36,377 nt of DNA from Flavipsychrobacter sp. Its GTDB lineage: Bacteria > Bacteroidota > Bacteroidia > Chitinophagales > Chitinophagaceae. Below the pieces are notes generated by a model, which saw only the letters and a list, made by a program, of their open reading frames with translations, made no database searches and was not told the DNA's origin. Within the stretch, counting starts at the first letter, position 1. Each line of letters starts with the position of its first letter. A program made the position numbers and the translations under genes. Of this stretch, positions 1 through 36,377 are shown in pieces. Location: NCBI GenBank assembly GCA_025963465.1, contig JAOQAP010000087.1:1-36377 (forward strand), written 5' to 3'.

Positions 1-2
1 GG

Positions 3-188
3 GGCGAGACAATAGGCTTATGCTTAATGGCTTTCCTGGAACCGTTCATCTATCATCCGTTGATCGTGTTCTTTGCCCTTAAAGGCTATTTTAATTTCTT
101 AGTAGGACGTAAGCACGTGTGGGGGAACATGCAGAGGCAGGGCCTGGGAATGCAAAAGAAAAAAATAACACCCGTTAAAGCTGGCTAA
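3..188 (+). CDS. Glycosyltransferase family 2, C-terminal fragment
   Basis: This is the last 61 codons of a gene that enters from the left edge, open from base 3 to the TAA at 186-188. The translation begins GETIGLCLMAFLEPFIYHP, continues through a hydrophobic stretch (LIVFFALKGYFNFLVG), and ends in a basic tail containing KHVWGNMQRQGL. A terminal membrane helix followed by a W-G-x-M-x-R-x-G tail is typical of processive membrane glycosyltransferases of the BcsA/PgaC type, where the tail lies in the cytoplasm. The catalytic domain is outside the window, so the sugar cannot be deduced. The next gene, a YaiO-type outer-membrane protein, starts 23 bases downstream on the same strand, which suggests a shared operon for making and exporting a polysaccharide. 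The family call rests only on the tail and on this context. Confidence 0.62.
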   Translation, partial: GETIGLCLMAFLEPFIYHPLIVFFALKGYFNFLVGRKHVWGNMQRQGLGMQKKKITPVKAG

Positions 189-211
189 CTTAACCATTAA
201 ATACAACTAAA

Positions 212-3103
212 ATGAAACCAATCACAAAAACGGTACTCCTGGTACTGCTTGTCTTTTTGTGTGTCCGATCGAATGCACAATGGCTAAAGAAGTCGGAGTC
301 GTCAGATGATCTGTATAAGGAAGCGAAGAAGGAGATAGAGCTGAAGCACTATCAGAAGGCAATTAATCTCACTAATAAGGCAATAGATATATCTCCGCGT
401 AACCTGGACCTTTACCTTTTATCAGGTAAGGCATATGGGCTCGCAGGTAAGGTAGACAGCGCACGTATACAGCTGAACTACGTTATCTCTAAAAACCCTA
501 AGTACAAGGATGCCTACATATACCTCATCAATATAGAAGTGGTAGCATGTAACTATGCACAGGCTTTGGAATATGCTGATATGGGCTTACGCCAATATCC
601 TGGTGACAGGGACATCCTGTTGAAAAAACTGGATATATACAATAAAGAAGGTGACTGGATAGAAGGTAACAGGTTAGCAGAGTACTTATTCGATCGCTAT
701 TCTACAGATGCATACATACGCAGCGTATATCTTGATTACAAACTTACACTTGCCCGCCAGTATTCTCATCGTGGTTATATAGAAATATCAAAGCACGCCT
801 ATGAGTCTGTGCTCGAACAGGACCCGTTGAACAAAGAAGCATTACAAGCTGTTTTCGCGTTGGACGTAAGGTCAGGTAACTATGAAAGCTCATTATCTTA
901 TACCAATCGTGCGTTACAGGCCACTCCAAACTCTTACGAGTTCCTGCTGAAGAAGATAAGCATACTGGATGCAATGGCACGTTATGTAGAAGCGATTGAA
1001 GTTTGCCAGAAACTGCTGAAGCTATATCCTTCTAATACAGAAGTACAGAAACTGAACATTTACCTGCGTATGGAAGCGGGCAGGTACTATATGAATACCG
1101 ATCCTTACCTGCAGTTCCAGGCGGTGCTTGAAAAAGAACCGGGCAATCGTGACGCATTGAATTATGTCATCAACATTGCTACAAGCCGTGGCCTTTTGCC
1201 GGATGCGTTACATTGGGTTAATGTTGGTCTGAAGCGTTCTCCACGTGACAGGGACCTGTTGATGAAGAAAATGGGCATACTGGAAGGCATGAAAAATTAT
1301 GCACCTGCTGCAGCTATTGCAGAAGGTATCTATAAATCGAGTCCTACCAAAGCAAATAAAGCAACATTCCTGGAATTAAAAACACTGAGCGCAAAACAGT
1401 ACCTGAATGACCAGGAATTTGACAGCTCTATACTTGCACTGAAGAGTGTATTATCGTATGATCACTCAAACCTGCAGGCAATAAACTACCTGATCAGCAC
1501 GTATACGCAGCAGAAGAGGTATGACGAAGCTTTGAATACTATTGAAGAAGCCCTGACCTACTATCCCGGCGATGAGCGCCTGTTGTTCAGGAAAGCTGCA
1601 ACGCTGGAAGCTTATGGAAAATTTGCAGAAGCAGCACTTGTATCTAAAGGCCTGATGCAGAGATACCCGGGACGTAACCAATACCTGGTAAGCTTTGTAG
1701 AGCAATCATTGCAGGCAGGTAAGCAGTCTATGCAGTACGATGACTATTATGGTACTGTAGCTATATTGCGTGAAGTGCTGGAGCAGCAGCCAAAGAATAT
1801 GGATGCCCTTAACTACATGGTGAACATAGAAAGTGCGAACAAACAATATGATTCTGCACTGTATTATGCGAACCAAGCGCTTGAGTATTATCCGGAAGAT
1901 AAGGAAATGAAACTGAAAAAAGCTTCAATACTTGCTGAGGCCGGCCGTTACAAAGAGGCATATGCTGTTTCAGGAGAATTGTATACCAGCTATCCATACA
2001 ATTCACGTTTCCGCAATGCTTATGTAGAGCATCTGTTGGGTTCAGGAAAACTATACCTCGCTGATGGCAACACAGACGATGCACTTATAGAATACAAAAA
2101 AGCATTGGCTGTAGCACCTAATGACACATTGCCATTGTACTACACAATTGCTCTGTTGATAGACCAGGGACAAAACGATACTGCAATGATGCTGGCAAAA
2201 AGAGGCAGAAGGCTTTATCCAAACAATCCGTTCTTCCTGTTCAAAATAGCGAACATCTATGAAAACGAACAAAAGTGGACGCCTGCATTCAATGCTGCAG
2301 ATACGCTGTCAAAAGCTAATCCGCTGAATGCTACTTATCTTGATTATGCAGAATACCTGGACAGCCGCCGTTGCAAGAACGAAGTTGGCTTCTTCTACCT
2401 GCGTACCAAGCTTACAGATTCTATTCGTACCGTTATCAACAACCTGGGTACTGTACAGTACACACGCAGGGGCAGGATAGGACAGATCACTGCTCGTGTG
2501 AACTATGCAGGAAGGTTTGCTGCTACTGGATTCCAGTATGAGATGGAAGCGTTCCTGAACCTTACTAAGAAATGGCATTTATTCGGTGTAGCCGCTTACT
2601 CACCTGATGGCCCGATATTCCCAACTTTCCGTACAGGTCTTTCATTATCACACACCTTCAGGAAAGGATGGGAAGCTGAGATCGGTGGACGTTACCTGAA
2701 ACATGACAGCGGAACTATCTATTCCGGTCTTGCTTCTATTGGCAGGGATTACAGAGATTACTACTGGAATCTGCGTGGTTACCTGATCGATTTCGTTCGT
2801 CCGAATAATACTTCAAGCATCTATTATTCTGCGATCCTGAGCTCAAGGTATTACATACTGAACCGTTCGGCTTATTTCTCAAATATCATAGGTTATGGTA
2901 CAGCACCGGATGATCTTAGCCGTAACTATCAGCTGACACAGATCGTGCAGTACAATACTATCAGCTTTGGTGGAGGATTTTCTAAATCCATACATTACAA
3001 GACCACTGTTGGTGTATTTGGTACATGGTACAATCAAAAGCTGGGTGTAGGTTACTATACCAACCAGTATGATATTTACCTGACGCTGCTGCGCAGGTTC
3101 TAA
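212..3103 (+). CDS. TPR-repeat protein with C-terminal YaiO-type outer-membrane beta-barrel
   Basis: The 963-residue product has a signal peptide (residues 1-23, ending NAQ), a long TPR region (about 30-710) and a C-terminal beta-barrel (about 730-963) that ends in an aromatic residue (RRF), as outer-membrane proteins do. The barrel region, with SPDGPIFPTFRTGLSLSH and GWEAEIGGRYLKHD, matches the YaiO family (TIGR04390). The TPR part is built from about six copies of a roughly 108-residue super-repeat; the motif [YP]x[DN]xxLLxKK recurs near residues 131, 240, 345, 454, 562 and 671. By analogy with PgaA, the TPRs could guide a polymer in the periplasm and the barrel could let it out. It lies between a family 2 glycosyltransferase and a DUF4838 lipoprotein with very small gaps, so co-transcription is likely. 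The polymer is unknown. The start is preceded by an A-rich leader, as is usual in this phylum. Confidence 0.85.
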   Translation: MKPITKTVLLVLLVFLCVRSNAQWLKKSESSDDLYKEAKKEIELKHYQKAINLTNKAIDISPRNLDLYLLSGKAYGLAGKVDSARIQLNYVISKNPKYKDAYIYLINIEVVACNYAQALEYADMGLRQYPGDRDILLKKLDIYNKEGDWIEGNRLAEYLFDRYSTDAYIRSVYLDYKLTLARQYSHRGYIEISKHAYESVLEQDPLNKEALQAVFALDVRSGNYESSLSYTNRALQATPNSYEFLLKKISILDAMARYVEAIEVCQKLLKLYPSNTEVQKLNIYLRMEAGRYYMNTDPYLQFQAVLEKEPGNRDALNYVINIATSRGLLPDALHWVNVGLKRSPRDRDLLMKKMGILEGMKNYAPAAAIAEGIYKSSPTKANKATFLELKTLSAKQYLNDQEFDSSILALKSVLSYDHSNLQAINYLISTYTQQKRYDEALNTIEEALTYYPGDERLLFRKAATLEAYGKFAEAALVSKGLMQRYPGRNQYLVSFVEQSLQAGKQSMQYDDYYGTVAILREVLEQQPKNMDALNYMVNIESANKQYDSALYYANQALEYYPEDKEMKLKKASILAEAGRYKEAYAVSGELYTSYPYNSRFRNAYVEHLLGSGKLYLADGNTDDALIEYKKALAVAPNDTLPLYYTIALLIDQGQNDTAMMLAKRGRRLYPNNPFFLFKIANIYENEQKWTPAFNAADTLSKANPLNATYLDYAEYLDSRRCKNEVGFFYLRTKLTDSIRTVINNLGTVQYTRRGRIGQITARVNYAGRFAATGFQYEMEAFLNLTKKWHLFGVAAYSPDGPIFPTFRTGLSLSHTFRKGWEAEIGGRYLKHDSGTIYSGLASIGRDYRDYYWNLRGYLIDFVRPNNTSSIYYSAILSSRYYILNRSAYFSNIIGYGTAPDDLSRNYQLTQIVQYNTISFGGGFSKSIHYKTTVGVFGTWYNQKLGVGYYTNQYDIYLTLLRRF

Positions 3104-3105
3104 TA

Positions 3106-5373
3106 ATGAACGGCATGTGTAGGAGGTCGCTTTACGCCTTTTTGTTAGGCCTTGTTATTGTCAGCGCCTGTACTGGCACTGCACAGGAAATTACACTTGC
3201 AAACAATAATTCTTCTGATTACAAAATAGTTGTACCCGCTGCTCCGACAAAATTGGAGCAGCGGTCTGCATCTATACTCCAGTCATACATTCAGCGTATC
3301 TCCGGTGCAGAGCTTCCTATAGTAAAAGATGGTGGCAAAGACAAAATGCCCGGCATATACATAGGGCTGACAGGCAAAGCAGAAAAAGTTCATCCGGGCA
3401 AGCTTCCCTCCGAAAGCTACTTTATCCATACAGACGGTAATGACATAGTGATATGTGCCGGTAACGGCCGGGGTCTTGCATATGGCGTATATAGTTTCAT
3501 TGAAACTTATCTGCATTGCAGGAAGATAAGCAACGACCCTGCTATACTTCCGGAATCGCACGTAATAAAGGTACCGGGTCGTATACATAATGAGTACAAG
3601 CCACCGCTGGTATACAGGGAAGTATATTATCCTGCTTCGCATGATGCTGAATACCTGGAGTGGAACCAGCTACAGCAGCTGGACGACCTGTGGGGTGTAT
3701 GGGGGCACTCTTTCAATAAACTGCTGCCTGCCAAAACATATTTCAGCACGCATCCGGAGTATTACAGCCTTGTAAAAGGTAAGCGGCAGGCTTCTCAGCT
3801 ATGTCTGAGCAATGAAGATGTTTTTAAAATAATAGTAAACGAGCTGAAAAAAAAGATGGCAGATAATCCTGATGCTATCTATTGGTCAATAAGTCCTAAT
3901 GACGATAATGGTTATTGCCAGTGCGATAAGTGCAGTGCTGTAGACAATGAACAGGGTGGCCCTGCAGGCTCGCTGATAAAATTTGTGAATCGTGTTGCAG
4001 CCGTATTCCCTGATAAGAAAATAACAACGCTGGCATATGCCTATACGCATAAAGCGCCTCGCAGTATAAAGCCGGCTGATAATGTGTATGTCTTCCTGAG
4101 TAACATAGATGCATATAGAGATAAATCCCTGGCCGATGAAGGTTCTGCTGCTGCTTTCAGGAATGATCTGAAAGCATGGGGCGGCATCACAAAGAACCTC
4201 TTCATATGGGATTACATTACACAGTTCACCAGCTACCTTGCTCCATTCCCTAATTTCAATACCCTGCAACCCAACATGCAGTACATGAAAGAAAATGGTG
4301 TGAAGGGAATATTTGCACAAGGCAGTGGCGATACCTATGGTGAATGGGCAGAGCTGAGAAGCTATGTGGAAGCAAAGCTGATGCAGGATGATAAAGCTGA
4401 TGTACAACAGCTGATAGCCTCATTCTTAAAAGATTATTACGGCGGTGCTGCAAAATACCTGCAGCAGTATATAGACCTCGTGCAGGAAAAAATGCAGGCA
4501 TCTAAACGCAAGCTGGACATATATGGCAACCCGGTCAATGAATGGAAATCGTACTTATCTCCGGAGTCGATAGAACAATATGGCAACCTGTTTGATAAGG
4601 CAGAAGGCGCTGTAGAAGGCAATGCAACATTACAAAGCAGGGTAATGAGAGCAAGGTTGCCACTGGAGTATACAGTATTGCAGCAGGCACGTTTTTATGG
4701 CATAGAGAAGCACGGTGTGTTTGTAAAAGCAAACTCAGGTAAGTGGGAAGTGAAGCCTAAGTTTGAAAGTAAGGTAGCCTCATTTGTTGCTGATTGTAAA
4801 ACAGCTGGAGTTATTGAATTATCGGAAGCAGGGCCTGCCCGCAAGCCCGATGAATACCAGGCAGAATGGAACGCGATATTTAAAGCCGGTGTAACACCTA
4901 CTAAGGGGCTGGACGCAAAGGTGGCTTTACAATATCCTTTTGCTGAAGATTATCCTGCTAAAGGTAATCGCACACTTATAGATGGTACTCCCGGGTATAG
5001 TGATTTCAGCTACAACTGGCTATGCTTTTATGGTGTACCTATGGTAGCAACTATCGACCTTGGACAAGCGCAAAGCGTTACTAAAGTGAAGATGCATTTT
5101 CTTGATGATCCGCGGCACTGGATATTCCTGCCGTCAAAGGTTACCGTTGAAGTGTCTAAGGATGGCGCCAGCTATCACAGTATAGGTGATATACCTGCTA
5201 CTGCTAACGAAGAGCATTATGAAGTAACGGTGAAAGAGTATGTAGCACAGAAAACAACAGAGCAGGTAAGATACGTAAGGGTCACCGCCAATAATCTTGC
5301 TTCACTGCCTGAGTGGCGCTACAACGAAAAGAAGAAAGCCATGATAGCCTGCGACGAAATATATGTACAATAA
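3106..5373 (+). CDS. DUF4838 (GH163-like) surface or periplasmic lipoprotein with C-terminal discoidin-like domain
   Basis: The start lies two bases after the previous stop, so translation is probably coupled. The 755-residue product begins with a signal that ends in a lipobox (VSAC, Cys22); cleavage after TAQ is an alternative. Residues of about 30-160 look like the GH20/GH67-type N-terminal fold, and about 170-470 like DUF4838 (PF16126), with SISPND near 262 and a Cys cluster at C271, C273 and C276. Residues of about 605-755 resemble an F5/8 type C (galactose-binding-like) domain (YGVPMVATIDLG, then LPSKVTVEVSKDGASYHSIG). From memory, CAZy family GH163 (endo-beta-N-acetylglucosaminidases) was founded on DUF4838 proteins. 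Next to a glycosyltransferase and a YaiO barrel, a role in trimming or releasing a GlcNAc-containing polymer is a reasonable inference, parallel to the hydrolase domain of PgaB. It could instead be an unrelated scavenging enzyme. Confidence 0.75.
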   Translation: MNGMCRRSLYAFLLGLVIVSACTGTAQEITLANNNSSDYKIVVPAAPTKLEQRSASILQSYIQRISGAELPIVKDGGKDKMPGIYIGLTGKAEKVHPGKLPSESYFIHTDGNDIVICAGNGRGLAYGVYSFIETYLHCRKISNDPAILPESHVIKVPGRIHNEYKPPLVYREVYYPASHDAEYLEWNQLQQLDDLWGVWGHSFNKLLPAKTYFSTHPEYYSLVKGKRQASQLCLSNEDVFKIIVNELKKKMADNPDAIYWSISPNDDNGYCQCDKCSAVDNEQGGPAGSLIKFVNRVAAVFPDKKITTLAYAYTHKAPRSIKPADNVYVFLSNIDAYRDKSLADEGSAAAFRNDLKAWGGITKNLFIWDYITQFTSYLAPFPNFNTLQPNMQYMKENGVKGIFAQGSGDTYGEWAELRSYVEAKLMQDDKADVQQLIASFLKDYYGGAAKYLQQYIDLVQEKMQASKRKLDIYGNPVNEWKSYLSPESIEQYGNLFDKAEGAVEGNATLQSRVMRARLPLEYTVLQQARFYGIEKHGVFVKANSGKWEVKPKFESKVASFVADCKTAGVIELSEAGPARKPDEYQAEWNAIFKAGVTPTKGLDAKVALQYPFAEDYPAKGNRTLIDGTPGYSDFSYNWLCFYGVPMVATIDLGQAQSVTKVKMHFLDDPRHWIFLPSKVTVEVSKDGASYHSIGDIPATANEEHYEVTVKEYVAQKTTEQVRYVRVTANNLASLPEWRYNEKKKAMIACDEIYVQ

Positions 5374-5504
5374 GTTCCTAAAGAAAAATTAATATTCAGA
5401 AGGCCATTTTACGAAACGGGAAAATAGCCGGTTGATTCGGGAAAAGATGAGCATTTACAGGTATTAAGGCTTATTGCCATTCAAAGGCTGTACTTTTTTC
5501 CGCT

Positions 5505-5512
5505 TATATTTG
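5505..5512 (+). promoter_or_regulatory. Putative -7 promoter element (TATATTTG)
   Basis: This is an exact match to the Bacteroidota -7 consensus TAnnTTTG, 20 bases upstream of the ATG at 5533. No TTG lies 17-23 bases upstream, so the -33 half is missing or weak. It would separate the four-gene OB-fold/YceI operon from the polysaccharide genes to its left. Confidence 0.5.
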
Positions 5513-5532
5513 TTACGCAATTGATAGAACAC

Positions 5533-5934
5533 ATGGGTAAGAAGATATTATTGACAATTCTGGCACTGGTATTGATAGGTGTATGTACAGGTATATACAT
5601 GTGGAATAAGCCACACAAAAAAGTAGAGCAGGCTGAAGGGATAGTTATTGATGCAAGAGTATTGGCAAAAGAGTATAGTACTGATGAGAAAGCGGCAGAT
5701 ACGAAGTATCTGAATAAAGCGATAGAAGTAAAGGGTACTATAGACGAATTGGAGAAAACGCAGGATGGGGGACTTATGGTGATCCTGAAAACAGACGATG
5801 TTGCAGCCGGTGTGCAGTGTGCTATGAGGGAGAAAGGGTTGGCGCTGAAAAGAGGCCATATTGTAATAAAAGGATTCTGCTCCGGGGGATTAATGGGTAG
5901 CGTGTCACTTACCGATTGTGTTATTGTACAATAA
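5533..5934 (+). CDS. Membrane-anchored OB-fold (tRNA_anti-like) protein
   Basis: The 133-residue product starts at ATG 5533. An in-frame TTG four codons upstream is possible, but it sits only eight bases past a promoter box. Residues 1-22 form a hydrophobic anchor or uncleaved signal, so the rest should be periplasmic. The remainder (AEGIVIDARVLAKEYSTDE, then IEVKGTIDEL and GGLMVILKT) resembles the tRNA_anti-like OB-fold family (PF12869), in which a short helix precedes a five-stranded barrel. Cys-containing segments (VQCAMREKG, KGFCSGGL) are visible near the end. It heads a run of four genes separated by gaps of only 18-33 bases: cytochrome-like, YceI and DUF5777 follow. Its biochemical role is unknown; despite the family name, nothing links it to tRNA binding. 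Confidence 0.68.
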   Translation: MGKKILLTILALVLIGVCTGIYMWNKPHKKVEQAEGIVIDARVLAKEYSTDEKAADTKYLNKAIEVKGTIDELEKTQDGGLMVILKTDDVAAGVQCAMREKGLALKRGHIVIKGFCSGGLMGSVSLTDCVIVQ

Positions 5935-5967
5935 ACTGAAAATATTAAAAGACCGAAAAAAATAAAC

Positions 5968-6354
5968 ATGAAAAAATTATTGATCGTAGCGGGTGTTCTG
6001 TTGTTATTCGGCAGCTGTTATAATGACAAGTATGATAAGCTGTACCCTGCACCGGTAGTTGTGACGTGTGATACGTCGACAATTACTTTCTCGCATGATA
6101 TTATGCCGATCCTTACCACTTATTGCAATGTAGCTGGTGGTTGTCATGACGAGGCTGGTTCGAATGTTAGCGGGTTTAATTTCACAGAATACAGATTCTT
6201 TGTTCACCAGGCCACTACTGATATACTGATCAATGATATTAATGGTACGCCATCAACGGGACATAATGCGATGCCCAAAAATCTTCCTAAGATGCCGCAG
6301 TGCGATATAGACAAGATGACAAGGTGGGTGAATCAAGGCTCACAGGATAATTAA
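5968..6354 (+). CDS. Cytochrome-c-like lipoprotein with atypical CX5CH motif
   Basis: The 128-residue product has a short lipoprotein signal (lipobox FGSC, Cys17). The mature part follows the pattern of single-domain cytochromes: FSHDIMPIL just before the cysteine motif, then possible axial methionines (AMPKNLPKMP, Met102 and Met109), and a closing helix DKMTRWVNQG. The haem site itself is unusual. The residues are C53-NVAGG-C59-H60, a CX5CH spacing, where normal c-type sites are CX2CH and some extend to CX3CH or CX4CH. Haem attachment is therefore uncertain, and the protein may be a degenerate or specialised member. It is second in a four-gene run with an OB-fold protein before and YceI and DUF5777 after. 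The context suggests periplasmic electron transfer or redox-linked envelope work, which is inference. Confidence 0.7.
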   Translation: MKKLLIVAGVLLLFGSCYNDKYDKLYPAPVVVTCDTSTITFSHDIMPILTTYCNVAGGCHDEAGSNVSGFNFTEYRFFVHQATTDILINDINGTPSTGHNAMPKNLPKMPQCDIDKMTRWVNQGSQDN

Positions 6355-6372
6355 CTATTTAAAATCAACGAT

Positions 6373-6927
6373 ATGAAAAAGTTATTGCTTACAGTAAGTT
6401 GCCTGATGATGGCCACTACTGCTATGTTTGCCCAGAAATACATGACCCGGACAGGAAGGATATCTTTCAATGCTACTGCCGCAAAGTCGCCTGAAAAAAT
6501 AGAAGCTATCAATAACGAGGTTGCTAACATAGTGGATGCAAAGACAGGAGATATAGTGTTCCAGGTACTTATTAAAAGCTTCAAGTTTGAAAGAGAACTG
6601 ATGCAGGAGCACTTTAATGAGAACTATATGCAGAGCGATAAGTTCCCTAAGTCGGAATTTAAAGGTAAGATCGATAATTTGTCAGATGTGAACTTTACTA
6701 AAGATGGTACTTATAACGCAAAGGTAAGTGGAAAGCTTACTATACACGGTGTTACTAAGGATGTAAATGTGCCCGGCACCATTGCTGTGAAAGGGAATAC
6801 TGTTGCGGTAAAAGCGAAATTCTCTGTAAAGCTGAATGACTATAATATTGATATACCGGCTATGGTAGCAGACAAGGTAGGTAAGGATGCAACTATAACA
6901 TTAGAAGGCAATCTCACTCAGAAATAA
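6373..6927 (+). CDS. YceI family periplasmic lipocalin-like protein
   Basis: The 184-residue product carries a signal peptide (residues 1-20, ending MFA, then Q). The mature part fits YceI (PF04264): GRISFNATAA at the start, FQVLIKSFKFERELMQEHFN, then MQSDKFPKSEFKGKI, KVSGKLTIHGVTKDV and a closing beta-rich segment. Family members form a lipocalin-like barrel that binds long isoprenoid lipids such as polyprenyl-quinone-type molecules. The gene follows the cytochrome-like lipoprotein after 18 bases and precedes the DUF5777 barrel by 26 bases, which indicates one transcript. A lipid or quinone carrier working with a small cytochrome is a sensible reading, but the ligand cannot be told from sequence. 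Confidence 0.88.
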   Translation: MKKLLLTVSCLMMATTAMFAQKYMTRTGRISFNATAAKSPEKIEAINNEVANIVDAKTGDIVFQVLIKSFKFERELMQEHFNENYMQSDKFPKSEFKGKIDNLSDVNFTKDGTYNAKVSGKLTIHGVTKDVNVPGTIAVKGNTVAVKAKFSVKLNDYNIDIPAMVADKVGKDATITLEGNLTQK

Positions 6928-6953
6928 TTTTTACAACGTTTTATATACCATTT

Positions 6954-7883
6954 ATGCGCAAAAGTTTATTGCTGTTCACTTTATTATCAGGAATCTATAC
7001 ATCATCATTAGCACAGGCCGATAGCCTGATGAATATGCTGAATGACAACGCACCCAAAACGAAAGAGCACGTATCTGCAACCTTCAAGGCCACTCGTATC
7101 ATTAACGGCAGTAGTGTGGAGAACCTTGGTCATGGCGTGCTTGATTTCCGTATCTCTCACCGCTTTGGCCAGTTGAACCAGGGCGTTGAAAATTTCTTTG
7201 GTCTTGATAATGCGACCACAAGGCTGGGTCTTGACTATGGCATTACCAAATGGCTGATGATAGGCATAGGGCACAGTACGCTCTTTAAAGAAAACGATGG
7301 TTTTGCGAAAGTAAGGCTACTGCGCCAGGTGAAAGACGGTATGCCAATTACACTGAGCTATTCAGGCTCTGTATCTGTGCAAACTACACCGGCACCTGTT
7401 TTACTACCCGGCCAGGAATGGAAATACAGTAACCGTTTGTATTATGCTCATCAGTTGCTGATAGCCCGTAAGTTTAGCGATCGGATATCTCTGCAACTTA
7501 TGCCGGCAATAGTGCATTACAACCTCGTAGACAGCAGCAAATTCTCTAACAATACACTTGCGATAGGCGTAGGTGGTCGTGTTAAGGTGAGCCGCCGTAT
7601 GGCCATTACAGGCGAGTATTACTTCAGAGCTACCAATGCCGACATGCTTTATGCAGGGGTACCTACTTACAATGCCTTGTCTGTAGGGCTTGATATTGAG
7701 ACAGGTGGTCACGTATTCCAGCTGGTATTTTCCAATTCACAGGGCATGAGCGATCGTACCTTCATTGGTCAGACCACAGATAGCTGGGGTAAGGGTGCAC
7801 TGCATTTTGGTTTCAATATCTCAAGGGTATTCACAGTAGTAAAACCAAAAGAGTTTAAAGATAGCGACGATAAGAAGTGGTAA
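6954..7883 (+). CDS. DUF5777 family outer-membrane beta-barrel protein
   Basis: The 309-residue product has a signal peptide (about 1-20, ending SLAQ). It is then rich in alternating strands with the features of the Bacteroidota DUF5777 barrel family: KEHVSATFKATRIINGSSVE, LDFRISHRFGQLNQGVENFFGLDNA cut by turns, and GITKWLMIGIG. It closes with HFGFNISRVFTVVKP and a short charged tail. It is the last gene of the OB-fold/cytochrome/YceI/DUF5777 run and is followed by a strong hairpin at 7919-7959. DUF5777 genes are, in my recollection, often found beside YceI and cytochrome c genes in this phylum, which supports a shared function. The substrate or partner is unknown. Confidence 0.82.
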   Translation: MRKSLLLFTLLSGIYTSSLAQADSLMNMLNDNAPKTKEHVSATFKATRIINGSSVENLGHGVLDFRISHRFGQLNQGVENFFGLDNATTRLGLDYGITKWLMIGIGHSTLFKENDGFAKVRLLRQVKDGMPITLSYSGSVSVQTTPAPVLLPGQEWKYSNRLYYAHQLLIARKFSDRISLQLMPAIVHYNLVDSSKFSNNTLAIGVGGRVKVSRRMAITGEYYFRATNADMLYAGVPTYNALSVGLDIETGGHVFQLVFSNSQGMSDRTFIGQTTDSWGKGALHFGFNISRVFTVVKPKEFKDSDDKKW

Positions 7884-7918
7884 ATAACTTCGCTAATTTA
7901 TTCTAATATTAAAGCAAA

Positions 7919-7959
7919 TTAACAGGAGTTGCCGGCAATATGCTGACAACTCCTGTTAA
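7919..7959 (+). terminator. Hairpin, probable terminator after DUF5777
   Basis: Perfect 13-base arms TTAACAGGAGTTG and CAACTCCTGTTAA enclose a 15-base loop. There is no long T-run afterwards (TTAAAATAT), so termination strength is uncertain. It lies between the DUF5777 gene and ftsX. Confidence 0.6.
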
Positions 7960-8006
7960 AATATCAGCCAGGTATTTTAAATCGCTCAAATGCCCGTGGT
8001 TTTTTA

Positions 8007-8014
8007 TATTTTTG
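8007..8014 (+). promoter_or_regulatory. Putative -7 promoter element for ftsX (TATTTTTG)
   Basis: This is an exact TAnnTTTG match 45 bases upstream of the ftsX start. No TTG is found at the usual -33 spacing. Its position after a hairpin terminator makes a separate ftsX transcript likely. Confidence 0.5.
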
Positions 8015-8059
8015 GACATTATCCGTTTTACAGGCTATAACGGGTAGAATAATATAAAT

Positions 8060-8917
8060 ATGGCTATAGGAAAGAAATCAAAACCTACTTACTTCAATGC
8101 GATCATGGGCGTAGCACTTGTGCTGTTCCTGTTGGGCGTATTGGGCTGGTTGGTTATCAATGGCAGGGCATTGTCCCGTGCATTCAAGGAAGACCTGGAG
8201 GTAAATGTCGATTTTCATGATAATACCACTGATGAGAATGTAAAGAGAATGAAGGCCGTACTGGATAAGCAGCATTTTGTTAGGGTGTCTAAGATAATCA
8301 CCAAGGAAGAAGCCATGCAGATGGAAAACCAGGTGGAAGGTGGCAATATGGTCGATTTCCTGGGTTATAATCCCTTGTTCACGTCCGTAACGCTGAAGCT
8401 GAATGAGGAATATGTGAACAAGGACAGCCTTGCCAAGGTCAAAAAGTTTATCCTGCAAAGCAATGTAGTACGTGATGTGACCTGGCCCAATGTTGTCGTT
8501 GACAATATGACCAGCAACTTCAGGAAGATCGGTATCATACTTGGCGCTATCTCTGTTTTGTTATTTATAGTGGTTATATTTCTTATAGATAATACAGTTC
8601 GCTTGGCTATGTTCAGCAACAGGTTTATCATTAAGACCATGCAGATGGTAGGCGCTACCCGCTCATTCATTACCCGCCCGTTCGACCTTCGTGCGTTTTT
8701 CAATGGCCTTGTGAGTGGTGGTGTGGCCGTGTTGGGTCTTTGGATAGTTATGTCATTTGCTACATCTCAGCTTCCTGTGCTTAGCCTGCTCAATGATACT
8801 ATGCTCGTTTCATTGCTTATGACCGGCATGGTGGTATTAGGTATCCTTATTTCTATGATAAGTACCCACAGGTCTGTTGTAAAGTATTTGAAAATGCATG
8901 TGGATGACCTCTATTAA
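8060..8917 (+). CDS. ftsX: Cell-division permease-like protein FtsX
   Basis: The 285-residue product has the FtsX layout: a short cytoplasmic N-terminus, a first membrane helix (about 14-36) and an extracytoplasmic domain (about 40-150) with the conserved GYNPLFTSVTLKL. Three more helices follow at about 157-177, 213-233 and 248-268. The segment between helices 2 and 3 contains NRFIIKTMQMVGATRSFITRP, the family's typical 'M-x-L-V-G-A-t' region. FtsX works with the ATPase FtsE at the septum to control peptidoglycan hydrolases; ftsE is not nearby, which is usual in Bacteroidota. A DUF3098 gene follows after 55 bases, as in many genomes of the phylum. The uppP and truB genes that often come next are absent here. 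Confidence 0.93.
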   Translation: MAIGKKSKPTYFNAIMGVALVLFLLGVLGWLVINGRALSRAFKEDLEVNVDFHDNTTDENVKRMKAVLDKQHFVRVSKIITKEEAMQMENQVEGGNMVDFLGYNPLFTSVTLKLNEEYVNKDSLAKVKKFILQSNVVRDVTWPNVVVDNMTSNFRKIGIILGAISVLLFIVVIFLIDNTVRLAMFSNRFIIKTMQMVGATRSFITRPFDLRAFFNGLVSGGVAVLGLWIVMSFATSQLPVLSLLNDTMLVSLLMTGMVVLGILISMISTHRSVVKYLKMHVDDLY

Positions 8918-8972
8918 CCATATTTAACTGTTATCAGCCTCATTTTTTAAGAAATTTCATTAATATTGTGTC

Positions 8973-9251
8973 ATGTCAACAGTAAAACCAACAACTACAA
9001 AGTCTACTCCTGATAATAGTAACCAGGTGTTTTTATTTGATAAAGAGAACTACATGTGGATGATAGGCGGTATCCTACTGATACTGCTTGGCTTCTTCCT
9101 CATGTCAGGTGGTAAGAGTCCTGATCCTCACCAGTTCAATGCATCGGAGCTATACAGCATACGTCGTATCACTATTGCGCCTATTGTTGTATTGCTGGGC
9201 TTTGCTGTAGAGATATATGCGATCATGAAAAAACCTAAAGAAACAAACTAA
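8973..9251 (+). CDS. DUF3098 small membrane protein
   Basis: The 92-residue product contains two membrane helices, about residues 29-47 (MWMIGGILLILLGFFLM) and 67-86 (ITIAPIVVLLGFAVEIYAI). They are joined by the family signature SGGKSPDPHQFNASELYSIRR. This matches DUF3098 (PF11297), a small Bacteroidota protein normally encoded right after ftsX. A function in division or envelope assembly is suggested only by that constant linkage. The gene ends just before a good intrinsic terminator at 9280-9311. Confidence 0.88.
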   Translation: MSTVKPTTTKSTPDNSNQVFLFDKENYMWMIGGILLILLGFFLMSGGKSPDPHQFNASELYSIRRITIAPIVVLLGFAVEIYAIMKKPKETN

Positions 9252-9279
9252 GCATAAGAAATGCTTTATTGATACTATA

Positions 9280-9311
9280 AGGGTAAGCTTCTGCTTACCC
9301 TTTCTTTTTTT
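9280..9311 (+). terminator. Intrinsic terminator after the ftsX-DUF3098 unit
   Basis: Nine-base arms AGGGTAAGC and GCTTACCCT with a TTCT loop are followed by TTCTTTTTTT. A smaller AAGCAT/ATGCTT hairpin lies just before it at 9250-9266. Confidence 0.88.
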
Positions 9312-9322
9312 AACAGGAGAAA

Positions 9323-9354
9323 TTGGGATTAATTACTCAATTATTCTATGTTTG
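9323..9354 (+). promoter_or_regulatory. Promoter TTG-N21-TATGTTTG
   Basis: TTG at 9323-9325 and TATGTTTG at 9347-9354 fit the Bacteroidota -33/-7 pattern with 21-base spacing. The ATG at 9348 lies inside the -7 box, so it cannot be transcribed from this promoter. This supports the ATG at 9369 as the true start of the next gene. Confidence 0.68.
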
Positions 9355-9368
9355 GGCAAAATACGGTT

Positions 9369-9782
9369 ATGAAAGGTACACTTGCACTTGCTTTATTTTT
9401 CATCCTGTTCGCATCCTGCGATTCAGCTAATAACCAGCACCCTTCTGCCAAGTATGAAGAAAAGAAGACCTCTCTCGAATCAATGGAGCAGGATAGCCCT
9501 TTGAAGTTCCTAAAAGTAAAAGGTGATTTCCACCGCAACTTTGTAAATAAGACAGTTATAGAAGGCGAGATAACTAACAATGCCACACTGGTCAGCTATA
9601 AAGACCTGCAGCTTGTACTCATTTTCAGGGATGAAAAGGGTAGTGTAATAGAAAAGCAGAAGCAACAACTCGACAACATAATAAAACCCAATAGCACTGA
9701 GGATTTTAAGATAAAGATAAGCCATGTAAAAGGCGCAAATTCTTTGTCGGTAGATATTACAGATGCCAAAGTGAATAAATAG
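9369..9782 (+). CDS. Small lipoprotein of unknown function (FxLYD-like fold possible)
   Basis: The start at 9369 gives a 137-residue protein with a compact lipoprotein signal (MKGTLALALFFILFASC, Cys17). An earlier in-frame ATG at 9348 would add seven residues but lies within a promoter box. After a charged, low-complexity linker, the C-terminal 90 residues form one beta-rich domain: VIEGEITNNATLVSYKDLQ, then LIFRDEKGSVIEKQK and a closing DFKIKISHVKGANSLSVDI. The 'G-x-I-x-N-N-x-x-x-x-Y-K-D-x-x-L' pattern resembles FxLYD-type domains of extracytoplasmic proteins. It is transcribed alone, between a terminator and the sigma-factor operon. No specific role can be assigned. Confidence 0.72.
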   Translation: MKGTLALALFFILFASCDSANNQHPSAKYEEKKTSLESMEQDSPLKFLKVKGDFHRNFVNKTVIEGEITNNATLVSYKDLQLVLIFRDEKGSVIEKQKQQLDNIIKPNSTEDFKIKISHVKGANSLSVDITDAKVNK

Positions 9783-9959
9783 CAGAGGCACTTCAAAACA
9801 GGCTAAAAGCAGGTTCTTGCTACCTGTATGAGCATCCTATCGGTGTTTTTACAGGTGAATAACCAGTCTTAGTGAAGGTTTTTTGCCCTGTTTGCGCTCT
9901 TTTCAAAAATATTTTCATCATTTCTGTAACTTTTTTCTTTTTCCCACGATATACTGTCA

Positions 9960-10436
9960 ATGGAGGTTAATGAGTACAATGCATGTGTAAAAGAATGGGC
10001 TGATGCCCTGTTCAGGTTTGCCTGCAAGTGTACCGGCCACAGCGATGATGCACACGATGTGGTACAAAACAGCTTCGAAGTTCTTTGGCAGAAAAGGCAG
10101 GATGTAGACAAGGCTAAAGGGAAAGCTTTTCTATTCCAGGTCGCCTACAACCAGTCGGTAGATAATTTCCGGAAACGCTCAAAGGTGTCTTACAAAGAGA
10201 TACCTGAAGAAAGCACAACACCCGGCAATCCCGACCTGAAAAAGATACTGGACAGGGCCCTGTCCCAGCTGGATGAGCAGGCAAGAGCGCTGGTACTGCT
10301 TAAAGATTATGAAGGTTACCGCTATGAAGAAATAGCGCAAATAACAGGCCTGACGGACGCACAAGTGAAAGTATACCTGCATCGAGCAAGGAAAGTATTG
10401 AAAGATTACCTGGTAAGTGTAGAAAACATTATATAG
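9960..10436 (+). CDS. ECF-type RNA polymerase sigma factor
   Basis: The 158-residue product has sigma region 2 in its first half (LFRFACKCTGHSDDAHDVVQNSFEVLW, about 17-44, and FLFQVAYNQSVDNFRKR). Region 4 is in its second half (LDEQARALVLLKDYEGYRYEEIAQITGL, then VKVYLHRARKVLK). It has no region 1 or 3, as expected for group 4 sigma factors. The next gene, a one-helix membrane protein with an anti-sigma-like N-terminus, begins two bases after the stop, and an outer-membrane barrel gene follows. This is the usual arrangement of an envelope-sensing sigma/anti-sigma pair. The 177-base upstream gap shows no exact TAnnTTTG box, so it may be read by its own sigma factor or from an unusual promoter. 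Confidence 0.9.
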   Translation: MEVNEYNACVKEWADALFRFACKCTGHSDDAHDVVQNSFEVLWQKRQDVDKAKGKAFLFQVAYNQSVDNFRKRSKVSYKEIPEESTTPGNPDLKKILDRALSQLDEQARALVLLKDYEGYRYEEIAQITGLTDAQVKVYLHRARKVLKDYLVSVENII

Positions 10437-10438
10437 CT

Positions 10439-11284
10439 ATGATCACGTGGGAGAATTATGAGGAGTATATGATGATGCATACCGATGGCGAATTAAGCCC
10501 GGATGAGGAGCGCGCGTTGATGGCTTTTATAGAACAGCACCATGAACTAAAAAAAGAACTGGCTGCATTCGATCTTACCCGTTCAGTTGCAGACAATACA
10601 CAGGTATACGCAAATAAAGAAGCCTTGCTGAAACCATTGCCTGCAAAGCGTATCATAGCATTACCGACGTGGGGCAGGTATAGTATAGCAGCAGGTATAG
10701 CAGCCATTATTTTTATCTCATTGTTCAGGTACCAGTCGGCAAACAAGATCAGTGAAGTAGCAGTAATAGATACAACGTCACATAAACAAACTGCAAGAAC
10801 CGCGACCCCTGCCCTTGCTACAACTATTGCACCTGTAAAGAATGACACACCTGTATCTGTCGCTCCTCCCGTTGCCAGAGCTGTTGCTCATACGGATATG
10901 AAGTTGGCAGTGAAAGAAAGGAGAAACAAGCAACAGCAGGTACTGCAGGTTATAACACCCGAACAGCCGGTTGTGAAAGAGGTAATAACGATCAGGGAGC
11001 TTCCTGTTGCTGCCACACAAAAGATGCCGTCGGCAAACGAGCCGGTAATGCAGGAGATAAAGGAACTGCCTGCTTATACAACTGTAGAGGTTGCAGATGA
11101 TGAAGCAAAGAAAAGGTCATTCCTCGACAGGCTTCCGATAGATGATCTGAAAAAGCAACAGTTAGAAAATATCGCAGGTTCGTTTGCCGGTGCCTATCAC
11201 GATGTAAACAAAGCAAAACAAGATCTGTATAGTAAAAGTATCACCATTAAAGTAGAAAAAAGAAAGCTCATTATAGGGTTTTAA
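10439..11284 (+). CDS. Putative transmembrane anti-sigma factor
   Basis: The 281-residue product starts two bases after the sigma gene, so translation is probably coupled. Its cytoplasmic N-terminus (YMMMHTDGELSPDEERALMAFIEQH) has the acidic 'DGELSxxE' pattern common in Bacteroidota anti-sigma factors, without a zinc-binding H-C-C motif. One membrane helix lies at about residues 80-98 (YSIAAGIAAIIFISLF). The rest is periplasmic, low in complexity and rich in Ala, Thr, Pro and Val, and ends with a short beta-like segment (SITIKVEKRKLIIGF). It is expected to hold the adjacent sigma factor at the inner membrane until a signal arrives. The signal is unknown; the outer-membrane barrel encoded next could be regulated or sensed. 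Confidence 0.75.
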   Translation: MITWENYEEYMMMHTDGELSPDEERALMAFIEQHHELKKELAAFDLTRSVADNTQVYANKEALLKPLPAKRIIALPTWGRYSIAAGIAAIIFISLFRYQSANKISEVAVIDTTSHKQTARTATPALATTIAPVKNDTPVSVAPPVARAVAHTDMKLAVKERRNKQQQVLQVITPEQPVVKEVITIRELPVAATQKMPSANEPVMQEIKELPAYTTVEVADDEAKKRSFLDRLPIDDLKKQQLENIAGSFAGAYHDVNKAKQDLYSKSITIKVEKRKLIIGF

Positions 11285-11306
11285 AATCACACATAAAAGA
11301 GAAATT

Positions 11307-12179
11307 ATGAAAAATACACTTTGCATAATAGCAGCAATGATATGCCTCCTTCTTACAGGAAAAGCTTCAGCCCAGGACAATAAAACTGACACAGGAAGAT
11401 TCCGCAAACACGATGTGATCAGTATCTCCAACAAGGGTATAAGAATAGAACATACGGACTCCGGCGCCATTGCCCAAAAGGATTCTTTGAGAAAAGAAAA
11501 CAGGAAGTTCAGTTCTTCTGTATTACTGTTCGATCTTGGTGTCAATTTCCTGCAGGACAATACGAACTATACGGATCCTTCTGTTCAAAGCTTTCTCAAT
11601 GTACCGACCAGCAAGCAGAATAAAAATCTGTTCGATCTGCGCACTGCCAAATCTATAAACGTAAACATCTATCCGTTTATGGAGCGTTTCAGGGCATTAA
11701 AAACTCCCGGGCAACGGATATACATATCTACCGGTTTAGGTTTGCAGATATATAATTTCAGGTATGAGAACCCGCTTGCATACACCCGTAACCCGGCCAG
11801 CGTTACGTTGTCTACGACTACCTTCAAAAAGAATAAATTGTCTGTGAATTATCTGAGCATACCACTGATGCTGACCTTCAAAACAAGGCTGTATAAAGAT
11901 CCCGCGGGAAAAACTAAAAATGATGAGTGGCTGGTGTATGGTATTGGTATCACAGAAGGGCTGCGTCTTAACTCATGGACAAAACAAAAGTCTGATCAGT
12001 TTGGCAAGATAAAAGTACATGACCAGTATGGTCTTGCAGATTTCAATACCTGCGTTTCTGCAGAGATAGGAGTGGAAGGCATCATCAGGTTCTTCGCTTC
12101 TTACCAGCTTACCTCATTATACACCAACGGTATGGACCAACACCCGATAAGTATAGGCATTCGCCTCAGTGGTATCTAA
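11307..12179 (+). CDS. Outer-membrane beta-barrel protein in sigma-factor operon
   Basis: The 290-residue product has a signal peptide (about 1-22, ending ASAQ) and a linker (about 23-65). It then shows repeated amphipathic strands separated by turns: SSSVLLFDLGVNFLQDNT, SINVNIYPFMERFR, IYISTGLGLQIYNFRYE, LSVNYLSIPLMLTFKTR and HPISIGIRLSGI at the C-terminus. The pattern resembles porin-family barrels of the PF13568 type. It follows the anti-sigma gene by 22 bases and precedes a strong hairpin, so it is probably the last gene of that operon. It may be a target or a sensor of the sigma factor. The exact subfamily is not recognised. Confidence 0.7.
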   Translation: MKNTLCIIAAMICLLLTGKASAQDNKTDTGRFRKHDVISISNKGIRIEHTDSGAIAQKDSLRKENRKFSSSVLLFDLGVNFLQDNTNYTDPSVQSFLNVPTSKQNKNLFDLRTAKSINVNIYPFMERFRALKTPGQRIYISTGLGLQIYNFRYENPLAYTRNPASVTLSTTTFKKNKLSVNYLSIPLMLTFKTRLYKDPAGKTKNDEWLVYGIGITEGLRLNSWTKQKSDQFGKIKVHDQYGLADFNTCVSAEIGVEGIIRFFASYQLTSLYTNGMDQHPISIGIRLSGI

Positions 12180-12194
12180 TAACATATCACACAC

Positions 12195-12227
12195 AGCTTT
12201 GACAACTTTTCAAAAGTTGTCAAAGCT
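12195..12227. terminator. Bidirectional hairpin between convergent genes
   Basis: Perfect 16-base arms AGCTTTGACAACTTTT and AAAAGTTGTCAAAGCT surround a single C. It lies between the barrel gene (plus) and the lolD-like gene (minus), and its A/T-rich inner and outer flanks suit termination in both directions. Confidence 0.75.
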
Positions 12228-12290
12228 TAATTTAATAATAGAAATGCTATAAAATCGGAAAGATGAAACTTAGCGGCTCGCAGCCTTAAT

Positions 12291-12334
12291 AACCTTTTAA
12301 CTTATCAACCTATTAACCTATTAACCTATTAACC
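12291..12334. repeat. 8-base tandem repeat (AACCTATT, about 5.5 units) running into the lolD-like gene
   Basis: Units at 12291, 12299, 12307, 12315 and 12323, plus a half unit at 12331, follow the consensus AACCTATT; the first two are degenerate and the last three are identical. The array supplies the stop codon (12313-12315) and the last six codons (VNRLIG) of the minus-strand gene. Confidence 0.85.
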
Positions 12335-12990
12335 ACTTCATCCACTATTTTCCCGTCCTGCATAAGCAGTGTTCTGTCTGTCATAGCAGCAAGTGCATCA
12401 TTGTGGGTGATCATAATAAATGTCTGGTTGAATTGCTTACGTAGCTCCAGGAACAGGTTATGAATAGCATGTGCGTTTGCGCTGTCCAGGTTACCGGTAG
12501 GCTCATCTGCCATTATCACAGATGGACGTGTCACTAGCGCTCTTGCTATGGCTACACGTTGTTGTTCACCTCCTGACAGCTCAGATGGTTTATTTTCCAG
12601 GCGGTTGCCCAGGCCTACCACATTCAGCATTTCAGCTGCCTGCAGCGCTGCATCTTTTTTACTCATGCCTTTTATCCATAGTGGTACGCATACATTTTCA
12701 ATCGCGCTGAATTCAGGAAGCAGGTGATGGAACTGGAATACAAACCCCATATGGCTGTTGCGGAACTTTGATTGTTTCTTTGCGGGTAGTTGCAGTATGT
12801 CTACATTGTCTATAAGCACACTGCCGCTGTCCGGCTTGTCCAGCGCACCTATCAGGTGCAGCAGTGTACTTTTTCCTGCCCCTGATGGTCCTGTTATAGA
12901 CACGATCTCTCCCTTGCCCACTGATAATGAAACATCGTTGACAACGGTAAAAGCGGAATATTTTTTGACCAGGTTATTTGCTGCAAGCAT
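12313..12990 (-). CDS. lolD: LolD-like ABC transporter ATP-binding protein
   Basis: The 225-residue product is a complete ABC ATPase. It has Walker A GPSGAGKST at residues 34-42, a Q-loop in GFVFQFHHLLPEFSAIENV, the signature LSGGEQQR near 137-144, Walker B VIMADEPTG and an H-loop in MITHN. Length and the 'FQFHHLLPEF' segment match the MacB/LolD subfamily, whose ATPases drive lipoprotein release from the inner membrane or related export. The partner permease (LolC/E type) is not in the window, which is common in Bacteroidota, so the substrate is not proven. The last residues (VNRLIG) and the stop are encoded by a tandem repeat. The gene is read away from DUF2795 across a 279-base divergent region. 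Confidence 0.85.
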   Translation of the reverse strand: MLAANNLVKKYSAFTVVNDVSLSVGKGEIVSITGPSGAGKSTLLHLIGALDKPDSGSVLIDNVDILQLPAKKQSKFRNSHMGFVFQFHHLLPEFSAIENVCVPLWIKGMSKKDAALQAAEMLNVVGLGNRLENKPSELSGGEQQRVAIARALVTRPSVIMADEPTGNLDSANAHAIHNLFLELRKQFNQTFIMITHNDALAAMTDRTLLMQDGKIVDEVVNRLIG

Positions 12991-13025
12991 GAGTACACTT
13001 TTATGCCGGATGAATTAGTTGCAAG

Positions 13026-13179
13026 TTATCCATTATTGCATAAACATAATGAACAAGAGACAGATTGTGCAGATAGCGTGATCTGCAAATAAGGTTTATT
13101 GGTCACATGTGCTGTTCATTAACTGAATATTAAATGATAAAAGTGCATAACCTGTGCATAACAGAGCACGTTTTCCACC
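13026..13179. other. Divergent intergenic region with DnaA-box-like cluster and 11-base direct repeat
   Basis: GTGCATAAC occurs at 13143-13151 and again at 13154-13162, exactly 11 bases apart. The second copy reads TTATGCACA on the minus strand, which fits the DnaA-box consensus TTATNCACA. Near matches are TTATCCATT (13026-13034), AGTGCATAA (13142-13150, minus) and TTTTCCACC (13171-13179). An AT-rich stretch follows at about 13185-13230. This could be a DnaA-bound region or simply a regulator site; the evidence is weak. Confidence 0.3.
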
Positions 13180-13228
13180 GCTGGTAATTATCTTTTTAAT
13201 TTTAGCTTTTCAATCTTAAATTTTCCCT

Positions 13229-13236
13229 TACATTTG
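13229..13236 (+). promoter_or_regulatory. Putative -7 promoter element for the DUF2795 gene (TACATTTG)
   Basis: This is an exact TAnnTTTG match 33 bases upstream of the ATG at 13270. No TTG lies at the normal -33 spacing; the upstream stretch is T-rich. Confidence 0.55.
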
Positions 13237-13269
13237 CGGGAATTAGAATAAAAATAATCTATTTTTAAT

Positions 13270-13491
13270 ATGTTCTGGACACTTGAATTAGCTTCCCATC
13301 TGGAAGACGCACCATGGCCCGCCACAAAAGACGAGCTTATAGATTATGCTATCCGTTCCGGCGCGCCACTGGAGGTTGTAGAGAACCTGCAGGAGCTTGA
13401 TGACGAAGGTGAAATATATGAAGGCATAGAAGACATCTGGCCTGACTATCCTACACAGGAAGATTTCTTCTTTAATGAAGACGAATATTAA
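13270..13491 (+). CDS. DUF2795 domain protein
   Basis: The 73-residue acidic protein begins MFWTLELASHLEDAPWPATK and continues ELIDYAIRSGAPLEVVENLQEL, ending in an Asp/Glu-rich tail. This matches DUF2795 (PF11387), a small, strongly conserved Bacteroidota protein whose 'L-x-x-x-P-W-P-A-T-K-x-E-L-i-d-y-A' core is easy to recognise. It has no signal or membrane helix, so it should be cytoplasmic. It has its own promoter box and a textbook terminator at 13510-13533, and so is a single-gene transcript. Its function is unknown. Confidence 0.92.
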   Translation: MFWTLELASHLEDAPWPATKDELIDYAIRSGAPLEVVENLQELDDEGEIYEGIEDIWPDYPTQEDFFFNEDEY

Positions 13492-13509
13492 ACTCAATTA
13501 ATTAACGAG

Positions 13510-13533
13510 ATCCCGCCTACGGCGGGATTTTTT
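13510..13533 (+). terminator. Intrinsic terminator after the DUF2795 gene
   Basis: Eight-base GC-rich arms ATCCCGCC and GGCGGGAT with a TAC loop are followed by six T residues. Confidence 0.95.
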
Positions 13534-13622
13534 CGTATATGCTATAGTGTTCCGGAATTACGGTTCACAACAGAAAAATCCCGATTGGTACCAATACAAT
13601 AGTTATTAAACGCATATAGGAG

Positions 13623-13630
13623 TATATTTG
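13623..13630 (+). promoter_or_regulatory. Putative -7 promoter element for the LOG-family gene (TATATTTG)
   Basis: This is an exact TAnnTTTG match ending 15 bases before the ATG at 13646. The in-frame TTG at 13628 is part of this box, which argues against it as the start codon. Confidence 0.6.
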
Positions 13631-13645
13631 AGTAAACAATGGCGT

Positions 13646-14227
13646 ATGAAAAGTATAGTTGTTTTTTGCGGGTCAAGTGAAGGATATGATGAAAGCTACA
13701 GGGAAGCAGCATACAACCTTGGTGCTATGCTGGCATCACGTGGTGTGCGTGTTGTCTTTGGTGGTGGGCGCATAGGCCTTATGGGCGCGCTTGCTGATGG
13801 TGCTTTAGAGCATGGCGGGGAAGTCGTAGGAGTGATACCATACTTCCTGCAAACGAAAGAAATAGCACATCCCGGGCTTACACAGCTGATAACAGTAGAT
13901 ACCATGCATGAGCGAAAGCTGAAGATGCAGGAGTTGAGTGATGGCGTTATTACATTGCCGGGTGGCTGGGGTACTATGGAGGAAATGTTTGAAGTGCTTA
14001 CGTGGGGCCAGCTCGGGCTGCATGTAAAGCCTGTCGGCCTGCTCAATGTGAATGGTTATTATGATGCATTGAAAGCCCTCTCTGACAATATGGTGCAGGA
14101 AGGTTTCCTGAGTGAGTGTATCAATGCTTCTCTGTTGATGAGCCAGTCTATGGAAGAGCTTATAGAGCAGATGGAAGCGTACACACCACCGGATATTCCC
14201 AAAGTAATTACAAAGCAAACAACATAA
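13646..14227 (+). CDS. LOG family protein (TIGR00730, nucleoside-5'-monophosphate phosphoribohydrolase type)
   Basis: Starting at ATG 13646, the 193-residue product opens MKSIVVFCGSSEGYDESYRE, the normal N-terminus of the family. An upstream TTG would add six residues but lies in a promoter box. The two family signatures are present: GGGRIGLMGALADGAL and PGGWGTMEEMFEVLTWGQLG, with the catalytic 'PGGxGTxxE' glutamate. LOG proteins have a Rossmann-like fold, are often mis-named lysine decarboxylases, and release the base from N6-modified or ordinary nucleoside monophosphates. The physiological substrate here is not known. The gene stands alone, between the DUF2795 terminator and a 16-base-stem bidirectional terminator. 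Confidence 0.92.
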   Translation: MKSIVVFCGSSEGYDESYREAAYNLGAMLASRGVRVVFGGGRIGLMGALADGALEHGGEVVGVIPYFLQTKEIAHPGLTQLITVDTMHERKLKMQELSDGVITLPGGWGTMEEMFEVLTWGQLGLHVKPVGLLNVNGYYDALKALSDNMVQEGFLSECINASLLMSQSMEELIEQMEAYTPPDIPKVITKQTT

Positions 14228-14268
14228 AATAAGAACGGGTGGACTGATACAGCCACCCGTTCTTATTT
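14227..14268. terminator. Bidirectional intrinsic terminator
   Basis: Perfect 16-base arms AAATAAGAACGGGTGG and CCACCCGTTCTTATTT enclose a 10-base loop. It begins at the last base of the LOG-family stop codon and lies before the end of the minus-strand T9SS cargo gene, serving both. Confidence 0.9.
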
Positions 14269-14285
14269 ATCTGAAAGCAGTAACA

Positions 14286-15323
14286 CTATTTGTTCACTGC
14301 TATTGTTCCGTTCTGTATCGTAGAGCCATTTGCATCAGCTATTACATAGATGTAAGAACCGCTTGCAAGTGCCGATGTATTGATCGCATCATGACCCGTA
14401 AGAGTTGTGGTCACTACCACTTGTCCGTTCATGGCTATCAGCTTGCAGCTAAGGCCTGCATTCATTGGGCCGTCCAGGTACAACGTACCATTTGCCGGGT
14501 TAGGGTAAACGCTCACTACTTTGTTGTCCGCTACATTACGTACACCTGAATGGTCTACGGGTGGTGTGTGCACATAAGGTATGCCTGTCATGGTCACATC
14601 ATCTATATATAGCACGCTATGATATTGTGGTATAGTACCGCCGCCACCGCTGCTAGCAAAGGTTACGCGCAACAGTGTTACCGAATCTGCAGTGTCTTTA
14701 GGATAAGTGATGTTAGCTGTTATCTGGCTGAAAGAAGTGCCCGGGCCTATATTCACAAAGCCGGTGCCTATTATGCTATCTACAGTTCCTACCTTTGCTA
14801 TTGCCTGCACGGTAAGTGTTCCCGAATCTACGCCCGTAACAAATGTAGCAGTGTCATACCCTGCTGCATACTCTACCCATGCGCTTACTGTTTTTGGTCT
14901 CAGAGTTACAGGTGTACCACCTGAATAGGTAATGCCAGTAATGCCTGGCTTTGGCGTAATGGTAATGCCCACGCTTGCTTTCGCATTAGAAAGTACGCCG
15001 GGAAAAAGTAGCGTATCCTGGTAAGTAGTCAGGATCTTTGCTGATGAGCTGCCACCGTGTATTGTGGTGACTTCCTTATACAGCTGCCTGCGCCATACGC
15101 TATCATCTTTGCCGGGGAATGCGATCTTTCCGATCGTTCTTCCTAATCCGATAAAGATAGAATCTGCACCATACCATGCAAATGGAGCTTCTATAGTTGT
15201 AGTGGAGCCTGTTGGGCCTGCGGTGTTCGTACGCCACATTTCCATATCTCCGTTAGTTATTGTCTGTGCGAATGATGCCGTACCGGCTATCAGTGCAAAA
15301 AATAATAAGTAGATTTTCCTCAT
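14286..15323 (-). CDS. T9SS type A cargo protein with PCMD-like N-terminal domain
   Basis: The 345-residue product has a signal peptide (about 1-19, ending SFA, then Q). A domain beginning ITNGDMEMWRTNTAG resembles the putative carbohydrate-metabolism (PCMD/DUF4493-like) domains that start with 'NGDFExW'. The C-terminal 75 residues form a type A T9SS sorting domain: VVSVYPNPANGTLYLDG, then CKLIAMNGQVV and SALASGSYIYVIAD. It should be exported across the outer membrane and attached or released at the surface. A peroxiredoxin gene lies 33 bases upstream in the same direction, so the two may be co-transcribed, although their jobs look unrelated. The natural ligand is unknown. Confidence 0.82.
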   Translation of the reverse strand: MRKIYLLFFALIAGTASFAQTITNGDMEMWRTNTAGPTGSTTTIEAPFAWYGADSIFIGLGRTIGKIAFPGKDDSVWRRQLYKEVTTIHGGSSSAKILTTYQDTLLFPGVLSNAKASVGITITPKPGITGITYSGGTPVTLRPKTVSAWVEYAAGYDTATFVTGVDSGTLTVQAIAKVGTVDSIIGTGFVNIGPGTSFSQITANITYPKDTADSVTLLRVTFASSGGGGTIPQYHSVLYIDDVTMTGIPYVHTPPVDHSGVRNVADNKVVSVYPNPANGTLYLDGPMNAGLSCKLIAMNGQVVVTTTLTGHDAINTSALASGSYIYVIADANGSTIQNGTIAVNK

Positions 15324-15356
15324 AGTCTTGTTTTTGTATGTTTAATTGACTGCAAA

Positions 15357-15830
15357 TTACATATTTATCGCTTGCAAACATTTTTCTATCTCGTTAAAAT
15401 TTGGCACATCACTTGCGTTTTCCAGCACTTCCGCATAGCGCACTATACCTTCCTTGTCTATTACAAATGCCGAGCGTTTCGATACGCCGTCCATATCATT
15501 GAACCAGTGGTCATATATGGTGTCATAGTCTGTAGATGCAGTTTTATTAAAATCACTGAGCAGTGGGAAATTGAGCTGTTGTTCTGCCTTGAATTTTCCC
15601 AGTGCGAAAAGAGAATCTACTGATATACCGTATATCTGTGCATCAAGGCCATTGTAAATAGCTATATTATCACGCATCATGCACAATTCTTTAGTGCAGG
15701 TGCTGGTAAATGCCAGTGGAAAGAACAACAACAGTACATTCTTCCCTTTTTGCTCGCTGAGGGTCACTTTATTCTTTTCTGTATCCCGTAGCGTAAAATC
15801 CGGTGCCTGCTGGCCAACCTCTATGCTCAT
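15357..15830 (-). CDS. Peroxiredoxin, BCP/AhpE-like
   Basis: The 157-residue product has the thioredoxin-fold AhpC/TSA pattern: VGQQAPDFTLRDTEKNKVTLSE at the N-terminus, then PLAFTSTCTKELC, in which Cys45 is the expected peroxidatic cysteine in the P-x-x-x-T-x-x-C motif. Cys50, five residues later, is the resolving cysteine position of atypical 2-Cys BCP-type enzymes. The rest (IYGISVDSLFALGKFKAEQQLNFPLLSDF) agrees with the family. It lacks a signal peptide, so it reduces hydrogen or organic peroxides in the cytoplasm using a thioredoxin-like donor. It stands upstream of a T9SS cargo gene on the same strand. No exact promoter box was found in its 131-base upstream gap. Confidence 0.93.
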   Translation of the reverse strand: MSIEVGQQAPDFTLRDTEKNKVTLSEQKGKNVLLLFFPLAFTSTCTKELCMMRDNIAIYNGLDAQIYGISVDSLFALGKFKAEQQLNFPLLSDFNKTASTDYDTIYDHWFNDMDGVSKRSAFVIDKEGIVRYAEVLENASDVPNFNEIEKCLQAINM

Positions 15831-15889
15831 ATTGTGTTTTTGGTAAAATTAAAGCAATAACATCTGTCAGCAAAATGATATTGCCTGGC

Positions 15890-15944
15890 TATAAAAAGAA
15901 ATAAAGCTGTGATACCTGACATACTATCAGCACCACAGCTTTAT
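15890..15944 (-). terminator. Terminator of the 475-residue T9SS cargo gene
   Basis: Arms ATAAAGCTGTG (15901-15911) and CACAGCTTTAT (15934-15944) form an 11-base stem with a 22-base loop. Read on the minus strand it is followed by TTTCTTTTTATA, as expected for termination of the gene ending at 15962. Confidence 0.75.
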
Positions 15945-15961
15945 AATAAAGTTATTCCCGA

Positions 15962-17389
15962 TTAATCTTTTAGAAACTGTCCGCCCTCTTTGTTGTTCAC
16001 TTTTACATGGTATATGCCGCTTGCAAGGCTATGTACGTTTACTAATACTTTGCGCTCTGCGTTGTATTCATTACTGAATACTACCTGTCCGGCAACATTC
16101 ACTATGGCCAAAGTATTTATTGCATCGTTTGATTCTATGTTCAGCTCGTTGCCAGCCGGCACAGGGTACATGGCAATGCCTGCCGTACTTTTAGGCACAG
16201 GAGCTATTGCTGATGGTACAGGTATGATCTTTTCAGGCACTGCAACGAACACGTTTGGCAAACCGAGCTCGCAGTTGGACCCTGACGCGAGGGTTATCGC
16301 ATCGCTGATATAGCCGCAGGATAGTCCCGCGAGGTTAGGTGAGGTGATACAATCTAAGTATGGCGTATAAAGTGCATCCATCTCATTCATGTATATCTTG
16401 CCGTCGGGCGCCAGTTTCAGGTCTGATGATCCTCTGCCGCTTGGTGTCAGCACCACCTTTGAAGCTAAAATTGCCGCAGGAGTGGAGAGGGTAACATCGA
16501 ACTGCTCTATGAAGTTGGATAAAGGAGCCGGGTAGTGATGCACATAAAGTTTCGTATTGTCAGGTGAGAATTCTGCTCCGTAATAGCTGCTTGTAGTGTC
16601 TATGACCATACAATTGGATACAACTCCTGTTGCACGATCGAAGTCATACAATTCCAGCCCTTTTTTTGAACCCGCTGTTGAGCTTGACGTGCAGACGATC
16701 TTCTTCCAGTCATGCGATGCTTTCAGTACCCCTATCAGGTAAGAGAAAAAGCCTGACATCGATCCTGCGTGCGACACAACAGGTGTATGGCTGAGACCTG
16801 TAGCCGTAATATCATAAGCATAGAAAAGGCTGGTGTCCCTGGCATGGTCAATGAGCCATATATTACCATCATTACCCGGAATAGCTATTGATTTTTCAGA
16901 TACCACGGTATCGAGCAAAATCCCTGTCGATCCGGTTACCAGGTCACCTTTACCGCTGTTCAGTGCCATGTCCACTATGCTGTACATTATTCTTGGGGCG
17001 GCATGGTTGCTCGGATAGTTCTCCCCTTCCTCTATAGAGAACACATAATATTTTTTGCTGCTACCGGGGTCAGGTATTATTAATGCGCCCTGGGTCGCGC
17101 TCGCTGTTGAGAAGGGCACAATGGCAGTACCGCCTGGCATTACTGTATTTGTGTTGTCCCACACCTTTTTCCCGTTTGTATAAAACAGCAGGTTTGCGCC
17201 GGTGTCACACACGGTGGCACAGCCTTCGTTATTGAACATGCCTGTTTTAATAGGGACCGGGACACCACTTTTGAAGGTTAATCCTGCTGAGCTGCCGAAC
17301 GCCCATATTTTGTTCTGGTTACTGTTGTATTGGGCCTGTAGCTGGCCTGACATGGCTATGCCAATGAAGAGCATTGTAATTTTGTTCAT
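15962..17389 (-). CDS. T9SS type A cargo protein with beta-propeller-like domain
   Basis: The 475-residue product has a signal peptide (about 1-19, ending LQAQ) and a large repetitive domain. The domain opens KIWAFGSSAGLTFKSG, then NNEGCATVCDTGANLLFYTNGKKVWDN and TASATQGALIIPDPGS. This matches a widespread family of Bacteroidota secreted proteins that probably fold as WD40-like beta-propellers. A short T9SS type A domain closes the protein (AMYPVPAGNELNIES, VNVAGQVVFSNE, HSLASGIYHVKVN). Its binding target or enzyme activity is not known. It is read divergently from groES across a 254-base region and has its own terminator. Confidence 0.82.
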   Translation of the reverse strand: MNKITMLFIGIAMSGQLQAQYNSNQNKIWAFGSSAGLTFKSGVPVPIKTGMFNNEGCATVCDTGANLLFYTNGKKVWDNTNTVMPGGTAIVPFSTASATQGALIIPDPGSSKKYYVFSIEEGENYPSNHAAPRIMYSIVDMALNSGKGDLVTGSTGILLDTVVSEKSIAIPGNDGNIWLIDHARDTSLFYAYDITATGLSHTPVVSHAGSMSGFFSYLIGVLKASHDWKKIVCTSSSTAGSKKGLELYDFDRATGVVSNCMVIDTTSSYYGAEFSPDNTKLYVHHYPAPLSNFIEQFDVTLSTPAAILASKVVLTPSGRGSSDLKLAPDGKIYMNEMDALYTPYLDCITSPNLAGLSCGYISDAITLASGSNCELGLPNVFVAVPEKIIPVPSAIAPVPKSTAGIAMYPVPAGNELNIESNDAINTLAIVNVAGQVVFSNEYNAERKVLVNVHSLASGIYHVKVNNKEGGQFLKD

Positions 17390-17503
17390 AGGAGATGGTT
17401 TTTTGGTTACTGCAAGTTAATAAATAGTATTGATATAATAAAGCAATTAAATGGGAAAAATTAAAATATACTATCCTTGTTAATTCCGCTTATGTCATAA
17501 ACT

Positions 17504-17546
17504 GTCAGTTTGCAGGACGAAAATTGCCAGATCCTGCAAAATTGAC
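17504..17546. promoter_or_regulatory. Dyad overlapping the groES promoter (candidate heat-shock operator)
   Basis: The arms TTTGCAGGA (17509-17517) and TCCTGCAAA (17532-17540) are perfect complements 14 bases apart. The symmetry continues outward with GTCA (17504-17507) and TGAC (17543-17546) after a one- or two-base bulge. The dyad covers the TTG of the promoter at 17524-17555, a natural place for a repressor or activator. It is not the CIRCE element. Confidence 0.5.
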
Positions 17547-17555
17547 CGACATTTG
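17524..17555 (+). promoter_or_regulatory. Putative groES-groEL promoter TTG-N21-GACATTTG
   Basis: TTG at 17524-17526 and GACATTTG at 17548-17555 fit the Bacteroidota pattern with one mismatch in the -7 box (G for T at its first base). The predicted leader before the groES ATG is about 80 bases. Confidence 0.5.
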
Positions 17556-17643
17556 TGCCCCCCATGGCTATGGCATAAAAAGTGATGGCTTAGAGTTAAG
17601 TTAGTAACTACATTCAAAAACATAAAAATTAAATCTGATAACA

Positions 17644-17922
17644 ATGGCTAAAAACGTGAACATTACCCCCCTCCATGACAGGGTAATAGTGAAGGCAGCA
17701 GCAGCTGAAGAAAAAACAGCAGGTGGCATCATTATACCTGACACTGCAAAAGAAAAACCACAACGCGGCATTGTAATAGCAGCCGGCCCGGGCAAAAAAG
17801 ATGAGCCGATGACCGTAAAAAGCGGAGATACTATCCTTTATGGCAAGTATGCAGGCACTGAAGTTTCTTTCGAAGGTGAGGACTACCTCATTATGCGTGA
17901 GAGCGATATACTGGCGGTTATC

Positions 17923-17925
<3 letters not shown>
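17644..17925 (+). CDS. groES: Co-chaperonin GroES
   Basis: The 93-residue product is a full-length Gro[35 protein letters not shown] (in two stretches) contains the mobile loop that docks on Gro[27 protein letters not shown] and the closing [13 protein letters not shown] complete the beta-barrel. It caps the GroEL cylinder during protein folding in the cytoplasm. groEL follows after 113 bases. A dyad sits over the likely promoter, and a REP-like inverted repeat begins at its stop codon, so the two chaperonin levels could be adjusted by mRNA structure. Confidence 0.98.
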
Positions 17926-19676
<1,751 letters not shown>

Positions 19677-19700
19677 GATAAAATAAGTACTATAATGAAG

Positions 19701-19727
19701 AATGCCCCTGTATCATACAGGGGCATT
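19701..19727. terminator. Bidirectional terminator after groEL
   Basis: Perfect 13-base arms AATGCCCCTGTAT and ATACAGGGGCATT flank one C and are followed by TCTGTTT. The gene on the other side (minus, ending 19762) probably shares it. Confidence 0.85.
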
Positions 19728-19761
19728 TCTGTTTGTAAAAGAATGGACAATTAACACGTAT

Positions 19762-21411
19762 CTACTCCAGTTGGCTCCATGCCATGCGTAGCGAAATATT
19801 ATCGCCCTTCCTGTATTGCACCAACGATGCATATACTCCCCTCTTATCATCAAAATCTGCGCCTTCTACAAAGCTGCATTTGTACTCGTTAGCTGCCGGC
19901 GTACCAAATACATAATGCTTGGTCACTTCTCTTTTGCAAAGCTTATAATAGAATGTATTAGTACGGCTGTAATTATAAACGGTATCCTTTGCTTTACTTT
20001 CTATGGTAGTTGAAGGATCATTGTCATTCCCATTAAATACTATGTAAGTATTTTTTCCGCTGTTATAACAGTTCACACCAAAAAATTGCCTTTGATAAAC
20101 GTTCATTGGAATGTCATTGAACAGGGGCATGCTCTGCGCTTTATTAGCTATGCTGTATGCGCTGTCATAATGCTGATAGCTCATATGCCTTTGGGAAAAG
20201 GGTAATATAGTGGCCCATAATTCATTGCCATTATCGTCAAGTTGGGTAATAGCTATGTTGCCCAGGAATGTATTGTAATCAGTGCGTCGCTCATTTTCCT
20301 GTTCCGGGTACCTGCCATACGTTGTTGATATTATTGTTGTCAATCCGTTTTCATTAGTGAACATAGATACAGGTATTCCTTCATAGGCTTTGGTTGTATC
20401 TGTTTTTGCCTGCAGTTGCTTTGTGGCCATTTTATAGTTCATCCATTTGTAGTCCAGGGACATATCGTGTTCTCCAAGTTTAAAGAAAACATGATTGATA
20501 AGCGCAGTAGGAAGCCAGTTTATGCCATACTTGTACTCAATATCCCTGTAGCTTAGCAGCAACAGGTTCAGTGTTCCTGCAAATGGATTATACGTATAGT
20601 TGGAGAAATATGGGAATATTTCTGTTGATACGTCCACTTTTGTTGATATTGCTTTGGAGCTGTCTTTTGGTATGTAGTAGACATATAACTTGTGATCAAA
20701 AATTGTTGGTGTGTTCGGTAAGCCCTCTACATTGCTTACTGAACCGCCCTGCTTTATCTTTTCCAGGTTCAGGGAAAGGCAAATGCCATTAGGCTGTGCT
20801 GAAGCGTTACCCACGCGGAGGTAGTCATAGTTTTTTCTGTCAATATTGATAGGCACTTCTTTTACAATTTCGTGTTTACTGTTATAGTAAGCCACGTAGA
20901 TCTTACAGTCTAAGAATTGTGGTACCTCGGTACTGAAGAGGATGGCATAACCATCTTCCTCTTTGTTTTTCATGGTAAAATAACTGGTGCGTTTGGTACT
21001 GCTTTTCGATTCCCCTATTTGTTTCTCTTCGATAAGGTTACCCGTAGTTGCATTAAAGCGCAGGCGTATAAGGCAGTACTTGCTGAGGTGCAACTGTTCC
21101 ACAAATAGTACTGCTTCTCCATTCACCTCAAACAAGCCTTTAAAAACAGACTCTTTGATCACATAAAGGTCAAGCAACCTGCTGTCCTGTTGTTTACTGG
21201 CTATTTGTTTGTGAGTGCTATCAAATACTTTAACGGTTATTTCCTTTGCTACTTCAAAATGTAACAATACAGTATTGCCATTTTTCATGCAGAGCACCCT
21301 GTTCACTCCTGTTTCCGGCAGGCCGGTAGGAACCATGTCATATTTTTCCTGTGCATAACAGTTAGTGATCAGGAAAACCGATAATAAAAAGGATGTAAAT
21401 GATCTTATCAT
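19762..21411 (-). CDS. Secreted protein of unknown function, 549 residues
   Basis: The product has a clear signal peptide (residues 1-20, FLLSVFLITNCYA then Q) and no membrane helices afterwards. The mature part is beta-rich with repeated short strands and turns. Examples are NGNTVLLHFEVAKEITVKVF, VFKGLFEVNGEAVLFVEQ, and later DDNGNELWATILPFSQRH, a phrase often seen in propeller-like periplasmic proteins of this phylum. I do not recognise a family. There is no T9SS C-terminal domain, so it is probably periplasmic. A near match to the -7 box (TATTTTCG on the minus strand, 21431-21438) lies 20 bases upstream. It stands as a single gene between the groEL terminator and the XRE regulator. Confidence 0.75.
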   Translation of the reverse strand: MIRSFTSFLLSVFLITNCYAQEKYDMVPTGLPETGVNRVLCMKNGNTVLLHFEVAKEITVKVFDSTHKQIASKQQDSRLLDLYVIKESVFKGLFEVNGEAVLFVEQLHLSKYCLIRLRFNATTGNLIEEKQIGESKSSTKRTSYFTMKNKEEDGYAILFSTEVPQFLDCKIYVAYYNSKHEIVKEVPINIDRKNYDYLRVGNASAQPNGICLSLNLEKIKQGGSVSNVEGLPNTPTIFDHKLYVYYIPKDSSKAISTKVDVSTEIFPYFSNYTYNPFAGTLNLLLLSYRDIEYKYGINWLPTALINHVFFKLGEHDMSLDYKWMNYKMATKQLQAKTDTTKAYEGIPVSMFTNENGLTTIISTTYGRYPEQENERRTDYNTFLGNIAITQLDDNGNELWATILPFSQRHMSYQHYDSAYSIANKAQSMPLFNDIPMNVYQRQFFGVNCYNSGKNTYIVFNGNDNDPSTTIESKAKDTVYNYSRTNTFYYKLCKREVTKHYVFGTPAANEYKCSFVEGADFDDKRGVYASLVQYRKGDNISLRMAWSQLE

Positions 21412-21483
21412 AGTACCTGGTTAATAGATACGAAAATAATTAAATTGGTTCATTAATCAGTATGTATGGAATATCAGGACAAT

Positions 21484-21509
21484 AAAAAAAGGCATTAAAA
21501 AATGCCTTT
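21484..21509 (-). terminator. Intrinsic terminator of the XRE regulator gene
   Basis: Arms AAAGGCATT (21488-21496) and AATGCCTTT (21501-21509) enclose four A residues. On the minus strand the stem is followed by a run of T, as needed for the gene ending at 21547. Confidence 0.88.
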
Positions 21510-21546
21510 CTAAACGTTATAATGAAATTTGTAAAAGTAAAATTAC

Positions 21547-21861
21547 TTATGCGCTCACCAGATTCAGATGTTCAGAGCTTACCATTTGCAGGGCAAGGCT
21601 CTTTATAGATGGGTACACCAGTTCATATACACCTTTCTTGCTGGCAGGTACGTCTGCTTCCTGCATCGCCACAATGTATATTATGGATTCTGGTATGTCC
21701 AGAACGGTACATACTTTAGAGATCGTTCTCTGGCTTGGACGTTTTACGCCTGTTTCTATCTGAGATAGGGAGGTTTGAGACAACTCACACTTTTCAGCCA
21801 GTTCGTACTGGGTGATAGATAACTTCTTACGTATTGATTTAATGGCTAAACCGATGTTCAT
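21547..21861 (-). CDS. XRE-family transcriptional regulator
   Basis: The 104-residue product has an N-terminal HTH_3-type DNA-binding domain (about 4-58: IKSIRKKLSITQYELAEKC, then SQTSLSQIETGVKRPSQRT and VCTVLDIPES). The C-terminal 45 residues (MQEADVPASKKGVYELVYPSIKSLALQMV) form a short helical part without a known sensor domain. Such a small regulator usually acts as a dimer on a nearby site. A 17-base dyad, TAATTG-N5-CAATTA, lies 31 bases upstream of its start and is a good candidate for autoregulation. A small gene of unknown function is divergent from it. No toxin gene is adjacent, so an antitoxin role is not supported. Confidence 0.88.
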   Translation of the reverse strand: MNIGLAIKSIRKKLSITQYELAEKCELSQTSLSQIETGVKRPSQRTISKVCTVLDIPESIIYIVAMQEADVPASKKGVYELVYPSIKSLALQMVSSEHLNLVSA

Positions 21862-21892
21862 AAAAAATAAATTTAAACTGTTTGTTAGGGAA

Positions 21893-21909
21893 TAATTGGC
21901 TTACAATTA
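21893..21909. promoter_or_regulatory. Dyad TAATTG-N5-CAATTA, candidate XRE operator
   Basis: These perfect six-base half sites, five bases apart, start 31 bases upstream of the XRE start codon, in the divergent region shared with the small gene at 22039. Site size and spacing suit a dimeric HTH regulator, but no second copy was seen. Confidence 0.35.
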
Positions 21910-22026
21910 ATAATTACCGGATATTATTTTAAGTCAGTATTACTATAAAGACGGGATGCAAATGCAAAACGTTGGTACCGGAAACAAATTTTCATTTTAA
22001 TCAGGTGTTCATTCCCTCTTAGCGAT

Positions 22027-22034
22027 TAACTTTG
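22027..22034 (+). promoter_or_regulatory. Putative -7 promoter element (TAACTTTG)
   Basis: This is an exact TAnnTTTG match ending only four bases before the GTG at 22039. Transcription would be expected to start at or next to that codon, suggesting a leaderless message. No -33 TTG at normal spacing. Confidence 0.5.
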
Positions 22035-22038
22035 CTCC

Positions 22039-22272
22039 GTGTCGAATAGCTTTTCCCAACAGATCGTTTTTGATAAAAAGACAATTCTTGCCATAGTAGT
22101 TCCCCAGTTGAGGAAAGACGGCATGTATTATGAGGTCAATATTAAAGGATATCCACGCTTTTATATGTCATGGTCGCCCCTTGGCCGTTTTGACGTTACA
22201 GATGAGGAACTGGTACTGCCTTACCAGCTGGTGCTCGCAGTAAGCGATATTATTGAGCAGCGCCGGAAATGA
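22039..22272 (+). CDS. Small protein of unknown function, 77 residues
   Basis: The reading frame opens at GTG 22039; the first in-frame ATG comes only at residue 28, in the middle of what looks like a continuous fold. The protein (KKTILAIVVPQLRKDGMYYEVNIKG in parts, RFYMSWSPLGRFDV, then ELVLPYQLVLAVSDIIEQRR) is compact, soluble and has no signal peptide. It looks like a real small domain with alternating strands and a final helix. I do not recognise a family. A promoter box ends four bases before the start, so the message may be leaderless. It is divergent from the XRE regulator and could be its target. Confidence 0.65.
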   Translation: MSNSFSQQIVFDKKTILAIVVPQLRKDGMYYEVNIKGYPRFYMSWSPLGRFDVTDEELVLPYQLVLAVSDIIEQRRK

Positions 22273-22278
22273 TCCTGG

Positions 22279-22404
22279 TTACTGGATACTGGTTTCTTGA
22301 TACTTGATATCAGGTACTGGATACTAGTTGTATTACCAAACGACTTTCTACTTTCTACTGAGTACTTTCTACTAAGTACTTTCTACCACGTACTATCTAC
22401 TACG
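22279..22404. repeat. Degenerate GATACT repeats plus four 14-base tandem units (TACTTTCTACTgag type)
   Basis: Exact-period 14-base units begin at 22349, 22363, 22377 and 22391 (TACTTTCTACTGAG, then TACTTTCTACTAAG and two diverged copies). Before them, 22279-22330 holds irregular copies of GATACTGG/GATACTTG. The last 14-base unit supplies the stop codon and the final R-S-R of the minus-strand gene at 22393. Confidence 0.8.
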
Positions 22405-23292
22405 CACTCTCCTGATCTTGATAAGTGCCTGCTGGCCTTTGGGGTTATAAGCGAGTATGCTATATTGCCGGGTGCCGTCTGTGAGCATTACTGATGCAGT
22501 ATTGGGTGGGTCAGATCCTTCATTATCTGCCTGGAAGGAGATAGTATTCACGCCTTGTTGCAGCAATGGTAATCTTAGTTGCCTTTTCTCCTTCACCAGG
22601 AAGTAGTTGGTAAGGTATGGCTTGCCGTTGAGCGAAAGAGTTACCCGGTCACCGTCTACATTGCCGCCATCCCATACATCTATTATCACCGTATCGGTGG
22701 TCCAGTCATAGGCCTTTTCTATACCTGCGGTTATCCTTTCTGTTACCAAAGGTTCTTCCTGCACTTTGGCTACGGGCTTAACGGCATCAAAAGCCTCTTT
22801 CGACTTTTTCCTCATGGAGATCACCGTGTCAAACTTTTCGTGGTAAGCGAACAGGTTTTGTATCTCATCTCCGTCTGTGAACAGGATAGTACCTGCGGTA
22901 CAGGATGTTTTGTCTGTTTCGTTAGTATTTATAGGCCCTGTAAGTATGTTACCCCGGCCGCTGGCGTTGTATTGGAGGCCTGCGTTTATAAGGCACATAT
23001 AGGCTTTCGTCTGTACCCCGTGAGAGTAAATGATCTCCGTTTCTTTAAATGTAAAGGTATGTTGCCTCCTGTCCACTATGCCGCTTATCAGTGTCTTTGT
23101 GTCATCAGGTGCTTTATACGTAATTGAATAACCTTTTATCTGTCCTTCTGTTTCCGTAAATACCAGTTTGTATGGAAAGGTTTCACCGGTGGTCATAGAT
23201 ATGATACCGTTAAGTGTGAGCTGTTTAGGCTGGGCAAATGATACAGAAGCACACAGGAAAAGAAATAATATCCCGAAAAAAACATTCTTCAT
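22393..23292 (-). CDS. Secreted protein with C-terminal 'DGG-DGD/PPNTA' beta-domain
   Basis: The start is placed at ATG 23292, giving 299 residues that open with a normal signal peptide (MKNVFFGILFLFLCASVSFAQ is residues 1-21, shown here as one motif ending in FAQ). A longer in-frame start would add 14 residues before the signal. The N-terminal half is beta-rich (LNGIISMTTGETFPYKLVF). The last 95 residues form a module common in Bacteroidota secreted proteins, with DVWDGGNVDGDRVTLSLNG, a calcium-site-like D-x-G-x-x-D-x-D loop, and NEGSDPPNTASVMLTDG near the end. Its task is unknown. The stop codon lies inside a tandem repeat. Confidence 0.72.
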   Translation of the reverse strand: MKNVFFGILFLFLCASVSFAQPKQLTLNGIISMTTGETFPYKLVFTETEGQIKGYSITYKAPDDTKTLISGIVDRRQHTFTFKETEIIYSHGVQTKAYMCLINAGLQYNASGRGNILTGPINTNETDKTSCTAGTILFTDGDEIQNLFAYHEKFDTVISMRKKSKEAFDAVKPVAKVQEEPLVTERITAGIEKAYDWTTDTVIIDVWDGGNVDGDRVTLSLNGKPYLTNYFLVKEKRQLRLPLLQQGVNTISFQADNEGSDPPNTASVMLTDGTRQYSILAYNPKGQQALIKIRRVRSR

Positions 23293-23358
23293 GATAAAGC
23301 AATAATAGGATTTTAATTTTAGTTGATAGTCCATAATATTTGCGTCTTTCCTTCTATA

Positions 23359-23388
23359 TTTGCTTATTCTGTTAATAGTTTAAATTTG
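23359..23388 (+). promoter_or_regulatory. Promoter TTTG-N18-TAAATTTG
   Basis: TTTG at 23359-23362 and TAAATTTG at 23381-23388 match both Bacteroidota promoter halves at 18-base spacing, 12 bases before the ATG at 23401. The TTTG is also the end of another -7-like box, TATATTTG (23355-23362), so two start sites are possible. Confidence 0.78.
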
Positions 23389-23400
23389 AACAAAAAAATT

Positions 23401-23913
23401 ATGCTGAGAACCTTTATAGCATGCCTGGTGTTAAGCATTGCTTTTTGTTCCTGCTCTGACTTTGTACCTTCTAAAAAGAAGGTGCAGGTATATACCCTTA
23501 TATCATCTACTAACGATTCGCTGGATAAGATGACCAGGGAATGGCACCAGCAATTGTTTCTCAGCACAAAAGATAAAAGCTTCGCAAGATTAAGGCCGTA
23601 TCGTATAAAAATAGGCCAGTTCCTGAGCAGGAGCAGATCTGAAGTAGCTATGCTGACTGTAAACAAAGGTTCGCAAAATCTGCTGGACAGCGAAGAGGCA
23701 TTCCTGGCCACGCAGGCTAACTTGTTCTCCGAAACTTACTCTGCTTTCGAGTCTTATAACGACGTCACGCCTAACGAGACCATAAATAACCAGCTCAGGG
23801 TAGCATCTACCAACCTGAGCAATATGATAGCCAGTAAGGCCGCCATAGCAAGGTCGTTGCAGTACTACGCACAAAAGAATGAAGTAAAGATCAACGAGCT
23901 TAGTAAGCGCTGA
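23401..23913 (+). CDS. Lipoprotein of unknown function, 170 residues
   Basis: The start at ATG 23401 follows a two-part promoter; a longer in-frame opening upstream would run through it. The N-terminus is a lipoprotein-like signal (IACLVLSIAFCSCSDF), with Cys18 or Cys16 as the lipidated residue; the lipobox (F-C-S-C) is not canonical. The rest is largely alpha-helical and charged: LDKMTREWHQQLFLSTKDK, LRPYRIKIGQFLSRSRSE, and a C-terminal helix. It resembles small helical periplasmic proteins but matches no family I know. It faces the NAD(P)-binding protein gene, and the two stop codons are separated by only five bases. Confidence 0.75.
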   Translation: MLRTFIACLVLSIAFCSCSDFVPSKKKVQVYTLISSTNDSLDKMTREWHQQLFLSTKDKSFARLRPYRIKIGQFLSRSRSEVAMLTVNKGSQNLLDSEEAFLATQANLFSETYSAFESYNDVTPNETINNQLRVASTNLSNMIASKAAIARSLQYYAQKNEVKINELSKR

Positions 23914-23918
23914 TTCCT

Positions 23919-24581
23919 TTACGCTTTTGCCAATGTATTGATATCAGCCACTTCCAGTATCTTCTTACTGTATCTTTTGTTCACCGTATTGATCATGGCT
24001 ATTCCCACATCTTTCAATGTGCTCATATAGTTAGGCATTACCGGCTTCAGTATAGGGTACAGCCAGGAAACATACTTGTATGCCGGGAGCGTATTTTTCA
24101 GTCCCGGATGAGAATGCATATAGCCGGGACGGAACATGTATGCCTGGCGGAAGGGCAGCTTCAGCAGGTCATTTTCCGTTTTGCCCTTTATGCGCGCCCA
24201 CATACTTTTGCCCTGTTCCGTGCTGTCTGTGCTCTTGCCGGATACATAGGTAAACGTCATATCCGGGTTGAGCCGGGCAAGGGTAGTAGCCACATTCAAA
24301 GTAAGATCATGCGTGATCTTATAATAATCTTCCTCCTTCATGCCAATAACTGATACACCTGCACAAAAGAAACAGGCATTGTAACCCTTCAGCTGATCTT
24401 CTATTGGTGCCAGGTTGAAGAAATCAGCATGTACTATTTCCTTCAGCTTTGGGTGTGTAAAGCCGCTTGGTTTCCGGTTGATGAGAAGCACTGCTTCCAC
24501 ATCAGGATGCTGCAGGCATTCATACATCACGCCTTCGCCTACCATGCCGGTAGCGCCTGTAATTATGGCTCGTATTTTCAT
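23919..24581 (-). CDS. NAD(P)-binding Rossmann-fold protein (HTATIP2/NmrA-like SDR)
   Basis: The start at ATG 24581 gives 220 residues beginning KIRAIITGATGMVGEGVMYE, where GATGMVGEG is the dinucleotide-binding G-x-x-G-x-x-G motif. Later features are VLLINRKPSGF, the FFCAGVSVIGM strand end, and TYVSGKSTDS, which sits where extended SDRs have their catalytic serine. A strict Y-x-x-x-K follows only loosely, so it is an atypical SDR, like the HTATIP2/YbjT group. It should be soluble and cytoplasmic. Substrate unknown. A TACCTTTG box on the minus strand (24606-24599) lies 17 bases upstream of its start. Confidence 0.83.
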   Translation of the reverse strand: MKIRAIITGATGMVGEGVMYECLQHPDVEAVLLINRKPSGFTHPKLKEIVHADFFNLAPIEDQLKGYNACFFCAGVSVIGMKEEDYYKITHDLTLNVATTLARLNPDMTFTYVSGKSTDSTEQGKSMWARIKGKTENDLLKLPFRQAYMFRPGYMHSHPGLKNTLPAYKYVSWLYPILKPVMPNYMSTLKDVGIAMINTVNKRYSKKILEVADINTLAKA

Positions 24582-24598
24582 AAGTTTAATAGAAAAGG

Positions 24599-24606
24599 CA
24601 AAGGTA
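24599..24606 (-). promoter_or_regulatory. Putative -7 promoter element (TACCTTTG, minus strand)
   Basis: The plus strand reads CAAAGGTA, an exact TAnnTTTG on the minus strand, 17 bases from the ATG at 24581. No -33 CAA at standard spacing. Confidence 0.5.
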
Positions 24607-24703
24607 ATACCTAAAATCAATCGTGAATTGTTAATATATAGTAAGTCACCAACTTATAATTATAAATTATATTTTAAATACTCCCATGCATTTAAAATTA
24701 TCC

Positions 24704-24731
24704 TTTGACTTTTGAATTTGAGCTATATTTG
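24704..24731 (+). promoter_or_regulatory. Putative smc promoter TTTG-N16-TATATTTG
   Basis: TTTG at 24704-24707 and TATATTTG at 24724-24731 are both exact but 16 bases apart, one shorter than the usual 17-23. The message leader to the TTG start at 24755 would be about 20 bases. Confidence 0.55.
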
Positions 24732-24754
24732 TCTCCCTCCTAAATAATTAAGCT

Positions 24755-27700
24755 TTGCGATTAAAGTCATTGGAAATAAAAGGGTTCAAGTCTTTTGCCG
24801 ACAAGACCCATATAATACTGGACAACCCGATAACAGGTATCGTGGGTCCGAATGGTTGTGGCAAATCGAATATAGTGGATGCTATCCGCTGGGTGATAGG
24901 TGAACATAAAATAAAAGCATTGCGATCGGATAACCTTGACGACCTGATCTTCAATGGTTCACGTACGCGTAATGCATCGGGTATGGCAGAGGTATCGCTC
25001 ACGTTTGAGAATACACGTAACCTGTTGCCTACAGAGTTCACCACGGTTACCATTACCAGGAAATTCTACAAAAGCGGTGAGAGCGAATATCGCCTTAATG
25101 ATGTGAGCTGCCGCCTGAAGGATATTCATAACCTGTTCCTTGATACCGGCGTCAGCAATGACTCTTATGCCATCATAGAGCTTGGCATGGTAGACGATAT
25201 CATTAAAGATAAGGAAGGCTCACGCCGCCGAATGCTGGAGCAGGCTGCGGGTATATCTATATATAAGACGCGTAAAAAAGAAGCAAAGCAAAAGCTGGAG
25301 GCTACTGAGCTGGACATAGCGCGTATAGAAGACCTGCTGTTTGAAATAGGCAATAACCTGCGCACACTGGAAAGCCAGGCGAAGAAGGCAGAGCGCTACT
25401 TCCAGATAAAAGGAGAATATAAAGAGGTGAGCGTGGAGCTGGCAAAGGCTTCATTGGAACACTTTAACGAACAATACAAAACACTCAACGAGCAACACGA
25501 TACTGAGACCGACCGCAGAACGCAGCTGGAAGCAATAGTAGCAACAGAAGAGGCGAGTGTAGAGCAGCAGAAGGTAACGCTTATAGCTAAGGAGCAGGAA
25601 CTGAACGGATTGCAAAAGCAATTCAACGAACTGCTCAACCGTGTTCGTCAACTGGAAAGCGATAAAAAGCTTGCAGCACAGCGCCTCGAACATTTGAAAG
25701 AGCGTGAGAAAAGCCTGCGTGATTTCTTGTCAGGTGCCGGAGGGCAATCACAAAGCCTGGAAGAGTCTATAGCATTCTCTGAAAAGCAGATAGCCGAAGA
25801 ATCCGCAGGTATAGACCAGATAAAAGCAGAGCTGGAAACACTGCGTGGCACGGTGGACGAAAAGCGTGCAGCATTTGATGAGAAGAAACAGGTGCTGGAA
25901 AAAATGCGTAATGACTACCAGCAGAGACAGCGCAGCCAGTTTGAAGCGGAAAAGAAGGTCGCTATAGCTGATACATCGGTAATGAACCTGCAGCGTAGCA
26001 TGCAGCAGGTGCAGGATGAAAAAACACAGCGCACCACACAGGTAAAACAACTGAACGAAGAACGCACGGACACTGAAGAAAAGCTGGGCGATAAACAAAA
26101 TGAACTGCAGGACCTCATCAGCAAGTATGAAGAGGTAAAGTCTAAGATACTGCAGAGCCAGGAAGAAATGGAAACCTTACGTGCTAAATCGGTAGAGGAA
26201 AACCGTAAGCTGGATAGCCGCCGTAATGAACATGACCTGTTGAAATCGCTTGTGGATAGCCTGGAGGGTTACCCCGACAGTATCAAGTTCCTGAAGAAGA
26301 ATAAGGAATGGAACAATGATGCCCCACTGCTATCAGACGTATTCGTAGTAAAGAACGAATACAGGACAGCGCTGGAAAATGTACTGGATAATTACCTGAA
26401 CTATTATATAGTAACAGATACTAGTGAAGCCGCCAAAGCAGTATCGCTGCTGGATGCCAATAAAAAAGGTAAAGCGAACTTCTTTATACTTAACCACCTG
26501 GGTGAATATGAGCAGACCACAACAGCGGTGCCAAAGGACTCGGTATCTGCACTGGATGTGGTAACTGTGGATGAACAATATGCAGAGCTGGCAAAACGCC
26601 TGCTGGGCCATGTGTACATTACCAATGACGGTGTAGACGTAACAGATATACCGCTGGAGAATGGCAATGTGCTGGTGGGTAAGAACGGTAAGATGATACG
26701 CGGCAAGTATACACTGGGCGGTGGATCCATCGGCTTGTTTGAAGGAAATAAGATAGGTCGTGCAAAGAACCTGGAGCGCCTTGCGAAGGAGATACAAGAC
26801 CTGACGGCTACTACAGCTGAGCTGAAACAGTTTATAGCTGATACGCAAACGCTCATCACAGGATTTAACCAGGAGCTGAACGATAAAGCAATAGAACAAA
26901 CACGCAGGGAGATAAACACTATGCAAAACCATAGTGTGAACCTTGCTCACAGGATAGAGAACTACGAGCACCTGAACCAGAACGGCGACAAACGCCTGCG
27001 GGAAATACAGGATCAGCTGGATGATACGCACGAAAGCATACGCGATACACGCGAAGCGCTGGAAACGATAACAGAAGAGCTGCAGGGGCTGCAGGCCAAT
27101 ATACAGGATGCGGATACGGAGTTCCGTGCAGTAGAGCAGGCATTTAATGATGCTACGCAGCACTACAACCAGCAGAACATCAACTATACGCGCCAGCACA
27201 GTAAACTGGATAACCTGAAGCAGGAACTGAATTTTCGCAACAACCAGTTGGCCGACCTGAAGCGCCAGATAGCAACCAATAGCGAACAGCTGCAGCAGAT
27301 AAGTACACAACTGGAAGAGACTGAAAAGACCCTGCACAGCGGTGACAACGAACTGTATGAATTGCTGAGCCGTAAGGATACAGAAGAAAAAGTACTGAAT
27401 GAAAAAGACCGCGCTTACTACGAGATGCGGAATAACATAAGCGCACAGGAAGGACAACTGAACCAGAAGCGTCGTGAAAAAGAGCATGCGGAAACACTGC
27501 TGAATGGTATAAAGGAAAAGCTGGGTACTATGAAAGTGCAGGTAGCCGGAATGAGCGAGCGCCTCGCAATAGAATTCAAAGTGGTGCTTGACGAAATACT
27601 GGACCAGCCACGTACCGGAGAGCTAAGCATAGAAGAGCTGACCGCTGACACAGAGAAAATGAAGAAACGCCTCGACAATATGGGTGAAATAAACCCTACG

Positions 27701-28285
27701 GCGATAGAAGCATATACGGAAATGAAAGTGCGTAACGACTTCATCGTAGAGCAGCGTGATGACCTTGTGAATGCAAAGGAATCATTACTGTCTACAATAC
27801 AGGAAGTAGAGAATACAGCAAATGCTAAATTTGCCGAGACCTTCAACCTGGTGCGTCAGAACTTTGTAACGGTATTTAAAGCACTGTTCACAGAAGATGA
27901 TAGTTGCGACCTGCGTCTTACAGATCCTGAGAATGTAGCAGACAGCGGTATAGAAATATATGCGCAGCCTAAAGGTAAAAAGCCAAGTACGCTGACGCAG
28001 CTATCAGGAGGAGAGAAAACACTTACCTCTACGGCGTTCCTGTTCGCGATATACCTCATCAAGCCTGCTCCGTTCTGTATACTGGATGAGGTAGATGCGC
28101 CACTGGATGATGCCAACGTAGGCAAGTTCACGCAGATGATCCGCAAGTTCTCCGACAACTCGCAGTTCATCATTGTAACGCACAACAAGCAGACAATGGC
28201 GTCTGTGGATGTAATATATGGTGTGACCATGCAGGAGCCGGGCTGTAGTAAGCTGGTGCCGGTCGATTTCAGAAGTTTGAATTAG
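24755..28285 (+). CDS. smc: Chromosome segregation protein SMC
   Basis: The 1176-residue product has the complete SMC plan. Walker A (GPNGCGKSN) is at residues 31-39, a long coiled coil runs from about 170 to 500, and the hinge (about 505-668) contains GKANFFILNHLGEY and KYTLGGGSIGLFEGNKIGR. The return coiled coil (about 680-1030) is followed by the signature LSGGEKTLT at 1083-1091 and Walker B FCILDEVDAPLDD from 1107. It condenses and aligns newly replicated chromosomes as a dimer with ScpA/ScpB, which are not encoded here. The start is a TTG. The next residues RLKSLEIKGFKSFADKT begin exactly as in other Bacteroidota SMCs, and no ATG precedes them, so the rare start is well supported. A GC-rich hairpin lies after the stop. 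Confidence 0.98.
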   Translation: MRLKSLEIKGFKSFADKTHIILDNPITGIVGPNGCGKSNIVDAIRWVIGEHKIKALRSDNLDDLIFNGSRTRNASGMAEVSLTFENTRNLLPTEFTTVTITRKFYKSGESEYRLNDVSCRLKDIHNLFLDTGVSNDSYAIIELGMVDDIIKDKEGSRRRMLEQAAGISIYKTRKKEAKQKLEATELDIARIEDLLFEIGNNLRTLESQAKKAERYFQIKGEYKEVSVELAKASLEHFNEQYKTLNEQHDTETDRRTQLEAIVATEEASVEQQKVTLIAKEQELNGLQKQFNELLNRVRQLESDKKLAAQRLEHLKEREKSLRDFLSGAGGQSQSLEESIAFSEKQIAEESAGIDQIKAELETLRGTVDEKRAAFDEKKQVLEKMRNDYQQRQRSQFEAEKKVAIADTSVMNLQRSMQQVQDEKTQRTTQVKQLNEERTDTEEKLGDKQNELQDLISKYEEVKSKILQSQEEMETLRAKSVEENRKLDSRRNEHDLLKSLVDSLEGYPDSIKFLKKNKEWNNDAPLLSDVFVVKNEYRTALENVLDNYLNYYIVTDTSEAAKAVSLLDANKKGKANFFILNHLGEYEQTTTAVPKDSVSALDVVTVDEQYAELAKRLLGHVYITNDGVDVTDIPLENGNVLVGKNGKMIRGKYTLGGGSIGLFEGNKIGRAKNLERLAKEIQDLTATTAELKQFIADTQTLITGFNQELNDKAIEQTRREINTMQNHSVNLAHRIENYEHLNQNGDKRLREIQDQLDDTHESIRDTREALETITEELQGLQANIQDADTEFRAVEQAFNDATQHYNQQNINYTRQHSKLDNLKQELNFRNNQLADLKRQIATNSEQLQQISTQLEETEKTLHSGDNELYELLSRKDTEEKVLNEKDRAYYEMRNNISAQEGQLNQKRREKEHAETLLNGIKEKLGTMKVQVAGMSERLAIEFKVVLDEILDQPRTGELSIEELTADTEKMKKRLDNMGEINPTAIEAYTEMKVRNDFIVEQRDDLVNAKESLLSTIQEVENTANAKFAETFNLVRQNFVTVFKALFTEDDSCDLRLTDPENVADSGIEIYAQPKGKKPSTLTQLSGGEKTLTSTAFLFAIYLIKPAPFCILDEVDAPLDDANVGKFTQMIRKFSDNSQFIIVTHNKQTMASVDVIYGVTMQEPGCSKLVPVDFRSLN

Positions 28286-28307
28286 TAAGTACACAGTTAT
28301 AGCATTG

Positions 28308-28333
28308 AAGGCCGGCCCGAAAGGACCGGCCTT
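28308..28333 (+). terminator. Hairpin after smc
   Basis: Eight-base arms AAGGCCGG and CCGGCCTT enclose a 10-base loop. The T-run after it is poor (CTTCTGCGTT), so termination may be partial. Confidence 0.6.
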
Positions 28334-28380
28334 CTGCGTTAATTAGGGTTAATTTTTATACACCCGACGATACAGCGCAA

Positions 28381-28388
28381 TACTTTTG
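28381..28388 (+). promoter_or_regulatory. Putative -7 promoter element (TACTTTTG)
   Basis: This is an exact TAnnTTTG match 20 bases upstream of the ATG at 28409. It lies just after the smc hairpin, so the outer-membrane gene probably has its own transcript. Confidence 0.5.
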
Positions 28389-28408
28389 ATGCGGAACAAA
28401 CGACGTGT

Positions 28409-30826
28409 ATGCGCCGGTTAATTATAAACATCTCTCTTATTATATCCCTGTTATCCGCACAACCTCTGATTGCGCAAACAACCAATGTATCAGGCCATGT
28501 GGGAGTTAACGGGCATGATGCCATAGCTGCTACAGTATCATTGCTGAATGCAAAAGACTCATCATGGATAATGTCTGATATTACAGATGACAAGGGCGGA
28601 TTTTTTCTGAAAGATGTTCCTTATGGCAGTTATATCATTGCTGCTACTTCGGTAGGTTATACAACAAATATGCAGACTGTGGAACTGAAAGATAATGGTG
28701 ACCATACATATATCCTTACGCTAATAAAAGAGAATAATACACTTGATGAAGTAGCTGTAACAGCGAAAAAATCGTTTATAGAAATGAGCCTCGGGAAGAC
28801 AGTTGTGAATGTGGAAGGCACAACTACAGCCGCCGGTACAACCGTACTGGATATGCTTCGCAGGTTGCCCGGTGTTACAGTAGATCAGAACGGCAACATC
28901 TCTATGCATGGCAAGCAGGGTGTGCTGGTGCTTATAGACGACAGACCTGTGTACCTATCCGGCGATGATCTGGCACAATATCTGAAAGCCATAACAGCAA
29001 GCGAAACAGGGCAGATAGAACTTATAACTCAGCCCGGAGCAAAGTATGATGCAGCAGGAAACACGGGTATCATTAATATAAAACTGAAAAAAAATAAGAG
29101 AGAAGGCTGGAATGGAAATGTGATGGCATCTTACGGCCAGGGTATATATTTTCATCGCAATGAAAGCGCATTGCTTAATTATAAAGTAGGTAAGTTAAAC
29201 CTGTCGCTAAGCGGAAGTGATATGGAAGCCATAGGCTTTGCCGACTGGACTGAACATTTATATTTTCTCAACCCTGCAACCGGTAATACGACCGGCAGCA
29301 GCTATGTACACTCTACTCCTAAGGAACGGTTCAGTAATACTGTATTAAGATTTACCGCCGACTACGATGTGAATGATAAAGTAAGAATAGGGAGCAGCAC
29401 AAGAGCAACTTATCATCCTAATACCAATAATGGATATATATGGAGCGGCAATTCAGACGTAAGCGGAACCGTTAATTCTTATAACGGAGTAACTGATGCA
29501 GATGGGTTTATTCGTAAGGATGTGATGACTAATGCTTACATAACTTATAAGGTAAATAAAGAAAGTGCTCTTGACATCAATTTTGACTACCTGTTATCTA
29601 ACCGCAACGCCCGGCAGGATATAAATAATACAGGTTATGACTACCTGATGAACGCATTTCCTTACCCTGCAATAATGAACAGCAGGCAGCTGTCATCTGT
29701 AAATGTGTATAGTATAAAGGCAGACTATACGCGCAGCTTTAAGAATGGCGTAAAAATTGAAACAGGTATTAAGAGCAGCGCAGTAACAACAGATAACAAC
29801 GCGCTATTCAGGCTGTATGAAAGTGGCATGTGGCTCAACGATACGGGCAGGACAAACAGGTTTATCTACAAGGAGCAGATCAATGCTGTTTATGGTACAT
29901 TGTCTCGCAAATTTGGAGCCAGGTGGGATATGCGTGCCGCCCTGCGAGCAGAGCAAACTAATACGCGCGGAATACAGTCGATACACAACGAACAGTTTGA
30001 CCGGCATTATCTATCTCTGTTCCCCACAGCCTACCTCAACTATGCCATGGATAGCAATGACCAATTCGAACTGAATTATGGCAGGCGTATAGAGCGGCCT
30101 GCATACAGCCAGCTAAATCCCTTTATTTATTATTCCTTCCAGTATAACTACAGTAAAGGTAATCCTGATCTGCTTCCGGTGTACAGCAATAATATAGAGC
30201 TGAAACATAGCTATAAGAACATCCTGATATCTACTGTTGCATTTTCACATGCTACCAATATGATAGGAGATATATCAACGGCAGATGATAGTACTAAAGT
30301 GATCTACAATACTTCGGCCAATTTTGCCGGGCATAGTGATGTCTACTATTCCCTTTTATTCAATAAAGACTTATTCAAATGGTGGACGCTTAATGCCGGA
30401 GGTAGTGTGTTCTATGCAGTCGACAACGCGGTCATCAATAACCGGACAAGGCACGTGGAGTGGACAGGATATTCGCTGAGTGTGAACAGCCGTTTTAATT
30501 TAGGCAAAGACTGGCAACTGGAAGCATATGCAGGCTACAACAGCGCAGGAAGATGGTCTGTCAACGCCACGTTCGATGCCAACTTATATATGGAGCTGGG
30601 CCTATCAAAAAAGATCAGCAAGCATTTTCAGCTCAACCTGTTTGCTGCTGACCCATTTTATCTTAACCGTGTAGGCGCACATGTATTCGCGGATAATTTC
30701 AGGGCAGATTCAAAGTTCAGGTATGCCTCCCAGCTATATTCTGTGTCAGTAACTTATTCATTCGGCAAAAGTAAGTCGGCAGAACAAAGGAATAAGTCAA
30801 TAGACGAAGCAGGGCGAATAAAATGA
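28409..30826 (+). CDS. Outer-membrane beta-barrel protein (CarboxypepD_reg-like, plug-like and OMP_b-brl_3 domains)
   Basis: The 805-residue product has a signal peptide (about 1-22, ending LIAQ). A carboxypeptidase-regulatory-like beta-sandwich follows (about 25-110: VSGHVGVNGHDAIAATVSLL, DDKGGFFLKDVPYGSY). Next comes a plug-like domain (about 115-230: LDEVAVTAKKSFIE, DMLRRLPGVTVDQNGNISM, GIINIKLKKNK). The rest is a large barrel of the OMP_b-brl_3 type (PF14905), with the family marker YGRRIERPAYSQLNPFIYY near residue 550-570. It resembles a TonB-dependent receptor, but no clear TonB box is visible and no SusD-like partner gene is next to it, so the imported or sensed ligand is unknown. The cysteine-cluster gene follows directly. 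Confidence 0.88.
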   Translation: MRRLIINISLIISLLSAQPLIAQTTNVSGHVGVNGHDAIAATVSLLNAKDSSWIMSDITDDKGGFFLKDVPYGSYIIAATSVGYTTNMQTVELKDNGDHTYILTLIKENNTLDEVAVTAKKSFIEMSLGKTVVNVEGTTTAAGTTVLDMLRRLPGVTVDQNGNISMHGKQGVLVLIDDRPVYLSGDDLAQYLKAITASETGQIELITQPGAKYDAAGNTGIINIKLKKNKREGWNGNVMASYGQGIYFHRNESALLNYKVGKLNLSLSGSDMEAIGFADWTEHLYFLNPATGNTTGSSYVHSTPKERFSNTVLRFTADYDVNDKVRIGSSTRATYHPNTNNGYIWSGNSDVSGTVNSYNGVTDADGFIRKDVMTNAYITYKVNKESALDINFDYLLSNRNARQDINNTGYDYLMNAFPYPAIMNSRQLSSVNVYSIKADYTRSFKNGVKIETGIKSSAVTTDNNALFRLYESGMWLNDTGRTNRFIYKEQINAVYGTLSRKFGARWDMRAALRAEQTNTRGIQSIHNEQFDRHYLSLFPTAYLNYAMDSNDQFELNYGRRIERPAYSQLNPFIYYSFQYNYSKGNPDLLPVYSNNIELKHSYKNILISTVAFSHATNMIGDISTADDSTKVIYNTSANFAGHSDVYYSLLFNKDLFKWWTLNAGGSVFYAVDNAVINNRTRHVEWTGYSLSVNSRFNLGKDWQLEAYAGYNSAGRWSVNATFDANLYMELGLSKKISKHFQLNLFAADPFYLNRVGAHVFADNFRADSKFRYASQLYSVSVTYSFGKSKSAEQRNKSIDEAGRIK

Positions 30827-30832
30827 TAATTG

Positions 30833-30840
30833 TACCTTTG
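30833..30840 (+). promoter_or_regulatory. Putative -7 promoter element (TACCTTTG)
   Basis: This is an exact TAnnTTTG match beginning seven bases after the previous stop codon. An in-frame TTG at 30830 lies before it and one at 30848 lies eight bases after it; the latter fits as a start at or near the 5' end of the message. Confidence 0.5.
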
Positions 30841-30847
30841 CAGCCTA

Positions 30848-31348
30848 TTGTACCAGACAGATCTTAGTTTCATAGCTGTAGCCGCTACAGAGAAGGAAGA
30901 GGAAAATGATCATTTTCTTCATTCCATTCGTATGCATGAGGATACTGAACTGGACAACATGGCGCATATGCTCAACGATGAGGTGAGCGCAGCTGTAGAT
31001 TGTACAGCATGCGGTAATTGCTGCAAGACACTAGTCATCAATGTAACTGCTGAAGAGGTGGGCTCACTGGCCAATCACTTACAATTATCAGAACAAGATA
31101 CCAAAGAGAAATACATAGAAGAAAGCCTGGCCGGAAATTGTTACATCAACACAATGCCGTGCCATTTCCTTGCTGATAATAAATGCACCATCTACGAAGC
31201 GCGCTTTACCGAGTGTCGTGATTTTCCACACCTTCATAAGAATGGCTTTAAGGCAAGACTATCAGGTACACTAATGCACTACGGCCGGTGCCCTATTATC
31301 TACAATGTAATAGAAGGTATGAAAGTAAAGACCGGATTTTCTTCCTGA
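30848..31348 (+). CDS. YkgJ-family cysteine-cluster protein
   Basis: The frame is open from 30830; I place the start at TTG 30848 (167 codons including stop), because 30830 lies upstream of a promoter box. The first ATG (30932) would remove the conserved-looking helix TEKEEENDHFLHSI. The core is CTACGNCCKTLVINVTAEE, the C-x-x-C-x-x-C-C cluster of YkgJ (PF03692) proteins. It is followed by further cysteines in MPCHFLADNKCTIYEARFTECRDFP and a final GRCP. These probably hold zinc or an iron-sulfur cluster. The role is unknown. Its stop codon directly touches the stop codon of the J-domain gene on the other strand. Confidence 0.82.
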   Translation: MYQTDLSFIAVAATEKEEENDHFLHSIRMHEDTELDNMAHMLNDEVSAAVDCTACGNCCKTLVINVTAEEVGSLANHLQLSEQDTKEKYIEESLAGNCYINTMPCHFLADNKCTIYEARFTECRDFPHLHKNGFKARLSGTLMHYGRCPIIYNVIEGMKVKTGFSS

Positions 31349-31999
31349 TCATTTCCAGTTGCCAAACAGATACATGAACAGGCAAAGCAGTAAAGTGATC
31401 AACAGGATAATATATGGCCTTAGTCTTTCATTGCGGTTCTCCTTAGCCCGTTCTTCACCGTAGCTATATATCGCCAGCATCATATCATTGTCGTCTTTTG
31501 CCAGTATCAGTAGCCTGTGCGTAATATCAGTAAGGTAGCTTACTTCAAGTTTAACAGTGGCTTTCAGTATTTCGTTGATGATGATGCGGTTGGTAGAAAG
31601 GTCATTATGTTGCTGTAGTATGCCAATGTGTGCATCTGTAAGAATGAGCAGGATATAAGCCTGCAATGCTCCCTGGCTCATACGGTGTGTGTCCATCACG
31701 GCAAGGCTCTCATTCAGTTGTTTGCAGATGCTGATGAGCCATTGTGGAGTTATAGCTTCTTTATACTGCGTCTTGCTGCCCATACCGGAAAGCCAGCGCT
31801 CATCATCATACTTTTCTCTTTTCTGCTGTACAGAAAGGGTAGCATAGGCCTCCTGTATCTCTTTGAAAGCAGCTTCTGCCAGTGAGCTTTCTGGATTTTT
31901 GTCGGGGTGATATTTAAACGCGAGTGCCCTGTATGCCTTTTTGATCTCCTGCTGCGTAGCTGAAGGTTTTACGCCCAGTATTTTGTAGTAGTCCTTCAT
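31349..31999 (-). CDS. J-domain protein with C-terminal membrane anchor
   Basis: The 216-residue product begins with a J domain ([19 protein letters not shown], with the HPD tripeptide at residues 31-33 in KYHPDKNP) covering about residues 1-65. A helical middle part follows ([19 protein letters not shown] and onward, no recognised fold). It ends with one hydrophobic helix (about 190-212, [16 protein letters not shown]) a few residues from the C-terminus. It is not a canonical DnaJ, since it lacks the Gly/Phe-rich, zinc-finger and substrate domains. It probably brings DnaK to the inner membrane. A REP-like repeat abuts its start codon, in the same orientation as at groEL. Its gene converges on the cysteine-cluster gene with no bases between stops. 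Confidence 0.87.
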
Positions 32000-32024
32000 A
32001 CCCCCGGCCCCTAAAGGGGAACTA
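31999..32024. repeat. Third REP-like palindrome, at the J-domain gene start
   Basis: The core CCCCTAAAGGGG with a CCCCCGG flank matches arm 2 of the groES-groEL element (one mismatch in the first 20 bases when that arm is reversed). It begins at the first base of the J-domain gene's start codon, so its GGGGGT end is the immediate leader of that gene. Confidence 0.75.
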
Positions 32025-32065
32025 TCATGTTATGTGCGAAAATAAGGATCATTTAATTACTGTTT

Positions 32066-32683
32066 CTATTTCGTGTCTTTAAATTTCCAGAGATAAAAAC
32101 AGGCATAGGTGCGGTATGGCGCCCATTTGGCCGATATCTTCAGCATCTTTTCTCTCAGTCCTTTTTTGTCGGTAGCGTCCAGCTTATACACCTTTGCCAT
32201 TGCCTGCTGTATGCCCAGGTCGTCTACTGCAAATACATCTTCACGGCCAAGGGTAAACATAAGCAGCATTTCTACTGTCCACCTGCCTACTCCTTTTATG
32301 GGTGTGAGGAATTCTATGACTTCCTCATTCGTCATTTTATAAAATTTCTTATCATCTACTTTATGCTCAATAACGTATTGCGCTACATTCTGCACGTAGC
32401 TCACCTTTGCATTCGACAGGCCTATGCCGCGCAGCTTATCAAAGGGAGTATCCAGTATCTGCTGCGGTGTAGGTTCTTTGCCATCATATAACTCCAGGAA
32501 GCGCCCGAAAATAACGTCCGCTACCTTGGTAGACAGTTGCTGGCTCATAATACTGGCGCATAACCTGATGCAAATGTTCTTCCTCTTTTTCAGGATGTAA
32601 GGCTCCACGGTATCCAACAGCGGAAGAAGCTTTTTGTCTTTAGACAAATGCTCATAGTAGACATCGGTAATTTTTGCAGGCAT
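32066..32683 (-). CDS. DNA-3-methyladenine glycosylase, AlkA-like HhH-GPD family
   Basis: The 205-residue product has the helix-hairpin-helix of the HhH-GPD superfamily (LTPIKGVGRWT, residues 127-136) and the catalytic aspartate region FAVDDLG, with Asp154 aligned to the PVD aspartate of family enzymes. An earlier segment, IMSQQLSTKVAD at 45-56, is typical of the AlkA branch, whose members cut alkylated bases such as 3-methyladenine from DNA. The iron-sulfur cysteine loop of endonuclease III is absent, which fits AlkA/MPG2. It is short because it lacks the AlkA N-terminal domain, as is usual in many bacteria. The gene is read in the same direction as the J-domain gene and begins 66 bases upstream of that gene's REP leader. 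Confidence 0.92.
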   Translation of the reverse strand: MPAKITDVYYEHLSKDKKLLPLLDTVEPYILKKRKNICIRLCASIMSQQLSTKVADVIFGRFLELYDGKEPTPQQILDTPFDKLRGIGLSNAKVSYVQNVAQYVIEHKVDDKKFYKMTNEEVIEFLTPIKGVGRWTVEMLLMFTLGREDVFAVDDLGIQQAMAKVYKLDATDKKGLREKMLKISAKWAPYRTYACFYLWKFKDTK

Positions 32684-32769
32684 AGCTATAAATTTAGGAA
32701 AAGCATTGATTATAACTGTACTTTATACACACATAATCATGCAAATTTCATTATGAATGTATATACACG

Positions 32770-32777
32770 TAAATTTG
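32770..32777 (+). promoter_or_regulatory. Putative -7 promoter element for the dioxygenase gene (TAAATTTG)
   Basis: This is an exact TAnnTTTG match 52 bases upstream of the ATG at 32830. No TTG at the usual -33 position. Confidence 0.5.
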
Positions 32778-32829
32778 TGCAGCGAATGAATTAAGTTTAT
32801 TCTGCCTTACGAGTCGTAATCTTCATTTA

Positions 32830-33717
32830 ATGCACAGAAGATCATTTATAAAAGCCGGCGGCATATTAGCTGCTGCACAAATAACAGGTATGTCCACATT
32901 ATCCGCTTTATCAGCGCTGGGTAGCAGTTTGCCAGCATCGCAAAGAATGCCCGTCTTATTTATTGGTCATGGTAACCCTATGAACGCCATAGAAGAGAAT
33001 GTCTATAGCAATAGCTGGAAATCCATGGGTAAAACATTGCCACGCCCTCAGGCTATATTATCAATATCTGCCCACTGGATAACGAAGGGCACGAAGGTGA
33101 CAGGTATGAGCCATCCTAAAACCATTCATGATTTTGGAGGGTTCCCTAAAAAACTGTTCGATGCTGAATATCCCGCACCCGGCACACCGGAATTTGCCAC
33201 CCTTACCAAAGAACTGGTCACTCACAGTCATATACAATCTGACGATAGCTGGGGATTGGATCATGGTACCTGGAGCGTGTTGCTACCTATGTATCCGGCA
33301 GCAGATATACCCGTATACCAGCTAAGCCTTGACTACGACCAGCCACCGGCATATCACTACGAAATAGGCAAGGAGCTGAATAAGCTAAGAGATAAAGGCG
33401 TACTGATAATAGGTAGTGGTAACCTGGTGCACAACCTCGGCAAGGTAGACTGGGGCGGTGGCAATAAGGTATATGACTGGGCGCTGGAGTTTGATACAAA
33501 GTTCACACAATGGATGGAGAAAGGCGACCACGCATCTATAATGAACTACCAGAAAATACTCGGCAATACAGCATCTATGGCCCATCCGTCCTATGACCAT
33601 CTGCTGCCGTTGTTTTACATACTGGGACTGCAGCAAAAGAATGAGCACATTACCTTCTTCAACGATAAATTTGAGATGGGCTCCATATCTATGAGGTCTA
33701 TGCTGATACAGGCTTAG
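32830..33717 (+). CDS. ygiD: YgiD/LigB-type extradiol dioxygenase with Tat-like leader
   Basis: The 295-residue product belongs to the LigB/class III extradiol ring-cleavage family, as the 4,5-DOPA dioxygenase YgiD does. It has FIGHGNPMNAIEEN (His47) and LSISAHWITKG (His82), then SWGLDHGTWSVLLPMYP and GSGNLVHNLG. Together these supply the histidines that bind the metal in this fold. It differs from typical YgiD by an N-terminal leader, HRRSFIKAGGILAAAQ, a twin-arginine (R-R-x-F-x-K) signal followed by a hydrophobic region. That suggests export of the folded metalloenzyme or membrane attachment. Substrate unknown; DOPA or other catechols are the known family precedent. The 3' end overlaps the convergent permease gene by 20 bases. 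Confidence 0.88.
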   Translation: MHRRSFIKAGGILAAAQITGMSTLSALSALGSSLPASQRMPVLFIGHGNPMNAIEENVYSNSWKSMGKTLPRPQAILSISAHWITKGTKVTGMSHPKTIHDFGGFPKKLFDAEYPAPGTPEFATLTKELVTHSHIQSDDSWGLDHGTWSVLLPMYPAADIPVYQLSLDYDQPPAYHYEIGKELNKLRDKGVLIIGSGNLVHNLGKVDWGGGNKVYDWALEFDTKFTQWMEKGDHASIMNYQKILGNTASMAHPSYDHLLPLFYILGLQQKNEHITFFNDKFEMGSISMRSMLIQA

Positions 33718-35059
33718 TAAGTGCCTTCCTCACGTAAAATGCAATAGTGCCGGAAGTAATTACCCCCAGCGCATACAGCTGGTACTTTGTTTGATTACTG
33801 AAAAAGATGAACATCCATATCAGTAGACTAAGTATAGCCGGAATAGGAAACAAGGGCATTTTATAAGGGCGATCTTCTTTGGGCTTCATATAGTGCCAGC
33901 CAATAAGGCCAGCAGCCTGCGATGCGAACTGTATAAGAATACGCATCATCAGGATGGCAGTTATTACTTCTCCAAGCCTGAACAATAAACTAAATAAAAA
34001 TCCCAGCCCGCCAATAGCCAGCAGGGATATGTGTGGAAACTTATGCTTAGGATGTACTCTGGCGAATATTTTGAAAAAATCGCCATTCTGTGCTGCGGCA
34101 TAGGGTATGCGGGAATAGCCGAGGATTGCTGAGAACAGCGATGCCAACGCAATAACCAGGATAAGGGCTGTGGCCACCTGTGCTACTGTATGATTGTACA
34201 ATTGCTCAAAATAGATACTGGCTACAAACTCTGATTTAGCAACCACTTCCCATGGTATGTTACCCAATATCACTGTCTGCATACCAAGGTAGAAGATAGC
34301 AATACCGGTAATAGACAATAAGATACTGCGTGGTATATTGCGTGACGGGTCCTTTATCTCAGCGCCCAGGTGGCATACATTGTAGTAGCCCAGGTAAGAA
34401 TAAACTGACTTTAAAGTCGCCTGTCCCACTGCTGCAAACAGCAGTGATGAAGTACTAAAGCTGTCTAAATGAATATCAAAAGCCTGCGCTGCATTGAAAT
34501 GGGGAATGCCGGACAGGATAAGCCATATTATAGTGCCGCCGGTTATTATCCATAGCACTGTAGATATTTTGCCTATACTTTTTATATTCCTGTAAAGGAG
34601 CGCTACCAGTAGTATAACTAATCCTCCGCTCACCATCTTCTTTTGCAGGAAGCCAAGTGGTATGAGGTAAGAAAAGTAATTGGCAAAGCCTATGGCGCCG
34701 CTGGCTATAACAAGAGGAGCCTGTATGGTTGACTGCCAGATGAACAGGAATGACATGAGCCTGCCTGCCTTACGTTCACCAAACAGCTTCTGCAGGAACA
34801 CATAGCTACCCCCTGCTTCTGGCCACTTAGCGCCAAGCTCAGACCACACCATGCCGTCCATATACGCCAGCAACGCACCTATAAGCCAGGCAATAATGCT
34901 TGCAGGCCCGTGCATGATAGTGACGATCATGGGGATAGTGACGAACGGCCCTATACCTACCATATCTATCATATTGATAGCTGTGGCCTGGGTGAGCGAT
35001 AATCCCCGCTCTAGCTTTGGAGTGTTTTGGTCAGACAATTGCTGTGAAATATGCCACAA
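33698..35059 (-). CDS. APC-family amino acid permease
   Basis: The 453-residue product is almost all hydrophobic helices, about 12 by eye. The first two helices hold the APC marker sequences: GLSLTQATAINMIDMVGIGPFV contains the unwound 'G-I-G' region, here as M-V-G-I-G-P, and WSELGAKWPEAGGSYVFLQ follows helix 2. It should move an amino acid or related compound with protons or by exchange. The substrate cannot be told. Its 3' end overlaps the dioxygenase gene on the other strand by 20 bases. The alpha/beta hydrolase gene is divergent across 86 bases. Confidence 0.9.
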   Translation of the reverse strand: MWHISQQLSDQNTPKLERGLSLTQATAINMIDMVGIGPFVTIPMIVTIMHGPASIIAWLIGALLAYMDGMVWSELGAKWPEAGGSYVFLQKLFGERKAGRLMSFLFIWQSTIQAPLVIASGAIGFANYFSYLIPLGFLQKKMVSGGLVILLVALLYRNIKSIGKISTVLWIITGGTIIWLILSGIPHFNAAQAFDIHLDSFSTSSLLFAAVGQATLKSVYSYLGYYNVCHLGAEIKDPSRNIPRSILLSITGIAIFYLGMQTVILGNIPWEVVAKSEFVASIYFEQLYNHTVAQVATALILVIALASLFSAILGYSRIPYAAAQNGDFFKIFARVHPKHKFPHISLLAIGGLGFLFSLLFRLGEVITAILMMRILIQFASQAAGLIGWHYMKPKEDRPYKMPLFPIPAILSLLIWMFIFFSNQTKYQLYALGVITSGTIAFYVRKALTKPVSA

Positions 35060-35145
35060 AGTATAAAATCCGCATCATTGTTTGTTTATGGTAGTATAGA
35101 TAGCTCTCGCGGTCTGATTTTGGTGAGCGAATGTGAAAAGCTATT

Positions 35146-36135
35146 ATGATGAAATGCGGATATATTTTAATGACACTCGTTATATTTCTGTTTGGCTGGG
35201 TATCGGCCCAGCCAGATACCCTTGGCTGGCGGTTGGAACATTATACTTACCCTTATCCTGTAAAATGGATGAAGACGGTTGTGGAAAGCAAGCCTGTGGA
35301 AATAGCCTATATGGACGAGCGCCCACCGGCATGGAACGGTAAAACAGTATTACTGATGCACGGCAAGAATTTCCCTGCAGCATATTGGGAAACTACAATA
35401 AAAGAGCTGAATAGGGTAGGCTACAGGGTAATTGCCCCGGATGCATTGGGATTTGGCAAATCATCAAAACCTGTAGTAAGGTATAGTTTTTCGTTAATGG
35501 CATTGATCACAAAGCAGTTGCTGGACACTCTGAATGTCACACAGGTAAGTATCATAGGCCATTCTACAGGTGGTATGCTGGCAACACGTTTTACTTTGGA
35601 ATATCCTGACAGAGTATCAAGGCTGGTATTGGCTGATGCGATAGGCCTCGAAGATTGGCGGGCCAAAGGCGCACCTTATCGGAAAGTGGATAAATGGTAC
35701 GATGAAGAAAGAACATCGACTTATGAACAAGTGCTGAAGTATCAAAAGCAATACTATGCAAACTGGACTGAGTCTTACCGTAAATGGGCAGACGTGCAAT
35801 ATGGAATGATGAAGAGCGCAAATGCAGACCAATATGCTTTGGTGAGTGCGCTCACTTATGACATGATATTCACAGAACCGGTAGTGTATGAGTTTCCCAA
35901 TATTAAAGTGCCGACATTAGTGATCGTTGGTAAAGAGGACAAGACAAAGATAGCACGGGATGCACCCCCTGAAATAGCAGCGCGCATGGGCAATTATAAA
36001 GAGCTGGGTAAAAAGACCGCAAAAGATATACCCGGCGCAAAGCTTTTAGAGTATGACCATTGTGGTCATCTGCCATTCTTTGAACGGGCAGATATTTTCT
36101 ACAATGATGTAGAAGGTTTCCTGGGCACAAAATAA
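35146..36135 (+). CDS. Secreted alpha/beta hydrolase
   Basis: The 329-residue product has a signal peptide (about 1-21, ending VSAQ) and the alpha/beta-hydrolase fold. VLLMHGKNFPAAYWE gives the oxyanion-hole region, VIAPDALGFGKSSKP comes next, then the nucleophile elbow GHSTGG (Ser140). The acid is in VIVGKEDKT (about residue 264) and the base is His308 in YDHCGHLPFFER. The sequence resembles haloalkane-dehalogenase/epoxide-hydrolase-like esterases, but with serine as nucleophile it is more likely an esterase or C-C hydrolase. It should be periplasmic or secreted. Its start has two adjacent ATGs (35146 and 35149). The gene ends four bases from a minus-strand broken gene. Confidence 0.88.
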   Translation: MMKCGYILMTLVIFLFGWVSAQPDTLGWRLEHYTYPYPVKWMKTVVESKPVEIAYMDERPPAWNGKTVLLMHGKNFPAAYWETTIKELNRVGYRVIAPDALGFGKSSKPVVRYSFSLMALITKQLLDTLNVTQVSIIGHSTGGMLATRFTLEYPDRVSRLVLADAIGLEDWRAKGAPYRKVDKWYDEERTSTYEQVLKYQKQYYANWTESYRKWADVQYGMMKSANADQYALVSALTYDMIFTEPVVYEFPNIKVPTLVIVGKEDKTKIARDAPPEIAARMGNYKELGKKTAKDIPGAKLLEYDHCGHLPFFERADIFYNDVEGFLGTK

Positions 36136-36139
36136 GTAC

Positions 36140-36377
36140 TCATTCCTGCTTGGGACCGACCTTGCTCATATCTACTACCTTCCATTGGTCGCCTACTTCA
36201 TAGACGAGTACGTATTGATCTGCAGGATGCTTCAAGGTGAGCTCATAACAGTGGCCGGGATCTATAAGGTTAAATTAATAGTCTTTGTTCTCGTAGCTAT
36301 ATGAACCTGTCAGATTTTCCCACCACCATGTGCCCCACTTATTGAGGGTTACGTTTATCACAGAATCATTGATCACC
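36140..36377 (-). pseudogene. C-terminal gene fragment interrupted by an in-frame TAA
   Basis: Reading the minus strand from the window edge, one frame gives VINDSVINVTLNKWGTWW and then ENLTGSYSYENKDY before a TAA at 36275-36277. It continues in the same frame as FNLIDPGHCYELTLK, then DQYVLVYEVGDQWKVV, to a TGA at 36140-36142. Both parts read like protein, with regular beta-strand patterns, and the join has no shift. The simplest reading is a nonsense mutation in a gene whose start is outside the window. The alternatives are a true stop at 36275 followed by chance coding-like sequence, or a sequencing error. No family is recognised. Confidence 0.5.

Follow-up and report, generated by a model that had tools for sequence, protein, structure and literature searches.

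Related synthase and YaiO systems

Known exopolysaccharide synthases of the GT2 family, PgaCD, BcsA and Alg8/44 among them, are activated by c-di-GMP, and PgaA, the outer-membrane protein of the Pga system, is laid out as TPR plus barrel. The E. coli Bcs system has a GT2, the outer-membrane channel BcsC and the endoglucanase BcsZ, and in E. coli bcsZ and bcsG (annotated as cellulose phosphoethanolamine transferase) lie in the same cluster. A further E. coli stretch, yaiO-yaiX-yaiP-yaiS, carries the YaiO barrel with two neighbours of putative function, the glucosyltransferase YaiP and the deacetylase YaiS; yaiX is interrupted by IS2A in K-12. Synthase operons that include a hydrolase are known already, with PgaB, whose C-terminal domain is assigned to GH153 in an excerpt of PMC5933820, and BcsZ as examples. 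For the translocons of synthase-dependent systems, an excerpt of PMC9601211 gives 16-18 strands.

Here we describe a locus of Flavipsychrobacter sp. which is real and conserved and which is probably a synthase-dependent exopolysaccharide operon. We consider it rather likely that the operon serves synthesis and export of the polymer, that it is switched through a receiver (REC) and a HEAT-repeat protein, and that its DUF4838 lipoprotein trims or clears the chain. The combination with REC and HEAT genes, the use of DUF4838 as the hydrolase-fold part and its exchange with an LtaS/sulfatase-fold protein appear to be new; among the open-access matches listed, neither REC-HEAT-GT2-YaiO nor a biosynthetic operon with DUF4838 was found described.

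The locus and its upstream part

The window, a stretch of 36,377 nucleotides, is the start of contig G000:C23, and the locus occupies its first genes (Table 1). The three genes were present as placed in the original prediction, with intergenic gaps of exactly 23 and 2 bases, and a terminator scan of 5250-6050 found none. The trio closes a longer operon at its 3' end. The first gene had been called as the tail of a GT2, and although this very short 61-aa piece had no match against Pfam at E 0.1, the call held, since relatives have GT2s of about 500 aa whose C-termini match it with up to 83% identity, and since contig C106 stops 448 aa into the same gene. The tail was matched in 43 of 147 family genomes at E 0.001.

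Table 1. Features of the locus in the window and on contig C106 of the same genome.
Feature	Position	Strand	Basis
Membrane GT2 tail, last 61 codons and stop	3..188	+	Open frame; relatives; C106 carries first 448 aa
TPR-YaiO outer-membrane protein, 963 aa, signal-peptide-like start	212..3103	+	Profile matches, predicted model
TPR superhelix, 39 predicted helices, residues 31-720	302..2371	+	Profile matches, predicted model
YaiO beta barrel (PF19413 match over residues 722-901; 14 strands predicted over residues 723-962)	2375..3097	+	Profile, model
DUF4838 lipoprotein, 755 aa; VSAC lipobox-like motif, Cys22 at 3169-3171	3106..5373	+	Profile, alignment, model
DUF4838 domain, residues 144-457	3535..4476	+	Profile, alignment, model
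Discoidin / F5-8 type C carbohydrate-binding-like domain, residues 624-730	4975..5295	+	Profile matches, model
REC (response-regulator receiver), 133 aa	C106 252-653		
HEAT-repeat protein with membrane anchor, 384 aa	C106 663-1817		
GT2 N-terminal part, 448 aa, runs off contig end	C106 2022-3365		

The upstream part of the GT2 was recovered from the same genome. HEAT profile A1 matched there in one place only, on contig C106 (3366 bases), which also supplies the first 448 aa of the GT2. By comparison with the same-genus relative L062, the GT2 on C106 breaks off one residue past '...QITFKYYK', and the window opens in 'GETIGLC...', so that a codon or two at most would be missing between the contigs. 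No 17-mer is common to the two ends; the link is one of homology, not overlap, and the ends were left unjoined. The REC and HEAT genes had been missed by the original prediction because they lie off the window's contig. Only 251 bases precede REC on C106, and no kinase gene is visible there beside it.

Conservation of the operon

Gene order was compared in 80 named loci, the best 80 of 237 confirmed, some of which lie on the same contigs as loci fetched earlier. The order REC-HEAT-GT2-(GT2)-TPR/YaiO-DUF4838 was found complete, with all genes on one strand, in 56 of them, including Chitinophaga filiformis, C. eiseniae, Taibaiella chishuiensis, Flavipsychrobacter stenotrophus and Pedobacter polaris; in Sinomicrobium weinanense no REC was recognised, and HEAT, GT2, YaiO and DUF4838 are present. 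DUF4838 follows YaiO immediately in 74 of the 80, no more than 30 bases away in 63 of these 74, and six loci have no YaiO; GT2 was recognised in 67 and HEAT in 62. Contig ends cut some operons, several of the incomplete named loci among them, genes were called with a simple longest-ORF script and not a gene finder, with GT2 mis-called in some loci, and the relatives used to make the labelling profiles overlap with the 80. Within the family, 20 loci (L062-L081) had YaiO in 19, HEAT in 18, REC with HEAT in 17 and a called GT2 in 14; most had been chosen for a GT tail and DUF4838 on one contig, and these counts are descriptive and give no rate. Nine further loci (L082-L090), chosen because the GT tail was unlinked, had YaiO, HEAT and REC in none.

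One set of 392 genomes of the phylum was searched with the HEAT, DUF4838 and YaiO profiles, which matched in 51, 28 and 98 genomes, respectively. Of the 16 genomes with both DUF4838 and YaiO, 13 have the two within 10 kb, where the chance expectation is roughly 0.5% per genome. The original prediction was to be given up if the three genes were not co-located in related genomes; co-location was found, and a chance neighbourhood is ruled out by the order in the named loci together with this 10-kb survey. YaiO was present in all 51 genomes with HEAT and lay within 10 kb of 49 of 57 HEAT loci, whereas DUF4838 lay within 10 kb of only 11 of the 57. HEAT-GT2-YaiO is therefore the core of the module, and DUF4838 is one accessory, not essential to it.

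The GT2 synthase and comparison with Pga and Bcs

The GT2 is of the processive type and, among the four E. coli GT2s compared, is nearest to PgaC (86.7 bits, against 38 for YaiP, 33 for ArnC and 26 for BcsA). Among the 114 GT2s longer than 450 aa the processive-synthase motifs NDGSxD, TDVDC, [AG]EDM and RQRxRW were found in 114, 105, 114 and 112 proteins, and the GT2 of the window's genome carries all four. Crude hydropathy places hydrophobic stretches at both protein ends, and a PDB profile search returned mostly GT-A core matches and a weak match to hyaluronan synthase.

In a tree of 64 chosen GT2 rows, which are not all of the GT2s found, all 17 proteins labelled as the first of two fell in one group of 19 (96/90), and second copies grouped with most single copies of the DUF4838-linked lineage. 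This topology fits one tandem duplication within that lineage, with the window and its same-genus relative keeping the second type only. GT2s of DUF4838 operons form a single clade (53 rows, 99/95), and L153 is the only member recognised as lacking DUF4838; GT2 and DUF4838 have thus largely travelled together.

The original prediction regarded the locus as a Bacteroidota counterpart of the poly-GlcNAc system with an unrelated hydrolase in place of PgaB. Much of this description stood: the locus is of exopolysaccharide type, with a PgaC-nearest GT2, a TPR-barrel outer-membrane protein and an operon-encoded hydrolase-fold lipoprotein, and no match to the PgaB GHL13/GH153 model PF14883 was found in 30 relatives or in the 51 HEAT genomes, the window's own genome being in both sets and the control ringing in E. 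coli only. Assignment to Pga did not stand. The best NCBIfam model for the GT2 was PgaC_IcaA, far under its cut-off; against TIGR03937 (PgaC synthase) the 448-aa part reached 116.8 bits and two full-length relatives 96.7 and 114.1, where 422.3 is required, and against the PgaA porin model TIGR03939 53.2 bits were obtained against 366.65. Membership of the Pga system was rejected on these scores and on the missing GHL13 match. Beyond this, the locus differs from E. coli PgaABCD in its 14-strand YaiO barrel and its REC and HEAT genes.

A true poly-beta-1,6-GlcNAc system of Bacteroidota, with DUF4838 in the role of PgaB, is accordingly an unlikely reading. It would agree with PgaC as best match by both comparisons, with the resemblance of the DUF4838 fold to the N-acetylglucosaminidase families GH20 and GH84, and with a B. 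thetaiotaomicron GH163 which, in an excerpt of PMC10154615, cuts GlcNAc-beta-1,2-Man in N-glycans; the PgaC and PgaA cut-offs are nonetheless far off, and no deacetylase domain was found among the operon proteins and the next four genes scanned. Since PgaC is the nearest named relative of the GT2, the sugar is most likely a hexosamine such as GlcNAc, and poly-GlcNAc is a possible polymer.

The locus also differs from Bcs: the GT2 gave only the 26 bits to BcsA mentioned above, and no BcsB-like gene was seen in the operon. The E. coli yaiO stretch is without REC, HEAT and DUF4838, and its YaiO, at 257 aa, has no space for a long TPR part. E. coli YaiO is out of range of the barrel profile made for this analysis; the Pfam YaiO model matches both proteins.

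The TPR-YaiO protein

The second gene had been predicted to encode TPR repeats followed by a YaiO barrel, and this was borne out. The protein matched YaiO PF19413 with E 3e-31 (109.2 bits, cut-off 23.9) and TIGR04390 with 55.5 bits (cut-off 32), and TPR helices and barrel both appear in a model predicted from 38 sequences (pLDDT 88, pTM 0.47). The titles of the 50 Foldseek matches listed for the full model look like TPR-type superhelices, and a PDB profile search with the barrel gave no match at E up to 10. As judged from the predicted fold, a periplasmic TPR scaffold and outer-membrane barrel are thus encoded with the synthase, as in synthase-dependent systems. The 14 strands of the model fall short of the 16-18 in the excerpt of PMC9601211; taken from a prediction, this would be a real difference and a reason for caution about export, and no paper among the matches listed shows an export role for YaiO.

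The DUF4838 lipoprotein

The third gene had been described as a DUF4838 lipoprotein with a discoidin-like domain, in good agreement with what was found. PF16126 matched with E 5e-100 (335 bits, cut-off 26.6), the discoidin-like stretch aligned with 6q63 (BT0459) at E 3e-13 while its F5/8 type C match was just under the cut-off (28.0 against 28.2 bits), and the VSAC motif lies at residues 19-22, a loose lipobox pattern fitting 58 of 78 relatives. Among family genomes the protein was matched in 67 of 147, many of these matches covering the F5/8 type C domain only. The model predicted from 44 sequences (pLDDT 91.9) has a fold like the GH20 (BT0459), GH84, GH115 and GH67 enzymes by Foldseek. TM-scores were modest (at most 0.48 among the 50 matches listed), so that the model gives a fold class and not a function. 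D266 (3901-3903), D369 (4210-4212) and C271/C273/C276 are invariant in all 44 aligned rows; D266 follows strand 259-261, D369 lies inside strand 365-370 and the CxCxxC motif stands between them. We guess that D266 and D369 are putative active-site acids.

The domain places the protein with GH163 insofar as an excerpt of PMC9870897 labels a DUF4838 protein as GH163; no GH163 structure was recognised among the structure matches listed. PF16126 is common to GH163 and the present protein, which differs in standing inside an apparent biosynthetic operon. In a tree of 59 DUF4838 rows, 41 of them YaiO-linked, the YaiO-linked proteins clustered, with 6 label changes against 15.6 after shuffling and none of 500 shuffles as low. 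The nearest relative of the window protein, L196 (74% identity), lies outside the operon, as does L174; the YaiO link has therefore sometimes been lost.

It is improbable, in our estimate, that DUF4838 is a glycan-scavenging enzyme which stands beside an envelope locus for historical reasons. This would account for the distribution across the phylum, where 16 of the 29 loci with DUF4838 are not near YaiO (the other 13 lie within 10 kb of it), and for the lack of YaiO in the nine loci chosen for an unlinked GT tail, and a Polaribacter gene of this type is listed with CAZymes in an uptake context in the excerpt of PMC9870897. Yet 74 of the 80 best relatives are directly behind YaiO, the YaiO-linked copies group on the tree, and in that same Polaribacter the gene is co-induced with the GT2. 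According to the excerpt of PMC9870897, co-culture of Polaribacter dokdonensis with Micromonas raised the GT2 MED152_03905 (WP_015480551.1) 8.8-fold and the DUF4838 protein MED152_03915 (WP_015480553.1) 18.5-fold, both being named among enriched CAZymes outside PULs. The locus tags and accessions given there leave space for one gene between the two, which we infer to be TPR-YaiO; if it is, the response of Polaribacter would be polymer production and not glycan feeding. The operon also suggests that DUF4838/GH163, annotated as glycan-degrading, has a biosynthetic branch; transcriptomes in which the family is induced, such as that of Polaribacter with Micromonas, would then have to be read differently.

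Proposed model of synthesis and export

Sequence and comparison show the parts of the operon, their order and conservation, the processive GT2 motifs, the predicted folds and the lack of any GHL13 or GGDEF match in the window's own genome. In the model which we infer from these for the identity of the polymer, export through YaiO, hydrolysis by DUF4838 and the REC/HEAT switch, the GT2 would polymerise a nucleotide sugar and move the product through the inner membrane; in the periplasm the chain would be guided by the long TPR superhelix, and its way out across the outer membrane would be the YaiO barrel. Along this export path the DUF4838 lipoprotein may trim, release or clear chain, much as the PgaB GH153 domain or BcsZ may do elsewhere. 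Phosphorylated stand-alone REC would switch synthesis by way of the membrane-anchored HEAT protein to the GT2, in place of c-di-GMP.

Sulfatase-fold proteins in sister operons

In sister operons an LtaS/sulfatase-fold membrane protein replaces DUF4838 or stands beside it. This fold class is known for phosphoglycerol or phosphoethanolamine transfer. The L130 protein matched PF00884 with E 2e-24 and is not LtaS itself, the LtaS model giving 50 bits against a cut-off of 970. A sulfatase-like gene was found within 7 kb in 23 of 38 HEAT rows. It is fused to GT2 in 10 of these and follows GT2 immediately in another 10; membership is not clear for the other three (L127, L139 and the second HEAT of L144). 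Both accessories are present in L148 and L152, whose DUF4838 was missed by the 7-kb limit, and L144 carries two adjacent modules, one per accessory type. With one query at E 1e-8, no sulfatase-like gene was found in the 80 named DUF4838 loci. The E. coli protein comparable to the sulfatase-fold protein is BcsG, a phosphoethanolamine transferase by annotation, which we take to belong to the same fold class; L130_12 had no significant BLAST match to it.

These sulfatase-fold proteins, and the small size of the predicted barrel, would suit a GT2 which has a lipid or protein as acceptor or makes a glycan bound to the cell, with YaiO no exporter. We give this little credence: the RQRxRW motif and the hydrophobic stretches at both ends speak for a processive enzyme, the ArnC match is far weaker than that to PgaC, and the annotation of E. 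coli bcsG shows that such a transferase can stand within a synthase operon. A lipid or protein pathway for the GT2, which the original prediction had named as one finding that would refute it, is weakened by the processive motifs and the PgaC match.

Proposed regulation without c-di-GMP

The exopolysaccharide operon, as we read it, is conserved in organisms mostly without GGDEF, and receiver and HEAT genes stand directly before its synthase. No GGDEF match was found in the window's own genome (97.5% complete), in any of 30 relatives (of which 23 are 90% complete or more), or in 48 of the 51 HEAT genomes, own genome included, with the control ringing in 8 of 14. The three positive HEAT genomes are three of the four weakest HEAT matches. 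GGDEF was matched in 157 of 296 genomes of the phylum, and because only two of these (G180 and G306) come from the window's order or class, its absence follows taxonomy. This absence is compatible with a c-di-GMP-free switch and is not proof of one. Control of a secreted polymer without c-di-GMP in Bacteroidota would be directly testable in cultivated Chitinophaga.

A wider proposal is put forward tentatively, as possible but somewhat short of an even chance: that these operons represent a widespread Bacteroidota synthase family in which REC acts through HEAT post-translationally instead of c-di-GMP, with a 14-strand TPR-YaiO pore and with GH163-type or LtaS/sulfatase-fold proteins exchanged between operons as tailoring enzymes (occasionally both present), each giving a different polymer.

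The role of REC is a guess from gene position. Among the 56 REC proteins beside HEAT in the named loci, the phosphorylation-site pattern tried was found in 51, KKP in 50 and VS(S/N)xG in only 33. Within 7 kb of HEAT, a small REC protein was present in 32 of the 38 rows and a large one in 17, and all five of the large REC proteins scanned beside sister operons were histidine kinases with receiver domains.

Further features of the window and related loci

A CPxCG-type insertion was found to precede the RVIATGATLR motif in the second GT2 copies of pairs and may form a metal-binding loop. Its cysteines were absent from both the source genome's own GT2 and that of L062, a locus from the same genus. 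HEAT proteins encoded in seven loci from relatives (L130-L134, L138 and L141) were 635-931 aa in length and contained a long additional part; when one such protein was scanned against Pfam, HEAT_2 was the sole domain recovered. A recognised HEAT gene was missing within 10 kb in 53 of the 102 YaiO loci of the phylum survey.

The YceI/DUF5777 cassette of the window, whose small protein has a CxxxxCH motif and a start resembling that of a lipoprotein, was also present in L062 and in L088, another relative's locus. In L088 it lies close to an unlinked DUF4838 gene.

Features of the window and related loci
Locus	Positions	Feature
L066	8577-10070	Second GT2 of pair with CPxCG-type insertion (example)
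L071	9846-11342	Second GT2 of pair with CPxCG-type insertion (example)
Window	5968-7883	Cassette: small protein, YceI protein, DUF5777 barrel
L144	1-20000	Two adjoining modules, one with DUF4838, the other with a sulfatase-like protein

With respect to expression, another Polaribacter protein, MED152_03105, is labelled 'response regulator (GT2)' and listed as 6-fold up in Table 3 of PMC9870897.
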